Origin: a virus
Direction: 5' to 3' (one strand)
DNA: 64,000 nucleotides
Virus record (IMG/VR): IMGVR_UViG_3300026484_000157
Span: 1-64,000 of that record
Every line of letters starts with the position of its first letter. Position 1 is the first letter of the stretch. The notes beneath the pieces are model-generated. The model searched no databases, was not told the origin of the DNA, and saw only the letters and a program-made list of their open reading frames with translations. The translations under genes were made by a program, and so were the position numbers. Shown in pieces: positions 1 to 64,000 of the stretch.

Positions 1-2
1 TT

Positions 3-314
3 TCAGGAGAAGCAAAGTTATCACATAGTTATGGTCATAAGCTTAATTCATTGATTATGTTTGTTAATAACCCAACAAATCCTGCTCTAACAGAATTACT
101 TACTTCAATAGATGAGTCATCTTATGGTTGGATGGTGTCTGCAATTGATAACATAATCAATAATGGATTATCACCTTATTATGCAGATAAATACTCACAT
201 ATTACCTCAACTAATGAATTTATCAAAAATTTATTAAAAATAGCAGCAATTTTATTAAAAACAGACAATTTTGAGGATGCAATATTGACATTCTACACTA
301 TAATAACGGATTAA
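3..314 (+). CDS. C-terminal end of an unrecognised protein (partial)
   Basis: The reading frame is open from the first bases of the window, so this is the last roughly 103 codons of a gene that begins upstream. A TTG at 51 is only an internal codon. The visible part is mostly helical, with no motif I recognise. It ends two bases before the clamp loader gene, so the two are probably co-transcribed. No function is assigned. Confidence 0.6.
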   Translation, partial: SGEAKLSHSYGHKLNSLIMFVNNPTNPALTELLTSIDESSYGWMVSAIDNIINNGLSPYYADKYSHITSTNEFIKNLLKIAAILLKTDNFEDAILTFYTIITD

Positions 315-316
315 CT

Positions 317-1456
317 ATGGCACAACCAGATACAAAAAGGTTATATAATAAATACAGACCAAATATATTAGACCAAATGGTAGGACAAGACGAAGCTACT
401 GCAATAATTAGAGGGATCTTAAAAAACAAAGGATTTCACTCAAGCAGAGAATTTATCTTGGAATCAGAAGTCGGTGGTGTTGGTAAATCAACAATAGGTA
501 GAATACTAGCCCAAGGGATAAACTGTGAAAATATATCTGATACAGGTGAGCCATGTAAAGAATGTGAGCCATGCAAACAATTTGATGCCAATATATATCA
601 AGATTATATAGAAGTGAATGGTGCTGAATACAATACAGTAGACAAAATGAAATCTGTGATTAATTTAGCATCTCAATATCCAAATAACTCTGATGGTTGG
701 AGAGTTATCATTATAGATGAGTTCCAAAGGGTTTCAAAACAAGCACAGTCAGAATTCCTTGATCTACTTGAATTCAAATCAAACAAGACAATCTTTGTAT
801 TTACAACTACTGAAATGCATCAAATTTTACAACCAATACAAACAAGATGTATGAATATTCCACTGAAGAAGATTAAGCCATCAGTAATAAAACAAAAACT
901 AGTTGAAATCTGTGAAGAAGAAGGTATAAGTTATGATGATGAATCACTTGTGAAAATATCACTGAACTCTGATTCATCACTAAGAGAAGCAATAAAATTA
1001 GTGGATTTGTATAGAATATCATTCGGAGCTGTAAAAAACTTAACCATGACAGATAAATACTCCAAACTGCTTGAATTAATCTTTTTTGGCATCACACACC
1101 AAACAGAAATGCTAGAGGAAGGTCTTTACGATATCAATACCTCTAATCTTTATAAGGATTTGGGCATTGTATTGTTTGAATTAAGATCAAACAATTTGAG
1201 AAGAATCTCACCAGAATATTGGAACAAATATAAGATTCTGATGGAACCAGAAATAGATAATTTGGTTAAAAACTACTTATTGTATAAACCCCAGGATCAG
1301 GAATCATTCGTACTTTGGTGTTCGCTCATCGATATCAATGTCACATCGACTAGAAAGAATAAAGAAGTGGAGAGAACAACTAGAGAATATAGCATTAAGG
1401 AAAAATTTAATGCATCTCTATTATTCATTAAATATGGGTTTAAAAGGAATAGATAA
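317..1456 (+). CDS. DnaX-type clamp loader ATPase
   Basis: An AAA+ ATPase resembling bacterial DnaX (gamma/tau), which loads the sliding clamp onto primed DNA. Visible signatures are a P-loop GGVGKST (residues 53-59), four cysteines C70, C80, C83 and C86 spaced like the DnaX zinc module, Walker B VIIIDEF (130-136), and a sensor/arginine-finger motif QTRC (175-178). At 379 residues it matches the gamma core and lacks tau's long C-terminal domain. T4 uses gp44/gp62 instead, so the bacterial-style zinc module is notable. It is followed directly by the next gene (ATG at 1457). No clamp or small loader subunit is seen in this window. The family is fairly sure; its place in a phage replisome is inferred. 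Confidence 0.88.
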   Translation: MAQPDTKRLYNKYRPNILDQMVGQDEATAIIRGILKNKGFHSSREFILESEVGGVGKSTIGRILAQGINCENISDTGEPCKECEPCKQFDANIYQDYIEVNGAEYNTVDKMKSVINLASQYPNNSDGWRVIIIDEFQRVSKQAQSEFLDLLEFKSNKTIFVFTTTEMHQILQPIQTRCMNIPLKKIKPSVIKQKLVEICEEEGISYDDESLVKISLNSDSSLREAIKLVDLYRISFGAVKNLTMTDKYSKLLELIFFGITHQTEMLEEGLYDINTSNLYKDLGIVLFELRSNNLRRISPEYWNKYKILMEPEIDNLVKNYLLYKPQDQESFVLWCSLIDINVTSTRKNKEVERTTREYSIKEKFNASLLFIKYGFKRNR

Positions 1457-2497
1457 ATGGATAAATATCTAATATTAGCATCAGAAAAGGACATGGACTT
1501 TGCTCTATGTTCAAGATTAGAGGAGATAGATAAGGCAAACATAGTTATCCCTTTTGATAAGGATTTAGGATCATCTAATTATATTTATGTGAAAGATGGA
1601 GATGAACTTTTACTAAAAGAGATAAACAAACTCATAAAATATTTCAATTTGAACCAATTTGTCGATGCATCCGTTCTCAATATCCATGTTGATAAAATTG
1701 ATGAGTCTAATAGTCTGAAGAAAGGCGATTATGTGAGACACCTATCTTATGGTAAGGCTCCATTATTAGTTGATAAGATCCTGAAGAAACATGTAGTTAC
1801 TACAATAACAATTAGAAACAAGAAATTTGAGATTAAAGATACTAAGGACAAATTCATAATCCATGATAACCCTGCTTATTATCTATATGATACATTGGAT
1901 ATTCCATCGTTGAAGGGAGTTATAAATATTGACTGTGATTATTTATTATCAATAACATCAGAGTTCGATGAGATAATAAAATTGTTATTGAGAATAAAAA
2001 TTACTAATCAAAATAGAATAATGGTGTTTATCAATCCAAATGAGATAATGGAAGAGGTTGCTCTTGCTTTGGAATTACCAACATATAATAAGTTTATTCC
2101 ATCAGAGATTATATTTTCTGATAAGAAATATCTATACCATAATTTTGAAAAGGTACTTATCAAACATAAAATCAACCTAATACAAGAATCACCTGATTTG
2201 TATAATCCAGTTTATGAAGCGATAATAGTACTTAAAGAGAATGGGACTATAAAAGAACTATTCAATAAAGACTACATAAAGTCAATAACTAAAGATTTGG
2301 ATAATAAATCAATTAAATCAAGATTCAAAAAGTATTATAAAGACATAATAGATTTGACAGTAAATTCAACATCTCCTTTGCCAATAACACCAACTATTGA
2401 TTTTAATATCACTCATGATTATTCAATATTTGAGAAATATGATATGTATTGGTACATTGAGAATTATGACATTTATCATAGAATTCTAAGATTTTAA
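1457..2497 (+). CDS. Unrecognised protein of 346 residues
   Basis: Starts on the base after the clamp loader stop codon, so it is likely translationally coupled to it. I do not recognise the family. Residues about 90-120 (LKKGDYVRHLSYGKAPLLVD) read like a small beta-barrel of the KOW/SH3 sort, which would suit nucleic-acid or protein binding. The rest is mixed alpha/beta, with a C-terminal aromatic stretch. By position alone it could be a replication accessory factor. No catalytic motif is visible. Confidence 0.6.
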   Translation: MDKYLILASEKDMDFALCSRLEEIDKANIVIPFDKDLGSSNYIYVKDGDELLLKEINKLIKYFNLNQFVDASVLNIHVDKIDESNSLKKGDYVRHLSYGKAPLLVDKILKKHVVTTITIRNKKFEIKDTKDKFIIHDNPAYYLYDTLDIPSLKGVINIDCDYLLSITSEFDEIIKLLLRIKITNQNRIMVFINPNEIMEEVALALELPTYNKFIPSEIIFSDKKYLYHNFEKVLIKHKINLIQESPDLYNPVYEAIIVLKENGTIKELFNKDYIKSITKDLDNKSIKSRFKKYYKDIIDLTVNSTSPLPITPTIDFNITHDYSIFEKYDMYWYIENYDIYHRILRF

Positions 2498-2506
2498 GGA
2501 CATAAC

Positions 2507-3346
2507 ATGGAAAGATATATACCGATGCACACAATTCACGATGAATGTGAAAATGACAAATATTCAATACAACATAAGGTGTTCAAACACTCATTTAGAT
2601 CTCAGATGGATGGAGAATTCATGGGTCAGAATGATGGCGATATAATAGCTGTTCTTGTTGATAAAACTAAAGATGAAATTGTTATGAGTGACTCTGTTAT
2701 GGAGAAGAAAACAAATCTTGATTTTTTGAACAATGCCAAAGGAAATATATTAGTAGCTGGTTTAGGTCTAGGTATGATTCTCATCGCTCTAAAGGATAAA
2801 AAGACTGTTGAAAAGATTACTGTTGTTGAAATCGATCAAAATCTAATTGACCTCATATCCCCAACATTGTCTAAACATATAAACATAGATATAATAAATC
2901 AAGATATCAATGATTTTGATCCAAAAGAGAAATATGACACTATTTACTGTGATATATGGAACAATATAGAGGGTGATAATCTAGAAGAAATGACAATCTT
3001 ATATAACAAACTGAAAGGGTCACTATCAGAAGATGGATGGATAAGTAACTGGAGAATGGCTGATACAATAAAATTATCAGACTGCGATACCAAACATAAT
3101 CCAATAAATATGATATCTGAGGATGAAGCGATTCAGGTGATAGTTGATACGGCTATAGAAACAGGAGATACACCACAAAATCTAATTGATTTATATGAAG
3201 AATCAAAACATAGTTATACAAATTTAGTAAAAGAATTAGATAGCTCAATATTTGTATGTGAACATTGTGGGTGGACAATGGATATAAACGAACAAGATTC
3301 TGATGGAATTTGTAGCTCTTGTTCTGACGACTACATGGAGGAGTAA
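2507..3346 (+). CDS. SAM-dependent methyltransferase with C-terminal zinc ribbon
   Basis: Class I Rossmann methyltransferase. The glycine-rich SAM-binding motif is VAGLGLGM (83-90), an acidic end of strand 2 is VVEID (106-110), and an acidic strand is YDTIYCDIW (143-151). Overall it resembles spermidine-synthase-like enzymes. The last 30 residues hold C251-x2-C254 and C269-x2-C272, a zinc ribbon that could position the enzyme on a nucleic acid or protein. There is no DPPY/NPPY motif, so an adenine-N6 or cytosine-N4 DNA methylase is unlikely. Substrate unknown. The start is supported by AAGGACATAAC just upstream. Confidence 0.75.
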   Translation: MERYIPMHTIHDECENDKYSIQHKVFKHSFRSQMDGEFMGQNDGDIIAVLVDKTKDEIVMSDSVMEKKTNLDFLNNAKGNILVAGLGLGMILIALKDKKTVEKITVVEIDQNLIDLISPTLSKHINIDIINQDINDFDPKEKYDTIYCDIWNNIEGDNLEEMTILYNKLKGSLSEDGWISNWRMADTIKLSDCDTKHNPINMISEDEAIQVIVDTAIETGDTPQNLIDLYEESKHSYTNLVKELDSSIFVCEHCGWTMDINEQDSDGICSSCSDDYMEE

Positions 3347-3348
3347 TA

Positions 3349-3999
3349 ATGGAAAACCATTATATAGATTATCTGTCTACACAAAATAAGGCAGAGGGAA
3401 ATGAAAATATTAAGGATTTATTTAAGGAATACTTCTCAATGGTACGACCTTTATTAAATAATATCTTTTGGGTTGATAGTTTTACTGCTTATTTGAATTA
3501 TACTTGTGGTGTATCTCAATCGAAGATTGGTGATTTAATTGGGATGTCACAGTTAGGGGTATCAAGAAGAACAAGATCATGTATTAGAAAATTGTCACTT
3601 TACTTGGAACGACCAGAAACTGATTCAGATAGAATCTCTGAAGATCTTAGAATATTCTTCCCTGAAAAATGGATTGAGCCACTAATATTATATTATTTCA
3701 CTTTTAGTTTCAGTCTAATCAATAAATTAACAGGGTCAGTCTTTTTTAGAAATAGAATAATAACAGCAAAAGATTACATGGACATTCTATCTGCTTCAAC
3801 ATCAGAAGAGGACTTCAGGAACAAGATAGAACATAATCATGAGAAGATTTATAAGTTATTGGACAACGGAGAATATAAAACATTGTTAGCTACAATAAGA
3901 AGATACAACAAATTTTATACTGAATTATTGGCTACTAATACATATTCTTATTATCAATCTAAGTTATTTGATGACAAGAGAGGTAATTCTAAGAAATGA
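3349..3999 (+). CDS. Sigma-region-4-like helix-turn-helix protein
   Basis: Residues 54-82 (GVSQSKIGDLIGMSQLGVSR and the following helix) form a helix-turn-helix of the sigma-70 region 4 kind, in which an alternating basic recognition helix follows the phrase 'IGDLIGMSQ'. The remaining 130 residues are helical and unrecognised. Sigma-like proteins of about 200 residues direct late transcription in several large phages (T4 gp55 is the known analogue). That role here is inferred. It starts two bases after the methyltransferase and overlaps the next gene by 4 bases. Confidence 0.55.
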   Translation: MENHYIDYLSTQNKAEGNENIKDLFKEYFSMVRPLLNNIFWVDSFTAYLNYTCGVSQSKIGDLIGMSQLGVSRRTRSCIRKLSLYLERPETDSDRISEDLRIFFPEKWIEPLILYYFTFSFSLINKLTGSVFFRNRIITAKDYMDILSASTSEEDFRNKIEHNHEKIYKLLDNGEYKTLLATIRRYNKFYTELLATNTYSYYQSKLFDDKRGNSKK

Positions 4000-4547
4000 T
4001 CAAATTTGTAGATAAACAGGCTAGTAATATTATTGTAAATTTATGGGCTAATAAAGATAGAGAACTGGACACCACTTTAGATAATAACTGTAAACATTTA
4101 AATGTTGAGAATCAGGTCTGCACATCTTGTGGCTCATTTGTTGGTTATTGGGGACATGAGAAGTCAATATTACAATTCTATAAACACACACTACAATTTG
4201 TTTATAATCAGAAATGTGATGTACATATAGTTCATCATAAACCTATTCCCAATGAACTGGTGCTTGGAGATTTCTCAATTAGCAAAACTGCTTCAAATCC
4301 ATATAGATCAATAACTCATATTGATGACAATCATATGATAATAAGTTCGTTTTATAAAAATCCAATGTACACTAAGTATAATCATGCCAAGAAAGGATCA
4401 GTTATTGAATGGCTGATAAAAAATGTAATAAATAGTGGCTCAGTGTTTTTGAATCCAACCAAAATAGAACATGGTTATCCAATCAAATATAGCCATATAA
4501 ACAAAGGAATTAATAATGATAAATGGCATAACATTTTCACAGGATAA
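3996..4547 (+). CDS. Unrecognised protein with possible zinc knuckle
   Basis: Overlaps the sigma-like gene by ATGA. An N-terminal C-K-H ... C-x2-C group (residues about 33-46) could bind zinc. The rest contains many His and Tyr residues and no family signature I know. The last 32 bases overlap the next gene. Confidence 0.55.
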   Translation: MIKFVDKQASNIIVNLWANKDRELDTTLDNNCKHLNVENQVCTSCGSFVGYWGHEKSILQFYKHTLQFVYNQKCDVHIVHHKPIPNELVLGDFSISKTASNPYRSITHIDDNHMIISSFYKNPMYTKYNHAKKGSVIEWLIKNVINSGSVFLNPTKIEHGYPIKYSHINKGINNDKWHNIFTG

Positions 4548-4857
4548 TAGACAAATGGAAGCTTCAGTCGGTGTATCCTCTAAACTACAACTAGATTCAT
4601 TCAAAAATAAGACTGTTTCTAAAACAATCAATTTAAGACCTATGATAAAGGCAGGTGCAAAAGTCGAGCCAACTCAAAATGGTTTCAGAGTAACATTTCC
4701 AAGAACCTTAACTGCATCGGTTAAAACAATTGAGTTTGTTAAATCAATGTTAAAGAAATGCACTAATGGAAAGTGTGATTTAATTGATGTTCCAGATAAC
4801 CCACTTTGGGATATTGAAGAAATTGGAACAAACAAATTTCTAATTAAACAACTATAA
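4516..4857 (+). CDS. Unrecognised small protein
   Basis: About 113 residues if started at 4516, where AAAGGA lies 7 bases upstream. An internal ATG at 4555 behind AGGATAATAGACAA would remove the 32-base overlap with the preceding gene and give 100 residues. I keep the upstream start because its ribosome site is better spaced. The sequence is a short alpha/beta protein with one C-x4-C pair (CTNGKC). No function can be named. Confidence 0.55.
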   Translation: MINGITFSQDNRQMEASVGVSSKLQLDSFKNKTVSKTINLRPMIKAGAKVEPTQNGFRVTFPRTLTASVKTIEFVKSMLKKCTNGKCDLIDVPDNPLWDIEEIGTNKFLIKQL

Positions 4858-4869
4858 GGAGCAATACAA

Positions 4870-5676
4870 ATGGAACTAGGTATTGATAAGAACTTAACAA
4901 TAGACTTCTCGGAAAATGAAGCAAATGAAAGCACAGATATAGATTATGGTGAGAGAAATCCTATGACCGTAATGTTTCTAGATGAAGATAATGAAACAAT
5001 TACTGAAGAGGAAGAGGTTACATTAGAAATAACAGAGCAAGATGTTTACATCGCACTAATTAACATTTTCAGTAAAAACCCAGCTATTCTTAAATCAATA
5101 AGAACTAACTACTCAGCTATAAAAATGACAATTGACAATGAATTATCTGAGTTCTTTGGTGCAGACTTAACATTATCTGACTTAATTGAAACATTTCCAA
5201 AAATACAAGATTTTGTTTATTTATCATCAATCGGTGTGCTTGTACATAATAAATATATTAATGCAGTTCCATCTGATGTAAAATTATATGTTGAAACACC
5301 AAATGATAAAGATTCTATATACATTAGAACAACATCTATTGGAAGAGTATTTAAATCAATACCAGTAATTTCATTCTTTGTTAAAGCAGAATTTAACAGT
5401 CTAATGGCTAAATTCTTTAAAGGAAAATTTCCATCAGGTGTCAATGGAGATTATTACAATTACTACATATCACAGTTTCAAGAAGCTGAAACTCAGAGAA
5501 AAATTCAAGATATAAATATTGATATTGAAGTAATGACTGATTTAGAGATTGTATCATGGATTGACGAATGTGGTGGTCTTACTGAAGAGGTTTACACAAC
5601 ATTCAAATTATCTAATTTTCCACAAAGAAGACTAGATAAGATCAAGAAAATCATAACATTAATGGAAATGAATTAA
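4870..5676 (+). CDS. Unrecognised 268-residue protein
   Basis: ATG preceded by AAGGAGCAATACAA. The first 55 residues are very acidic and probably disordered; the remainder looks globular and helical. It lies in the run of genes leading to the terminase and is followed at once by another unknown, with the next ATG two bases after its stop. A packaging or head-assembly accessory role is a guess from position only. Confidence 0.6.
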   Translation: MELGIDKNLTIDFSENEANESTDIDYGERNPMTVMFLDEDNETITEEEEVTLEITEQDVYIALINIFSKNPAILKSIRTNYSAIKMTIDNELSEFFGADLTLSDLIETFPKIQDFVYLSSIGVLVHNKYINAVPSDVKLYVETPNDKDSIYIRTTSIGRVFKSIPVISFFVKAEFNSLMAKFFKGKFPSGVNGDYYNYYISQFQEAETQRKIQDINIDIEVMTDLEIVSWIDECGGLTEEVYTTFKLSNFPQRRLDKIKKIITLMEMN

Positions 5677-5677
5677 C

Positions 5678-6172
5678 ATGGAAAAGTTATCAACTAAATT
5701 AAAAAATTATAAAGATCTACCTTTTGAAGAAAAGATGGATCTAGTCGAAGACATTACTGCTACTATAATCTCTCAATATGGAGAATTATTAGATAGTGTA
5801 GATGGGGAAGATAGAAGTTTTGCAATCGGTTCAAAAGGATATAATGAAGCAGTAAAATCAATGACTTCACTATTAGGGCAATTGTCTAAATTGAACATTT
5901 ACAATCGTGAATCTGCTATGAAAGATAATATAGACTTCAATCATCCAAAGATTCAGAAAGGTATGTATTTCTTAATTGAAGCAGTAATTGATTCTATGAA
6001 AGAATCAGACATTGATGATACTCAAATCGCAGTTTTTTCAAACACTCTTTCTTTAAAATTAGTCGGATTCGAGGATCAATTAAATTCAACACTTAAAAAA
6101 CTGGCTTCAACTCTTGTTGATACTGCCAAAAACCCACTTATTGAAAAGATACTAAATGGTGAGGCAAGATAA
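5678..6172 (+). CDS. Unrecognised helical protein, possible small-terminase position
   Basis: A 164-residue, all-helical, acidic protein. In T4 and many other phages a small helical DNA-recognition subunit (gp16) is encoded just before the large terminase. This gene lies one gene upstream of the large subunit and is a positional candidate. I see no helix-turn-helix, so the assignment is weak. Its stop shares the A of TAATG with the next start codon. Confidence 0.5.
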   Translation: MEKLSTKLKNYKDLPFEEKMDLVEDITATIISQYGELLDSVDGEDRSFAIGSKGYNEAVKSMTSLLGQLSKLNIYNRESAMKDNIDFNHPKIQKGMYFLIEAVIDSMKESDIDDTQIAVFSNTLSLKLVGFEDQLNSTLKKLASTLVDTAKNPLIEKILNGEAR

Positions 6173-6999
6173 TGAATATTATTGCAGGTATAGTAAATTC
6201 TAATATCAAGATTGGCGACTATAAGATTATCAATAATTCACTATTTAAAAACGAATTATTGATAGGTACTGCATCATTCACTTGGTATAAATATCCAAGA
6301 AAAACATTGAGAATAACCTCATTTAAAATGTCTACTGCAAATAAAAACAAAGGTCATTATAAAGCATTTATAAAAGATCTTATAAATTATAGTGATAAAA
6401 ATAACATAATGACCACATTCCACTCTGTTGCAAGAGTTGGTACTGCAAAACAATCAGAGCATAAAATATTGTTATCTCTAGGTTATAAGCATAATTTTGG
6501 TAAAACAAAAATAGCTGAAATTCAAGATAGTTACTATAGATATCCATCTAAGACTACTCAGGCAATTGAGGGATTATATGCAGCAGTAACATTTACCGAT
6601 TTGACTACATCACAATTGCTTAATATAACTAAATCTATCCCTAATGGAGAGAAAGAGTTCCATTCGACTCTATTATATAGTAGAGTCTCATTGCCAACAT
6701 ATGTTCCACAAGGAGAGATATTTCCAGTCTGGGAAGCTCCATCTAGCTTATATTCTCTTGAAAAATGGATAGATACCGATGGTAAAACAATATTAGTGCT
6801 TACTTATTCTTGTAAAAATTTAGAGGATAGACATTCATATTTAATGAACAAACATAATGCAACTTATGACTTCGATGAATATAAACCACATATAACACTT
6901 TCGTATGATATCCCAGAAGAGTTTAACATAGATAATATAAACATAGAAGAATTAGAAATTCAAATATCAAATGAGTATGCTGAAAAACTAGAATTATAG
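6172..6999 (+). CDS. GNAT-like domain fused to Acb1-like 2H phosphoesterase
   Basis: Two parts are visible. Residues about 30-110 resemble a GNAT acyltransferase fold, with a strand and helix around NKNKGHYKAFIKDL (57-70) and a closing HKILLSLGYKHN (97-108). Residues about 132-270 resemble a 2H phosphoesterase: GLYAAV (134-139), first H-x-T motif FHSTLLYSR (H164, T166) and second motif KPHITLSYD (H240, T242). The 76-residue spacing of the two motifs and the flanking GLY and TLLYSR phrases fit the Acb1 group, phage enzymes that degrade cyclic nucleotide signals of CBASS immunity (T4 57B is the type example). T4 Acb1 is a single domain of about 150 residues, so the N-terminal extension is unusual. 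Immune evasion is inferred; a tRNA/RNA 2H phosphoesterase is the alternative. Confidence 0.6.
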   Translation: MNIIAGIVNSNIKIGDYKIINNSLFKNELLIGTASFTWYKYPRKTLRITSFKMSTANKNKGHYKAFIKDLINYSDKNNIMTTFHSVARVGTAKQSEHKILLSLGYKHNFGKTKIAEIQDSYYRYPSKTTQAIEGLYAAVTFTDLTTSQLLNITKSIPNGEKEFHSTLLYSRVSLPTYVPQGEIFPVWEAPSSLYSLEKWIDTDGKTILVLTYSCKNLEDRHSYLMNKHNATYDFDEYKPHITLSYDIPEEFNIDNINIEELEIQISNEYAEKLEL

Positions 7000-7008
7000 A
7001 CATACAAG

Positions 7009-7020
7009 AAGGACTCGGAA
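7009..7020 (+). promoter_or_regulatory. Extended ribosome-site motif AAGGACTCGGAA
   Basis: First of five start-site leaders sharing AGGACTCG, here 3 bases before the terminase ATG. AGGA is the ordinary ribosome site; the CTCGGAA tail is conserved between unrelated genes and unexplained. Confidence 0.45.
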
Positions 7021-7023
7021 ACC

Positions 7024-8787
7024 ATGGCAATATCAACTCTTGTATCGAAGATTTCAAAGTCCACATCAATAGTAGATCCAATAACTTTTGCACAATCTCC
7101 AAATTTCTTGGGGATTAACTTATTCCCACTACAAAAGTTCATCATTAAGATTGTATATGGTATGGAATTGGATGATAACTTAAAAGTTCCAATAGTAATT
7201 AAAGATAAGTTCAACGAGGTAGTTCTTGAAGAATTTTATTCTGAAACTGAATTCTTATATTATTTATATGACAACGACTATATTAACAGTTTAGAATTCG
7301 ATGAATCAATTATTGAGATGGTACTAGTGATTGGTCGTAGGGGAACCAAAACTACAATATCATCAATCATAACAGCATATACATTATATTTGCTACTAAT
7401 GAAAGAATCACCTCATGAATATTTAGGAGTGATTAAACAATCAGAAGTTGGGATTGCTATCTGTTCTAATAATAAGGATAATGCATCAAGACAACTGCGA
7501 GAGGTTTCTGCCTTTATTTATGGGAGCAAATGGTTCAAGCCATTTCTTGTGTCAAAAGAACCTGCAGCAGAGGGCTTCTTCTTAAAATCATCTGAACAAA
7601 TTTCAAACCCAGAAAGTAAGATTGGTCACATATTTGTATCAGTATTTGCAGCATCTCCATCAGTTAGGGGTGCATCTAACTTAATAGTTATAATGGATGA
7701 GTATGCCCACTTCATCGATTCTGAAGTTTCAACTAAATCTAAACCACTAGATAAATTATTATATGAGGCACTTACTCCATCAGTTTCTGGTTTCTCTGAT
7801 CCTGATGGTAAGCCATTAGGTAGAGCAATGATAATCACATCACCTAATGGTAAGAAGGGTGAGGTATGGAAGAGAAAGAAAACATCTAGGGACGATAAAT
7901 CTCAGTTGTTCATGAATATTCCATCGTGGTGGATAAATGCAAACTTAGCATCAGCATTTCTAAGAAAGATGTATAATGAATCTGAAGCATCATTTTGGCA
8001 GGAATATGGTGCTAAATTTGTTGAGAAAGAATCTGGATGGATTGAAAATATGGCTAAGTTCAGATCTATGAGAGATTTAGCCCTTAGCAATTCTAAAAAC
8101 AATGGTACAATGAAGAAAAGATACTATGTCGGAGTCGATCTAGCTCTATCAGGGGATGGAACAGCAATCTCTGTAATATCTTATAGCAAAAATCGTGGAA
8201 GAACATTAGAAGATGAAAAACATAATGAACATATCACAAATGAAGGTGTTTATGCGATTGAATATGTTTGGTATAAACTACCAGCCAAAGGTCAGATATT
8301 ATCAGTTAATGAAATAATAGTAGAACTCCTAAGTATAAAAGAACAATTTAATGTTGTAGGTTGGGCATTTGACCAATGGGCATATGATATGTTCGATCAA
8401 TGGCTACAAGAAAAGAATATTAAGCTTAAGAATAAGATGAAGGTATCATCTACACAAGAGTCGAATTCAAACATGGCAAGATTCTTTAAGGCATTGATGA
8501 ATGAAGGGAAGATAGTACTTCCAAATGACGATGATTTATTCTATGAGCTAGAGGCTTTAAAAGAAACATTGTCAGGTAAACATATTAAAGTTGAAAATAC
8601 ATCAGGTCATGATGATAGATTTACTTCAATATTAAGAGCACTTTGGATCGCTCAATCGGATCCAAGAAGAGGTGATATAAATGAGAATAGGATTACTACT
8701 CACAGACAGTATGAAACATTTAAGAAAACTCATCATAAACCACTTCAACAATTAAGAAATAGAACACCTAAAAAACGGAGAAGATAA
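7024..8787 (+). CDS. Terminase large subunit
   Basis: DNA-packaging motor with ATPase and headful-nuclease domains, 587 residues. ATPase: a deviant P-loop VIGRRGTKTT (102-111), Walker B LIVIMDEYAHF (220-230, D225/E226) and coupling motif IITSPNG (270-276). RNase H-like nuclease: YYVGVDLALSGDGT (367-380, D372), then FDQWAYD and a late acidic GHDDRFTS segment. The length matches T4 gp17-type terminases. The start is fixed by the AAGGACTCGGAAACC leader. The stop shares its last base with the portal start. Confidence 0.93.
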   Translation: MAISTLVSKISKSTSIVDPITFAQSPNFLGINLFPLQKFIIKIVYGMELDDNLKVPIVIKDKFNEVVLEEFYSETEFLYYLYDNDYINSLEFDESIIEMVLVIGRRGTKTTISSIITAYTLYLLLMKESPHEYLGVIKQSEVGIAICSNNKDNASRQLREVSAFIYGSKWFKPFLVSKEPAAEGFFLKSSEQISNPESKIGHIFVSVFAASPSVRGASNLIVIMDEYAHFIDSEVSTKSKPLDKLLYEALTPSVSGFSDPDGKPLGRAMIITSPNGKKGEVWKRKKTSRDDKSQLFMNIPSWWINANLASAFLRKMYNESEASFWQEYGAKFVEKESGWIENMAKFRSMRDLALSNSKNNGTMKKRYYVGVDLALSGDGTAISVISYSKNRGRTLEDEKHNEHITNEGVYAIEYVWYKLPAKGQILSVNEIIVELLSIKEQFNVVGWAFDQWAYDMFDQWLQEKNIKLKNKMKVSSTQESNSNMARFFKALMNEGKIVLPNDDDLFYELEALKETLSGKHIKVENTSGHDDRFTSILRALWIAQSDPRRGDINENRITTHRQYETFKKTHHKPLQQLRNRTPKKRRR

Positions 8788-10358
8788 TGAAACAAATTGA
8801 AATTGATATAGATGTTGGCTCATCGAATGCAATACTTACAGAAGCTTATAAAATCATATTAAGGCTTCAGGATGAGAGCTTACAAATTTCTAGACTTACT
8901 GAAGTCCAATTGAATAAATTAGCATACTATTTTTATACTGTCAATCCTTATTATAAAAGAATAATCAATATCCATTCTAGACTTCCATTATCATCAATAT
9001 TTGTTGCAAAGCCTAAATTGGATGATAATGATATTGTTCAGGATTATATATTTAGATTTTATGAGAATTTCTATAAAACATCAGGATTGGAAGCATCAAT
9101 CAAGAAAGCTACATTATATTTCAATATTTTCAGTTGTGCATACATTCTTATTGAAGATGATTTTGATAAACTATCTACTGTAATAAGCGATGAGGAAAAC
9201 TTATCGAATAAGAATTATAACTCACTGTCAGAGGAAGATCAAAAATTCATAGATGACTCGGTTGCTAAATATAACAGAGGTGAGTTAAAATCAAGAGATG
9301 AGATCGATCGAGTTATTAAAAAATATATCGTAGAAATCAACGATAAATACATGGGTGTGCTGAAATCAAGAGTACTATCTCCTTTTGATATTATTGAAGT
9401 ATCTGAAAATCATGAGCTTGACTACTATGAATATGAAATAAACAAATCAGAGTATATTGTAGATTTCATTTCATCATCTGAACACAAAGATGATGAAAAA
9501 ATGAAAAGAGAAGATAAAATCATGAGAGATCTAGTCGAAATAGGATACAGTAGATCATTTGTTGCTCTCCATTTCGAAGATAAAAATTCTAAGACTATAA
9601 CAATAACATCTGATCCATCAACTGATGGAATATACATGGTAAAAATGACCAAAGATGAACTTCTTAATGAAAATAGTAATGACATACATTCAATATTAAG
9701 AGATTTAATAAAATATGAGACTTCTTCAATCAAACAACAAGAAAGAATCAATAAACAGAATAAAAAGGTTAATTTTGTTAAGTTACCTGATGACTTAGGG
9801 GATGATGAGGTTGAGAACATTGAAGGTAAAATTGATGATGCATTAGATGATGAAAATGGATCATATGTAACAACCAATATAGACTTATCTGTTGAAAATG
9901 TGGATTTCGAACTTAATGTTCCAGAGGAAGCATCAGATATAAGAGAAGAAGCTAAACAAAATATACTAATTGGGACTGGAACTCCAGAGTCATTAGTTAA
10001 TAGTGATGATAGTTATGGATCTTCTTATTTGAAATTAGAAATTTTACAAAATGAATATACATCTTATAGATCATCAATTAAAGATCTAATAGAAGAAAAT
10101 ATATTCAAGCCAATCGCTTATAAGAAGGGATTTATTACAGTTGACCTATTTGGTTATGCAAGAGAAATCTACCCAACATTGGCATTTGAAATTGGTAGCA
10201 TTATTAATAATCAAGATTTCTTGGAAACTCTGAAAGACTTAAATAGTGATGACTTGGTATCTAATCAAACTGTTTTAGAACGATACGGAATAGATCAAGA
10301 TGAAGAACTTACAAAGATCAAAAGAGAAAATGAACAAAGAGAAGAGGCAGGAGTTTAA
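8787..10358 (+). CDS. Portal protein
   Basis: A 523-residue protein directly after the terminase, the standard portal position. The C-terminal half carries the portal-like stretch GTGTPESLVNSDDSYGSSYL (about 395-415) followed by a long helix (EYTSYRSSIKDLIEENIFKP), resembling the stem and clip of T4 gp20-type portals. It would form the dodecameric ring through which DNA enters and to which the neck attaches. A central acidic region (residues about 335-360) is probably a surface loop. Identification rests on gene order plus this C-terminal pattern. Confidence 0.82.
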   Translation: MKQIEIDIDVGSSNAILTEAYKIILRLQDESLQISRLTEVQLNKLAYYFYTVNPYYKRIINIHSRLPLSSIFVAKPKLDDNDIVQDYIFRFYENFYKTSGLEASIKKATLYFNIFSCAYILIEDDFDKLSTVISDEENLSNKNYNSLSEEDQKFIDDSVAKYNRGELKSRDEIDRVIKKYIVEINDKYMGVLKSRVLSPFDIIEVSENHELDYYEYEINKSEYIVDFISSSEHKDDEKMKREDKIMRDLVEIGYSRSFVALHFEDKNSKTITITSDPSTDGIYMVKMTKDELLNENSNDIHSILRDLIKYETSSIKQQERINKQNKKVNFVKLPDDLGDDEVENIEGKIDDALDDENGSYVTTNIDLSVENVDFELNVPEEASDIREEAKQNILIGTGTPESLVNSDDSYGSSYLKLEILQNEYTSYRSSIKDLIEENIFKPIAYKKGFITVDLFGYAREIYPTLAFEIGSIINNQDFLETLKDLNSDDLVSNQTVLERYGIDQDEELTKIKRENEQREEAGV

Positions 10359-10360
10359 AA

Positions 10361-10492
10361 ATGAATATAATAGTTGGGGTCGGCTCTAAGTCAAATAAAT
10401 TTAGAGCACCATTAAAGATAGTCAAGAAAAAGAATACAGTACCAGAAAACAAATCAGTAGATAAAAAGGAATTTAAGCATGTTTCTAAATAG
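10361..10492 (+). CDS. Small basic protein between portal and protease
   Basis: A 43-codon frame with ATG at 10361 behind AGGAGTTTAAAA, overlapping the protease start by 14 bases. The product is lysine-rich and probably unstructured. T4 also carries small head-core genes (67, 68) between portal and protease, so a core-related role is possible by position, but T4 gp67 is acidic and no sequence likeness is visible. Confidence 0.45.
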   Translation: MNIIVGVGSKSNKFRAPLKIVKKKNTVPENKSVDKKEFKHVSK

Positions 10493-11279
10493 AACAAGAA
10501 ATGTAATATCATCAACACCAGAAGGTAAAAAATCTGGTTTCACAAACATAAAAATTAACTCATCGGATTTTGTGTTATCACAAATTTCAATTGTTGCTTC
10601 ATGTAATATTGTCGATGAACATGTAATAACACCTGCGACTGTTGAATATATTAATGAGAATCATAATGCATGGTCGAATGAAGATATGAAGAAATATTAT
10701 AAGTCATTCATTGGTGGTCATAATTTCCTTGAACATGAACAAAATGAAAAGAAGTCATATGGATTTATTGCCGATGCTACACTTAGAAAGAAAGAAGTAA
10801 ACGATGATGAATTCATCTATTCTGTTGAGCTATTAATAGCAACTGCAAAAAAGAATACTCCAAATGATAAAATAGCAAAGAAAATATCTGATGATAAACA
10901 AGCTTCATTTAGTATGGGATGCATGTCATCAGCAATAAAATGTTCATATTGTGGTCATGTATCAGTAAATGAAGATGATGACTGCAAACATATAAAGAAC
11001 CAATTAGGTAAACAGTTTGCAACAAACGATGGTGGATTATCTGAAATAGCAATGATTGTTTCAGATGCTACAACTGACTCAACTAAAGGTTATATAACAT
11101 TCATAGAAGCATCGGTAGTTTCTAACCCAGCTTATGTTGGTGCAGTGTTAGGTTATGTCCTTGATATAGAAGATAACAAGGACATCTATTTAAAGATTCC
11201 TAATGAAAACTTAAATAGACCAACATATAACGGTATAAAAACATGGCAATCAAAAAATATGATTACAGTACTAAAATAA
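10479..11279 (+). CDS. Prohead maturation protease candidate
   Basis: 266 residues, preceded by AAAAAGGAATTTAAGC. A candidate catalytic histidine is in GGHNFLEHEQ (H81), and a candidate serine is in ASFSMGC (S143 or S145), the His-then-Ser order of herpes/HK97-type head proteases. A zinc-knuckle-like CSYCGH ... DCKHI (155-172) follows the serine, as I recall for head proteases of several large phages, and FIEASVVSNPAYVGAV (208-223) resembles their C-terminal signature. It would cleave scaffold and capsid proteins during maturation. The position after the portal fits T4 gene 21. The catalytic residue choice is tentative. Confidence 0.65.
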   Translation: MFLNRTRNVISSTPEGKKSGFTNIKINSSDFVLSQISIVASCNIVDEHVITPATVEYINENHNAWSNEDMKKYYKSFIGGHNFLEHEQNEKKSYGFIADATLRKKEVNDDEFIYSVELLIATAKKNTPNDKIAKKISDDKQASFSMGCMSSAIKCSYCGHVSVNEDDDCKHIKNQLGKQFATNDGGLSEIAMIVSDATTDSTKGYITFIEASVVSNPAYVGAVLGYVLDIEDNKDIYLKIPNENLNRPTYNGIKTWQSKNMITVLK

Positions 11280-11288
11280 ACTAATAAA

Positions 11289-11302
11289 AAGGAACAACTC
11301 GG
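11289..11302 (+). promoter_or_regulatory. Variant of the AGGA-CTCGG leader before nrdA
   Basis: AAGGAACAACTCGG immediately precedes the ATG at 11303. It shares ACTCGG with four other starts but with a 3-base insertion after AGGA. Confidence 0.35.
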
Positions 11303-13576
11303 ATGGATTTCACAGTAATAAAAAGAGATGGTACCATTGAAAAATGGGATTCACATAAGATCAAAAAAACGATACAATGGGCAGTTAACAATATTGAGGG
11401 TGTAGATGCTATGACTCTTGAAAACAGTCTAAAGTTATTTATTAAACCAAATATGCAATCTACAACAATTATCAGATCACTTATTGATACTACAATGAAT
11501 TTAATGGATGATGCCAATGAAAATTGGGGGCTTGTTGCAGGTAGACTAGCAATGATGGATTTAAACAAAGAAGTTAGATATAACATGTCTAAATTTCAAA
11601 AAGTGGATGTATCAAGAAAATTTGGATACAATAAAACATACGAGAAAATCTTATGGATGGTTGAAAATGGATATTATGACAAACAAGTAATATCTGAATA
11701 CTCTGAAGCAGAACTAAAAGAAGTTATAAGTCATATGAATCCTAATATGGATGACTGTTACACTTATTCTCAGGTTACTGCGATGCAAGGGCAATATCTA
11801 CTTAGAACAGGTGATGATTTAGTTATTGAACTTCCACAAGAGATGTACATAGCAATATCACTTATTGTTGCTTCGATTGAACATCCAGACAACAAAGTTG
11901 CACAAGCAATCAGATTCTATGAAGAAATTCATGAACAATTCATATCTCCAGCTACTCCAACTGTTGCAAATATGAGAATTCCAAATGGATCAGGAACATC
12001 TTGTTCAATTGTAGTACCTGGAGATTCTTTGGACCAAATCAGTCATGCACAAACTCAAATTAAGAAGGAAACTTCTAAGGGGACTGGTTTTGGCGAATAT
12101 ATGGGATTTGTAAGATCTAGAGGATCTGATATTGCAGGACACGAGGGTGTTGCAGGGGGACAAATTCCATATATAAATGAAATTAATGCTTCAATCATCT
12201 CTACTGATCAATTAGGTGTGAGAGATGGGAATATTGCAATTTACACAGATATTTGGCATGCTGATGTATTAGATTTTGTTTCTGATCTTAAGTCTGAAAA
12301 TGGTGATCAAAGATCTAAAGCACATGATATCTTCAGAGGTCTTAATATTCCAAATCTATTTTGGGAAAGAAAAAACAATAGAGAAAAATGGACATTATTT
12401 GATCCATATGAAGTTAAGAACATCTTAGGATTCCATCTTGCAGATACTTATGGTGCAGAATTTGAGGAAGCTTATTTAAAATTAGAATCTCTTGGTCTAA
12501 AATCAGCAGTCACAATAGAAGCAAGAAAATTTTGGATTTCAATTCTTAAAAAATTACCAGAAGAAGGCGATCCTTACATCTTTTTCAGAGACCATGTAAA
12601 TGAAGTTCATGCAAATAAACATATTAATGTTGTTTATGCTTCAAATCTTTGTACTGAAATAGCATCGATATTCACTCCAGATTCTGAAATTATTGAAGAA
12701 TTTGTATCAGAAGAGAATGGTGAGAGACACTCAATAGTAAAAAGAAAACTAGGGTATGCAACTACTTGTAACCTTGTTTCTATCAATCTATCAAAACTTC
12801 CAGAATGTAAAATAAGACAAGAACAAATCATGAGAACAGCACTTAGATTTGTTGATAATGTAGTATCACTTACAAAAAATGCTAATCCATCTGCAACTGC
12901 CTTTAATGAAGATTTCAGATCAACTGGTATTGGGTATTTAGGTTATGGACATTTCATTGCGAAAAACAAACTATTATATGGTAAAACTGATGCAATTAAA
13001 TTTACTGATGATTTATTGGCAGATTTGACTTATTACACATTGGATGAATCATGTGAGTTGGCAAAAGAAAAAGGTGCATATAAATTTTATGAGGGAAGCG
13101 AATGGTCGAAAGGAATATTCTTCGGACGGACTCTTGATCAATTACCAAGCAAATACAAAGATTTATATGCAAAAATGCAACTACACGGTCTTAGAAATGG
13201 TTACCTTTTTGCAATCGCACCAAATACTGGAACATCTGTTCTAACAGGTACGACTCCATCAATTTATCCAATCAAAGGATTTATTGCTGAAAAAGAAGGT
13301 ATTGCAGGTAATGTACTATCGGCAGTTCCTGAAATTGAAAAATATAGATGGTACTATAGAAACATCTCACAAGTAACTTATGAGGAATATCTATCAACAA
13401 TTGAGGTATTTCAGAAATGGGTGGATCAATCAATCTCGTGTGAGATTTATTTTATACCAGATCAACATACACCAAAAGATCTATATGACTTTTATGATAT
13501 AGCATTTAAGAAAAAGCAAAAAACTGTTTATTACTGTAAGAATAAAAGAATCACATGTAAATCATGTGCTAATTAA
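11303..13576 (+). CDS. nrdA: Ribonucleoside-diphosphate reductase alpha subunit, class Ia
   Basis: Reduces ribonucleotides to deoxyribonucleotides for phage DNA synthesis, with NrdB supplying the radical. An N-terminal ATP cone (VIKRDGTIEKWDSHKI, residues 4-19) gives allosteric control. The catalytic cysteines are C234 (GTSCSIV), C450 (NLCTEI, with the adjacent Glu) and C489 (TTCNLVSINL). The C-terminal tail CKSCAN is the redox shuttle CxxC. At 757 residues it is full length. The gap between C450 and C489 is longer than in E. coli NrdA (39 against 23), because of an acidic insertion. nrdB follows after 12 bases. Confidence 0.95.
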   Translation: MDFTVIKRDGTIEKWDSHKIKKTIQWAVNNIEGVDAMTLENSLKLFIKPNMQSTTIIRSLIDTTMNLMDDANENWGLVAGRLAMMDLNKEVRYNMSKFQKVDVSRKFGYNKTYEKILWMVENGYYDKQVISEYSEAELKEVISHMNPNMDDCYTYSQVTAMQGQYLLRTGDDLVIELPQEMYIAISLIVASIEHPDNKVAQAIRFYEEIHEQFISPATPTVANMRIPNGSGTSCSIVVPGDSLDQISHAQTQIKKETSKGTGFGEYMGFVRSRGSDIAGHEGVAGGQIPYINEINASIISTDQLGVRDGNIAIYTDIWHADVLDFVSDLKSENGDQRSKAHDIFRGLNIPNLFWERKNNREKWTLFDPYEVKNILGFHLADTYGAEFEEAYLKLESLGLKSAVTIEARKFWISILKKLPEEGDPYIFFRDHVNEVHANKHINVVYASNLCTEIASIFTPDSEIIEEFVSEENGERHSIVKRKLGYATTCNLVSINLSKLPECKIRQEQIMRTALRFVDNVVSLTKNANPSATAFNEDFRSTGIGYLGYGHFIAKNKLLYGKTDAIKFTDDLLADLTYYTLDESCELAKEKGAYKFYEGSEWSKGIFFGRTLDQLPSKYKDLYAKMQLHGLRNGYLFAIAPNTGTSVLTGTTPSIYPIKGFIAEKEGIAGNVLSAVPEIEKYRWYYRNISQVTYEEYLSTIEVFQKWVDQSISCEIYFIPDQHTPKDLYDFYDIAFKKKQKTVYYCKNKRITCKSCAN

Positions 13577-13588
13577 AAGGACAAACAA

Positions 13589-14668
13589 ATGACACCACCA
13601 TCAGGATTTTCAGATGCTAAGAAGATGACTCTTCTAACTAAGCTTCAAATGTTCAATTCAGAAGGACAATCTTTCAATAACCCAATTATTGGAGGTAACC
13701 CAACTGGGTTACTTGTAACAAATATGTCTAGATATAAAAAAGACATATTTAGATTATATCAATATGGAGTTTCAATTCATTGGATTCCAGAGAAAGTAGA
13801 TTTATCTAATGATAAGAAAGACTATTTATGTTTGTTACCAGAAGATAAATATGGATATGATCACATATTATCATTTTTGATATTTTTGGATTCAATTCAG
13901 ACTATACACCCAATGCAATTGGCTATGTTCCTTACTGCACCTGAGTTCAATCTATTACTAGCTATTCAAACATTTCAGGAGGCTATACACTCTCAATCTT
14001 ATTCATTCATAACTGAAACTGTAATGACAGAAGAACAAAGAGAAAGAGTATATGATCTATGGAGACATAATCCAGTTCTGAAAAAAAGAAACAAATATAT
14101 AGCAGGAACTTATCAAAATTTTATTGATAATCCAACTACTGAGAATTTTTGTAAGGCGATTTTGGCTAATTATATATTGGAAGGTATCTATTTCTATAAT
14201 GGATTTAAATTCTTTTACAATCTTGCTGAAAGAGGACAAATGAATGGATCATCTGATATTATCAAACTGATAAATAGAGATGAGGTTTACCACATTTTAA
14301 TCTATGAATTATTCATAGATGTACTTAAATCAGAAGGTCACTGGGTACTTACAAAAGAAGATGAAGAAGCATTTTTTGAAGAGGCAGTAATGCAAGAAAT
14401 TGAATTTTCTGTTGGTGCACTAGAAGAATGTCTAGGGTTCTCAAGACCGATAATCGAGGAATATACTTATTACTTGGCAAATAAGAGATTAACTGCAATT
14501 GGGAACACAGACAACAAATGGAAAAACTATACAAAGAACCCAAGAAGAAAATATGATTCAATCATTGAAGCAGATGGTGAGGTGGAATCAGATGAAAATG
14601 TATTCACTGGTGGCTCAACTGCTTATGTTAAAGCGGATTCATTAGAAGGGTGGGATGACCTTGAATAA
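13589..14668 (+). CDS. nrdB: Ribonucleoside-diphosphate reductase beta subunit, class Ia
   Basis: Ferritin-like radical-generating subunit. All expected residues are present: metal ligands D101 (FLDSIQ), E131 and H134 (QEAIHSQSY), E198 (LEGIYFYNGF), E232 and H235 (DEVYH), and the radical tyrosine Y138, with spacing matching E. coli NrdB. The last 30 residues are acidic and end in EGWDDLE, suiting the tail that docks on NrdA. 359 residues, preceded by AAAAGGACAAACAA. Confidence 0.95.
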   Translation: MTPPSGFSDAKKMTLLTKLQMFNSEGQSFNNPIIGGNPTGLLVTNMSRYKKDIFRLYQYGVSIHWIPEKVDLSNDKKDYLCLLPEDKYGYDHILSFLIFLDSIQTIHPMQLAMFLTAPEFNLLLAIQTFQEAIHSQSYSFITETVMTEEQRERVYDLWRHNPVLKKRNKYIAGTYQNFIDNPTTENFCKAILANYILEGIYFYNGFKFFYNLAERGQMNGSSDIIKLINRDEVYHILIYELFIDVLKSEGHWVLTKEDEEAFFEEAVMQEIEFSVGALEECLGFSRPIIEEYTYYLANKRLTAIGNTDNKWKNYTKNPRRKYDSIIEADGEVESDENVFTGGSTAYVKADSLEGWDDLE

Positions 14669-14693
14669 GGTTACCCACAAAAAGGAGATTAAA

Positions 14694-14840
14694 GTGAGTG
14701 ATAATACAGCAGGAGTGATTATAGTAGCATTATTGATTTTATTTTCATTAATGACCTTAGATGGTTCAAATGGTGATGACATGTTAGATGCTACAATAAA
14801 ATATATAGAGAAGGATAAACAATGTATGAATACAAAGTAA
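14694..14840 (+). CDS. Small single-pass membrane protein
   Basis: I start this at GTG 14694 because AAAGGAGATTAAA stands right before it; a longer frame from 14655 would overlap nrdB. The 48-residue product has one hydrophobic helix (AGVIIVALLILFSLMTL, residues about 6-22) and an acidic/basic tail. It lies between nrdB and the nuclease gene. Function unknown. Confidence 0.6.
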   Translation: MSDNTAGVIIVALLILFSLMTLDGSNGDDMLDATIKYIEKDKQCMNTK

Positions 14841-15181
14841 ACATTGAAAGATTCAAAGACAAAGATGCATATGATGGGGATACTGTTAAGTTATTTGTAG
14901 ACTTAGGGTTTCATTTAGAGTCTAAAATAACATTAAGATTGGCAAATATTAACACACCAGAGGTTAATAGAAAAGATGAAAAAGAAGCAGGTATTAAATC
15001 TAGGGATTGGTTGAGATCTAAGCTTAACGATGCAAGAGATAATAAACTACCTGTCCATATCAAAACATATAAAGATAAAACTGGCAAATATGGTAGATTA
15101 ATTGCAGATCTATTTGTTGGCGATATGAATTTAAATCTTGAAATGGTTAAATTGGGACTGGCTGAAGAAAAGAATTATTAA
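14822..15181 (+). CDS. Thermonuclease-like (SNase) protein
   Basis: 119-residue staphylococcal-nuclease fold. Visible motifs are YDGDTVKL (17-24), LRLANINTPE (38-47) with the catalytic Arg (R39) and Glu (E47), and KYGRLIADL (89-97) with the second Arg (R92). The calcium-binding Asp of the usual IDTPE is Asn here (INTPE), so activity may be altered. It may degrade host DNA or RNA, or act in recombination. No signal peptide is present, so it acts in the cytoplasm. The first 19 bases overlap the preceding small gene. Confidence 0.75.
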   Translation: MYEYKVNIERFKDKDAYDGDTVKLFVDLGFHLESKITLRLANINTPEVNRKDEKEAGIKSRDWLRSKLNDARDNKLPVHIKTYKDKTGKYGRLIADLFVGDMNLNLEMVKLGLAEEKNY

Positions 15182-15188
15182 AACTTTT

Positions 15189-15233
15189 ATCCTTTAATTT
15201 TATAAGAACATAACAGCTTCAAAATTAAAGGAT
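15189..15233. promoter_or_regulatory. Hairpin with RBS-containing 3' arm (site 1)
   Basis: A perfect 13-bp stem: ATCCTTTAATTTT (15189-15201) pairs with AAAATTAAAGGAT (15221-15233), with a 19-base loop. The 3' arm contains the AAAGGA ribosome site of the gene starting at 15240, so the folded RNA would hide it. There is no T-run after it, which argues against an intrinsic terminator. It could be a translational switch, an RNA processing site or a 3' end protecting the upstream message. Confidence 0.7.
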
Positions 15234-15239
15234 AACAAC

Positions 15240-15488
15240 ATGAAAACATTTAATGAATCGAAAATCGATCTAATCACATCGAGAAAACTTCTACGAAAAA
15301 TCAAAATCGAAAAACAACTAGACAAAGAAATCACAGAATACCTTTATGGTAAAACACCTATGTTTGCTCCTGAACCACAAAGACTGATCTTAATAGACTC
15401 AGAAGAATCTAGACTTAAAGACTTAATATACATATCGAAGTCTAGAATGAGAAGAATAACAAGAAGACAAAGAAAATCGGTAGCATAA
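15240..15488 (+). CDS. Small basic protein behind an RBS hairpin
   Basis: 82 residues, strongly basic, with a C-terminal RRITRRQRKSVA tail that would suit RNA or DNA binding. No family recognised. Its ribosome site AAAGGATAACAAC lies in the 3' arm of the hairpin at 15189-15233, so its translation is probably conditional. Confidence 0.55.
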   Translation: MKTFNESKIDLITSRKLLRKIKIEKQLDKEITEYLYGKTPMFAPEPQRLILIDSEESRLKDLIYISKSRMRRITRRQRKSVA

Positions 15489-15497
15489 GGATTAATA

Positions 15498-15866
15498 ATG
15501 TTTGGAAAATCAATAAAATTATCAATGGAAGAATGGAATCAAATAACATCTAAGTACGATTCCATGTCGCAAATGCTAAAAGAGGAAAAATTAATCACAT
15601 CGAAATTAATTGATCAAAATGGCAAATTAATAAATGAAATTGCAGACTTAAGAAAAGATGACATATTTCATGTTGCTAATGATAATCTAAGAAAGGAAAA
15701 TAAAACTCTAAGTGAAGAGAACAAAAAGTTAAGAAAAACAATAAATGAGATGTTGGCTCTTGAACAAATTCTATTAGAGAAGATTGAATCAGTGGCTGAT
15801 CTGACTTATAAGAGACCTAAGACATTACAAACTCAAATAAACACAATTTTAGACATGAAGGTATAA
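15498..15866 (+). CDS. Coiled-coil protein
   Basis: 122 residues dominated by a long charged helix (residues about 25-100) with leucine and isoleucine at heptad spacing; probably a dimeric coiled coil. Preceded by AAGGATTAATA. No enzymatic motif. Function unknown; it lies among nucleotide-metabolism genes. Confidence 0.55.
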   Translation: MFGKSIKLSMEEWNQITSKYDSMSQMLKEEKLITSKLIDQNGKLINEIADLRKDDIFHVANDNLRKENKTLSEENKKLRKTINEMLALEQILLEKIESVADLTYKRPKTLQTQINTILDMKV

Positions 15867-15868
15867 AT

Positions 15869-16465
15869 ATGAATAAATATGATCAACCAATGATGAAAAC
15901 GGCACACATATGGGCAGAGCAATCATACTGTAAGAGAAGACAAGTTGGTGCAGTTCTTGAAAAAGACGGAAGAATATTGGCAACTGGATACAATGGAACA
16001 ATATCAAAGATGAGCAACGAATGTGAAGATAAATACTACGAATGCCCAAATTGTAACACTAAAAAATCAAAATTATATGATCTTGTAGATCTACCAAAAC
16101 AGGATATCACTTATCCACTGTATATGGAAATTACATCTAATTGTAAACAATGTAATACACCATTAATGACTTTTATGTCTAATAGTAGAACATTAGAAGA
16201 AAGACATTCAGAAGTAATGATAACACTAGAGACCAATGAATTTACAGTTCATGCAGAACAAAACATTATTACATTTTGTGCAAAAAACGGGATTCCAACA
16301 AATGGCACTACTTTATATATAACAACTAGCCCTTGTAAGCAATGTGCAAAGTTAATAGCACAATCAGGAATAAAATCCGTAGTGTATGATGAAGAGTATA
16401 AGGACAAATCTGGTATAAACTTTTTGAAAGAAGTAGGTGTAAATACTTCAAAATATAAAGGATAA
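15869..16465 (+). CDS. dCMP deaminase
   Basis: Zinc-dependent deaminase making dUMP for dTMP synthesis. The catalytic motif is VHAEQN (H128, E130) and the zinc cysteines are SPCKQC (C156, C159). Residues about 52-110 form an insertion with CPNC (59-62) and CKQC (92-95), a second, probably structural zinc site; T4 dCMP deaminase is also known to carry an extra zinc. It fits the adjacent ribonucleotide reductase genes. No thymidylate synthase gene is present in this window. Confidence 0.88.
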   Translation: MNKYDQPMMKTAHIWAEQSYCKRRQVGAVLEKDGRILATGYNGTISKMSNECEDKYYECPNCNTKKSKLYDLVDLPKQDITYPLYMEITSNCKQCNTPLMTFMSNSRTLEERHSEVMITLETNEFTVHAEQNIITFCAKNGIPTNGTTLYITTSPCKQCAKLIAQSGIKSVVYDEEYKDKSGINFLKEVGVNTSKYKG

Positions 16466-16469
16466 AAAG

Positions 16470-16667
16470 ATGCTAAGAGAACTTATTTCTGCATTCATAC
16501 CTATACGAATGGGTATGATAAATGACACACCCTCTTATTGGCGAAAGAGATTATTTCACAAGGGGTACCAGATCTTATTAAAAAGATCTGGCGAAAACGA
16601 GTATTATATACATCATGGAAACTATGATACACTAACTGAAGTTTTCGAGGAGATTGTAGCAAAATGA
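16470..16667 (+). CDS. Unrecognised small protein
   Basis: 65 residues, basic, preceded by AAGGATAAAAAG. It overlaps the DUF488 gene by 4 bases, indicating an operon. No motif recognised. Confidence 0.5.
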   Translation: MLRELISAFIPIRMGMINDTPSYWRKRLFHKGYQILLKRSGENEYYIHHGNYDTLTEVFEEIVAK

Positions 16668-17047
16668 TATACACTTCTTATTATGGCAATTGGAGAAATT
16701 TTCCAGAGGATTACAAATTGGTTTCTACCTCAGTACACAATCCTGATGGTCATAAATATTTGAAGGCTAAACCATTAAGACCACCTTATGATCTATGGAA
16801 AGCCTATAAATATGAGAATCTATCATGGGAAGATTATACAACATGGTATACTCGTGAAGTATTAGACAAACTAAGCCCAGATAAAATAGCAAAGAAATTA
16901 GATGGATCTATACTATTGTGCTTCTGTCATGCTAAATCCAATTGCCATCGACATCTTCTGAGAGAATGGATGATTAAACATGGTATCAATGTACAAGAAT
17001 TAAAATATAAAGGAATGAAAAATGAAGAAATATCACAAGAGAATTAA
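16664..17047 (+). CDS. DUF488-family protein
   Basis: 127 residues. The signature LLCFCHAKSNCHRHLLREW (84-102), with C86, C88, C94 and H95, matches the C-terminal CF..-CHR-LL pattern of DUF488/YeaO-like proteins. Members are found in bacteria and phages and their biochemical role is not settled. The N-terminal TSYYGNW replaces the usual TIGHS-type opening. Confidence 0.65.
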   Translation: MIYTSYYGNWRNFPEDYKLVSTSVHNPDGHKYLKAKPLRPPYDLWKAYKYENLSWEDYTTWYTREVLDKLSPDKIAKKLDGSILLCFCHAKSNCHRHLLREWMIKHGINVQELKYKGMKNEEISQEN

Positions 17048-17246
17048 TATTTCAGGTCTGTCGGAAGCAGAAACAAGAAGATTGATTAAACTAATACACC
17101 TAATGAGTTATGGAACACAAGATTACAAGATTAACTACTATGGAACAGACAAAGAGATGATTATTACTAATAGAGATCTACATAAAGACATGAAGATAAT
17201 CAGAAAGACAAGTTACAATAAACATAATGGTTACAATAAAAGATAA
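17022..17246 (+). CDS. Unrecognised small basic protein
   Basis: 74 residues. It overlaps the DUF488 gene by 26 bases, yet has a good ribosome site (AAAGGAATGAAAA) inside that gene. Rich in Lys, Tyr and Asn. No family recognised. Confidence 0.5.
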   Translation: MKKYHKRINISGLSEAETRRLIKLIHLMSYGTQDYKINYYGTDKEMIITNRDLHKDMKIIRKTSYNKHNGYNKR

Positions 17247-17254
17247 CTAATAAA

Positions 17255-17267
17255 AAGGACTCGGAAA
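17255..17267 (+). promoter_or_regulatory. AAGGACTCGGAAA leader before the polymerase fragment
   Basis: Same AGGACTCGGAAA sequence as at 7009 and 29268, here directly abutting the ATG at 17268. Confidence 0.45.
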
Positions 17268-18050
17268 ATGAATAAATTTCAAAATATATTAGATAGGGCA
17301 ATGCATATTGAAATAAAGGCAGACCCATACACTGGAGATTTTCACTCTGCTAATACAAGAGCAGTATTTAGTGACGAATTCCACTCAAAGTTCATATCAC
17401 CAATAAAAGAAGATCAGATAAAGGCAAAATCGCTAAGAGCAATTGGTAAAGGTCTTGGGTTATCATTATTATATCAAGCATCAAGAAGATCTGCAGGTTA
17501 TACACTATTTTACAATTCAAATGTTGGGGATAGCCCAGAAGAGGCACAAAAATTTGCTGATAAATGGTATAATGGTGTTCCAAACTTTACAAAATCACTA
17601 AAGGACAGAATTGCTGATGGTCATGCCAAAGGATATACTACTAATGCATTTGGTAGAATTAGATATATTCCAAAGATTAATATTGAAGGGTATGAGAATC
17701 GCAAAACAAAAGAATATAACGAAAGAATTGCTACTAACTTTGCAGTACAAGGTCTTGGCTCTGAACAGATCAAATTGGGACTAAAAGAAGTTAACAATTT
17801 TGCTGAAAATAATCAATTAAATTTACATCAAGGCAATCTATCAAATATCAAGGATTTCTATACTAGAATTTTGTCTATTGATGTTGCAAATCCACATCTA
17901 GATGAATTTATGTCGATAGTAGACACATTTGAAGATGGCAACTGTAAGTTGTTGGTATCTGATGGGAATGAACTACAACAAGAATACTCAAGAAGTTTGA
18001 GAATAACGGCAAATATAATCAATGAATTTGGTCTTAAAATTTTATGGTAA
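17268..18050 (+). CDS. Family A DNA polymerase fragment (fingers/palm part)
   Basis: The product matches the middle of the PolA polymerase domain. DFHSANTRAVF (24-34) equals the DIHTATA segment after motif A. The O helix keeps R57, K61 and Y69 at R-x3-K-x7-Y spacing, but the usual Phe is L65. TNAFGRIRYIP (125-135) and AVQGLGSEQIKLGL (159-172) equal the LFGRRRYLP and QGTAADIIK blocks. The frame starts after motif A, so the first catalytic aspartate is missing, and no clear VHDE motif C follows; LLVSDGNEL near residue 230 is the nearest match. The gene has its own start and ribosome leader. It may be one subunit of a split polymerase or an inactive remnant. Confidence 0.75.
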   Translation: MNKFQNILDRAMHIEIKADPYTGDFHSANTRAVFSDEFHSKFISPIKEDQIKAKSLRAIGKGLGLSLLYQASRRSAGYTLFYNSNVGDSPEEAQKFADKWYNGVPNFTKSLKDRIADGHAKGYTTNAFGRIRYIPKINIEGYENRKTKEYNERIATNFAVQGLGSEQIKLGLKEVNNFAENNQLNLHQGNLSNIKDFYTRILSIDVANPHLDEFMSIVDTFEDGNCKLLVSDGNELQQEYSRSLRITANIINEFGLKILW

Positions 18051-18108
18051 TTAATCAACAAATAAACACTGCCTATTATGAAGATAACAACTATAAAAAG
18101 GACAAATA

Positions 18109-19452
18109 ATGCAACCAAGTGATTTAAAACAGCTAGTAACTCAAGAACAATTAGTATTTCTAACAGGTAGTGCAGGGACTGGTAAATCAACTTTAACTAG
18201 AGAATTAATAAAAATGGTAAATAATCCAATAATTTTAGGATCAACTGGTGTTGCATCTGTATTGGTTGGTGGACAAACATATCATAGTTTCTTTAGAATT
18301 AATGGGTCATCGACTCTAACTGAATTAAAATCAGGAGATGAGAGTTTCTGTAAATCTACAGGGATGACAATTCAACAAATTTTATCTAAAATGACAAGAG
18401 CAATTCAAAGTGCAGATATGATCATAATTGATGAAGTATCAATGATATCAAGAGATCATATGGAGTGTATTGAATATCGTCTTCAACAGGCTTGTGTTGA
18501 TATTCCAATTTTATTTGTTGGCGACATGTTACAACTTCCACCAGTAGTAAAATCTGCCAACACTAAGTATTCACCACATGAGAATTTTATTGTAAATCAT
18601 CCATGGTGGGAACATGTAACACCAGTTATGCTTCAAAAAATATGGAGAACAGATGATTTGGATTTCATTTCTGCACTGAATAAAATAAGAGAAGGTACTG
18701 TTGATGACGAGGTTAAGACATTTTTAAAATCACATAGACTTACACCTGATAAATTTGCAAAAATTGATAAAACAAAGTTCACATTTTTGTTTGGTACTAA
18801 TAGCAAAGTAAGACAAAAGAATATAAATGAATTATCAAAGCTTGAGACTAAATCACATATATTCAACCCAAAGCTCATACCAATGGCAATAACACCAAAA
18901 AATAAAGATTATGATACATTCTTGGACAACAATAAAATTTCTACCAATTTAGAATTAAAAGTTGGTGCAAGGGTTATGCTCATTAAGAATAAAAACGACT
19001 ATGAGAATGAGAGTCAATCTTATGTGAATGGTGACACTGGGGTAATTACTGATATCGATTGCAGTTCTACACCAACGATCACAATCAAAAGAGACAGAGA
19101 TGGTGGGATATTATATGTAACTGAGGTTGAATTTGAGAAAATAAAATATGAGAACACTGGTGGAAGTCTTCAAAAAATAGATGAATTTAAAGTCACTGCT
19201 CTTCCAATCATGTTGGCTTATGCAATTACAATTCATAAATCTCAAGGTATGTCTATTTCACATCTTATTATTGATGCAGATGACCTTTTTGCTGATTCCC
19301 AATTCTATGTAGCAGTTTCAAGATCATCAGACCCTAAAAATTTATATATTAGCTGGAAAAAAGAAAGAACTAATATGTTAATACATGCAATAACTAAGGT
19401 TAATAAGAAAATGGTTAACTATTATAAATCTTTAGAGAATAAAGGGGATTAA
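18109..19452 (+). CDS. Pif1/Dda-type superfamily 1 DNA helicase
   Basis: 447 residues. Walker A is GSAGTGKST (20-28), Walker B MIIIDEVSM (104-112) and motif III VGDMLQLPPV (138-147). The C-terminal motifs are AYAITIHKSQGMSI and YVAVSRSS. This is the 5'-3' Pif1/RecD-like layout shared with T4 Dda, a helicase of replication initiation and recombination. A 58-base gap precedes it with no structure I can support. Start behind AAAAAGGACAAATA. Confidence 0.9.
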   Translation: MQPSDLKQLVTQEQLVFLTGSAGTGKSTLTRELIKMVNNPIILGSTGVASVLVGGQTYHSFFRINGSSTLTELKSGDESFCKSTGMTIQQILSKMTRAIQSADMIIIDEVSMISRDHMECIEYRLQQACVDIPILFVGDMLQLPPVVKSANTKYSPHENFIVNHPWWEHVTPVMLQKIWRTDDLDFISALNKIREGTVDDEVKTFLKSHRLTPDKFAKIDKTKFTFLFGTNSKVRQKNINELSKLETKSHIFNPKLIPMAITPKNKDYDTFLDNNKISTNLELKVGARVMLIKNKNDYENESQSYVNGDTGVITDIDCSSTPTITIKRDRDGGILYVTEVEFEKIKYENTGGSLQKIDEFKVTALPIMLAYAITIHKSQGMSISHLIIDADDLFADSQFYVAVSRSSDPKNLYISWKKERTNMLIHAITKVNKKMVNYYKSLENKGD

Positions 19453-19453
19453 A

Positions 19454-20074
19454 ATGTGGAAGGATATAAGTGGCAAAACATTATATGATTTCAAAAGGAA
19501 TATACACCAAGATTATTTGGCAACATTCCTAGCAATTCATGATGAGTGGGATATTATCATAGATAAACACCTGCTCCAACCAATAAGTGTAAAAATAAGT
19601 GATATCCTAGAAAATCGTAAAATATTCAGTAAGTTAGGATACTCATTTGTAAGATTTAAGTTTGATATTGAATTTGACAGCGAACATGGATCATTTGTGC
19701 CAGAATCATCTATGAATGCCTTTAACTACTCTCTAAAACGATTTAAAAGATTAGATGATAGTTATGCTAATGGCAGTGAAGATTCTTCTGTGCAACAGAA
19801 CCAAACAGAAACTGTAACTGCACCTATAACTGAGTCTGTTGTTGAAAACGAAGAGCCAGAAATAGAAATACTAAAAATTCAAATAAACATGACAAAAGTA
19901 AAAGAAGCCAAGTTCGAAGGTGTTTTGAAAATACTATCATCATATGAAGGTGTTGATTGCGAACTATATGTAGAGCACAACGGCAATATCTACAAACAAG
20001 ACAAACTATTAGACTATTCTAAACTATCTGCATTTATTGAAAAATCAGGAATTCCATCTTCTACAATTAAATAA
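19454..20074 (+). CDS. Unrecognised two-part protein
   Basis: 206 residues. A globular N-terminal part (1-95) is joined by a Ser/Thr/Glu/Gln-rich linker (about 100-135) to a small C-terminal alpha/beta part (about 138-206). Last gene before the head-structure block. Starts one base after the helicase stop. No family recognised. Confidence 0.5.
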   Translation: MWKDISGKTLYDFKRNIHQDYLATFLAIHDEWDIIIDKHLLQPISVKISDILENRKIFSKLGYSFVRFKFDIEFDSEHGSFVPESSMNAFNYSLKRFKRLDDSYANGSEDSSVQQNQTETVTAPITESVVENEEPEIEILKIQINMTKVKEAKFEGVLKILSSYEGVDCELYVEHNGNIYKQDKLLDYSKLSAFIEKSGIPSSTIK

Positions 20075-20087
20075 GCATGTTTTTATC

Positions 20088-20125
20088 TTCTCCTGCTGAT
20101 GTAAAATTACAAAAATACAGGAGAA
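20088..20125. promoter_or_regulatory. Hairpin with RBS-containing 3' arm (site 2)
   Basis: TTCTCCTG (20088-20095) pairs perfectly with CAGGAGAA (20118-20125) across a 22-base loop. The 3' arm includes the AGGAG ribosome site of the gene at 20130. It marks the boundary between the replication/metabolism genes and the head genes. No T-run follows. Confidence 0.6.
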
Positions 20126-20129
20126 TACA

Positions 20130-20789
20130 ATGCTTAGAAAATCTACAGCAGCAAAAACTAAAGCATTTATTAGTAAAATCGATAAACAAACAAGTTCTAT
20201 CGCATCTACTTTAAATACTAAAAGTTTTTCAAAGAAACAAGCCCTTGCATCGTTAACTACAGCAGAAAACGATATCAAGAAAATTTATGTTGCAATGAAA
20301 GGTCTTATTGCAGTTAACCCACAAAAATTGTTACAAGCATCTCAAACAGCAGAGGGATCTGATGTAGAGCAAATCTTAACAACAATTTCAAAACTAGCTA
20401 CTAGAGTTGATCTTATGGCTACTGCAATTCAATCTATGGAAGATGATGAAGTAGAAATCAATCCAGAAGATGTTGAATTAGAAGATGTACTTGCAGATTT
20501 TGGTGCTGAAGAGAATCCAGAGGTTGATCCAGAATTAGACGGAGATCCAGAGGTTGATCCAGAGTTAGATGAAGATCCAACAGTATTATCTGCTGATGAA
20601 GATCCAGAGATTGATCCTGAAGCTGATCCAGAGTTAGATGAAGATCCAGAGTTTGATGAAGATCCTGAGTTTGATGAAGATCCAGAAGTTTCAACTGAGG
20701 CTAAAGTTCATACAGCAAAAATCAAAAAAGTTATGAAAAGAAAACAAACTGCAAGTAAAACAGCAGGTTTATTTCAATTCGTGTCATAA
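20130..20789 (+). CDS. Acidic-repeat protein, scaffold/prohead core candidate
   Basis: 219 residues. A basic, helical N-terminus is followed from residue 105 by a very acidic region with tandem DPEVDPELDE/DPEFDE units (129-187), then a basic tail (KIKKVMKRKQ). The position just before decoration and major capsid genes is where many phages encode the scaffold, and charged low-complexity helical proteins are typical there. It could alternatively be an internal head protein. Its ribosome site lies in the hairpin at 20088-20125. Confidence 0.5.
   Translation: MLRKSTAAKTKAFISKIDKQTSSIASTLNTKSFSKKQALASLTTAENDIKKIYVAMKGLIAVNPQKLLQASQTAEGSDVEQILTTISKLATRVDLMATAIQSMEDDEVEINPEDVELEDVLADFGAEENPEVDPELDGDPEVDPELDEDPTVLSADEDPEIDPEADPELDEDPEFDEDPEFDEDPEVSTEAKVHTAKIKKVMKRKQTASKTAGLFQFVS
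20514..20690 (+). repeat. Coding repeat of D-P-E-x-D-E units
   Basis: About nine imperfect units encoding DPE(V/L/F/I)D(P/E), built on GATCCAGAG and GATGAAGATCC. Probably expands and contracts by slippage. Not intergenic. Confidence 0.75.
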
Positions 20790-20807
20790 AAAGTAAAAGG
20801 AAAAATT

Positions 20808-21260
20808 ATGTTAAATATTAAAGGTGTATTTGGTGGATCAGATAACGGTTTCACTTTAGATGGTAGCAAGTTAACAGGTGATGTTGCAGAAGATAGCAGA
20901 TCAGAGTATGTTGGACAATTTGTAGGTGGTAGATTAGCATCAATCGGTTCTGATGGTTTCATTAAACTAACAGAAGGTGACAAAGACTATGCTGAAGGTT
21001 TCATTATTAATGATGCATCAGGATATTTCATGGAAAATACTCCAGCATTAGCTAGTGGTATTGTAACAGTATTATGTGGTGGTGGGGTTGTTCTTACTGA
21101 CCAAGTTGTTGAAGAAGATATTGCAGCAGGTGATAAACTTTATGCAGGTAAAGAAGGTAATGCAGGTCTAGTTACTAAAACAGAAACTGGTAGTGCAATC
21201 GGTGTAGCAAGAACTGGTAACAGTGCTTCTGATAAGACAATTGAATTAAGATTCTTCTAA
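20808..21260 (+). CDS. Head decoration protein candidate
   Basis: 150 residues, glycine-rich and almost all beta, with no Cys pairs of note. Phrases such as VGQFVGGRLASIGSDGFIKL and AGDKLYAGKEGNAGLVTK resemble small capsid-stabilising proteins (gpD/head-decoration type) encoded directly before the major capsid gene. A trimeric outer capsid cement role is inferred from fold class and position. RBS AAAAGGAAAAATT. Confidence 0.65.
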   Translation: MLNIKGVFGGSDNGFTLDGSKLTGDVAEDSRSEYVGQFVGGRLASIGSDGFIKLTEGDKDYAEGFIINDASGYFMENTPALASGIVTVLCGGGVVLTDQVVEEDIAAGDKLYAGKEGNAGLVTKTETGSAIGVARTGNSASDKTIELRFF

Positions 21261-21278
21261 GAATAAAAGGAAAAAATT

Positions 21279-22142
21279 ATGAGCAGAATGACAAAAGCAG
21301 AAAAAAGAAAAGTAATCGCAAAGCTGATCAAGAGTCCTGAGGGAAGATCTGAAATTGCAGCAGCACTTCAAGAACCTTTAAGAGAGTTCAGAGACTATGA
21401 AACAGTTGGTCGTAGAGCATTTATGGTAGATCAACTTCCAGATGGTGCATTACCATACTATGATAAAGATCCAGAATTAACAGCATATACTGTTGGTGAG
21501 GAAGGACAAGATATCGTTGAAGTTATTAAAGGTGATAGAGTTTTCGTTCCACTAAGAGAGATTGCTACTAACCCAATGATTCCATTGACTCAGATCAAAT
21601 CAAGAAAATATGATGTTGAATCAAGAGTTCAAAATAAAGCTAAATCTGAAATGTTCAAACAAGAAGATCAAGTTGTTTTTGACTTATTTGAAAAAATATC
21701 AAGTGCAGATGATGCAGTTAATGAGCCAATTGCAGTTTCAGCTGATGATGTATCTATTGATACTTTTAGTGAAGCAATGGGACAAATTGAAGAGCATGGT
21801 AACATTAGATGTGCAAATATCTTCATGAATGCTTCAAACATGAAAATTGTTAGAAGACTAGGTAAAGATTACTTTGAACCAGCTACAACTTCTGAGTTGC
21901 TTAAAACTGGACAAATTGGTAGTATTTTCAACTCTACAATCCATACAAGTCCACTTATTGGTAAAGATACACTTTACTTTACTGCAGAGCCAGAATTCTT
22001 TGGTGTGTTTGTTGAATCAATTGAACTTTCAGTTTTACCAGCAGATGAACCTGCTAAAAGACAAATTGGTTGGTCGATCTTCGAACAAATCGGAGTACTT
22101 GTACACAACTCTAAAGGTTTATCAGTTATCAAAATCGGATAA
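21279..22142 (+). CDS. Major capsid protein
   Basis: 287 residues, HK97-fold shell protein. Typical signs are a charged helical N-terminal arm (1-40, possibly removed by the protease), a central beta/alpha domain, FMNASNMKIVRRLGKDYF (about 188-205) resembling the spine region, and IFEQIGVLVHNSKGLSVIKI at the end, the usual A-domain closing strand of such proteins. The gene follows the decoration protein and is followed by a strong terminator, as expected for the most abundant virion protein. Smaller than T4 gp23, closer to phages with compact capsid proteins. Confidence 0.85.
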   Translation: MSRMTKAEKRKVIAKLIKSPEGRSEIAAALQEPLREFRDYETVGRRAFMVDQLPDGALPYYDKDPELTAYTVGEEGQDIVEVIKGDRVFVPLREIATNPMIPLTQIKSRKYDVESRVQNKAKSEMFKQEDQVVFDLFEKISSADDAVNEPIAVSADDVSIDTFSEAMGQIEEHGNIRCANIFMNASNMKIVRRLGKDYFEPATTSELLKTGQIGSIFNSTIHTSPLIGKDTLYFTAEPEFFGVFVESIELSVLPADEPAKRQIGWSIFEQIGVLVHNSKGLSVIKIG

Positions 22143-22160
22143 TCTGACAATAACCTCTCA

Positions 22161-22190
22161 AAATGAGTGCATATATGCACTCATTTTTCT
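22161..22190 (+). terminator. Intrinsic terminator after the capsid gene
   Basis: AAATGAGTGCATATATGCACTCATTT (22161-22186) is a perfect inverted repeat continuing into TTTTCTTTCTT. A GC-containing stem plus T-run on the + strand marks the end of the capsid transcript. The symmetrical A-tract could make it work in both directions, but no gene converges on it. Confidence 0.85.
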
Positions 22191-22262
22191 TTCTTCAAAT
22201 TAATCAAAAATAACTACTAAGTTTTACAACACACTATTACAAACTAAAAATAAGGATGAATC

Positions 22263-22685
22263 ATGAAATTGGTCGTACTAAAGAAATTTGTATCTGTCGA
22301 GCCAGGCATATCAAACAATAAAAAATACAAAAAAGGTGCAGTTATAGATTCAGATCTATTTTCTGAAAAATATATAGCAACACTTAAAAAGCTGAAATTT
22401 GTTAAAGAAGCTAGAGGGTCATCAACTGCAGATGCCGACAAATTAGCAAAAGAAGAAGCTGATAGAAAGAAAAAAGAAGAAGCCGATAAATTAGCAAAAG
22501 AGGAAGAGGCTAAAAAATTAGCAGATGAAAAGGCTGAAGCTGATAAATTAGCAAAAGAGGAAGCCGACAAAAAGAAAAAGGCAGCAGAAGCTAAAAAATT
22601 AGCAGATGAAAAAAGAAAAAAGGCAGCAGAGGCTAAAAAATTAGCTGATGAGAAAAAGAAAGCCGACGAAGCTGAGAAAAAATAA
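22263..22685 (+). CDS. Lys/Glu/Ala repeat helical protein
   Basis: A small N-terminal domain (1-50, hydrophobic strands) is followed by an 80-residue highly charged helix of KLAKEEADKKKK/KKLADEK units, like TolA domain II. It begins a new gene series after the terminator; the 120-base gap holds the terminator and an A-rich leader, with no promoter I can defend. Possibly a head-associated or DNA-contacting protein. The last base pairs of its stop overlap the next start. Confidence 0.55.
   Translation: MKLVVLKKFVSVEPGISNNKKYKKGAVIDSDLFSEKYIATLKKLKFVKEARGSSTADADKLAKEEADRKKKEEADKLAKEEEAKKLADEKAEADKLAKEEADKKKKAAEAKKLADEKRKKAAEAKKLADEKKKADEAEKK
22434..22682 (+). repeat. Coding repeat of K-L-A-D/K-E-E units
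   Basis: Imperfect tandem units built around GCTAAAAAATTAGCAGATGA and GATAAATTAGCAAAAGAGGA encode the charged helix of the 22263 gene. Confidence 0.75.
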
Positions 22686-22888
22686 TGATAAAAGTTATTT
22701 CATCTGCTCGATCTGATCAAGTTGTTGAATGGTTAGATCAGAATAAGCTATGGGGATCTCTTTGGGTTATTGACCCAGAGTTTGAGGACTTAGATAAAAA
22801 GTCAGCTACAAAATTATTAGAAAGTAAAGGTTATCATCAAGAAGATGTTGCTGAAGCTTTTAAAAATTCAGGTTTGGTTATAAAATAA
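22685..22888 (+). CDS. Unrecognised small protein
   Basis: 67 residues, alpha-helical, acidic in the second half. Overlaps both neighbours by one base (TAATG arrangement), so it is translationally coupled in the connector-gene operon. No motif recognised. Confidence 0.55.
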   Translation: MIKVISSARSDQVVEWLDQNKLWGSLWVIDPEFEDLDKKSATKLLESKGYHQEDVAEAFKNSGLVIK

Positions 22889-23538
22889 TGATAACATTTA
22901 GTGGATCGATTAATTTGGAAGCAGTGAGTCTTATGGAACTACATAAGACTAATCATACTAAAACTAGAAAAAGATCCACTAACTGCAAAGTACATAAAAT
23001 AAAATATATAAACGATTCTAATCCAAATAGATACTTATTTTATGTAGTGTGCAGTGAGTCTTGGTCAAATAAAGACGGATGGATAACCTCAATTTTATTT
23101 GAAGATGCTAAGAATGAATCAAAATATGATAAAGTGAAACCACTAACCTCTGATGTAAGAGTAAAATGCTCATGTCCAGCATTCCAATATTGGGGGTCTG
23201 CTTATAATTCAACTAAAGATGGTTATGATCTAAATGTCAATGAGAAAAGAGAACCAAATATAAGAGATCCAAAAAGAGAAAGAACAATATGTAAACATAT
23301 TGGGGCATCTAGATTAATACTGAGAAATAGAACATTCAAAAAGATGAGGAGACAATTTTCATCTGCAGATATTATCGATATGCCTGAAGTATCATGGAAA
23401 GATACAATCCCTAATATTGAGTCTTTTTTATCGGCTAATTTGAAAATGCCAAAAAAACAGATAAAGAAAGTAATATCATCTGTTACTGCTGAAAATTATA
23501 TAACATTCTTAGAAAATTATGGAGTAATAATAAAATGA
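22888..23538 (+). CDS. SWIM-type zinc-finger protein
   Basis: 216 residues with C94-x-C96 (VKCSCPAFQYWG) and C135-x-H137 (ERTICKHIGASRLIL), the CxCxnCxH layout of SWIM domains, which bind DNA or protein. The 38-residue spacer is long for the family. The position between the capsid gene and the tail sheath suggests a structural or head-neck role, inferred only. A C-terminal helical part (150-216) has no known match. Confidence 0.65.
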   Translation: MITFSGSINLEAVSLMELHKTNHTKTRKRSTNCKVHKIKYINDSNPNRYLFYVVCSESWSNKDGWITSILFEDAKNESKYDKVKPLTSDVRVKCSCPAFQYWGSAYNSTKDGYDLNVNEKREPNIRDPKRERTICKHIGASRLILRNRTFKKMRRQFSSADIIDMPEVSWKDTIPNIESFLSANLKMPKKQIKKVISSVTAENYITFLENYGVIIK

Positions 23539-23729
23539 CATTAAAAACAAGAACAGCCAAGTTATTCTTTAAAGTAAAATATAAAATTCAAGATTCAAAA
23601 GTGGCAATCGAGTTCAAATTCTTAGGATATAATGTAGTATCATTTAGAGTAAGAAAACAAGAATTTTTGGCATTCATGACTCCTTTTGTGGAAATATATA
23701 ACATCTTAAAAGATGATAAGGAATTTTAA
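23535..23729 (+). CDS. Unrecognised small beta protein
   Basis: 64 residues, basic, overlapping the SWIM gene by ATGA and the next gene by one base. Alternating hydrophobic pattern suggests beta strands. Function unknown; part of the head-tail connector run. Confidence 0.5.
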   Translation: MTLKTRTAKLFFKVKYKIQDSKVAIEFKFLGYNVVSFRVRKQEFLAFMTPFVEIYNILKDDKEF

Positions 23730-24211
23730 TGACTGATTTAGAATATATAGCCCATTTAAGAACAAGAGTTTCTTCAAAATATAGACTTACGAAAGCCGAT
23801 AATATGATTGATAACCCTGATGACCCAGAATACATGGAATCAGTATTATCAGGGATTGATGATTTCAATATTTATCCACCACAAACTAAATTCACACTTG
23901 AGGATTTCAAAAAGGACTCAAATAAAGAAGGAATATTAGTAAAACTAATGGCTAAGGCAATACTAACAACCATTATTGCTGAATGGGTATCAAATGGTAT
24001 GGAGATGTCACTTGATGATTTTTCTGTTCCTGATAGATTAGATAGATACCAAGGATTACTAGATACCATCACTGATGAAACTAATGGATTGTTAGAATCA
24101 ACTAAGAAGTCATATGGAACTAGAACAAAAGTTAAAGGTATAAAACCCACAACAGGTAGGAAAACACCATTAGGTAGACGAATGGGTTATAGTAATAACC
24201 TAAAATACTAA
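23729..24211 (+). CDS. Connector-region protein
   Basis: 160 residues, acidic helical body with a basic tail rich in Gly, Arg and Lys (residues about 125-160: GTRTKVKG ... TPLGRRMGY). Such tails occur on head-completion proteins that sit under the portal, but no motif proves this. Ends 15 bases before the next start. Confidence 0.45.
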   Translation: MTDLEYIAHLRTRVSSKYRLTKADNMIDNPDDPEYMESVLSGIDDFNIYPPQTKFTLEDFKKDSNKEGILVKLMAKAILTTIIAEWVSNGMEMSLDDFSVPDRLDRYQGLLDTITDETNGLLESTKKSYGTRTKVKGIKPTTGRKTPLGRRMGYSNNLKY

Positions 24212-24215
24212 GTTA

Positions 24216-24226
24216 AAGGACTCGCA
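24216..24226 (+). promoter_or_regulatory. AAAGGACTCGCA leader variant
   Basis: AAGGACTCGCA directly before the ATG at 24227; differs from the other copies by GC instead of GG. Confidence 0.35.
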
Positions 24227-24661
24227 ATGGCAGGTATAGACAAAATTAATAAAATAAAAGCCAAAGCAATTCCTCAAATTGTAAAAGCTTTCAAAAAGGC
24301 ATTCTCAGTCGATGCCAAGATTTTTTATCCAACTGAAAACTCATCAATATATGGATCTCATGATAGTGAGTTCACTTATAACGAGATACCAGACGATGAA
24401 GATGAATTTTTAATATCTGGTATTTTTGGTAAACATTCTGAGTCGTTTAACACATTGGCAGAATTAGATCCATTTTTTGATGAGGATTCAGATAAGAAAT
24501 TATACGATAATAATGAGAAAGTGATTCCAATTAATTCAATGATTGAGGTTATTCATGATGATGTTCATTTGAAATTCAAAATTTCATCTGCACCTGCTCA
24601 AGTATTCACCGATGAAAAGATATCGATCTTGAATATTTATAAACTTACTCCAATAGGATAA
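24227..24661 (+). CDS. Head-closure/neck protein candidate
   Basis: 144 residues: a short basic helix, then a predicted small beta-barrel (residues about 45-140, ending VHLKFKISSAPAQVF ... ILNIYKLTPIG). Size, beta content and position between capsid and tail completion genes fit head-closure (adaptor) proteins. Weak assignment. Confidence 0.45.
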   Translation: MAGIDKINKIKAKAIPQIVKAFKKAFSVDAKIFYPTENSSIYGSHDSEFTYNEIPDDEDEFLISGIFGKHSESFNTLAELDPFFDEDSDKKLYDNNEKVIPINSMIEVIHDDVHLKFKISSAPAQVFTDEKISILNIYKLTPIG

Positions 24662-24666
24662 ATAAT

Positions 24667-25356
24667 ATGGAACTTAAATCAACAACCCCAATAGCAATTC
24701 AAGGTGCAATAGATTATATTTACGATTCACTGTCTGATATAGAGTTAGTAGAGAATCCAATATTTGATCCAACTATTGATTTCAGAAGAGCAGTTCTTCA
24801 AACTAGAAGATTATATGCTGATACTGATCCAAAAATCTTTGCTAAAATAAAGAAAGATGGAACATTCACTAATCCAAGATGGTCAGTGTTAACATGGAAT
24901 AGATCACCAATCCAAGATTCAAATATCCAAAATAGAAACATGTATTCATTTTCAGGGAATGAATCTGTTCTTCATGATGATAGACATAAGACTAGACTGG
25001 TAACAGTAGATTTAATGTTTATTATTTATACTAATACTATTGCACAGTGTGATGAAATAGAAGAGAAGCTATTCCTACGAATGTCAAAACAATTTGCATT
25101 CGACATGGCACTTAATGATAAGTTTAGAATGACAATATCAATCGATTCTTTTGACTCATCAGGTATGGAAATTATTGATTTAGAAAATATGGGATCAACA
25201 TCAAAAGTTTCATTCAATGTCAAAATATCCTATCCGATCTTCGATAATCCACAGGTTTTATCTCTGATAAGAGATGTAAATTTAAACATATACGAAGGAG
25301 ATTCAGAATGGCAACTAAAAAACCATCTAAACAAGCAAAAAGAGAACCAAGAGTAA
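24667..25356 (+). CDS. Tail completion/neck protein candidate
   Basis: 229 residues. The central part (about 95-200) alternates strands and helices, with a VDLMFIIYTNTIAQCDEIEE segment resembling tail-terminator-like folds. Located two genes before the sheath, the usual site of tail completion genes. The last 49 bases overlap the next small gene. Confidence 0.45.
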   Translation: MELKSTTPIAIQGAIDYIYDSLSDIELVENPIFDPTIDFRRAVLQTRRLYADTDPKIFAKIKKDGTFTNPRWSVLTWNRSPIQDSNIQNRNMYSFSGNESVLHDDRHKTRLVTVDLMFIIYTNTIAQCDEIEEKLFLRMSKQFAFDMALNDKFRMTISIDSFDSSGMEIIDLENMGSTSKVSFNVKISYPIFDNPQVLSLIRDVNLNIYEGDSEWQLKNHLNKQKENQE

Positions 25357-25502
25357 ATCTTATTTCCGTTGTAGATTATCCCCTTACGGTCGATTTGATA
25401 GGTGACGATGATATAATCGTTTCTGCTAGATCAACTGCTAAAGGAATAATTAAATCTAATATAATTTCTGTGCCAAATGGCATTAGAGTAGTAGGAGCAT
25501 AA
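25308..25502 (+). CDS. Small protein upstream of the sheath gene
   Basis: 64 residues with a basic N-terminus and a beta-rich rest. It starts inside the preceding gene behind a good AAGGAGATTCAGA site and ends one base before the sheath start, so it is in the tail operon. No family recognised. Confidence 0.55.
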   Translation: MATKKPSKQAKREPRVNLISVVDYPLTVDLIGDDDIIVSARSTAKGIIKSNIISVPNGIRVVGA

Positions 25503-25503
25503 A

Positions 25504-27555
25504 ATGGCAGCACCATATAGCATAGTAAAAGAGGTAGACTTATCTACTAGAGTACCTTCATTTCCAGGAGTATACGGAGCGATGGTAATACCAGCAGTTA
25601 AAGGTAGCACTGAGCCTTTTTTAGTTACTAGTGAGAAACACTTCCTAGACAACTTCTCTGAAAATGGTAAAGTTGAAATAAGTTATGATCTATCTTATTT
25701 TTCTGCAATTCAATACTTAGGTGGATCTAATAAACTGTGGGTATCAAGAGCAGTAACTAGTCCAAAATTATCAGCTATTGTTTTTAGCACAGGTAATCCA
25801 ACTAAAAATACAAATATGTCAATTTCTTATCCAATGTCATATGACTTTGGTCAAACTGGAGATTTTGGGATTATTTATTCTGCAGGTACAGGTACTTGGT
25901 TTGAACAATTAGATGTTGAGATCCATAAAGGGACTAAAGATGATACATTTGGTATCACTGTTTATAAATTTGATGAGGAATTAGAAACATTTGATAACCT
26001 AACTTATTCTACAGTTGAAAATGAAATTAACTATAACTCATTATATATCAGAGTTGAAACAAATCAAATGACAAATGATGATAAAGTTAAAGAGTTGGAA
26101 GATAAAGGTACTGATGGAAGAAGATCAGCATTCGAAGGTGCAGATGGTGCAGTATTATCAAGTATTAAAATCAAAACTAATCCAAATGGCGATCCAATCC
26201 CAACTGTAAATGTAATATCTGGATCTGCTCCTCATGATGCAGTAGCAGATAGATGGTCAGGAACACCAACACCAATTTCAAATCCTGATGGATATCCATT
26301 AGATGCAGATGATTGTTTCATGATTACATCAGCTAATGTCGGTTTTTGGGGTAATAACATCCTTGTTACAATCACATCAAATGACAGTAGAATTAAAGAG
26401 CCTAAGTCTAAAAATCCATTTGTAATTGATGTTTATAAATCAACTGATTTAAATAATCCAGTTGAGACTAAAATAGTTACTAGACTTAAAGGTGTTAAAG
26501 ATGGATATGGTTCAAGCATGTACATTGAGGATGTACTGAAATCATCAAATTATATCAGAGCATATGATAATCCAATTGTGGATGAATCAGTAATGCCTTT
26601 TGATCTTGCAGTTGACTTTAATGGTATACAAGTTCCAGTTCCTGAGAGTATGGATTTAGGATCTAACGGTACTGGTGTTTCAACTGGTGCAATTATCAAT
26701 TCATCTGATAAGCTTAATGCTAAACAAAGTTACCCAATCACATTGTTAATGGATAGTGGATTATCATTTATTCCATACCAACAAAACCTAATTAAAATAG
26801 CTGAGAAGAGACAAGATTGTGTTGCAATTTTATCAACTCCTTTAAGTTTAGAGCTTTCTGCCAACTATTTAAATGAATTGGTTACATGGAAAAATAGCAA
26901 GTTTAATCCAAATACAAGTTATGCAGCATTATATACACCACATGTAATAATCTATGACAAAGATAATGATAGAGAAGTTCCAGTTTCTCCTGATGGTATT
27001 GTTGGATCGCTAATTAGTAAAACTGCTTCAAATTATGAGATTTGGTATCCAGTGGGTGGAAGAAAAAGAGGTAAAGTTATTGCTCTTGATTTAATCAGAA
27101 GATTTAGTGATGGAGAATTGGATTATTTATATGACAATTCAATCAATCCAATAAAATTTATGGTTGGTAAAGGTATCACTGTTGAAGGTCAGAAGACATT
27201 ACAAGCTTATGCTAGTTCACTAGATAGATTAAATGTTAGACTTATGTTAATTGTTATTGAAACAGCAATTATGGAAGCAATGGAGAATTTCAAATTCGAA
27301 CTTAATACTGCAGAAACTAGAGTTATTGCTAAATCAATTATTGATAACTACATGGAAGGTATTAAAGCTAGAAAAGGTGTTTATGACTACCTTACAGTAT
27401 GTAATGATACAAATAACTCATCAGAGGATATTGATAACCATTTACTAAATGTTATGTTGCTAGTTAAACCAACTCAAGCAATAGAATATGTGGAGACAAC
27501 AGTTGTTATTACAAGAACTGGCATGGACTTCAAAGTTGCAGCAGCAGCAGTATAA
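25504..27555 (+). CDS. Tail sheath protein
   Basis: 683 residues, the contractile sheath subunit. N-terminal EVDLSTRVPSFPGVYGAMVIPA is the typical sheath opening. The C-terminal third has NPIKFMVGKGITVEGQKTLQ and the closing domain with VETTVVITRTGMDF, matching the conserved C-terminal handshake domain of T4 gp18-like sheaths. The length is close to T4 gp18 (659). It proves a contractile-tail phage. Confidence 0.92.
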   Translation: MAAPYSIVKEVDLSTRVPSFPGVYGAMVIPAVKGSTEPFLVTSEKHFLDNFSENGKVEISYDLSYFSAIQYLGGSNKLWVSRAVTSPKLSAIVFSTGNPTKNTNMSISYPMSYDFGQTGDFGIIYSAGTGTWFEQLDVEIHKGTKDDTFGITVYKFDEELETFDNLTYSTVENEINYNSLYIRVETNQMTNDDKVKELEDKGTDGRRSAFEGADGAVLSSIKIKTNPNGDPIPTVNVISGSAPHDAVADRWSGTPTPISNPDGYPLDADDCFMITSANVGFWGNNILVTITSNDSRIKEPKSKNPFVIDVYKSTDLNNPVETKIVTRLKGVKDGYGSSMYIEDVLKSSNYIRAYDNPIVDESVMPFDLAVDFNGIQVPVPESMDLGSNGTGVSTGAIINSSDKLNAKQSYPITLLMDSGLSFIPYQQNLIKIAEKRQDCVAILSTPLSLELSANYLNELVTWKNSKFNPNTSYAALYTPHVIIYDKDNDREVPVSPDGIVGSLISKTASNYEIWYPVGGRKRGKVIALDLIRRFSDGELDYLYDNSINPIKFMVGKGITVEGQKTLQAYASSLDRLNVRLMLIVIETAIMEAMENFKFELNTAETRVIAKSIIDNYMEGIKARKGVYDYLTVCNDTNNSSEDIDNHLLNVMLLVKPTQAIEYVETTVVITRTGMDFKVAAAAV

Positions 27556-27575
27556 ATTAAAGTAAAGGAAAAATT

Positions 27576-28103
27576 ATGCCAAGACCAACAATGGAAAATG
27601 TAAGACAATTGGGAACATATGCATCTCAAAATAGATGGCAGATAACATTTGTTAAGTTCCCTAACATTGGGAGCTACCCAGATTCGGAGAACATGAACTT
27701 TAGATGTACATCATCTACTGTTCCAAAACTATCTGAAACGGCTAATATTGATATTAATATTAGAGGTATGCACATATCACAACCAGGAGATTATGATTTT
27801 GATCATGAATGGACTGGTACATTCTTTGAAACTGTAGATGCTACAGTTTTAGACTTTTTAAAAGAATGGAGAGATGCATGTTGGGAAGCCGACACAGGTA
27901 AACAAAATAAAAAATCTGATGTAGAAGGGATTCTTCTTTTATCTAGATTAGATTACCAAGATAACCCTTTTTGGCAATATCAACTAATTGGTTGTTATTT
28001 AAAAGACTACGATCCAGGATCTATGGAAAATGAGGCAGGAGCTTTATCTGGTGGACTTACTTTATGGTATGACTACTTCAAAGATGGAAAATCTGTAGGT
28101 TAA
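27576..28103 (+). CDS. Tail tube protein
   Basis: 175 residues, T4 gp19-like size, directly after the sheath. Beta-rich, with the common opening NRWQITF..P and HISQPGDYDFDHEWTGTFFE resembling tube subunits. A PRPTMENVR N-terminus is shared with a second tube-like protein at 28751. Confidence 0.82.
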   Translation: MPRPTMENVRQLGTYASQNRWQITFVKFPNIGSYPDSENMNFRCTSSTVPKLSETANIDINIRGMHISQPGDYDFDHEWTGTFFETVDATVLDFLKEWRDACWEADTGKQNKKSDVEGILLLSRLDYQDNPFWQYQLIGCYLKDYDPGSMENEAGALSGGLTLWYDYFKDGKSVG

Positions 28104-28118
28104 AATTAAGGATACTAA

Positions 28119-28751
28119 ATGTACAATACTAATTATTTGGGATTACCAGTAGCAGATGAGACAGATGATATGTTATCTAGTCTTGTCTACTTCCAGTCTG
28201 CTTTTGGCAAATTGGATGAGCTAGGTAAATCTTCATATAGTCCTGATGTGCCAACTGGAGCTTATCTAATTGGCTACAAGTGTGATGATACTGATTATTC
28301 TGAGGATGGATCAGGTTTATCACAAGGTTGGGCAAAAAGATCAAATGCAGGTAACAAATTATCAGCCTTTTTATCTGATAAAGATATGGATAACACTGTA
28401 GATAATAGAAAAATGGCTTGGAAATCTGGATATGGATTAATTCATGGAAGATACCAAATCAAAGGATTTAATGCTGATGGAAAACTAAGAATGACTTTAG
28501 CTCATTCTGGATTCTATTATGACATTGATGCAGATCAAAAATCTGAGATTTATCTTGGTGGATATGATACTAATGGCGATGGTGTTATCGATTCCGATGA
28601 CAAATCAATGTTGGTTATGGCAAATAATGGCAAGGTCACTGCTCAGATAGACTCCATTAATGGCATTGTATTAAGAAGTCCTAATGGAACTAAATTCAAA
28701 CTATTAGTAGATAACGATGGTAATCTATCAACAACATCTGAGGTAGACTAA
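28119..28751 (+). CDS. EF-hand-containing protein between the tube genes
   Basis: 210 residues. D150-x-N152-x-D154-x-V-I-D158-x2-D161 (DTNGDGVIDSDD) is a textbook EF-hand/dockerin calcium loop. The rest contains beta-strand repeats such as GFNADGKLRMTL and NGIVLRSPNGTKFKL, like a virion surface or fibre domain. It lies between the two tube-like genes, so a tail role is likely. Calcium binding is strongly suggested by sequence; its function is unknown. Confidence 0.6.
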   Translation: MYNTNYLGLPVADETDDMLSSLVYFQSAFGKLDELGKSSYSPDVPTGAYLIGYKCDDTDYSEDGSGLSQGWAKRSNAGNKLSAFLSDKDMDNTVDNRKMAWKSGYGLIHGRYQIKGFNADGKLRMTLAHSGFYYDIDADQKSEIYLGGYDTNGDGVIDSDDKSMLVMANNGKVTAQIDSINGIVLRSPNGTKFKLLVDNDGNLSTTSEVD

Positions 28752-29257
28752 TGGCTCATCCTACAATGGAACAAGTGAGATCAGTAAACTGGGGTAGAAC
28801 AAACAACTGGGATATCCTACTTCCTGATGCTCCACCATTGAAGACTCTAGATGGATCATCTGTCGATCTATTCCCAGCTACTGATGTAGAAGTATCTGGG
28901 TTTGATGTAGAAAGTTTCACAACTGAAATGTCATCAATCACTGTATCAGTGCCAAAATCAATAACAATTCCAACAATATCAGTTACATTTAATGACGATG
29001 AAGATGGAACATTATATGATTGGTTTGAAGACTGGGCGAATTTTATATACAATGATGGGGATGGTGTTTCAGTTTTGAACGAAGAAGGTGTGTTGAAAGA
29101 CATATTCTTATTTCGGCACAACACGATGAGAGAGATAATTAAAACAAAACAATTCAGAGTGTATCCATCAGGCATACCAGCAGAAACAATGTCATCATCT
29201 GCAAGTTTCAAATCTTATCAAATATCTTTTATAGTAGCAGGTAAGGTAAGACATTAA
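28751..29257 (+). CDS. Second tail-tube-like protein
   Basis: 168 residues, opening AHPTMEQVRSVNWGRTNNWDI, parallel to the tube protein's PRPTMENVRQLGTYASQNRW. It is probably a paralogous tube subunit, such as a tube initiator (as T4 gp54 or gp48 are to gp19) or a terminal ring. Overlaps the EF-hand gene by one base. Confidence 0.6.
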   Translation: MAHPTMEQVRSVNWGRTNNWDILLPDAPPLKTLDGSSVDLFPATDVEVSGFDVESFTTEMSSITVSVPKSITIPTISVTFNDDEDGTLYDWFEDWANFIYNDGDGVSVLNEEGVLKDIFLFRHNTMREIIKTKQFRVYPSGIPAETMSSSASFKSYQISFIVAGKVRH

Positions 29258-29267
29258 TAAACAAACA

Positions 29268-29280
29268 AAGGACTCGGAAA
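29268..29280 (+). promoter_or_regulatory. AAGGACTCGGAAA leader before the tail chaperone
   Basis: Identical to the leader at 17255 and abuts the ATG at 29281. Confidence 0.45.
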
Positions 29281-30153
29281 ATGAAAAAATTTCAGAAACA
29301 AAACAATTCAACTGGTGAGACTTACGGAAAGACTCTACCGACTGAAGATAAACCAACTACAATCACCTCTGACAGAGAAAATGATCCTGAGGTACAATCA
29401 AACTCTTCATTATCAGAAATATCTATAGGTTTAGACGGTCTTCCTAGTAAAGGCAAAGTTTATGATGAAAATGTGAGAATAACTTATAGACCATATACAT
29501 ATGGTGAGTTATTACATTTAAGCCAATCTTCAAAAGGTAAAGAATCATCTAATAAAGACAAAATTGATGGAATTAATTTTGCTCTAAACGGCATATATGT
29601 TCAAGGGATGAATAAATATGACTTAACATTATCTGATTTTAACTTTATTGCAGTACTTAGAAAAATAAGTACAATAGGACAAGGGGAACTCACATTAACA
29701 TGGAAATGCCCAAAATGTAAAACTGACAATAAATCATCATTCACTATGTTTGATCTCGAATTTGAAGATCTTAAATACAAGGGTGGAGATTTAGAGATTA
29801 ATGGAACTGAATTGCAATTCAGACCAATCAACCTAACAAGATATATCAGTTATTTAAAAACAATTAATAAAAATTACAATAAAGATATGGCACTGATGGC
29901 ATATCAAGTAGTCAATTTAGAATTTGAAGAAGCATATAATATAATAAAAGATGCTATTGATGAAGAAGATGTAGATGCACTAGAATCAATCGATTCTGCT
30001 TTATATCACGACACAAAAGACATGAAAGTATCATGTAACAAGGAGGATTGTGGATATAGTTCCACAATACCCTTTCAATTTATCGATTCATTCATTATTT
30101 CCAATAAAAGAAACAAAGGCACTGCTCCTAGTAAAGTTAGATTTATTGAATAG
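29281..30153 (+). CDS. Tail/baseplate assembly chaperone (gp26/gp51-like)
   Basis: 290 residues. The segment LDGLPSKGKVYDENVRITYRP (52-72) followed by a helix resembles the LPSKG-Y...RP opening of T4-type baseplate-hub assembly proteins. Two zinc knuckles are visible: CPKCK in the middle (about 142-146) and CNKEDC near the end. It lies just before the tape measure gene, where tail assembly chaperones are encoded. A 1-45 N-terminal region is polar and probably disordered. The 3' end overlaps an open +1 frame. Confidence 0.6.
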   Translation: MKKFQKQNNSTGETYGKTLPTEDKPTTITSDRENDPEVQSNSSLSEISIGLDGLPSKGKVYDENVRITYRPYTYGELLHLSQSSKGKESSNKDKIDGINFALNGIYVQGMNKYDLTLSDFNFIAVLRKISTIGQGELTLTWKCPKCKTDNKSSFTMFDLEFEDLKYKGGDLEINGTELQFRPINLTRYISYLKTINKNYNKDMALMAYQVVNLEFEEAYNIIKDAIDEEDVDALESIDSALYHDTKDMKVSCNKEDCGYSSTIPFQFIDSFIISNKRNKGTAPSKVRFIE

Positions 30154-30247
30154 TGAATATAATTTTTCTGTTTTAGACATAAATCATATAGATTATGGTG
30201 AGCTTGTGTTTATGATAGAACTCATAAAGGCGAAACAAGCAACCTAA
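30050..30247 (+). CDS. Overlapping +1-frame chaperone extension or small gene
   Basis: This frame is open from 30026 to 30247 and lies +1 to the chaperone frame, which stops at 30153. A GTG at 30050 has a perfect AAGGAGG (30040-30046), but only 3 bases away, which is short. Alternatively ribosomes shift +1 inside the overlap, for example at CCC-TTT (30070-30075). Either way about 65 residues ending ELVFMIELIKAKQAT are made just before the tape measure start, the classic place for a G/GT-type shifted chaperone. Confidence 0.45.
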   Translation: MDIVPQYPFNLSIHSLFPIKETKALLLVKLDLLNSEYNFSVLDINHIDYGELVFMIELIKAKQAT

Positions 30248-30261
30248 ATAAGGGTTTGTCA

Positions 30262-32424
30262 ATGGAAAACAAGAAATTTGAATCAAAAAATACTAATAAA
30301 ATAATAAGCTCATTGCCAACAGACAATGAGCTATTAGATTCTCAATATAAACAGAATGACCTCCTTGCTCAAAATATAGAAATTTCTTCATCAATATTAT
30401 CATCTGAACAAGAAATGAAAGATACTATTCTAAATTACCTTGTTGAGGAGGGTGCATCAGAAGATGAATCTTCAGAGGTAATCGCCAAATTAGATGAAAT
30501 TCAAATGATTGAATTGTTTGACAAAATAAATGAAATCACTCAGAGATTAGATCCAATAACCCAATCAATTGCTAATACTACTAATCTCTCTGAAATATCT
30601 AATACTACTACAAGTGTTGCAGAAAAAACTAATAATATCACAAGTTCAGAATCAAATTCGGCAACATCTAATGATAATTCATCTAAATCAAACAAGACAG
30701 GTATTCTCGGTAAAATTGGTAGTGGGTTAAAGAACTCAAAAATATTAGATACAGCTATTTATGGTGCATTAGGAATGACTGGAATGTCTTCTGTGGCTTC
30801 AACACTATCAACAGTTACCTCAACAATGACTGGTGGTGATGTAAGTCTTGATAATGGTAACATAATAGAAAATATAACTAAATCTCCAAAATCAATAATA
30901 GAATCGCTTGGAATAAATTTGGATTCTAATGACTCGGCTGACGATAATAGTAATAATAAGGTAACAAATAATACTACCTCAACAGCACTATTACCTACTC
31001 AAAATAATGATGAGGTAACAAATAATCTTGAGTCAATATCTACTTCAACAGCATTGATCGCTGATTCTATGAAGGATTCTACAAATACCCTAAGGGATAT
31101 TAATAAAACTAACATTGAATCGAATACAGAAACAAGCGAATTAATAGATATTCAACGGAATGCTGATATTGATAGATTAGAACAACAAGATACATTACAA
31201 GAGATAGCTGATAATATCGAGGACATTGATGGTGGTTCATCTAAAGGTGGAATGTTCAATAAACTCTCTAGAAGATTCAAGAAACTAGGTGGTGGACTAA
31301 TTAATAAAGTTAACAGTGCTATGTCAATAGGGAAAAATCTAATCACTAAATCTTTTTCATCAATAGTTGGCAAATCTTCATCAATAGTAACATCAATTGC
31401 TGATATGTCTAAATCATCAATATCTTCAATTGGAGACTCAATGTCGATATTAAAATCTAAATCTTCATCAATAATGACGAGTCTTTCGAAAGGATCATCT
31501 AAATTATTATCGAGTATCACTGATAAACTAGGTGGTATGTTTGGGAAACTAACAGGAAAACTAGGTGGATTATTAAGTGGTAAAGGTGGAGGATTACTAG
31601 GAAAACTAGGTGGCATGGTTAGTGGATCTGGTGGTGGACTGATGTCTAAAGTCGGATCGATCGGTGGTAAATTAGGAGGAGTACTAGGTGGGGCATCTAA
31701 ATTTCTTGGACCAATAGCAGCATTAGGTACTGCAGCATATGGTGGATTCAAGGGATGGAATCAAGCAGGTGAGAATTTTGATATAGAGGAAGGTAAAGAA
31801 GCCACAATGGGTCAGAAGATGTCATCTGCTTTAGGTGGGGCATTAGATTCTGTATCATTCGGATTGCTTGATGGTAAATCAATGTCTAAGGGCATCCATT
31901 CCATCGGATCATCAATAGGCGATTTCTTTGGATTTGGTGGAGACGATAAAAAAGACAATCCTATAACAACTAATGAGGCTTTAGTGTCTAGTGATCACAA
32001 GTCATCATTAGTGTCTGAAAAAACAGATGAAGTTTCAACAACATCAGTATCAGATACTGAAAATAAATCAACATGGATGGATACAATCAAAAATGTTGCA
32101 ATGATGACTCCAGTTGGAATAGTCGGAAAAATGGCATATGATGCTATATCAACTCCATCAAATAATGAAGTAACTACTTCGATTGGTAATGGAGAATTAG
32201 GGTCAGTTCCAAATACTTCAAAGATAAACAATAAAAGTGAGTCATTGTCAGAATCACTATCAACAACAATAAATAACATGGGTAATGTAATATCTAATAC
32301 AGTTTCTCATATGATTGGTAGCAGTAGCCCAATGCCAGTGTCACAACCAACACCACCAATGAAGAAGCCATCAATAGATGACAATGGCATGGTATTAATA
32401 ACAAGTAACTTTTTTGAAGGATAA
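30262..32424 (+). CDS. Tape measure protein
   Basis: I start at ATG 30262 (AAGGGTTTGTCA upstream) rather than TTG 30256. 720 residues. Helical, Ser/Thr/Asn-rich first half; a glycine-rich GKLGG-type stretch (about 425-480); then a hydrophobic segment FLGPIAALGTAAYGGFKGWN (about 478-497) and conserved-looking EGKEATMGQKMSSALGGA, common in tape measure and tail-hub proteins of large myophages. It would set tail length; at about 1.5 angstrom per residue this predicts roughly 105-110 nm. Confidence 0.7.
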   Translation: MENKKFESKNTNKIISSLPTDNELLDSQYKQNDLLAQNIEISSSILSSEQEMKDTILNYLVEEGASEDESSEVIAKLDEIQMIELFDKINEITQRLDPITQSIANTTNLSEISNTTTSVAEKTNNITSSESNSATSNDNSSKSNKTGILGKIGSGLKNSKILDTAIYGALGMTGMSSVASTLSTVTSTMTGGDVSLDNGNIIENITKSPKSIIESLGINLDSNDSADDNSNNKVTNNTTSTALLPTQNNDEVTNNLESISTSTALIADSMKDSTNTLRDINKTNIESNTETSELIDIQRNADIDRLEQQDTLQEIADNIEDIDGGSSKGGMFNKLSRRFKKLGGGLINKVNSAMSIGKNLITKSFSSIVGKSSSIVTSIADMSKSSISSIGDSMSILKSKSSSIMTSLSKGSSKLLSSITDKLGGMFGKLTGKLGGLLSGKGGGLLGKLGGMVSGSGGGLMSKVGSIGGKLGGVLGGASKFLGPIAALGTAAYGGFKGWNQAGENFDIEEGKEATMGQKMSSALGGALDSVSFGLLDGKSMSKGIHSIGSSIGDFFGFGGDDKKDNPITTNEALVSSDHKSSLVSEKTDEVSTTSVSDTENKSTWMDTIKNVAMMTPVGIVGKMAYDAISTPSNNEVTTSIGNGELGSVPNTSKINNKSESLSESLSTTINNMGNVISNTVSHMIGSSSPMPVSQPTPPMKKPSIDDNGMVLITSNFFEG

Positions 32425-32427
32425 TTA

Positions 32428-33042
32428 GTGTTTGCAAATAACTATATAGAAAAATTAACAAGTAACCCAAAATATAAACTAATGATAGCACTACCAACTG
32501 GTGGGATTGTAACTGGATACATGAAAGATGATCTAGCACTATCAATAAATTCCGAGTATAATTCACCTTTTGAATTGTCACAAACAGGTGGGGTATCTGA
32601 TATGTTAGAAAAAGCATCAGGTATGTTCGGTGCTTCAATGTCACTAAAAACAGTGGCAGAATCAAAATTATTATGGAAATCATCTTCGATGTCACCAATC
32701 CAAGTAACTTTTTCAATAGTTGCTCTGAATCCAGGAGATGATGTAAGAGAAAAGGTCAGAACATTATCAAAAGCAGTATTTCCGACTTCAGATGGTGTGG
32801 GTGGAACACTTAAAGCTCCAATGGGATATGCACCAGGTATGCCGACTTCAAAACCAGTTAATACTGTGTCAATGAAAATAGGATCTTGGTTTAATGCATC
32901 TTATTTAGTAATTCGTGGGCTAAACCCAACTTTTAGTAAAGATGTGATAAAATCTGGATTGCCTTTATATGTCGATATATCACTAACTTTAGAACCATCA
33001 TTACAACTGACACAAGACGATTTTATCGCTTGGATTTCATAA
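32428..33042 (+). CDS. Baseplate/tube-associated protein
   Basis: 204 residues from GTG 32428 behind AAGGATAATTA. Beta-rich with VDISLTLEPSLQLTQDDFIAW at the end and a membrane-free glycine/serine centre. It resembles tube-initiator or hub-connector proteins encoded after the tape measure, but I cannot name an exact equivalent. Confidence 0.5.
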   Translation: MFANNYIEKLTSNPKYKLMIALPTGGIVTGYMKDDLALSINSEYNSPFELSQTGGVSDMLEKASGMFGASMSLKTVAESKLLWKSSSMSPIQVTFSIVALNPGDDVREKVRTLSKAVFPTSDGVGGTLKAPMGYAPGMPTSKPVNTVSMKIGSWFNASYLVIRGLNPTFSKDVIKSGLPLYVDISLTLEPSLQLTQDDFIAWIS

Positions 33043-33051
33043 GGATAATTC

Positions 33052-33414
33052 ATGTACTTTTTTAACAATAAATCAGATTCTTCTACAAAGTTCGCAATTG
33101 AAAATTTTGTAGAATTTAAAGAGGGCACTTTTGATCCTATTAACTCCGAGATAATGGATCAGATCAAAACCTTGAAAGAGGTTGGAGTAACTATTGTAAC
33201 AACAGAAGAAATGAGACCAGATCTAATATCATTTAAGATATACGGATCCACACAATATTGGTTTCTTTTATTACTATATAATGATATAATAGACTTCACC
33301 GATCTAAAGTTAGGGGACACAATAAGATATTTTAATATTGTGGATTTAGAAGGATTATTCTTTGATCTAAAAAGGAGATCCAAGAATAATCTAAGTGAAA
33401 GGGAAGAATTTTGA
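33052..33414 (+). CDS. Baseplate wedge protein, gp53/LysM-like
   Basis: 120 residues. RPDLISFKIYGSTQYWFLLL (about 62-81) followed by FTDLKLGDTIRYF is the LysM-like pattern of T4 gp53 (P..IS...YGs..YWw.ll..N...d..L..G..i..). gp53 joins baseplate wedges into the ring around the hub. Position before the hub protein agrees. Confidence 0.75.
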   Translation: MYFFNNKSDSSTKFAIENFVEFKEGTFDPINSEIMDQIKTLKEVGVTIVTTEEMRPDLISFKIYGSTQYWFLLLLYNDIIDFTDLKLGDTIRYFNIVDLEGLFFDLKRRSKNNLSEREEF

Positions 33415-34559
33415 TTGGAATTAAAGGACAATATACCGTATCGATATCAATCGGACCATTCGATAATTTCCTGAATGAGAAAGATTTAAAGCATTTAGCA
33501 ATCTATGAATATAGTGGGAACATTGCACCACAATTCGAAATCATATTTCAAACTGCACAAGATACAATTATGGAATATATAAATGAGGGGAACTTCTTCA
33601 ACATAGGACTAGGTAAGGATTCAACTGATGAAAAGATAATATATGGAGTTCCACAATCTGTTAAATCACAAAGACAAGGTAAGGATAATTATATAATCAA
33701 CTGTAAGGGAACTATACAAGAGTCAATTGAATATAACAATGTCCAAAAAATTAGATCATTTAGGTCAATGAATGTACCTGATCTAGTTTTTGACATTGTA
33801 GATGCTCATTCAATCGACACAATTGTCGATATCAAGCCAGATTCATCGACACAAGACTTATGGGTACAACACAATATTACTGATAAGATGTTTGTCGATG
33901 AGGTAATAAAAAGATACTATAGAAAAGGATCATTCCTTGCTCTTGCTATTGACAGTGAAGGAAATTTCATAATTAAAGATTTAGATTCCATAACTGATAA
34001 AGAGCCTGACTGGATAATAGTATATCCAGATAGTGGAATATCAGGAGAAAATATCATAATTTATGATTTGGACTCGGAATTCGTATCACAATCAGGAGTT
34101 ACAAATAAATGGGCAGGTATAACAAGAGAGCAATATCAATATGACTTACATAAAGATGAATTCATTAATATAACCGATCATGGAGTTGAGCCTTTATTCA
34201 CAGGTAATGACTTCAATAGAAATCAGAACTACGGAAAAAGAACATCAAATTTTGCTTTTATTGATGAATGTCAGCACAAAGATTTTGTAAAAGCTATTGG
34301 AACCTCATTTCAATCAATGGCATTATTTTCATCTCATCCCTTGAAGTTATCTTATACAAATCAATTCAAAAATGTTAGACCCTTAGATTTAGCTACTTTT
34401 CTAGATAATCCAATAGAATCACCTAACAACATCCCTGATTATTTCAGTGGAAATTATATAGTAGAGAGTGTAACAACTTTATATGCAGACTCTGCTTTCA
34501 GAATGTATGTAACATTAACTAGAGAATCATTGAATAAAATAACTGGGAGTTTCATGTGA
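33411..34559 (+). CDS. Baseplate hub protein (gp27/gpD-like)
   Basis: 382 residues from TTG 33411, overlapping the previous stop; GGGAAGAA precedes it. Order beta-barrel, then KMFVDEVIKRYY, then a second barrel with NYIVESVTTLYADSAFRMYVTLTRES at the end resembles the trimeric hub proteins (T4 gp27, Mu gp44, P2 gpD) that connect tube to spike. It is followed immediately by the spike gene, as in those phages. The TTG start is the least certain part. Confidence 0.7.
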   Translation: MIGIKGQYTVSISIGPFDNFLNEKDLKHLAIYEYSGNIAPQFEIIFQTAQDTIMEYINEGNFFNIGLGKDSTDEKIIYGVPQSVKSQRQGKDNYIINCKGTIQESIEYNNVQKIRSFRSMNVPDLVFDIVDAHSIDTIVDIKPDSSTQDLWVQHNITDKMFVDEVIKRYYRKGSFLALAIDSEGNFIIKDLDSITDKEPDWIIVYPDSGISGENIIIYDLDSEFVSQSGVTNKWAGITREQYQYDLHKDEFINITDHGVEPLFTGNDFNRNQNYGKRTSNFAFIDECQHKDFVKAIGTSFQSMALFSSHPLKLSYTNQFKNVRPLDLATFLDNPIESPNNIPDYFSGNYIVESVTTLYADSAFRMYVTLTRESLNKITGSFM

Positions 34560-35476
34560 TAGCAAATCCAATAGATAACATAAGTAAAATAAAACATCTA
34601 CAAGGAGTCCATATTGGTGAGGTTGTAGACAACGAGGATCCAGAACAGCTTGGAAGAATAAGAGTCATGATCTTGGATTTATTTGAGGGATTAGCACCTG
34701 ATGAACTGCCATGGATGTATGTAATGCATCCAGTTGGTATAGGTGGCTCTCCTTACTCATCATTTTCAGGAATTCCAGAAAATAAAACCCAAGTTGTTTG
34801 TTCATTTCCACAAAATGATATATATCATGGCACTGTAATTGGGATATTAGTGTCACAAAGAACAAGACATGACGATAGGCACTCAAAATCAGGTGGTAAA
34901 TGCCAAACTGGTAAAAGCCCAAATCCTGCTAATGAAAATGACTCAAATGAAGCAGGATTACTTCCTAACAAATGTGGATGTGATACTGAGATAAATGATA
35001 CCAAATATACATCTCCACTAGATGTATGTAATAATGTGGATTTTAATGAAGATTATCCAGAGTCTTATGGTTGGGTAGATCGACTAATGAACTTTCTAAA
35101 GATAAATAAAAAGAAGAAAGAAGTAACAATGCACCATTCATCTGGATCATTTCTCAAAATCGATGAAAAGGGTAATGTTAACATTAAAATAACTGGCAAT
35201 TTAAAGGTCGTAATTGAAAAAGACTCAACCACTCAAATTGAGGGGAACAAAGACGAAGTAGTATTTAAAGACTGGTATAGACATCTTAAAGGTAAAAAAG
35301 ATGAAATTGTGGATAAAAGAATTAAAATCCTTAATAAGGACACGATAGATACACTGACTCAAAAATGGGGAAAATATCACTATAATGGTAATATTGATAT
35401 AACTTCATCTAAACAAGGACTAATTTCAATGACGAGTACTCTCACATTGAAAGGGTCTACAATATTAGAAAATTAA
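34556..35476 (+). CDS. Central spike protein (gp5/gpV-like)
   Basis: 306 residues from GTG 34556 (overlap GTGA). An N-terminal OB-fold is shown by GEVVDNEDPEQLGRIRVMILD (22-42) and WMYVMHP. A Cys-rich insertion (residues about 115-165) follows, then SSGSFLKIDEKGNVNIKITG and further short strand repeats that form the triple-stranded beta-prism/helix. No lysozyme domain, unlike T4 gp5. Pierces the outer membrane during contraction together with the PAAR tip encoded at 37683. Confidence 0.82.
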   Translation: MIANPIDNISKIKHLQGVHIGEVVDNEDPEQLGRIRVMILDLFEGLAPDELPWMYVMHPVGIGGSPYSSFSGIPENKTQVVCSFPQNDIYHGTVIGILVSQRTRHDDRHSKSGGKCQTGKSPNPANENDSNEAGLLPNKCGCDTEINDTKYTSPLDVCNNVDFNEDYPESYGWVDRLMNFLKINKKKKEVTMHHSSGSFLKIDEKGNVNIKITGNLKVVIEKDSTTQIEGNKDEVVFKDWYRHLKGKKDEIVDKRIKILNKDTIDTLTQKWGKYHYNGNIDITSSKQGLISMTSTLTLKGSTILEN

Positions 35477-35485
35477 GGATACAAC

Positions 35486-36436
35486 ATGTTTGAATCAGAA
35501 TATCACTCGTTGATTTCAACACTAAATCGATCTAAAGATTGTACATTTGCTTGTGAAGATTCTCCCACAATGTGGAGTCCTCTTACAAATTACGACATTA
35601 ATACTATTGTTATTCCACCTGATCCACTATACAATGGATATCAATACAAACTGATGGAATCAAACTCATCGTTATATAATATACAAAGAAAACCACTATC
35701 AGGTGTAAATTCTCCAAATTGGAATTCTGATATAATAAATGATGGGGAATTGGTATGGAAAAAAGATGGACTAACTCCAATGTGTAAACAACTATTTTCA
35801 ATACTAGGTGTTAATACTATTGAGGCAGTTCCAAATGCAGTCCAAGCATTAATTGATACACAAGAGTCAATTGAAGGATATTTATCTCAATCAATAGCAC
35901 ATTTAATTGAAAAGAGACAAAATTTATTAGGATCTCTTAATCAAATACAATTACCAAAAATGCAAATACCTGATTTCACTGATTGTGGTGTTGAGATAGA
36001 ATTACCAGATTTAGACTTTCTAAGTAATTTATCTCTTCCAGATTTTGGTGGAGATACTCCAATTGACCCCAATGAATTGACTTCAATGCTAGAATGTATG
36101 GCTGATGAAGATTCTGCAGGAATCTTAGAAGAATTAGTATCCGATGCAACCTCAAAATTAGATGTGATAAATGCATTATCACCTTCAAATGTTGTTAAAG
36201 GCATTTATAGTGTGTTAGATGATTCAATAGTAAATATGGATAACAATTTCCAAGTATCTAGTTCAGGCTCGGATTTAAATTGTAATCAAGAAGATTCTAA
36301 TGGCAATAAAGATTATTGTAAAACAGAATATGGAAGAAAATGTATATGTATGAAACTGTCATCGATAATGTCATACAATTCAAAATCAGCACTTAAATCT
36401 ATGAAAAAAGATTATGATATGTTCAAGGCAGTATAA
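35486..36436 (+). CDS. Unrecognised baseplate-region structural protein
   Basis: 316 residues. N-terminal part has the TMWSPLTNYDINTIVIPP phrase and W-rich strands, similar to carbohydrate-binding/tail-spike accessory modules; the middle is helical, and the C-terminus is Cys-rich (CNQEDSNGNKDYCKTEYGRKCICMK). Lies between spike and coiled-coil protein. No family is claimed. Confidence 0.5.
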   Translation: MFESEYHSLISTLNRSKDCTFACEDSPTMWSPLTNYDINTIVIPPDPLYNGYQYKLMESNSSLYNIQRKPLSGVNSPNWNSDIINDGELVWKKDGLTPMCKQLFSILGVNTIEAVPNAVQALIDTQESIEGYLSQSIAHLIEKRQNLLGSLNQIQLPKMQIPDFTDCGVEIELPDLDFLSNLSLPDFGGDTPIDPNELTSMLECMADEDSAGILEELVSDATSKLDVINALSPSNVVKGIYSVLDDSIVNMDNNFQVSSSGSDLNCNQEDSNGNKDYCKTEYGRKCICMKLSSIMSYNSKSALKSMKKDYDMFKAV

Positions 36437-37683
36437 TGGCAACAATTAAAGACCTAAAGTATATAGATGAAAACGGTGATTTAGTAGAATATGATTCCAA
36501 CATCATTATCACTTACGATGATGATACGACTGAAGACCTCCAAGATTTATTAATTCGAATAGACTCAAACACTGAATCGATAAAAAGTGATGTAACAACG
36601 ATAAAAGATGATGTCTCAACCTTAAAAAGCGATGCAACAGCTTTAAAAAGCGATGTATCAACGATAAAGGATGATGTTTCAACAACAAAAGATAATATAT
36701 TAACGATAAAAGATGGAACAAATGAAATCACTTTAACAGATTCTGATGGCAATGAAACGGCTATAAAAATTGCTGATGCCTTATCTAATATAACAAATAC
36801 AATTAATGAAATATCTAGTAATACGAATGGTACTGAAATAGAAAATATCTGGTCGGAGGTAGAAGGAATGACAAAAGCAATACAACAATTAGTTAATACA
36901 GTATCGGCAGTATTTGGTGGTGGGAAGCTTCATGGTACTGGTGCAATATATGAGACTTTAGGCACTGATGTAGACCCTAACACTAATACAGTATTCGAAT
37001 CTAATATAACAGAGGTGCTATCAATGTTATCTGATTCTTTTACATCAACAAATAAATATTATTACACAATTGAGGTAAAGACATTAGATAACAATGTAAC
37101 TTATTCTATTACCATCAACGGTGCAATTTATTCTATTAATTCTGATGATAATGCTACAAAACAAGAAATATACACTGCACTAGCAACATCAATAAATAAT
37201 GATGATGAGTCAATCGTAACTGCCACTAACAATGCAGTGTTATCATTATCAACTAAAAATCCATTACACAATATATCTGTGACAGTTTCTGAAAACCTAT
37301 CAATGTCGACACAATCAACAATCGATTTTGGGGATGCTATTAATTCTTTAAGAGACACACTTAAGGATCAAATGGAAGGATCAAGAGATTTAATTGCTAG
37401 AATTATGGTTGGACAAGATGAATCAAATATAATGATGGACAACGGTAAATATAGAAACATCTTGGATTCATTAACATCTTCAACTACAACTGGTATAAGT
37501 GATGCAATTAGGGAACTATCACTGAATCAAGAATATCAACAAGCTCTAATGCAAATTACACAAGGTAAAACTAGTCCAGAGATACTAGAACAAATGAATA
37601 TAATGTATCCAAACCTCAGCAAAGCTAAAAAGGTAATATTATCTGATTTCTTAGCCAAGCTTAAAAACAATGGGAGAATATAA
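36436..37683 (+). CDS. Coiled-coil baseplate/fibre protein
   Basis: 415 residues. Residues 49-94 are perfect seven-residue repeats (IKSDVTT, IKDDVST, LKSDATA and so on), a trimeric coiled coil. A beta domain (about 200-285) and a helical C-terminus follow. Overlaps neighbours by one base at both ends. Probably a trimeric connector or short fibre near the spike. Confidence 0.55.
   Translation: MATIKDLKYIDENGDLVEYDSNIIITYDDDTTEDLQDLLIRIDSNTESIKSDVTTIKDDVSTLKSDATALKSDVSTIKDDVSTTKDNILTIKDGTNEITLTDSDGNETAIKIADALSNITNTINEISSNTNGTEIENIWSEVEGMTKAIQQLVNTVSAVFGGGKLHGTGAIYETLGTDVDPNTNTVFESNITEVLSMLSDSFTSTNKYYYTIEVKTLDNNVTYSITINGAIYSINSDDNATKQEIYTALATSINNDDESIVTATNNAVLSLSTKNPLHNISVTVSENLSMSTQSTIDFGDAINSLRDTLKDQMEGSRDLIARIMVGQDESNIMMDNGKYRNILDSLTSSTTTGISDAIRELSLNQEYQQALMQITQGKTSPEILEQMNIMYPNLSKAKKVILSDFLAKLKNNGRI
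36580..36717 (+). repeat. 21-base coding repeat (heptads)
   Basis: About six imperfect 21-base units around ATAAAAGATGATGTTTCAAC encode the I-K-D-D-V-S-T heptads of the 36436 gene. Confidence 0.75.
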
Positions 37684-37967
37684 TGCCACCATCAGTAAGA
37701 TTAGGTGATGTTTGTACAGGTCATGGTTGTTACGGAAGCAGATCCAATGATCAAGGCTCTCCTGATGTAATAGTAAATGGTCTACCTAAACATAGAGTAG
37801 GAGACCACTGGGTTACCCACTGTTGTGGACCAGCATGTCATGATTCTACTCAAGCCAGTGGATCACCAGATGTAATAACAAATGGATCAGCAGCAGCACG
37901 AGTAGGTGACGATATAGCTTGTGGCTCAAGTAATCAACAAGGCTCTCCTGATGTTATAATAAATTAG
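37683..37967 (+). CDS. PAAR-repeat spike tip protein
   Basis: 94 residues. Three GSPDV(I/V).NG repeats, each preceded or followed by RVGD, plus clustered Cys/His (GHGCYGS, THCCGPACHD), match PAAR proteins, which form a zinc-stabilised cone sharpening the spike. It belongs on the spike encoded at 34556. Confidence 0.88.
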   Translation: MPPSVRLGDVCTGHGCYGSRSNDQGSPDVIVNGLPKHRVGDHWVTHCCGPACHDSTQASGSPDVITNGSAAARVGDDIACGSSNQQGSPDVIIN

Positions 37968-37975
37968 GGGACTAG

Positions 37976-38359
37976 ATGAACAACATAAAACTTTATTCTG
38001 ATTTAGATCAAGACCTAAATGAAAGCATCATATCAGGTGTTGAACCAATTTTTCAATCAATATCAAATATCATAATGACAAGAATTGGAGAAAGACTATT
38101 TAATCCAGAATTCGGTTCAAGAGTTCCTGATTTATTATTCGAATTATTTTCTGAAGAACTTGCATTTGAGATATTTAATGAAGTAATAAATGCAATAGCA
38201 AGATGGGAACCGAGAGCAACTCTTATTTTAAATCAATCATATGTTACATTAGATCAGGACTATCATGTGTTTAGAATGAAATTAGTATTTCAGGTAAAAG
38301 GTTTGTCAGAAGATCAATTTGAGATATCTGGCGACTTAGAAAACCAAAAGTTAGGATAA
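37976..38359 (+). CDS. Baseplate wedge protein, gp25-like
   Basis: 127 residues. RIGERLFNPEFGSRVPDLLF (36-55) and IARWEPRATL (71-80, with the conserved EPR) are hallmarks of the gpW/gp25 family, part of the wedge core that starts sheath polymerisation. RBS GGGGACTAG. Confidence 0.88.
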   Translation: MNNIKLYSDLDQDLNESIISGVEPIFQSISNIIMTRIGERLFNPEFGSRVPDLLFELFSEELAFEIFNEVINAIARWEPRATLILNQSYVTLDQDYHVFRMKLVFQVKGLSEDQFEISGDLENQKLG

Positions 38360-38362
38360 ATA

Positions 38363-39721
38363 ATGACAAACAAAATTACGAATACTGATATAATTAAAGA
38401 TCTACAAGAGTTTATATCAACATTACCAGAAAGTCAAAAATTTGAAGATTTTTATAGTGGTGGTGCAGGTCAGACAATCTTAGAATTACTATCAGGTGTG
38501 GCTTCAATGACATCACATCAGAAGATGATGTTACAAAGAGAAGCATCAATCCAAAATGCACAGTTATTATCTTCTGTTGTTGAACACAGCATAAACAAAG
38601 GATTTTTTATTCCAACTGCTAAGTCAAGAATAGTTAGATATACAATTAAATTTTTTCAAAATGATACATTATCAGCAGGTGATATTATTGGTAAGTTTGC
38701 TGATGCAGATTATGATGCAATTTTCTTACAAGGGAAAGAATCATCAGCATCTGATTATGAAAAATCAATACACATCGATGCAGAAAAAACTTACATCATA
38801 GATGTGATTATTGGATATATGGAAACAACTCAGATCAAATTAACAAATTCTATTGATTTTGTGACTCATTTGATTAAAACTAAGAATAGATATTTAGATA
38901 ATCAATTTGAAAATCTCCAAATAAATAAAGTTAAAGCTAGAATTGTCGATTCAAATATGTCAGTACTAGATAAGGATTTGCCAAAATCAGTATTAAGACT
39001 TCCTTATGAAAACAATATAAAGTTAATATTTGGTAATGACATAACTGGAATAAAAGTAACTCACAAAGATGATATCCAATATACGACTCTGATGTTTAAT
39101 AATAATATTAATAATATTAATACAGAAACTTTTGAATCGACATTAAAATTACAGATAGAATCTTCAAAGACAATTAGAGTCGGTGTGCCTTATTTAGATA
39201 AAGAACAAATAAGATTTTCTGCTATAAGAAATTCAGTCGATGGTAGAATTATTGATACTAAAGATTATGAGAGATTCATAATGAAAGAGCTATATGGATA
39301 CATCAATGATGTATTCATTGATGAAACATTTCCATATAAATATATCTATATTTTGCCAAAAGAGACACTAACTCCAGAATATTTTGAGCAATTCAAATCA
39401 ACCTTAAAACTGAGAAGATTAATAGAAGATCGAGTATTTTGGAGAATGATTGAACCTGTCAGTATTAAAATATTATTCAATATCAATTATTCAGGGGATG
39501 CTTCAAAATTAACTATAGATAGTACAATAAAAGATTATAAGGATTCACTAACTTATAAAATATTTAAGGAAGACTCAGTAATCACCTCAACTGATGTATG
39601 CATAAATCTTACTGAGATGATTGGTAATGGTAAGTTCACACCAAACGAAGAAGCTTCATTTTCATTTAAGAAGCTAGAATATATAGATAGATTGTCTATC
39701 AGATATACAATGGGAGAATAA
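38363..39721 (+). CDS. Baseplate wedge protein, gp6/baseplate-J-like
   Basis: 452 residues directly after gp25-like, the standard order. N-terminal YSGGAGQTILELLSGVASM (33-51), a long central barrel region, and the C-terminal ILFNINYSGDASKLTIDSTIKDYK segment fit the baseplate J/gp6 family, which forms the inner ring. One base separates its stop from the next start. Confidence 0.8.
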   Translation: MTNKITNTDIIKDLQEFISTLPESQKFEDFYSGGAGQTILELLSGVASMTSHQKMMLQREASIQNAQLLSSVVEHSINKGFFIPTAKSRIVRYTIKFFQNDTLSAGDIIGKFADADYDAIFLQGKESSASDYEKSIHIDAEKTYIIDVIIGYMETTQIKLTNSIDFVTHLIKTKNRYLDNQFENLQINKVKARIVDSNMSVLDKDLPKSVLRLPYENNIKLIFGNDITGIKVTHKDDIQYTTLMFNNNINNINTETFESTLKLQIESSKTIRVGVPYLDKEQIRFSAIRNSVDGRIIDTKDYERFIMKELYGYINDVFIDETFPYKYIYILPKETLTPEYFEQFKSTLKLRRLIEDRVFWRMIEPVSIKILFNINYSGDASKLTIDSTIKDYKDSLTYKIFKEDSVITSTDVCINLTEMIGNGKFTPNEEASFSFKKLEYIDRLSIRYTMGE

Positions 39722-39722
39722 A

Positions 39723-41780
39723 ATGGCACTTCCATCAGATTTCAACTATTTATTTACTGAGCCTAATCTGGTTAATTCATCTTCTACAATATCTGTTTTT
39801 TATAGGAAAATGTACGGGATTGCATCTGTCCAATCACTAGTGGAATTATACGATTTTGATTGGGGAGATGACTCGGATCCAGAAAGTACCAAGCTAACAA
39901 TATTAGTAGATAATTTAAATTTAATTGTTGAAATTCAGGAATATAGATCAATATTTTTGGACAAGCTTATACCAATATTTCAATCATCAAATATCGAATC
40001 TGATAACAAAAATGAATATATAAAAAATCTGCTTAAAATTGAAAACAGAACTGAACAACAAGATAAAAGACTTACAAGATATTTATTATCAATTTATTAT
40101 GATGCACTCGATCTTAAGCTTATTGATTCATCATTTATAAAAGGATTTATACCATCTAATATAAGAAATGATGAACTGTTTAAACAGGTATCAATATTAT
40201 ACGATTATATAATTCACAAATATGACTTAATTGATTATGATGCCCTTAAAACAGTAACACCTCAACTACTATTAGATATACATAAGTTTAAAGATAACAT
40301 AAATGAGGCAGGGTTATGGCACTGGCAGAATTTTCTAATGAGTCATTCTGCTACGACTAATTTATCTAATATACTTCTCAATACATTGGGGGGAGAAAGT
40401 TACATTTATGAGTCTGTAGATGGATACAATTTGAATGACTCATATATGACGGACTCAAATGGTCGATTCATACTAGATAGACAAAATAATAAGATTAATT
40501 ATCCAAATAGATTATCTGCAGATGGTACTGATGTCAAAATAGCAAGATATGACTTGAAAACTGGTGCTAAATTAGAAATAAACTATCATCAAGAGGTTAG
40601 GGGTGGAAGATCTTCTGCCTTTGATATTGAAACTCCTTTAGCAATAACGGATAAAGAAGAATTAAAATTAACTATTGATATAATGAAGACTTTTAAACCA
40701 TTTGAAGTATTAGGAACTTCAATTAGAAATCCAGAGTCTGCAAGACAAATGATATTATCAGGTGGTAAACAATATCGTACTTCAAAATCAATATTATCTG
40801 GTATACCAGGAGCCAAAGTTAACGGAGTATATGTTGATTTTCGAAGAGTATATTCTGATGTTACTGAACACCCACAACACAAAAGGGTCGAACACGATCA
40901 AAGAACAAGATTCAAATCGACAACAGGCTTAGCAGATAGAAAAGATAAAAACCTCGTTTCCAGAGAATTTATTTACGGCTTCAAATACACTGATGTGACT
41001 CCATCAAAATTTGGAAAACATAGGAATACTCAACACCAAAAATATTTAGAATTGTTCAGACAATTTTCCACTTTGATGTCGGAAAAACAGACAACAATTA
41101 ATGATATTGAAGATGAATCATTTGAGTCATTATCTCAATTAGATGAAATTAACAATTTTTGGTATGAGAAAATTGACAAATCTTTAATAAAATCAGGTTG
41201 GTTTGAAACTAAATTTGTAGATGTACTTAAGGTCAAACCCCACGAGAGAAATTTATATTCTTGGAAGGAATATCATGCATTTATGATGTCATCATATAAA
41301 AATGTGAATGGTGATATGACTCATTGGATTAAGGAGCATAAATGGACTTCTGAGATAATTCTGCCAGATATATTAAAATATCCAGAGTTAATGCCTTTTG
41401 CAGAACCTAAAAAATCAATCGGATCTTTATGGGATCAAAAAGCAGATGATGTGGAACTCGATTCTGATATATATTGGTCGGATTTAATTGATGATCCTAA
41501 GGTCTTAAGAGACAATACGATTCAAGGAGCATATTTTAATCGTATTGGAATGTTCATCCCAACATGGAAAGATTTAGCCGATGGGACATGGGTTGAGGAA
41601 ATTGTTTCATCAAAGATAGATAGTGTTTTCGATATCCCAGTAGTATCAATATCTAAAAAAGCTGATGATATATGGAATAAATCATTCGATGATTTTGCCG
41701 ATGAATTATTAGGTACAAAACTTTATTGGTCTAACCATAAAAGATATATAGATATAATTTACCCTATAAAGGAAAACTAA
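39723..41780 (+). CDS. Baseplate wedge protein, gp7-position
   Basis: 685 residues, large and acidic, directly after the gp6-like gene where T4 encodes gp7. No short motif is diagnostic; the polar, Trp/Tyr-rich C-terminus is consistent with a wedge scaffold. Overlaps the next gene by one base. Structural role likely, exact identity not shown. Confidence 0.55.
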   Translation: MALPSDFNYLFTEPNLVNSSSTISVFYRKMYGIASVQSLVELYDFDWGDDSDPESTKLTILVDNLNLIVEIQEYRSIFLDKLIPIFQSSNIESDNKNEYIKNLLKIENRTEQQDKRLTRYLLSIYYDALDLKLIDSSFIKGFIPSNIRNDELFKQVSILYDYIIHKYDLIDYDALKTVTPQLLLDIHKFKDNINEAGLWHWQNFLMSHSATTNLSNILLNTLGGESYIYESVDGYNLNDSYMTDSNGRFILDRQNNKINYPNRLSADGTDVKIARYDLKTGAKLEINYHQEVRGGRSSAFDIETPLAITDKEELKLTIDIMKTFKPFEVLGTSIRNPESARQMILSGGKQYRTSKSILSGIPGAKVNGVYVDFRRVYSDVTEHPQHKRVEHDQRTRFKSTTGLADRKDKNLVSREFIYGFKYTDVTPSKFGKHRNTQHQKYLELFRQFSTLMSEKQTTINDIEDESFESLSQLDEINNFWYEKIDKSLIKSGWFETKFVDVLKVKPHERNLYSWKEYHAFMMSSYKNVNGDMTHWIKEHKWTSEIILPDILKYPELMPFAEPKKSIGSLWDQKADDVELDSDIYWSDLIDDPKVLRDNTIQGAYFNRIGMFIPTWKDLADGTWVEEIVSSKIDSVFDIPVVSISKKADDIWNKSFDDFADELLGTKLYWSNHKRYIDIIYPIKEN

Positions 41781-42388
41781 TGGTTTTTACAACAGACTAT
41801 GATAATATAATGAGAAAAGAGCTTTCGAAATCTTTTGTAGGTTGGTATAAAATACAATCTGGGGTACAAAGACGATTTTATCTTGGGATTGGTGGTAAGC
41901 CAACTGGTTCAAAATATAATTCAAATACAGTGACTCAATGGAAACTAGGAACAGTACCAACTGAACATTCTACTGATAAAATAGAAAATCTTATTGCAAT
42001 GAAATTAATAGACTCAAGAGGATTTGTAAATGCAATATCAGAAATGCAATATCAGCCAGAAAATCCTAGACATATTATAACAAATGATGGTAGATATTGG
42101 GAAATGACAGGATCATCAGATATAAACACTTTTAATGTTTCAGATGATGCAATTACAACAAATATTTATATGAGCTTTAGATTGCATTTGAAAGATCTAC
42201 CAACAAGTGATATTTACCAACTCGGATTATTCATAGACACTGTTCCAAAACCGTCACATCTAAATCAATCATTACTTCTTCCAAATGAAGTACAATCTTT
42301 AGGTAATATGATGACATTTGAAAATTTAAAAGTTATTCAAAGAGACTCATTAGTTAGAGAAGTTTTTGACTTCGTAATAGAATTTTAA
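41780..42388 (+). CDS. Baseplate wedge protein, gp8-position
   Basis: 202 residues; ends LVREVFDFVIEF. Contains a Gly/Lys-rich loop (GIGGKPTGSKYNSN) and strands. By order it corresponds to T4 gp8, though it is shorter. RBS AAAGGAAAACTA. Confidence 0.5.
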   Translation: MVFTTDYDNIMRKELSKSFVGWYKIQSGVQRRFYLGIGGKPTGSKYNSNTVTQWKLGTVPTEHSTDKIENLIAMKLIDSRGFVNAISEMQYQPENPRHIITNDGRYWEMTGSSDINTFNVSDDAITTNIYMSFRLHLKDLPTSDIYQLGLFIDTVPKPSHLNQSLLLPNEVQSLGNMMTFENLKVIQRDSLVREVFDFVIEF

Positions 42389-42397
42389 GGATAATTA

Positions 42398-45300
42398 ATG
42401 TCACTAATATCAGATAAAATATCGGAAATAGAATTCGACCAACAAATTTACAATAGAGCATTGCTATCGGATAACAGATCTACTTTAGACTCTGAAGGCA
42501 CAATAGATCAAAGAACTCATATAGAAAAGAGTTATAAAAGTATACTGTTTAAAGCAAATACTCCTTTACAATCTGCAGAACTAAATGAATTACAAACAAT
42601 TGTTCTAAATGAAATTAAACAACTATCGGATAAACTATATAAGGGATCTGGGGCATTAATTGATGGTGGAGATATTACAATTGTACAAAAACAATCATTT
42701 GAATTTCCTCATCAACTACCAGGACTAACTTTTAAATCTCCAAGTAACGAGAGTCAGCCTTATCATTTTAGAATTAAGAAACACTTATCAAAAAATAACA
42801 CTCACATTACTTATGATAAGTCTGCTGACAATTCAAATGTTTGGGAAATTAGTTTACCAATTGATGATAATGACAATGTGAGGTGTAAAACCTCGGATTT
42901 ATATGAATTCATATCAACATCAGCAATTGGTGATTATTTGCCACTAACCTCATTGTTAGGAACTGACGACAAGCCAATTAAAAATAGAATAGAGCTACAT
43001 GAACCTTTAGAATTTACCAACAATGTGATAGAAATCAACACTTTTGGCGAGAGCACTATTTACTACGATGGATTCTCAGTAAATGTTTCGCCATTAACTT
43101 CGCCATTATTACACAATGCATATACTCAGGGTGGAGAAGAAAATCAAATCACTGTCGGTATAACAGTAAAAGTTGTTGATATTGATTACAATGATGATCG
43201 ATCACTGTTAGATCCATCTGCAGGTTACAATTATGATAACGATGGTGCACATAGACTCAAAATTCATGGGGTATGGAATATATCACTAGATACTGAAAAT
43301 TCAGATTCATTTTTTGGAGTATGGCTTGTTAAAGGTAACAGAGTTATAAACTCAAACAGAATAGATCCAGAACTAAGAGGTGTAGTTGATGTAGTTGGTC
43401 GATATGACTTTAACTCAAACGGTAACTATGTAATATCAGGACAAGTTCCAGCTATTGATACAAGAAAAACTTATGCACAAGCAAATCTAGATATGAATGG
43501 GCAACCAAATAAAATATTCATGAACATAAGTAAGGGATCTGCTAATATTACAGGTTATAATATTGAATATTCTTATGATCAGCGATTTGATTACGACTCT
43601 GCTTTCAACGAGTCATATATCCTAAACAAGTCATCAAGATATGTAAAAGAAACATTTAAGGGTAACTTTGCAAACTACACTATTCCTGATAATGGATTAT
43701 ATGGAATAAAATCTGTAACTGGTTATAAATATGTAGCCAACAAAGTAATACAACGATCATCTGATCCTGAGATCGATGTTATAACAATTGTAGATAAAGA
43801 TCCAGAGGTATTCTACATTGACTTCATAAGTAATGTAGTAGTAAGTGGAGATACTACTTATACAAGAGGAATTCATTGGGAATTGGATTTTGATTCTAAC
43901 AATGGATATCATATAATAAGATGGATTTCATCTACTAAACCAGAGGAAAACTCATCTTATACTGTTGAAAAGATATTCCATAGATATAGATATAAGTCAG
44001 AAACATCTTATTTAACAATGGGAACATCAATAGATGAAGATGTTAAATTTGTAATATCTGAAGATAGAACCAATCTATTTGTTAATCAATCGTTATTTGG
44101 ATTTGATATAGAAGGAGAATTTAACTACAAGTTAGAATTCAACTATGACATTATCAAGCCAAGAATAGATAGATTAGTCCTTAAAAGATCAGAACTATTT
44201 TCATCTGTGACTGGAGAATATTCAATCATCTATGGTAATGCAGGATATGGTACTGCTCCGTTACCACCAGAAGTTGAAGATTCAGCAACATTATCGTTAG
44301 CAACAGTTTACCTTGAATATGGTAAGCCACCAGTAATAACACAAGATTACTTTAGAACATTTAAGATGTCTGATATTAATAAGCTTTATGAAAGAGTTAA
44401 TAAACTAGAATATGATATATCTAAGAATGCATTAGTTGATCAGGCAAGAGCAGACGGATCAACTTCAAATCTGCAAAACATATTTGTTGATAACTTCAAA
44501 AACACATCAATGATGGATTTAAATCTAATCAAATTGTCAAATGTTCCACAAGTTTCGATCGAGGATGGATCAATAGTACCTCATACAACATGGAGAACTG
44601 ATAACCTGCCAACATCATATAAACAAAGATTCATAAGATTAGATAAATATAAAAATTCTGACAATATAACAATAACAAGAAATGAAATATCACAAACATT
44701 TTATTCTGATACTGAAAGACTGAATTCACTGACTACCTCTGCAGGTAAATCGAGAGAAATAAGCCTTTCAATAACTCCAAAAGATTATAAATGGATATTC
44801 AGAACCGACTCAAGTACTGTTAACAATAGTTGGGCTAGAGATATAGATACAACAACGGATTATAATGAAGCACCTGTGCCTTTACCATCATTAAATGTGA
44901 CAATAACTGCACCAGCTAATTCATTCAGTCCAACAAATCAAATAGTTGGAAATGGTACACCTACTACAACCAAGCTTCAATTATTTATTGAAAATGAAGA
45001 ATATCAATTTTCAACACAGCCTACTGTTAATGCTGATGGATCAATGTCAATTACAATAAATCTTCAAGGATATAACAGTGGTATTAAATCAATACTAGTT
45101 CAAGAAGATATTACTCAGTTCACATCAAATGAAAATGGAGAATATTTAGGAGCATTTGGTATAACCTCATTCACATCACAGCCACAGGTAAGAACGATTA
45201 TTAATTATAATCCACCACCCCCACCACCAAGAAGATATAATCCAGATCCGACTGCACAATCTTTTTATGTGAAAGAGTCTTTCAATTTAGATTCTGTTCA

Positions 45301-46894
45301 GGTATGGTTGGATGCAGAGTCAACTTCAAATTGGAAAAATGGAAACCAACTTACTTTGATGTCATCAATACAAGTTGTATTATGTGAGCTTACAAATGGA
45401 TATCCTGATGTTAAGAAGACATTAACAACTCAAACTATTCCTTTTAATGATGATGGATCTGGGGAATCTTATTCAATAAATGAGGCACAATCGCCATCAT
45501 TTGATAGTAATGGAAGAAGACTAATAGACAGTTCATCTCCTTTTGTAATAAGATTCGATGAGAACATAAAGCTTCAAAATGATACTGATTATGCATTCAT
45601 TTTCGTAACATTACAAACTGAATTAACATTAAAAATTGCTAAGCTCGGTGCACAAGATATTAACACAAACAACTGGATTGTTAAACAACCATATCAACAA
45701 GGTCTTAAGTTCGTAAGTTCGAACTTCATAACATGGACTGCAGTACAAGACACAGATTTATGGTTCAATATAAGCTCATGTCTATTTAAACCTGCTAAAC
45801 AATTAGTATATAATTTAGAGTATACTAATCCAATTCAGATGTCAGATTTCCAATTATTATCAACTGAAAAGTTAGATGTTAATACATCGATCCATAAAAA
45901 GATAGAATTCACTGATAAAACAAATAATAAATTTGAATTTAACATCAATTCGTTTGATCCAATTCAAACTGAAATGATAGAAGTGAAATCAGCAAAAGTA
46001 ACTGTAGATCTTAATGGTACACAATTTCCAACTGGTTATTCTGATAGAGTTGTCAATACACCAATATTTACTAATTCTGTTCAATTATCAACAGCAAAAG
46101 TTGAAGATAAATCAATATATATAACTAAGTCAATAGATAACTGGACAATTCAGAACGATCTAAATTTATATATGAATATTAAGAATTTTAGAAAAGGGAC
46201 TCAATTATCTGGTCGTAATGTTCGAGCTTATTACTCATTAACTGGTGGAATGACATGGAATGAACTAATTAAAGTAGAAAATATATTAGGTAATGCAGAT
46301 GAGAACAAATTCTCAATTGACCATAAAAGAATTAGTACTAGATTGAGATTTCCAAATAAAGATAATATATCTGGATCGGAACTATTCCAAATAATAGCTT
46401 ATAATTATAACGATGGGAATGCTTATGTATTTCATATAACTACCTCAAACGAGAGTACATACAGTGATTCTAATAACTACATAAGGAACATTAAAGTTAA
46501 TGTGGCAGGTGCATCAAATTTATCAGAGATGACTAGCATTATAAATAATTCAATAACATCTTGTGGTTTCATAGTTACAAATAAGGCAGATGGAGACATT
46601 ACTTTTGAATCAGATATTGATGGACATCACATTTACAATTCTGCTCAAAACTCTAATATAACAACTGAAAATTTATATCACAACAGAATAATCAACACAG
46701 CATCCAATTCTGTTTCGGTTGATGTATCAATAATAGATACATCAACTAGTGTTAAAAACAATATAAATTTCCTGAATGGTTTCAGCCCACGATTGAAAAT
46801 TGAATTATATGTCCTTGACAATGAAAAATTGACAAGACCAGAGGTTTTAGACCTTAGAGCAATAACAAAAACAGCACATGAAAGTTACATATAG
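42398..46894 (+). CDS. Giant baseplate/tail structural protein with DUF4815-like start
   Basis: 1498 residues. Residues about 45-80 (YKSILFKANTPLQSAELNEL followed by QTIVLNEIKQL) resemble the 'VQ-arEL-qLQtilq' opening of DUF4815-type tail proteins, and the N-terminal 620 residues fit that unit. A six-proline run (939-944) then introduces a C-terminal half of beta domains, with an adhesin-like QSFYVKESFNLDSVQVWLDA start. Likely forms peripheral baseplate/fibre attachment. Largest gene of the window. Confidence 0.65.
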   Translation: MSLISDKISEIEFDQQIYNRALLSDNRSTLDSEGTIDQRTHIEKSYKSILFKANTPLQSAELNELQTIVLNEIKQLSDKLYKGSGALIDGGDITIVQKQSFEFPHQLPGLTFKSPSNESQPYHFRIKKHLSKNNTHITYDKSADNSNVWEISLPIDDNDNVRCKTSDLYEFISTSAIGDYLPLTSLLGTDDKPIKNRIELHEPLEFTNNVIEINTFGESTIYYDGFSVNVSPLTSPLLHNAYTQGGEENQITVGITVKVVDIDYNDDRSLLDPSAGYNYDNDGAHRLKIHGVWNISLDTENSDSFFGVWLVKGNRVINSNRIDPELRGVVDVVGRYDFNSNGNYVISGQVPAIDTRKTYAQANLDMNGQPNKIFMNISKGSANITGYNIEYSYDQRFDYDSAFNESYILNKSSRYVKETFKGNFANYTIPDNGLYGIKSVTGYKYVANKVIQRSSDPEIDVITIVDKDPEVFYIDFISNVVVSGDTTYTRGIHWELDFDSNNGYHIIRWISSTKPEENSSYTVEKIFHRYRYKSETSYLTMGTSIDEDVKFVISEDRTNLFVNQSLFGFDIEGEFNYKLEFNYDIIKPRIDRLVLKRSELFSSVTGEYSIIYGNAGYGTAPLPPEVEDSATLSLATVYLEYGKPPVITQDYFRTFKMSDINKLYERVNKLEYDISKNALVDQARADGSTSNLQNIFVDNFKNTSMMDLNLIKLSNVPQVSIEDGSIVPHTTWRTDNLPTSYKQRFIRLDKYKNSDNITITRNEISQTFYSDTERLNSLTTSAGKSREISLSITPKDYKWIFRTDSSTVNNSWARDIDTTTDYNEAPVPLPSLNVTITAPANSFSPTNQIVGNGTPTTTKLQLFIENEEYQFSTQPTVNADGSMSITINLQGYNSGIKSILVQEDITQFTSNENGEYLGAFGITSFTSQPQVRTIINYNPPPPPPRRYNPDPTAQSFYVKESFNLDSVQVWLDAESTSNWKNGNQLTLMSSIQVVLCELTNGYPDVKKTLTTQTIPFNDDGSGESYSINEAQSPSFDSNGRRLIDSSSPFVIRFDENIKLQNDTDYAFIFVTLQTELTLKIAKLGAQDINTNNWIVKQPYQQGLKFVSSNFITWTAVQDTDLWFNISSCLFKPAKQLVYNLEYTNPIQMSDFQLLSTEKLDVNTSIHKKIEFTDKTNNKFEFNINSFDPIQTEMIEVKSAKVTVDLNGTQFPTGYSDRVVNTPIFTNSVQLSTAKVEDKSIYITKSIDNWTIQNDLNLYMNIKNFRKGTQLSGRNVRAYYSLTGGMTWNELIKVENILGNADENKFSIDHKRISTRLRFPNKDNISGSELFQIIAYNYNDGNAYVFHITTSNESTYSDSNNYIRNIKVNVAGASNLSEMTSIINNSITSCGFIVTNKADGDITFESDIDGHHIYNSAQNSNITTENLYHNRIINTASNSVSVDVSIIDTSTSVKNNINFLNGFSPRLKIELYVLDNEKLTRPEVLDLRAITKTAHESYI

Positions 46895-46903
46895 GAGACA
46901 TTG

Positions 46904-48388
46904 ATGGCAACAGCAACACATAACAACCCAGAAATGGGTTTGGCAATAGTACAAAAATCAGATACTGTCGGAACTATCATAACAACATACAATTCCGACA
47001 TAGAGATAGTTGCCAGTAGACTTGCTAATTATCTTGGAAGAATTCAATCTGTTGAACAATTTATAGATTCTGAAACTGATTTTATCACATTATATGGTAC
47101 AAATAAGAATGTATATACACTTAAGAAAGCATTATCTGAAATAGACAGTAGAATTTCTTCGGCAAATACAGACATAATTAAGGTTAACAATTTAATTACT
47201 GATGTTAAAGATTATATCGATAAAGAAGGATTCGGTAAACTATTAACTCAATATATGGAATATAAAGATTCATTGCTTGGTTACAAGAATCAACTTAAAT
47301 CTGATGTCTATGAAGAATTAGAAGAGAAATTTGTAAAAGAATTCACTCAAGCATTTGAAAGACTAGATGATAAGATGACATTTTTAAAATCATATGTAGT
47401 TATGGTTGAACAAATGAGAACAGATATCCTAGTAATGAGAGGGCAAGTCGAAATACAAAAGTCTGATTCACTGACTGCAATAGCTAGTGCAATGTCATCA
47501 ACTATCACAGAAATCAAAGAGGCTTCTGAGGAAGCTATAGACAATGTAGAAGACTTAGTAAGTGAAACTGCTACGATTTACAATTGGATAAAAGATACTG
47601 CTAAACCAGAGATTGATAAGATTAATGATGAAATTGGAGATTATAAAATTGCATACCATACAAATAACATGGTGGCTCAGGCAGCAGCAATTTCATCAAA
47701 CATTGCCAAGATGTATCTACAAGAAGGCACTGAGCAATATCTAAATGAAAAACAGGATTTAGTATTACTAGCAGAAAGTAAACAAGATCAACTTTCAGCT
47801 TTCACATCTACTAAAATCGATGAGATGATCGAAATCAAAAAAGATACAGAGTCATTAAAAAATTCAACAGAAGATACTTCTAATAGAATAAAATCTGATG
47901 TAGTAGTAGTTAAATCACATTCTGCCCAAATATTAGCAGAATTAGCATGGCAACAACAAGTTACTGAGAATTTTATCGACGGTAAATCAGATTTTGATAA
48001 TACAAGAGAATTTGTTCAAAATCAATTGGATTCAGATAGAGATTTTATGAAATTGGCTAAAATTCAATCTGCCCAAATGTTAGAAGATGCTAAGATAATG
48101 ACTATGGTATCTTTTCAAAATAGAATACTATGGGAAGTTAACAAAACACTTACAGATATAACAAGAAAAACTCTCAATGAAGAATTTGTTGCATTTGTGG
48201 ACTCTCAAAAGGCAGAATTGAAAGAATTTGAAACTACTCAGGCACAAGAGCAAAAAGAATTCATACAAGATGCAAAAATTGAAAATAAATATGCTAAATT
48301 ATTAGCCAACATAACACAAGCTGAAACTAAGATAACTAGACTTTATGCAATCGATTCTAGACTTATATCAATGGTTTATGCAAACTAG
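46904..48388 (+). CDS. Long coiled-coil structural protein
   Basis: 494 residues from ATG 46904, chosen over TTG 46901 because AGGAG stands 6 bases before it. Almost wholly helical with repeated charged stretches; N-terminal 40 residues mixed. Likely a trimeric rod or fibre shaft attached to the baseplate. No further identity. Confidence 0.55.
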   Translation: MATATHNNPEMGLAIVQKSDTVGTIITTYNSDIEIVASRLANYLGRIQSVEQFIDSETDFITLYGTNKNVYTLKKALSEIDSRISSANTDIIKVNNLITDVKDYIDKEGFGKLLTQYMEYKDSLLGYKNQLKSDVYEELEEKFVKEFTQAFERLDDKMTFLKSYVVMVEQMRTDILVMRGQVEIQKSDSLTAIASAMSSTITEIKEASEEAIDNVEDLVSETATIYNWIKDTAKPEIDKINDEIGDYKIAYHTNNMVAQAAAISSNIAKMYLQEGTEQYLNEKQDLVLLAESKQDQLSAFTSTKIDEMIEIKKDTESLKNSTEDTSNRIKSDVVVVKSHSAQILAELAWQQQVTENFIDGKSDFDNTREFVQNQLDSDRDFMKLAKIQSAQMLEDAKIMTMVSFQNRILWEVNKTLTDITRKTLNEEFVAFVDSQKAELKEFETTQAQEQKEFIQDAKIENKYAKLLANITQAETKITRLYAIDSRLISMVYAN

Positions 48389-48405
48389 ACAAAAAGGAAT
48401 CAATA

Positions 48406-48963
48406 ATGATAAATAGACATTCAATCAAAGGTGGTGGCAAATTTGCTTTTAGTCAATCATCTGCTAAAATAACTGATATCATAATGTTAAATGATAATGG
48501 ATCATCTGACATTACTGTTTCAATAAACATATTAGACAGTGAAGGTGAGGTAACATCTAAAATTGTTAAGGATCTAGTGGTTGAAGCAGGTAAGACTGTT
48601 GATGCTCTTAAAGATAAAGATGGCAAAGATCTGAATGTGACATTCAGACAAAACGAGCAAATCCAAATAGATACTTCAGCGACTGGTTTATTTACAAATA
48701 TATCATTCTTTGAAGAACTGGTTGCCCTTAACTATGGTATCATTAAGTCAAGAATTTCTTATATTGGTGATGGAGAAGAGACAGAATTTTGGACTCCAGA
48801 GGCTAATAGACCACTAAATGATCCATCTGAATGTCTTGTGTTTCTTGAAGGTATAGAGCAAACTAAAGGTGTAATTTGGGATCTAAATGACACAAGAGAA
48901 AAGGTTGTTTTTGGAACAGCACCATTAGATGGTCTTAGAATAGAAATTAGAACAATAAAATAA
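48406..48963 (+). CDS. Tail-associated beta protein
   Basis: 185 residues. A first beta domain (1-110, immunoglobulin-like strand pattern) is followed by SYIGDGEETEFWTPEANRP and EGIEQTKGVIWDLND, resembling small connector domains common in fibre clusters. Part of the fibre region. Function inferred from position. Confidence 0.5.
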   Translation: MINRHSIKGGGKFAFSQSSAKITDIIMLNDNGSSDITVSINILDSEGEVTSKIVKDLVVEAGKTVDALKDKDGKDLNVTFRQNEQIQIDTSATGLFTNISFFEELVALNYGIIKSRISYIGDGEETEFWTPEANRPLNDPSECLVFLEGIEQTKGVIWDLNDTREKVVFGTAPLDGLRIEIRTIK

Positions 48964-48973
48964 AAAGGATCAT

Positions 48974-49189
48974 ATGATGGTAAGAAATGGAAGAGAAATA
49001 ATCCCAAATGAAATGATTGAAGAGCCTACACAATTTGTAGCAAACAGATCATCTAAAGTTGAAGGATGGAAGGGATTCTATGTTTATTGTGAAGACACTG
49101 AAGATTTATTCCTTTTTAAAGAAGATGTTGGAACAAAACAACAGGTAGAATCTCTTTATGTATCAAAAAAACTTATAAAAATCTCATAA
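48974..49189 (+). CDS. Small protein in the fibre cluster
   Basis: 71 residues from ATG 48974 or 70 from 48977; AAAAAGGATCAT fits the second slightly better. Short, beta-rich, no motif. Spaced 13 bases from the next gene. Confidence 0.5.
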   Translation: MMVRNGREIIPNEMIEEPTQFVANRSSKVEGWKGFYVYCEDTEDLFLFKEDVGTKQQVESLYVSKKLIKIS

Positions 49190-49202
49190 GTAGGTAACCA
49201 AA

Positions 49203-50993
49203 ATGGATAATAAATTAGAAAAGAGACTAGCAAATATCACTGATTTAATCACTCAGGTTAATCATAAAATTGGTGATGTTCAAGCAGCACAAGATGATCA
49301 ACTTAGAAGAGATATGCAAGGTCACCACAATGGAGAAGGATACAAAACTCCTTTCATTCAACAATCTGAATTTGCATGGTATAATCAAATGTCAATGTTT
49401 GAAATGCATGCAAATATATTCAGATCAATGGGATCATCAGGGATGATTAATGCTAGGGATTATTCTTATGCACAACCAGGCAATCCTGCAACTAGAAGAT
49501 TCTCAATGGGATATGGTGCACTTGGTATGCATAATCATCCAAATTATCACAATATGCCAGGATCAGCTGAGTGGAGTCTTATTGTCAATGGTTATGCATT
49601 TCAAACTAGACACAACGATTACAGAATGGCTTATCCACTTAATACAGGTAAGGGAACATCTGCTTATAGACATGTAGAACCACCTAAAAAAGAATATGGG
49701 TCATTATCTAAAGATTCTGATGGTAACATTATTGGTGGTGCAGGATTAGAGGGAATGCAAAAGGTATTCGAGGATCATCCAGAAGACTGTATATATCATA
49801 TGACTTATTTAAATGTTTGGTTTGAGGAATTTCATCAAGATAGAGTAGATGAGAATGCATCTTTCAGACATCAAATCTCAGGAGATAATACTAGAGAAAT
49901 TTTTGAAAGATCAATGAGATTCATATTCTCAGGTCAAAAGGCAAGACTAGAAAATATTCCTTTTGAACCTTTAGTTCTAAAAACTGTCGATGATAATGGA
50001 GTTCCAAGATTCACACAGCTTAAATATAGAATTTATTCTGTTCCAGTTGCTCATATGGGAACTGGTGATAAAGATTACACATTGCCTGATGGAACTGTAA
50101 CGACTTTGAAAGGTCTGCCTTTTGATGAAGATAAAGCTATTAAAGGCTTAATAGATTCTTCAAATAAATTCATAATGCTCTCAGACGAAATTTCCAAGAA
50201 TGGAATGCCAAGACCTAGATCATCTTTTAAAAGGTCAAGTCAGGCAAGATTTAGATTAGCAGATGGAATTTTAGAAGAACTTATGAATAAATGTCCATCA
50301 ATAGATGGTTATGGTGCAAATATCACAGAGCAATATTTTGATGATGATTCTGTTTATTTCGATAAAAATATGGCATACTTCAGCCATTTTTATGGAATGG
50401 GAAGTTCAGATGCATCCAATAGATCAAAGGCTTCAAGATCATTTAATGATCAGAATTTATTTGTTGCAATGTCAAATAATCCTAAAGTAGTTGGTGCATT
50501 CGATGCATCAGGTGTGAACAAAGGTGGATATATATTTGGAGTTCCAATGGAATTAGTACTTTTAACACCTAGACAATCATGGAATCCTTATGGAATAAAA
50601 GAGATAACATATTCTCAAAGAAATATCGAATATAACGATAAATCTTATGGTGTTAAAGATAAGCCATTCTCAGGATCACATATTAACGGTCTTAACTATA
50701 AGCTTCCTTATGCAACATATTTAGAAACGAGCAATGATGGGACAGATGCAGCAGATACATCAGCCTTGACTAATGGCAAGTATTTCATCAATGACTCATC
50801 AGGAATTCCGAGAAGATGTGCACCATCAGGTGTAAATATAATCACTCCTGATGGATATAGACAAAGATTTCCAATCTATTCAAGTTTTCATGATTTCACA
50901 AGAGGTATGACAGAAGCTGAGAAGATTAAAAAAGTGTTAGTAAAATTTGCTAAAGGCGAACTAACACCAGAAGAACTAGAGGATTTACTCTAG
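49203..50993 (+). CDS. Large tail/baseplate surface protein
   Basis: 596 residues. N-terminal coiled coil (1-45) leads into a His/Asn/Gly-rich beta protein with repeated short motifs (YGALGMHNHPNYHNMPGSAEW; YHMTYLNVWFEEFHQD). Ends in a small helix (LTPEELEDLL). Unusual aromatic/His richness suggests receptor contact or a tail-surface coat. No family I can name. Confidence 0.5.
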   Translation: MDNKLEKRLANITDLITQVNHKIGDVQAAQDDQLRRDMQGHHNGEGYKTPFIQQSEFAWYNQMSMFEMHANIFRSMGSSGMINARDYSYAQPGNPATRRFSMGYGALGMHNHPNYHNMPGSAEWSLIVNGYAFQTRHNDYRMAYPLNTGKGTSAYRHVEPPKKEYGSLSKDSDGNIIGGAGLEGMQKVFEDHPEDCIYHMTYLNVWFEEFHQDRVDENASFRHQISGDNTREIFERSMRFIFSGQKARLENIPFEPLVLKTVDDNGVPRFTQLKYRIYSVPVAHMGTGDKDYTLPDGTVTTLKGLPFDEDKAIKGLIDSSNKFIMLSDEISKNGMPRPRSSFKRSSQARFRLADGILEELMNKCPSIDGYGANITEQYFDDDSVYFDKNMAYFSHFYGMGSSDASNRSKASRSFNDQNLFVAMSNNPKVVGAFDASGVNKGGYIFGVPMELVLLTPRQSWNPYGIKEITYSQRNIEYNDKSYGVKDKPFSGSHINGLNYKLPYATYLETSNDGTDAADTSALTNGKYFINDSSGIPRRCAPSGVNIITPDGYRQRFPIYSSFHDFTRGMTEAEKIKKVLVKFAKGELTPEELEDLL

Positions 50994-51018
50994 AGGTTTT
51001 GGTTGTTATTAGTTCAGA

Positions 51019-51053
51019 TGATTTGCAGGTCGGTGGTGGTTTAGAGCAAATCA
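51019..51053. other. Hairpin with G-rich loop in an 89-base gap
   Basis: TGATTTGC (51019-51026) pairs with GCAAATCA (51046-51053) around a 19-base loop rich in G (GGTCGGTGGTGG). No T-run. The gap 50994-51082 is otherwise A-rich leader. Not a convincing terminator; perhaps a recombination or RNA structure site before a fibre gene. Confidence 0.35.
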
Positions 51054-51082
51054 AAAACAAATTAAAAACAAGGATATAAACT

Positions 51083-52060
51083 ATGGCAACAACTCAAGAT
51101 ACACTTGATCAACTGTCAGGTCAACTAGGAAACTTAGTTTCTGAAACACAAGACTTAAACAGTGAGTATAGTGATAAAATTAGTGCTATAAGAGGATTTA
51201 CTAATCCAACTGCAGGTACATTCAAGCTAAACGATGGAACAGAAGTTCCTAACTATGTTAAGGCAATGCAGAACTTTGAGAATGGTTATGATACTAGACT
51301 CAGTAACATTGAGAATATGGATATCATAGATGATACGAATGGCAAAATAAAATCTGTGACTCAAGGTGTCCCAAATAACTATAAGTATTCATTTATGGTA
51401 AATGGAGATTATGATACTTATTACCCAGTCTTAGTAGGAGTAGTTTCAGATGGTGCATCAAGAGATGTGGCTGGTACTTATACAATAAGTAGACACTACT
51501 CGAATACTGCACCTTACGAGTGGAATAATTCGAGTACCCACCATGCTACACTGAATTTCCAATGGGAAGCATCAGACCACAACTGGGATGCTGGTATTAA
51601 TATTGCTAGAGTTATCCATCATAGTACTGTTTATCAAAGAACAGTTGCAAACTTTTCAACTGGACCAAGTATGTCGGCTGGTGTACATGTGGTATGGCTT
51701 AGAGGTGGTGGTGCAGTTTACTATCTAACATGTCCTTATAAGATGACTATTCACAATGAGTCTGAATGGGATAAATATGATAATGATGAGAACAAGACTG
51801 TTCGAATGTGTGGTGTTGGTCAGGTAGTAATCTTAGATAGCATTCCAGATGATAAAACATCTTCTGATACATTTACAATAGAAAAATATGCTAGAGACGA
51901 TGGACCTCAGAGAGGTAATATAGTTTGTGCATATAAAAAAGATCAAGTTTACGACGGTGAGTGGAAACCATTTAATTTTCTATATAGCAATGAAGATAAT
52001 GAATATGCCCTTACAACAAGAAAAGCATACACTGGTGGTATGTATAAATTATTCTCATAA
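51083..52060 (+). CDS. Tail fibre protein
   Basis: 325 residues. N-terminal coiled coil (1-80) then a C-terminal beta domain rich in His, Trp and Tyr (SSTHHATLNFQWEASDHNW; ARVIHHSTVYQR), typical of a receptor-binding tip. Followed by a probable fibre-assembly gene. Composition differs from neighbours (more G+C and aromatic codons), a sign of exchange. Confidence 0.65.
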   Translation: MATTQDTLDQLSGQLGNLVSETQDLNSEYSDKISAIRGFTNPTAGTFKLNDGTEVPNYVKAMQNFENGYDTRLSNIENMDIIDDTNGKIKSVTQGVPNNYKYSFMVNGDYDTYYPVLVGVVSDGASRDVAGTYTISRHYSNTAPYEWNNSSTHHATLNFQWEASDHNWDAGINIARVIHHSTVYQRTVANFSTGPSMSAGVHVVWLRGGGAVYYLTCPYKMTIHNESEWDKYDNDENKTVRMCGVGQVVILDSIPDDKTSSDTFTIEKYARDDGPQRGNIVCAYKKDQVYDGEWKPFNFLYSNEDNEYALTTRKAYTGGMYKLFS

Positions 52061-52071
52061 AGGAAAAACCA

Positions 52072-52479
52072 ATGATTATACCTAAAATAGAAAAAGATGG
52101 ATATATAGCATATAATGTGCCATATCAATATGCATTAGATAATGGACTGATTTCACAAGAGGAATTCTCAATTATCGAGAAGGGAATCAAAAAGAGTTCT
52201 GGTATTGCATCGTTGAATCAAAACAGAACAATAGAGACAAAACAAATTACTGTTGAACTTTCAAATGGTGCTATTTTAAATGGTGATGAAACATCACAAT
52301 CAAGAATCAGTAGAGCAGTACTGGGTTTACCTGATAATGAAACTGAAATCCCTTGGATTGATGCATCTGGTGAGGCAGTAATGCTTACAAAACCAGATTT
52401 ACAAGAAGCCTTAACTTTAGCAGGTGCAAAACAAACTGAAATTTTCACAAAATATGCACAGCTCAAGGCAGAGCTGTAA
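52072..52479 (+). CDS. Fibre-associated protein (DUF4376-like)
   Basis: 135 residues. The C-terminal part with ILNGDETSQSRISRAVLG (about 71-88), an intervening WIDASGEAVMLTKPDLQEAL and QTEIFTKYAQLKAEL matches the DUF4376 pattern, often seen in tail fibre assembly proteins. Its place directly after the fibre gene supports a chaperone-like role. Confidence 0.65.
   Translation: MIIPKIEKDGYIAYNVPYQYALDNGLISQEEFSIIEKGIKKSSGIASLNQNRTIETKQITVELSNGAILNGDETSQSRISRAVLGLPDNETEIPWIDASGEAVMLTKPDLQEALTLAGAKQTEIFTKYAQLKAEL
52458..52477. other. Small hairpin at the end of the fibre-assembly gene
   Basis: ACAGCTC-aaggca-GAGCTGT, a 7-bp stem with the AAGG of the next gene's weak ribosome site exposed in the loop. 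It lies within coding sequence just before ATG 52481. May tune translation of the lipoprotein. Confidence 0.35.
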
Positions 52480-52480
52480 C

Positions 52481-52669
52481 ATGAAGAAGATACTGATCCT
52501 TTCACTATTGATAGCATCAGCTATCTTTAGTGGTTGTGCTAAAAACACATTAGAAATTTCTAAGTGTAGCAAATATGAAAATGGTATCTGTGTTACAAAA
52601 GATAAACACACTGTTATCAGATGTGAAGAACCTACAATAATAGGTAAAGAAACATACTGTAACAAATAA
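52481..52669 (+). CDS. Small lipoprotein
   Basis: 62 residues starting at ATG 52481; a longer frame from 52424 only adds non-signal sequence. Signal peptide MKKILILSLLIASAIFSGC with a lipobox ending at C19. The mature part has four more Cys and would be anchored in the membrane, facing the periplasm. Phage lipoproteins of this size can block superinfection or act in lysis; neither is shown. Confidence 0.65.
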   Translation: MKKILILSLLIASAIFSGCAKNTLEISKCSKYENGICVTKDKHTVIRCEEPTIIGKETYCNK

Positions 52670-52673
52670 TTCT

Positions 52674-52713
52674 AATGTTCTCCAATTAACTATAAAAAGT
52701 TAAGGAGAACATT
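52674..52713. promoter_or_regulatory. Hairpin with RBS-containing 3' arm (site 3)
   Basis: The best of three: AATGTTCTCC (52674-52683) pairs with GGAGAACATT (52704-52713), then TTAACT (52686-52691) with AGTTAA (52698-52703), leaving an AA bulge and a 6-base loop. The AAGGAG ribosome site of the gene at 52717 lies in the 3' arm. No T-run. Strongly suggests controlled translation or RNA processing. Confidence 0.75.
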
Positions 52714-52716
52714 TCA

Positions 52717-53256
52717 ATGAATTTGCACTTCCCCAATTATAAAAATCAAGAATTAGTAGAGATTAAAGTTGCTCTATTTAAAGCACAAACACTAATACCA
52801 TCGAAAGCTATTACATTATGGACAAAAGCACATAAACCGCATAATTATTCACATACTGAGATTGTATTTTCTTCTGCAATATACTTTGGTCATGATGTTG
52901 AATCACAAACTATAAAATTCAAGGATAAACCAGATACGACTGAAGAAGTCGATTATTATATAATTAAGATACCTAAGGAATTAGAACAAACAGCATTCCA
53001 ATTTGCTCAGGATCATGATGGTGCAAAGTATGATTGGTTGGGTATAACTATGACACAGTTCATAAACTTAGGTATGAACTCGACTTATAAATGGTTTTGT
53101 TCTGAAATAGTAGTGAGATTATTACAAATTATGGGGTTTTATCCACTCTTTGAAGAACAAGCACACAAAATTTCACCATATGGATTACACAAAAGATTGG
53201 ATCTTTTAGCTCAAAAATTTCCACAATATGTCCGATTCCAAAAAGGAGACTATTAA
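52717..53256 (+). CDS. Permuted NlpC/P60-like (YiiX/LRAT-type) protein
   Basis: 179 residues. His comes first (YSHTEIVF, H46) and Cys later (YKWFCSEIVVRLLQ, C128), the order of circularly permuted papain-fold enzymes such as YiiX/YaeF and LRAT. A DGAKYDWLGI phrase (101-110) precedes the Cys, as in that group. Could cut peptidoglycan or a lipid/amide bond; no signal peptide is visible. Translation sits under the hairpin at 52674-52713. Starts a run of adhesin genes. Confidence 0.65.
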   Translation: MNLHFPNYKNQELVEIKVALFKAQTLIPSKAITLWTKAHKPHNYSHTEIVFSSAIYFGHDVESQTIKFKDKPDTTEEVDYYIIKIPKELEQTAFQFAQDHDGAKYDWLGITMTQFINLGMNSTYKWFCSEIVVRLLQIMGFYPLFEEQAHKISPYGLHKRLDLLAQKFPQYVRFQKGDY

Positions 53257-54173
53257 TGGCAACATATGCAGAATTAGCCCAAATGCAACAAGCTATGGAA
53301 GATTTACAGAAATCTGGTGGATTCGCTACCATAAAGGAAATGATACAGGAAGAGCTTACTGCAAACCCATCATTAACTGTTAGTGACAAAAATCCAACAA
53401 TAACAAGTAATCCTACTTCAAAAGAGAAACCACGATATTGGGTTAACACTTCAACTGGAGAATACTTTGTACAAACTGATGATACGAAAGATTTGAATAA
53501 ATGGATTGGACAATTAGGAACAGTAATTGAGCCAACATTTACAATTCAAGATATAAATCCATCCAAATTGGAATTTCATTTTAACATGAATAAAGTTCCG
53601 AGCCAAAAAATATTAGATACAACTAGTAAATACTATGGTTATGTTAAGAATGGATATATAAGAAGAGGAATTGAGGGTAGAGCATTATTCTTCAAAAGAA
53701 ACGGATCAATGACAATTCAAGGATCTAATAATCTACCTCTAAATAAAGAATTAACAATATCTTATTGGGTACTTCCTTTAACATTCCATGGCAGACAAAA
53801 CCATTTACAAAAAGATTATGGATCAGAGTTCGCTATAACTCAAGAACAAAATGGATCAGTTTCGTTTTATCATGGTGACACACATTCGACATACAATGGG
53901 TTTCATACTGATCTAAAACTAGACAAAGTAAAATGGAATCATATACTGATAAAACGAAAGGATCTAAATGAGGTAGAAATCAAAATCAATGGAGTTGTGG
54001 CAAATATATCATTTGAAACTCATGATCCTAAAGAGATCGATTTGTCTAACGAAAATATCATAGTTGGTAATGGTTATGCAGGTGGATATTATGGTTACAT
54101 AGATGACCTATTTTTATTTTCAAGAATAACCACTGATCAAGAAGATCATATATTATATAATAGGAGAAAATAA
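53256..54173 (+). CDS. LamG-like adhesin/tail protein
   Basis: 305 residues. N-terminal coiled coil (1-40), a linker with YWVNTSTGEYFVQTDD, then a concanavalin/LamG jelly roll: LTISYWVLPL, KWNHILIKRKDLNEVEIKIN and GGYYGYIDDLFLFSR (about 275-289) are its typical strands. Such domains bind sugars. One-base overlaps on both sides place it in a structural operon. Confidence 0.7.
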   Translation: MATYAELAQMQQAMEDLQKSGGFATIKEMIQEELTANPSLTVSDKNPTITSNPTSKEKPRYWVNTSTGEYFVQTDDTKDLNKWIGQLGTVIEPTFTIQDINPSKLEFHFNMNKVPSQKILDTTSKYYGYVKNGYIRRGIEGRALFFKRNGSMTIQGSNNLPLNKELTISYWVLPLTFHGRQNHLQKDYGSEFAITQEQNGSVSFYHGDTHSTYNGFHTDLKLDKVKWNHILIKRKDLNEVEIKINGVVANISFETHDPKEIDLSNENIIVGNGYAGGYYGYIDDLFLFSRITTDQEDHILYNRRK

Positions 54174-54763
54174 TGCTTATAAGATATTTCCCAGAACTAT
54201 TAATGGTACAATATGAACCAAATAGAGAAGAAGACACAACTGCCAAACCATTTATTCCAACATTTACGGTTGAGGATATAGCAGTTGATGACGAACATGC
54301 CTATGCTAAAGTCTTTGGTAACATTGACGATTTTAAATCTATGAATGCAGATTATGAGGAAATTGACTCAATCCCAGACTCAACTACCTACCTGACTGAT
54401 CCAAAGTTTGGATTACCTTCTGATATGAACACATTCTTCAAACTAAGAACAAGAGAAAGAATAACATCAGAAGTAGGTGATGAATGGGATTTGATTGCAG
54501 ATATATCAAAAAGATTAACTATGTCTGAGAGATTAATCACTTTATTGGCTCTTGAACTTATAAATAACTTGCCTGATCAAGTACCAGAAACTAAGAATAA
54601 ATATCAAGCACTATTGGAACAATATAGAATGGTACTGCTTAATTCTCAAGAATTAGACATAGCCGATCTAGAAAACCCAATTCAACTGTTTTCGAAATTA
54701 CTAGATAGATCGATCAAGATTACTAATATAGTAAAAGAAGATTATTTAAAATTCAAGGAATAA
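54173..54763 (+). CDS. Unrecognised structural protein
   Basis: 196 residues, acidic, with a helical C-terminal half (ERLITLLALELINNLPDQVPE). Coupled to the adhesin by TAATG. Probably virion-associated by position; no motif. Confidence 0.45.
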   Translation: MLIRYFPELLMVQYEPNREEDTTAKPFIPTFTVEDIAVDDEHAYAKVFGNIDDFKSMNADYEEIDSIPDSTTYLTDPKFGLPSDMNTFFKLRTRERITSEVGDEWDLIADISKRLTMSERLITLLALELINNLPDQVPETKNKYQALLEQYRMVLLNSQELDIADLENPIQLFSKLLDRSIKITNIVKEDYLKFKE

Positions 54764-54767
54764 ACTC

Positions 54768-55226
54768 ATGTACACATTTGGAACAAGATCAAAAAAACAA
54801 TATAACACACTTCATCCTGATTTACAGCTAATTTTAGATGAATCAATCAAGATTTATGATTATTCTATTCTTCAAGGACTAAGAACAGAAGCTGAACAAA
54901 AAGAGATGTTTAAGACTGGTCGCTCAAAATTAGATGGTGTGACAAGAAAAAGTAAGCATCAAGGTGTGGAACACAATGGCAAGACTGTCTCAATGGCTGT
55001 AGATTTGATGCCTTATAAAAGAGGAACTAATGCTTTCAGTGGCAGAATAAAAGACAAGAATCGATTTTATTTCATGATGGGTATAATGAGATCGATTAGT
55101 GAGAGATTACTGGCAGAAGGTAAGATTACTCATAGATTAAGATTTGGTCTAGACTGGGACGGTGATGACATTTTTGAAGATCAATCATTTGATGATCTAC
55201 CACATATGGAATTAATAAAGGCATAA
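54768..55226 (+). CDS. Endolysin, L-alanyl-D-glutamate peptidase (M15 family)
   Basis: 152 residues. Zinc ligands are H64 (KSKHQGVEHNG), D79 (SMAVDLMPY) and H146 (DDLPHMEL), the M15 pattern shared by T5 endolysin and VanY. It cuts the peptide stem of Gram-negative peptidoglycan. No signal peptide, so it needs a holin (candidate at 60629). Unusually, it lies among fibre genes, about 5.9 kb from the holin-spanin block. Confidence 0.9.
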   Translation: MYTFGTRSKKQYNTLHPDLQLILDESIKIYDYSILQGLRTEAEQKEMFKTGRSKLDGVTRKSKHQGVEHNGKTVSMAVDLMPYKRGTNAFSGRIKDKNRFYFMMGIMRSISERLLAEGKITHRLRFGLDWDGDDIFEDQSFDDLPHMELIKA

Positions 55227-55227
55227 T

Positions 55228-55758
55228 ATGTTAGATAAAGAAACACTTCCTGATACTATGACTCTACAAAAGCACAATGCACAATTTGTTGTGTTAGATA
55301 AAGATAGATTAATTGAATTATTAAAGGGTTCAAATAATGTTGCAGATGCTATCGATCGCATTGATAAGATATTAGTACCAGTTACAAAATTCAGAGATGG
55401 TCTTACTACAAAAGAAGATAAGACCAATTTAGATTATTTAGTTTCAAATGCATCAGATAAAATGTATGTATATAGTACTGAAGCTACAGGAATACAATAT
55501 CCAATCACTAAAATAAAGGTTAATACGAAAGAAGGTATTAAATTAGATATTAATGGAGATGAAGCAACTATATCAATAGAAGATTATCTAAGAAAAATAA
55601 TAACTGAAAATGGTGTGATAACTATAAACGATACTAATAAGGTAACTATTACTGATACAGATACTGTGAAGGCGATAGTTAGTGATGATGGATCATTAAG
55701 TTTTGATGCATCTGATTTAGAAAAGAGGGCATTTGAATACTCTCTCATTTTTAGTTAG
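55228..55758 (+). CDS. Structural protein in the fibre region
   Basis: 176 residues. Helical start, then beta pattern (ITINDTNKVTITDTDTVKAI), ending AFEYSLIF. Starts one base after the endolysin stop. Likely virion part; unknown fold. Confidence 0.45.
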   Translation: MLDKETLPDTMTLQKHNAQFVVLDKDRLIELLKGSNNVADAIDRIDKILVPVTKFRDGLTTKEDKTNLDYLVSNASDKMYVYSTEATGIQYPITKIKVNTKEGIKLDINGDEATISIEDYLRKIITENGVITINDTNKVTITDTDTVKAIVSDDGSLSFDASDLEKRAFEYSLIFS

Positions 55759-55766
55759 GAAAAATT

Positions 55767-56078
55767 ATGGCATTGAAAAATTATACTAAAATAACAGAGT
55801 CACCAAATGAAGAATTTAAAATAATAGAGAATGCAAAATCTTGCATTGCAATCAATATGATAATTCATAATGGAAATACAACAGCAAATCCAATTATAAA
55901 AGTTGCTCTCACTGATGCAAAAGGAGATACTAAGTGTATTCTAATAAATCAGAATATTGATGCAAAAGAGACAATATTCCTAGAAAATTTCAAATTATTC
56001 TTGAATGATGGGGAAAATCTAACGGTTTCATCATCTATATCAAACATTCACTTCTTGGTTTCTTGCAAGGAAGAATAA
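55767..56078 (+). CDS. Small beta-rich virion protein candidate
   Basis: 103 residues, opening MALKNYTKITESPNEEFKIIENAKSC, beta strands throughout, similar in style to the first domain of the 48406 gene product. Overlaps the next gene by one base. Confidence 0.45.
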   Translation: MALKNYTKITESPNEEFKIIENAKSCIAINMIIHNGNTTANPIIKVALTDAKGDTKCILINQNIDAKETIFLENFKLFLNDGENLTVSSSISNIHFLVSCKEE

Positions 56079-56284
56079 TGATAAAATTATCAACTAGAAC
56101 TAAATCAATATCACTAAAAAACATAGATAGTCAAAATATAACAGTAGTTTCATCAGGTGTAGCTCACTTTGATGAAACTATGGAGACTACAACTGAAAAT
56201 TTATCAAAACCTACAATCCAATTAAATAACAAAATACTTCAAATCTTAAACTTCCTACAAAAATCTGGTTTCAACTTAAAATAG
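56078..56284 (+). CDS. Small protein before the fibre gene
   Basis: 68 residues from ATG 56078, coupled to the previous stop (TAATG) behind AAGGAAGAA. A longer frame from 56063 lacks support. Unknown. The following 90-base gap holds a short hairpin (GCAAC 56328-56332 with GTTGC 56340-56344) and a 12-codon frame, neither convincing. Confidence 0.5.
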   Translation: MIKLSTRTKSISLKNIDSQNITVVSSGVAHFDETMETTTENLSKPTIQLNNKILQILNFLQKSGFNLK

Positions 56285-56374
56285 TGTTTTTATTGTAGCC
56301 AGACCACAGGATTATCCTAGTACGATGGCAACTAATAGAGTTGCAAAACCAAAAATTATATAAAGGAGCCACCC

Positions 56375-57493
56375 ATGGCAACAATCGAAGAATTAGAAAC
56401 AGTACACACTGAGGAGTTATCGCCAATAACAGTTGTTAGTGCAGGAGATATCGTAGCACCAGCACCGCTTGATATCAGTAATGTAGATGTTACAAGTAAA
56501 TTTACTGCAAAAACAGTTAATGCAGGAGCAATCTCAGCATTTAGTTTAGCTACTCCAGATGAAGTTACTTATGATAAAATTTCTACTGATGAAGAAGTTA
56601 CAAATGAAACACTTAACAGAACTGCTGAAACTTTGGCACAATCAGTTAATGAGAAACTTGGTGCATGGTCAGGTGTAGTATCTACATCAGTTAACGGTTT
56701 AAGAGATGAGACAGATTCTGCAATTACTACATTAGTTGGTAATATCAATGCACAATTAACTCAATTAAAAGCTGAAGGTGATTCACAAGTTGAAGATATT
56801 AATGTACAAATTGATGCATTAATTGACGACATGAACAGCCAAATGCAAGTCATCAGAGTTAAAAATGGTGAGCAATCAGCATTAACAGCAGCAAAACTGA
56901 ATGAAGTATCTGGTCAACTTTCTGTTAATATTGAAAAAGTTAAAAACATAGCAGATAATGCACAATTAAAAATTGCAGCACTAGATGATGTTTACAAAAC
57001 TGATGCTGAAGCAGCAGCAAGAATTCAAGCAGTAAATGATCTTATCACATCTCTTAATGGTGCAGATCTGGACTTCATCCAAGCGGTTGATGGTGCGATT
57101 GATGAGCTTAATGCAATCAGCAGAATACAAGCTAAATCAGTTGTTATGAATTCATCAACTGGTGTTTATAACTTCAACACAGCAAATGAAGGTTTCGGTG
57201 AGTTCTTAGCAGCAACTGATTATGAAGTTTCTGTAGAAGTTATTGACAATGACAGAGTTGAATCAACAGTTGTAAACAAAACTGAAAATGGATTTGACAT
57301 TAGTTGTATCTCAAAAGGTGTTCATTTTAGACCACAACCACATGATGGATCAGTTACTCCAGTAACATTATCAGTTACTTTAGTATACCACAAGAGAAAC
57401 CCATTAACATTTAATGTTGATACACTTAACACTTCTTTTGTAACAGATGGTGCAGGTACTGATGAAAATACAGTAGGTGCTGAAGAAGAATAG
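56375..57493 (+). CDS. Fibre-like structural protein, probably abundant
   Basis: 372 residues with a strong ribosome site (AAAGGAGCCACCC) and its own terminator-like hairpin, signs of high expression. N-terminal beta domain, long coiled coil (about 85-250) and a C-terminal beta domain. The VYKTDAEAAARIQAVNDLIT segment (about 208-227) recurs as VYQTDSEAADTINSVNEAWL in the next gene product, so they share a module. Likely a fibre or whisker. Confidence 0.6.
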   Translation: MATIEELETVHTEELSPITVVSAGDIVAPAPLDISNVDVTSKFTAKTVNAGAISAFSLATPDEVTYDKISTDEEVTNETLNRTAETLAQSVNEKLGAWSGVVSTSVNGLRDETDSAITTLVGNINAQLTQLKAEGDSQVEDINVQIDALIDDMNSQMQVIRVKNGEQSALTAAKLNEVSGQLSVNIEKVKNIADNAQLKIAALDDVYKTDAEAAARIQAVNDLITSLNGADLDFIQAVDGAIDELNAISRIQAKSVVMNSSTGVYNFNTANEGFGEFLAATDYEVSVEVIDNDRVESTVVNKTENGFDISCISKGVHFRPQPHDGSVTPVTLSVTLVYHKRNPLTFNVDTLNTSFVTDGAGTDENTVGAEEE

Positions 57494-57532
57494 CATAATT
57501 TAATATCTACCTCTTCGGTAGATATTATGCTA
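57491..57532 (+). terminator. Terminator-like hairpin after the 56375 gene
   Basis: TAGCATAA (57491-57498) pairs with TTATGCTA (57525-57532), and TATCTACC with GGTAGATA, around a TCTTC loop, leaving a 5-base TTTAA bulge. Only a weak T-run follows (TATTCAATTC), so termination may be partial or the hairpin may protect the 3' end. Confidence 0.55.
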
Positions 57533-57560
57533 TTCAATTCAAATAAAAGGAGAAGTAAAC

Positions 57561-58997
57561 ATGGCAATTAAAAATTATGATCAAGCCGTATCAGATGGAG
57601 ATATCTGGGTATGGGAAGCTAATGATATTGCTTCGAATAGTAGATTCAATCAAAATGTAAAATTTGCGACTGATCAACTTAATGAATTTAAAGAATTAGC
57701 AACTACTCAATTTGGGCTAGTTAAAGCTGATGTTACTGCAAACTTAACTAAAATAGAAGGACTCATCAGTAATGTTACTGAGAATCTATCTAAAATAGAG
57801 ACTAAAGTTGCGATAGAAGACTTTAATAATACAATTACTGCTATTAATAACAGTGTTACGGAGATTGTTAAAACTATCAATAATTTAGATTCTGTTTATC
57901 AAACAGATTCGGAAGCAGCAGACACTATAAATTCAGTGAATGAAGCATGGTTAAATGCTGATGGGTCACTTAGTGAAACATTAACAGCATTAGTAAACGA
58001 CAGATATAATAAATCTGAAATTGATGATAAATTGGCTATAAAAGCTAACATCTCAAATGTTTATGATAAAACAACTATGGTTGGTAAACTTTCTGCAAAA
58101 TTAGATGTAGTTGGTGGAGAAATCAAAGGTAGCATAACACCTGATGAAACTAACAGTTATGACTTAGGTAATGACAGTAAAATGTTTAAATCGGTCAATG
58201 CTATTACAGTTAATACAACAACAGTTAATGCAACGACAGTTAATGCTGAAAATCTTTATGATAAGGATGCTACAGATGACATTGCTACTGCTCTTGATAA
58301 TAAAAAAGAAGATAAAGGTGTATCTTATAAAAAAGAAGACACTGATAGGTTAATTTCGGATCTAGATGATCGAAAAGCTAATAAATCTGATATTTATACA
58401 TCTGCAGAAATAGATTCTAAAATGGCAACATCAGCTTATGGTATCAAATACAAATGGGCAGATGCCGATGCAAGAGATAATCAAGCAGGTATGAAACAAG
58501 ATGAGCAAGGTGTTCAATCTGACACTAGAACAGTTTATAAATATAATGATGGTGCTTGGGAAGAATTCTATAAATTAGATGGTGTCCACAATCATGATGA
58601 TAAATATTATACTAAACCTCAATCTGATTCATTGTTAGATGGGAAAGCCGATAAATCAAAAACATTCACTAAAACTGAAGTTACTGATAAATTAGGTAGT
58701 AAAGTTGATAAAATATCTGGTAAAGGTCTTTCTACTAACGATTTTACTGATGAACACAAAACAGCATTAGATGACTGGATTAATGGTGATACAAATTTCG
58801 ATTTAACACCTGCAACAGTTGACAAACTCGGTGGTGTTAAGCCTGATGGTGCAGTTTCTACACAAGCAGATGAGAATGGTGTTATTAGTGTTACAGGTTA
58901 CAATGACTTAATTGACAATGTAGCTAAGTTAACAAGTATAGTAGCAACTCAAAATGCAACAATTTCAAAACTATGTACAAGTGTATTTAGTGACTAA
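57561..58997 (+). CDS. Tail fibre protein with phage-fibre repeats
   Basis: 478 residues. Helical N-terminus, DYDLGNDSK-like loops, then repeats of the phage fibre type (HNHDDKYYTKPQSDSLLDG, KADKSKTFTKTEVTDKLGS). No intramolecular chaperone is obvious, only a coiled coil at the end (NVAKLTSIVATQNATISKL). Trimeric receptor-binding fibre likely. Shares the VY-TD-EAA module with the preceding protein. Confidence 0.7.
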   Translation: MAIKNYDQAVSDGDIWVWEANDIASNSRFNQNVKFATDQLNEFKELATTQFGLVKADVTANLTKIEGLISNVTENLSKIETKVAIEDFNNTITAINNSVTEIVKTINNLDSVYQTDSEAADTINSVNEAWLNADGSLSETLTALVNDRYNKSEIDDKLAIKANISNVYDKTTMVGKLSAKLDVVGGEIKGSITPDETNSYDLGNDSKMFKSVNAITVNTTTVNATTVNAENLYDKDATDDIATALDNKKEDKGVSYKKEDTDRLISDLDDRKANKSDIYTSAEIDSKMATSAYGIKYKWADADARDNQAGMKQDEQGVQSDTRTVYKYNDGAWEEFYKLDGVHNHDDKYYTKPQSDSLLDGKADKSKTFTKTEVTDKLGSKVDKISGKGLSTNDFTDEHKTALDDWINGDTNFDLTPATVDKLGGVKPDGAVSTQADENGVISVTGYNDLIDNVAKLTSIVATQNATISKLCTSVFSD

Positions 58998-59014
58998 TTA
59001 AGGATGGTAAGGTA

Positions 59015-59566
59015 ATGATATACGGTAAAGGTAGATATCAAAAGACTAGAAAAGATCTAATAAATCATAAAGTGGTTAATACTAAGGTAGAAACTAGAGC
59101 CGTAGAGTCATTATCTCCAACCCAATTAGATAGTTCAGGTAAATTATTATTAAGTATAAAATCAAACTGGGATGCTAAAAGAAGTCCTACTCCTTTTGAT
59201 AACTATTCGGATGGATATTCAGAAGGCTCTTTTTGGTTGAATAAGCTAGATGGATCACAATACACTTGTATTGAGACAAATAAGTTTCAAACAAAATGGG
59301 TGTTGATAAATTCTGCTTCAAGTGGAAGAGAAATTAGATCAGAAGCATTAGATGTTATACTTAATAATGAAGATATGATATTTGAAATTAATATTGACAA
59401 AATACCAAAAATTTCATCGGTATTAGAAATTAGAATAATAAACACAGTATCAATCATAAGAGGATGGCAATTAGATTTGGAACAAAGACTAATATATTTG
59501 CCATATAATAAAGAGGTTGAAAAATATATACTAGAAAACAAGGTGGAATTAATTTATGAAACATAA
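59015..59566 (+). CDS. Virion protein candidate after the fibre
   Basis: 183 residues. The middle segment SDGYSEGSFWLNKLDGSQYTC is the kind of short carbohydrate-binding/tail-spike loop found in fibre tips. Basic N-terminus. Unknown otherwise. RBS AAGGATGGTAAGGTA. Confidence 0.45.
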   Translation: MIYGKGRYQKTRKDLINHKVVNTKVETRAVESLSPTQLDSSGKLLLSIKSNWDAKRSPTPFDNYSDGYSEGSFWLNKLDGSQYTCIETNKFQTKWVLINSASSGREIRSEALDVILNNEDMIFEINIDKIPKISSVLEIRIINTVSIIRGWQLDLEQRLIYLPYNKEVEKYILENKVELIYET

Positions 59567-59621
59567 TATAACAATTGAAATATTTGTAGATTTTGAAATC
59601 ACAATTGAATTGGTGGTATAA
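59556..59621 (+). CDS. Possible 21-codon small protein
   Basis: ATG 59556 behind AAGGTGGAATTAATTT encodes MKHNITIEIFVDFEITIELVV, ending two bases before the next gene. It overlaps the previous stop. May only couple translation between the two neighbours. Confidence 0.3.
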   Translation: MKHNITIEIFVDFEITIELVV

Positions 59622-59623
59622 TA

Positions 59624-60010
59624 ATGGCATCTTTTAACTATAAAATCAAGGGAAAGATTACAATTTCTCAAGGTGGTGGAATTAAAATTAATCTACCACT
59701 AAAAAACATGGATGGGACTCCATTATTGGCAGATGATCTATTTGGCAAATTCTCAATAAGAAATATAAAGGAGATGGGAAAATTAGATTCTGAAGCATTA
59801 ATATATGGTGCAACTCCAATTGAATATAATGATGACATTAATATGAACAAGGCAATCATTCATTTAGAGCCAGAGAAGACTAAAGATCTAGTACCTTCAA
59901 AGAAACCATATATTTTAACATTTCAAATTTCATCTAAAAATCAACAATTAAGTAGAGAGTTTTATTTTGAACTTTCAGTAACACCAAATGGAATATATTC
60001 CATATACTAA
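59624..60010 (+). CDS. Small structural protein
   Basis: 128 residues, beta-rich (GKITISQGGGIKINLPLKNMDG), with an end ELSVTPNGIYSIY. Follows a weak GGTGG site. Probably virion-associated. No family. Confidence 0.45.
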   Translation: MASFNYKIKGKITISQGGGIKINLPLKNMDGTPLLADDLFGKFSIRNIKEMGKLDSEALIYGATPIEYNDDINMNKAIIHLEPEKTKDLVPSKKPYILTFQISSKNQQLSREFYFELSVTPNGIYSIY

Positions 60011-60019
60011 GGAGAAAAA

Positions 60020-60613
60020 ATGTACTTACTAAACACAGCAGACTATGTTGAGATGGATACAAAATATCCAGTAGTTTTCAGATTATCTGAAGATGCACTA
60101 GGTCTTAAAAATTGGGGAGCTACTCTATACGATATAGATAGTGGGACAACAACAGTTGTTCAAGATGTTGAATCAGTTGAGGTTGCACCATATGTTGCAG
60201 TTGCTAAACTAGATGGATATCACCCAGCAGGAACTTCAAAATTTAAACTTGACGATGTAGGACAGATAGCAACTGGAAACACTATCAGAATTGCAAATTC
60301 TATATTCAATATATTATCAGTTGAGTCAGAAGATAACTTAATAACTGTAGATAGAAGACTATCAGCAGACTTAAACCCAACAGATGATGATCCAGTTACA
60401 ATTTTACATGCAACTATTCCATCACTAATCGGTGTATATAAAATTTCTGCTTTAGCAACTGAAATTGGTAGATTCATTTTAACTATTAACAATTCTGATA
60501 ATAGTGGTCTTGTTAATCCAATCGATAATGTTATTGAAGTTGTACCTACTCTTGATTCAACTGTTGGGCAAAATGGTAGATTGAATCCAATATCTAATGG
60601 ATCAATAACTTAA
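60020..60613 (+). CDS. Structural beta-domain protein
   Basis: 197 residues. Has a hedgehog-like repetitive strand pattern and a C-terminal ISNGSIT. Possibly tail- or head-decorating. RBS AAGGAGAAAAA. Unknown. Confidence 0.45.
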   Translation: MYLLNTADYVEMDTKYPVVFRLSEDALGLKNWGATLYDIDSGTTTVVQDVESVEVAPYVAVAKLDGYHPAGTSKFKLDDVGQIATGNTIRIANSIFNILSVESEDNLITVDRRLSADLNPTDDDPVTILHATIPSLIGVYKISALATEIGRFILTINNSDNSGLVNPIDNVIEVVPTLDSTVGQNGRLNPISNGSIT

Positions 60614-60628
60614 TCTAAGGAAAAAATT

Positions 60629-60946
60629 ATGACTGAAGAAAAAATAGAAAAGGGAATCAAAGAATACAACGATTGGTGGGCAAAACACAATTTTGGCACA
60701 AGAGTTAGTTTGTTTACCTTTATACTACTTTTAATAATCGTAGTTTTATATCCATTTCTAGCACCAGCAAAAGAGGTGATAGTAGATGGAGTTACAACAT
60801 TAGTAACTAAAGATATAAAACATTATGACTTAATCCTATCGACTGTAACTAATACAGCATTCTGGGGATTTGCAGTAGTAACTGTTGGTGCAAATACATT
60901 AGTGAAATTAGCTGATGCATGGGCTAAAGTGAAATCGGTAAAATAA
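60629..60946 (+). CDS. Two-helix membrane protein, holin candidate
   Basis: 105 residues. Charged, soluble N-terminus (1-23), TM1 about 25-45 (VSLFTFILLLIIVVLYPFLAP) and a second, less hydrophobic TM about 73-92, then a basic tail (KVKSVK). It directly precedes the spanin-like pair, so a holin releasing the endolysin is likely, though the fold is not classified. Confidence 0.6.
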   Translation: MTEEKIEKGIKEYNDWWAKHNFGTRVSLFTFILLLIIVVLYPFLAPAKEVIVDGVTTLVTKDIKHYDLILSTVTNTAFWGFAVVTVGANTLVKLADAWAKVKSVK

Positions 60947-60947
60947 G

Positions 60948-61256
60948 ATGCAAGTTTTTTCAAGCTTAAAAGCTCTTTTTTATGGATTAATAGCTATCGT
61001 TGGTGCATTTGGTATTTTCAAATACAAAAGAGCTGTAACAACTGCTGAAGAGTCTGAAAAAGAGACTCAAGCAGTAAAACAACAAATGCATGTTCAAGAA
61101 GAAGTGCATAAAGATGAAATAGCTACTGTTAAGATGAAAGAAGATATAGCAGTAACCTCAGCAAAAATTGAAAGAGAAATTGATAATGAAGTTAAGACTA
61201 CTATCGAAAAAATTCAATCAACACCCGATAATGAAGAATATGAGATAAAATTATGA
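60948..61256 (+). CDS. Inner-membrane spanin-like protein
   Basis: 102 residues: one N-terminal TM (about 6-25, LKALFYGLIAIVGAFGIFKY) and a long charged coiled coil in the periplasm, the i-spanin (Rz) layout. Overlaps the lipoprotein gene by 4 bases (ATGA), as Rz and Rz1 pairs often do. Confidence 0.6.
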   Translation: MQVFSSLKALFYGLIAIVGAFGIFKYKRAVTTAEESEKETQAVKQQMHVQEEVHKDEIATVKMKEDIAVTSAKIEREIDNEVKTTIEKIQSTPDNEEYEIKL

Positions 61257-61588
61257 TAAAAATACTACTATCAATACTACTAATACTATCAATATCAGGA
61301 TGTACAACTAAAGTTATTGAGCCAGTTTACATAAAAGCGGAATGCCCTAAACTTAAAATTTATGATAATAATGCAACATTTACTCTTGGTAAGGTTTACA
61401 ATTCTAATGGTAAAATTTGCATAAAAAGTTGGGGTACATGTGTTCCTAAGGACAAAATTATAGAATTAGTGAATTATACTTCTTCATTGAAAGAAACAAT
61501 CTTAAAATATGAAAATCAGATCACTAAGTACAATAATTACAAGGGAACACAGAATGGATTTAGGGAAAATATCAACTCATCTAAATGA
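61253..61588 (+). CDS. Outer-membrane spanin-like lipoprotein
   Basis: 111 residues. Signal peptide with lipobox LSISGC (C17). The mature part has EPVYIKAECPKLKIYD and a basic, Lys/Asn-rich C-terminus. Together with the preceding coiled-coil protein it would bridge inner and outer membranes for the last step of lysis. Longer than lambda Rz1. Overlaps the next gene by 35 bases. Confidence 0.6.
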   Translation: MIKILLSILLILSISGCTTKVIEPVYIKAECPKLKIYDNNATFTLGKVYNSNGKICIKSWGTCVPKDKIIELVNYTSSLKETILKYENQITKYNNYKGTQNGFRENINSSK

Positions 61589-62033
61589 ACTAAAAGATAA
61601 CTTAATTTATACCGTTCAGTCATCGGAAAACACTAGCGATTTGTCTTCTCGATTGATTGAACTTACAAAAACTGATCCAGATAATGCTGACATTTACCAA
61701 TTAATAGTACTGGTCAACTCAAATCTAGAAACAGATCATAAATCTTTTAAAGCAATCACTATAAAAATCATAAATGACATGATCACTTCAAAATTAACAA
61801 TTTTACAAACATTAGGAACTATGGATACAAGAGTTAAAACATTAGAATCTAAGATAAAAGCCGAGACTAAAGGTGTTAAAGTTCCTTTTGTAGGAAACCT
61901 AAAGCTCAAAGATTTATGGTTATTTGTGGTTTCATTATTCACAATTTTGGTGCTTTCTTACAAAATTGTACCACAAGAGACTGCAAAAGTAATGGAAGGT
62001 ATAACAACCATATCAAAGAAAGGTGGGAAATAA
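61554..62033 (+). CDS. C-terminally anchored membrane protein
   Basis: 159 residues from ATG 61554 (AAGGGAACACAGA upstream); a frame from 61509 would run deep into the lipoprotein gene. Helical soluble domain (1-115), then a TM LWLFVVSLFTILVLSY (about 127-142), then a short Lys-rich tail. It sits between spanins and the receiver gene and shares one base with the latter. Unknown; a lysis regulator or a link between membrane and receiver is possible. Confidence 0.55.
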   Translation: MDLGKISTHLNELKDNLIYTVQSSENTSDLSSRLIELTKTDPDNADIYQLIVLVNSNLETDHKSFKAITIKIINDMITSKLTILQTLGTMDTRVKTLESKIKAETKGVKVPFVGNLKLKDLWLFVVSLFTILVLSYKIVPQETAKVMEGITTISKKGGK

Positions 62034-62767
62034 TGCTAAATAAACTATTTCGGCTATTTAAATCAAAAAATAAACCAGAAGATTCTATTGAGGAAACTTC
62101 AAGTATAAACTTTAGTAATTATATGTCACCCAAAGATCTTAGACAAAACTATGAGGTATTAGCAAAAATACCTGAATTGGTTATGCCAAAAAATTCAAAG
62201 CCAAATATATTGTTAATGGATGATAACATAGGTACTGTATCTTTTTTAAAAGATGACTTAGAATCATATCATTACCTCGCTCAAAGAATAAGAACTAATA
62301 ATCTATCAGATATGTCAGTTAGATTATATAATGTATATAAAGATCTAACTGATAAAGAGATTAATTTCTTAATGAATTTCGATTTATCAAAATATAATAT
62401 CATTGAGGCAACAGGAGATATGGCAGGTTTCTCTGTTGAAAATGCAATCAAAAATGGGGCACATTTTGATATTGCAGTATTGGATATTATTTTAGGTGGA
62501 TATAAAATATCTAAAAGTGAGAACATAATATATGATGGAATTGATATTTATAAAATGCTCATAGAATCTAACCCAAAAATAATAATCAAATTTTACACTG
62601 GTTGTGTTCTCTCAAAATATAGCTATGAATCAATTAAATTCGACAAAATTTTTGGTGATGATATTAATAATTATGCAATTATTAAAGATGAAGACTTCAA
62701 ATTCAGAAGAAAACAACTATTAAAAATACTAATTAAATCGGAAAAGCTGATAAATGAAAGCAATTAA
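62033..62767 (+). CDS. Response-regulator receiver protein without output domain
   Basis: 244 residues from ATG 62033 (overlap TAATG). A CheY-like receiver: acidic pair D63/D64 (NILLMDDN), phosphoacceptor D151 (FDIAVLDIILGG), Thr189 (KFYTG) and Lys205 (FDKIF). The gap between the acidic pair and D151 is 87 residues, against about 44 in CheY, so an insertion of some 40 residues lies there. Residues 1-55 are a charged extension. No DNA-binding output domain follows. It overlaps the kinase gene by 14 bases. Confidence 0.72.
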   Translation: MLNKLFRLFKSKNKPEDSIEETSSINFSNYMSPKDLRQNYEVLAKIPELVMPKNSKPNILLMDDNIGTVSFLKDDLESYHYLAQRIRTNNLSDMSVRLYNVYKDLTDKEINFLMNFDLSKYNIIEATGDMAGFSVENAIKNGAHFDIAVLDIILGGYKISKSENIIYDGIDIYKMLIESNPKIIIKFYTGCVLSKYSYESIKFDKIFGDDINNYAIIKDEDFKFRRKQLLKILIKSEKLINESN

Positions 62768-64000
62768 ACTAGATGAATCAATAAGGTCAAGAATTAACAG
62801 AAGTTTGTTATCTTATCTAATATTAGTCATAACAAGTTATAACCTATTTACTTATTTTGTCACAACCAATTATGTGGATCAACAAAACCAACTAGTAACT
62901 GAAATAACTAAAGAGATGAACGATTTTGATCCTGAGGTTGTATGTAACATAACTGGGTGTGACTCAATAACAATATATACAAATACTAATAAAGAAATCA
63001 CATATAGAAGTATTAATGGCTCTTTAGAAAAGATAAACTATGAAGAGTTACCAAGTCACATAAGCATAGGATCACTACAAATATTCACTGATTTATCTTT
63101 GGGATTTAGCACTAAATATAATACGAATATTCGGATACCTCTTCCATCATTCTTAATAATATTATCTATCTCATATGTGGTATTCATAATTTTATCAGTA
63201 TCATTATTTAGAATGTTCCTTAATAATATTGCAGTCGAATCTAAATGGGCTGATATTATGAATTTTGCAGGTAAAGAAGCTCAATTATCAAACAAAAACA
63301 TGACCCTATTAACTGAGGATATACATCATGAGATGAAGACTCCACTAGCAATAATAGTAAACAAGGTTGACTATCTACGAGAATTCATATATGATCTTCA
63401 AAGAATTGTTAACAGTTCAACTGCAGATAGGGGATACCAACGGAAGTTAGACTTAAAAATTATGGGATGTAAGATGGAATGTGCATCTTGTTTGGCTTTT
63501 AAAAAAGGAACTGGATGCACGAGTTTAAACAAGAATGCTAAAATTGAAGAGGCTTTTGAATTAATCGACTTTTATACTAACTCAATATATAACATATTAG
63601 AGAGAATGAAAAACTTCAAGAATATTAAATATTCAAATGGTAACAAAACATTATATGACATTGTAAATGCATCGGTATCGACAATGAAGTTACATCATAA
63701 AGGATTATTTGAATATTTAATTGATGACAATCTAAAAAACCTAAAATTAGACCATGATGGGCTAAAAAATGAAGATCTACTGAATCTATTTCTTAATCAC
63801 ATAAAGAACTCACTTGAAGCTAACTCTACTTTCATATCAATAAACACAATCCAATATAAAGACAGATTTATTTACATTGATATTGTTGACAATGGAAATG
63901 GGATACCTAATGAAGCCTTAAACCAAGTATACGATCCTAATTTTTCAACTAAATCAGGTAATGGTGATGTAAGAGGTATTGGAATGTACCTAGCAAAATC
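62754..64000 (+). CDS. Sensor histidine kinase (cut off by the window end)
   Basis: At least 415 residues from ATG 62754. TM1 about 17-38, a periplasmic region of about 90 residues with VVCNITGCDS, TM2 about 132-156 (LPSFLIILSISYVVFIILSV), then the phosphoacceptor DIHHEMKTPLAII (H192 likely). Between the two DHp helices is a Cys cluster C239-x3-C243-x2-C246-x8-C255. ATP-binding boxes follow: NHIKNSLEAN (about 348), DIVDNGNGIP and DVRGIGMYLAKS. Everything needed for kinase activity is present. The stop lies past 64000. Strikingly, a phage carries it directly behind a receiver gene. Confidence 0.88.
   Translation, partial: MKAIKLDESIRSRINRSLLSYLILVITSYNLFTYFVTTNYVDQQNQLVTEITKEMNDFDPEVVCNITGCDSITIYTNTNKEITYRSINGSLEKINYEELPSHISIGSLQIFTDLSLGFSTKYNTNIRIPLPSFLIILSISYVVFIILSVSLFRMFLNNIAVESKWADIMNFAGKEAQLSNKNMTLLTEDIHHEMKTPLAIIVNKVDYLREFIYDLQRIVNSSTADRGYQRKLDLKIMGCKMECASCLAFKKGTGCTSLNKNAKIEEAFELIDFYTNSIYNILERMKNFKNIKYSNGNKTLYDIVNASVSTMKLHHKGLFEYLIDDNLKNLKLDHDGLKNEDLLNLFLNHIKNSLEANSTFISINTIQYKDRFIYIDIVDNGNGIPNEALNQVYDPNFSTKSGNGDVRGIGMYLAK

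Follow-up and report, generated by a model that had tools for sequence, protein, structure and literature searches.

An Acb1-family viral protein with a GNAT-like N-terminal domain and without the C-terminal lid

In a viral genome fragment, a small open reading frame that lies directly in front of the gene for the large terminase subunit raises the question whether it encodes an anti-CBASS enzyme of the Acb1 family and, if so, how the additional, acetyltransferase-like sequence at its N-terminus should be viewed. The window that we analyzed is a stretch of 64,000 nucleotides (positions 1 to 64,000 of IMG/VR record IMGVR_UViG_3300026484_000157), and the source record is a viral contig of 126 kb that carries contractile-tail-like and ribonucleotide reductase genes. 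A preliminary description, made from the sequence alone, had proposed a two-domain protein in which a GNAT-like N-terminus precedes an Acb1-like domain with two HxT motifs. The features that are relevant to the question are the following, with the residue numbers referring to the protein encoded at 6172-6999.

5678..6172, +, upstream ORF, 164 aa, putative protein; overlap between its stop and the start codon of the next ORF
6172..6999, +, two-domain ORF (GNAT-like N-terminal, Acb1 C-terminal), 275 aa, TAG stop included
6199..6546, +, GNAT-like core, residues ~10-125 (PHROG 14082, AlphaFold2 models, PDB fold matches)
6343..6360, +, position of GNAT motif A, K58-N-K-G-H-Y63 (alignment with Cheesy gp39, RRKGHA)
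6568..6996, +, Acb1 2H phosphoesterase domain, residues 133-275 (PF23474, PHROG 755, PDB 7t26)
6661..6669, +, first HxT motif, H164-S-T166, equivalent to T4 H44/T46 (sequence, alignment with relatives)
6889..6897, +, second HxT motif, H240-I-T242, equivalent to T4 H113/T115 (sequence, alignment with relatives)
6982..6999, +, protein end, E271-K-L-E-L275-stop; the adenine-contact Glu (T4 E141) is kept and lid 146-152 is absent
7024..8787, +, terminase large subunit (PHROG 9, 3e-14; Tunturi_5 TerL, 1e-31)

The Acb1 half

The Pfam model of Acb1 (PF23474) matches residues 133-274 with 95.4 bits, where the curated cut-off is 27 (E=3.3e-27), and PHROG 755, i.e. the T4 57B family that is labelled 'RNA ligase' in PHROG, matches the same half at 6e-32. 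At the sequence level, the top PDB match of the protein is FBB1 Acb1 (7t26, 1e-12). The structure was modelled with AlphaFold2 and the model was fold-searched against PDB and BFVD. FBB1 Acb1 (7t26) again came first in PDB (E=5e-9, TM 0.77 by target), followed by the phosphodiesterase of phage BCSR5, and the best BFVD match is a viral protein annotated as Acb1. NCBIfam and PADLOC gave no meaningful match to the protein. Best matches to unrelated LigT-type or RNA 2H enzymes would, according to the preliminary description, have spoken against its reading, yet the outcome was the opposite: the LigT-type 2',3'-cyclic phosphodiesterases (PDB 5ldk) have the 2H fold and the two HxT motifs in common with the viral protein, but they appear in the same PDB fold search at a far weaker E=3e-3, and there is no sequence match.

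Both HxT motifs (H164/T166 and H240/T242) were found together with the flanking stretches GLYAAV, TLLYS and KPHITLSY, as had been described. With the residue numbering and the functional residues of T4 Acb1 taken from PMC9117128, eight of the nine catalytic or base-contacting residues proved to be kept: T4 Y12, H44, T46 and W74 align with Y136, H164, T166 and W200, and T4 F107, H113, T115 and E141 with F234, H240, T242 and E271. The ninth, Trp147 of the lid, is missing. For comparison, relatives of Acb1 were collected from IMG/VR scans (three queries), one GTDB genome scan and phage records; the scans were based on conserved peptide patterns with the best 80 matches retained for each, and yielded 99 distinct Acb1 ORFs. 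The two histidines of the motifs are present in 98 and 99 of the 99 distinct relatives listed, and the same numbers hold for the two threonines (or serines). The motifs are thus not a chance occurrence, given this conservation and the Pfam score, and the assignment of the C-terminal half to the Acb1 family is firm.

The T4 (gp57B, NP_049750.1) and FBB1 (PDB 7t26, 7t27) representatives of family PF23474 are phage anti-CBASS enzymes with which the viral protein shares the 2H fold, the HxT/HxT tetrad, the base-stacking aromatic residues and the adenine-contacting glutamate. Nevertheless, there are clear differences. T4 and FBB1 Acb1 are stand-alone proteins whose C-terminus forms a lid with Trp147, whereas the viral Acb1 domain is preceded by a GNAT-like domain of 130 residues and lacks the lid, and its gene adjoins that of the large terminase subunit (TerL) instead of 57A/ipI.

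A single reading frame with a GNAT-like first half

The ORF occupies exactly positions 6172-6999 (+), as proposed, and encodes 275 aa. Its start codon overlaps with the stop of the preceding ORF (TAATG), and the two are probably translationally coupled. With the long genes of the phage as a reference, the codon usage of the two halves scores 0.29 and 0.27, against 0.05 and -0.18 for the +1-frame controls, which implies that the fusion constitutes one coding frame. Within the sequence of the ORF there is no ATG, GTG or TTG near the domain border that could start the Acb1 half alone. Separate translation of that half was therefore ruled out, and the locus should be viewed as encoding one two-domain protein.

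The gene for TerL starts 24 bases downstream, and the adjacency to the terminase that had been reported is therefore correct, but it implies no functional link. The named relatives of this TerL are distant (24-28% identity). In two of the TerL relatives (L096 and L098) Acb1 is absent in front of TerL, from which it follows that the ORF was inserted here or is a gene specific to this lineage; a comparison of the upstream ORF with the gene before TerL in the same two revealed no detectable relationship.

Several other genes in the window deserve mention. A DnaX-like clamp-loader ATPase is encoded by the phage at 317-1456 (+; DNA_pol3_delta2, E=6e-20), and a SAM-dependent methyltransferase-like protein with a Cys-rich C-terminus at 2507-3346 (+), upstream of the two-domain ORF, matches RrnaAD, Spermine_synth and Methyltransf_25. 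A DUF488 protein of the N3a subclade (127 aa, 16664-17047, +) is encoded near genes for a dCMP deaminase-like protein and a polymerase. An ORF of 260 aa at 17268-18050 (+) covers positions 199-326 of the 381 in the Pfam model of family A DNA polymerases and is the only match to this family in the 126 kb record, where the rest of the domain was not found; it thus seems that the polymerase is divided or shortened, unless part of the record is missing.

In the case of the N-terminal half, no Pfam acetyltransferase model produced a match. An indirect link is provided by PHROG 14082, which matches weakly (E=2e-4) and of which one member, gp39 of Arthrobacter phage Cheesy, lies just above the cut-off of Pfam Acetyltransf_1. 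The alignment with this short GNAT extends over motif A-alpha3-beta5-alpha4; Cheesy gp39 is, however, a stand-alone protein of 104 aa with a regular motif A (RRKGHA) and without an Acb1 domain. Modelled alone, essentially from a single sequence, the N-terminal part has a mean pLDDT of 57 (71 for the whole protein), and all 50 of its best PDB fold matches are GNATs, at E ~1e-3 to 1e-2. The modelled core consists of beta2-beta3-beta4-alpha3-beta5, with alpha4 appearing in the full-length model, whereas the alpha1-alpha2 region is absent from the AlphaFold2 models and the last 25 residues of the core (~10-125) were not modelled with confidence. The acetyl-CoA-binding motif A of GNATs has the consensus [QR]xxGx[GA]. 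In the viral protein it reads KNKGHY, in which the glycine is kept but lysine takes the first and tyrosine the last position. Because of this degeneracy we refer to the half as GNAT-like rather than as a GNAT acetyltransferase, and acetyltransferase activity is doubtful. The earlier suggestion of a GNAT-like N-terminus is thus backed by the fold matches and the weak sequence link; the assignment is reasonable at the level of the fold, but uncertain with respect to enzyme activity.

Relatives of the N-terminal half were found neither in IMG/VR by peptide patterns nor in nine viral records with Acb1 or a related terminase (a search without positive control), a phage collection gave just weak matches to Arthrobacter acetyltransferases (E 4-10), and a PDB profile search with a two-sequence N-terminal alignment yielded nothing useful. 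Among the 99 distinct Acb1 relatives listed, the GNAT fusion occurs once, in the ORF studied here, although rarer fusions could have been missed by scans that used peptide patterns and the best 80 matches each. Two other listed ORFs have a long N-terminal partner, which in both cases is a portal domain (PF06381 + PF23474, at L101:1534-3492 in a Sphingobium genome and at L183:2522-4372 in Synechococcus phage Ssp-JY39), and the next longest extension amounts to ~70 residues. These portal proteins likewise carry Acb1 at the C-terminus and are encoded in the terminase/portal region, but they keep the lid Trp and have a portal as partner where our protein, which lacks the PF06381 domain before Acb1, has the GNAT-like domain. 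The portal fusions suggest that Acb1 can be carried in the virion; fusions of 2H domains to portal or MuF proteins are already reported in PMC5512222. The polyvalent phage proteins treated there are similarly phage conflict proteins in which GNAT and 2H domains occur, but they are large and composed of many domains, and a bare GNAT-Acb1 pair is not described in the passages considered. Among the papers searched for Acb1 or anti-CBASS in combination with acetyltransferase or GNAT, none was a relevant report of a GNAT-Acb1 protein. Both parts are familiar, and the protein is distinguished by their pairing, which these searches did not find elsewhere, together with the missing lid.

The rarity of the pairing also fits an accidental origin, in which a GNAT gene became joined to acb1 through loss of the stop between them and the two domains remained independent, the GNAT without a role in immune evasion. 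The single occurrence among the 99 distinct relatives listed, the degenerate motif A and the very short linker (residues ~125-133) agree with such an event, but there is no sign of decay, as the frame is open throughout and the N-terminal half equals the long genes in the strength of its codon usage. We consider an accidental fusion possible but on balance unlikely; as regards the Acb1 half, it is compatible with the function proposed below.

The missing lid

A feature that the preliminary description had missed is the absence of the lid from the Acb1 half. The lid of FBB1 Acb1 comprises residues 145-152, which cover the bound ligand, with W147 stacked on a base (PMC9117128). The viral ORF stops where residue 145 would be, and lid residues 146-152, including Trp147, are consequently missing. 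Readthrough of the TAG codon, or an alternative code, was considered as a way to restore the lid and rejected, since the downstream frame (TYKKDSET) contains no Trp; the use of TAG as an ordinary stop within the window (7 of 53 long ORFs) also counts against an alternative code.

At the position of the lid aromatic, 80 of the 99 distinct relatives listed have Trp, 4 have Tyr or Phe, and 15 have no aromatic residue (among them L039, L051, L054, L081, L082, L093, L104 and L105). Loss of the lid is thus tolerated in the Acb1 family, and for the same reason the lid was not treated as defining membership. Judged by these alignments, Acb1 proteins without the lid appear to form a minority in which the viral protein is not unique. 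Without the lid, its ligand pocket should be more open.

The missing Trp could alternatively be a sign that the domain has drifted to another 2H substrate, such as RNA ends with a 2',3'-cyclic phosphate, 2'-5' oligoadenylate or another nucleotide signal. Action on RNA or 2'-5' oligoadenylate has been proposed earlier for phage 2H domains (PMC5512222), and LigT-type structures are found among the distant fold matches. Nevertheless, the base stackers Y136, W200 and F234 and the adenine-contacting E271 are kept, the E-value of Acb1 is about six orders of magnitude better than that of the LigT folds, and the lack of a lid aromatic in ~15 of the 99 relatives listed shows that the family tolerates the loss. 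A drift in substrate is in our view rather improbable.

Proposed function and meaning for the family

By analogy with the T4 and FBB1 enzymes (PMC9117128), from which we infer the reaction and the biological role of the Acb1 half, the protein is probably an Acb1-type enzyme by which the phage evades immunity; it would cleave the nucleotide signals of CBASS, and a GNAT-like part has been added to it. The same study examined nine additional acb1 genes, all of which gave cleavage of 3'3'-cGAMP and cAAA. The homology, the fold and the conserved active-site and adenine-pocket residues belong to the observed properties of the Acb1 half. The half would bind adenosine-containing cyclic di- or trinucleotides of CBASS, with the bases stacking on Y136, W200 and F234 and with E271 in contact with the adenine. 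H164 and H240, together with T166 and T242, would then catalyze a metal-independent cleavage 3' of adenosine via a cyclic-phosphate intermediate, and the effectors of CBASS would stay inactive after the loss of their signal. The GNAT-like half would most likely contribute protein binding, dimerization or targeting, or may separately acetylate a host protein, although full acetyltransferase activity is uncertain in view of the degenerate motif A. Points that count against this reading as a whole are the missing lid with Trp147 and a GNAT part that has no close relative and a low-to-middling model confidence.

A bifunctional evasion enzyme, in which the GNAT part would acetylate a host defence or transcription protein, or bind it through CoA, while the lid-less Acb1 part degrades the CBASS signal and the GNAT domain perhaps takes the place of the lid, has a slim chance of being correct. 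That the protein acts mainly as a host-protein acetyltransferase, in the way that phiKMV Rac acetylates RNA polymerase alpha, with the Acb1 half as a passenger, for which the GNAT core as seen by fold and the proposal (PMC7824862) that phage GNATs target the RNA polymerase or the ribosomal proteins of the host could be adduced, has very little likelihood in view of the degenerate last position of motif A (Y63, not G/A), the absent alpha1-alpha2 and the intact Acb1 active site.

For an immune-evasion protein of the kind that we favor, the combination of a GNAT-like domain and Acb1 is an added domain architecture for the Acb1 family. In case the GNAT half is active, two counter-defence or host-takeover activities would be combined in one small phage protein. 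The missing lid, finally, raises a question that extends to all Acb1 enzymes, namely whether the C-terminal lid with Trp147 is needed, considering that about one in seven of the relatives listed lacks the aromatic residue.
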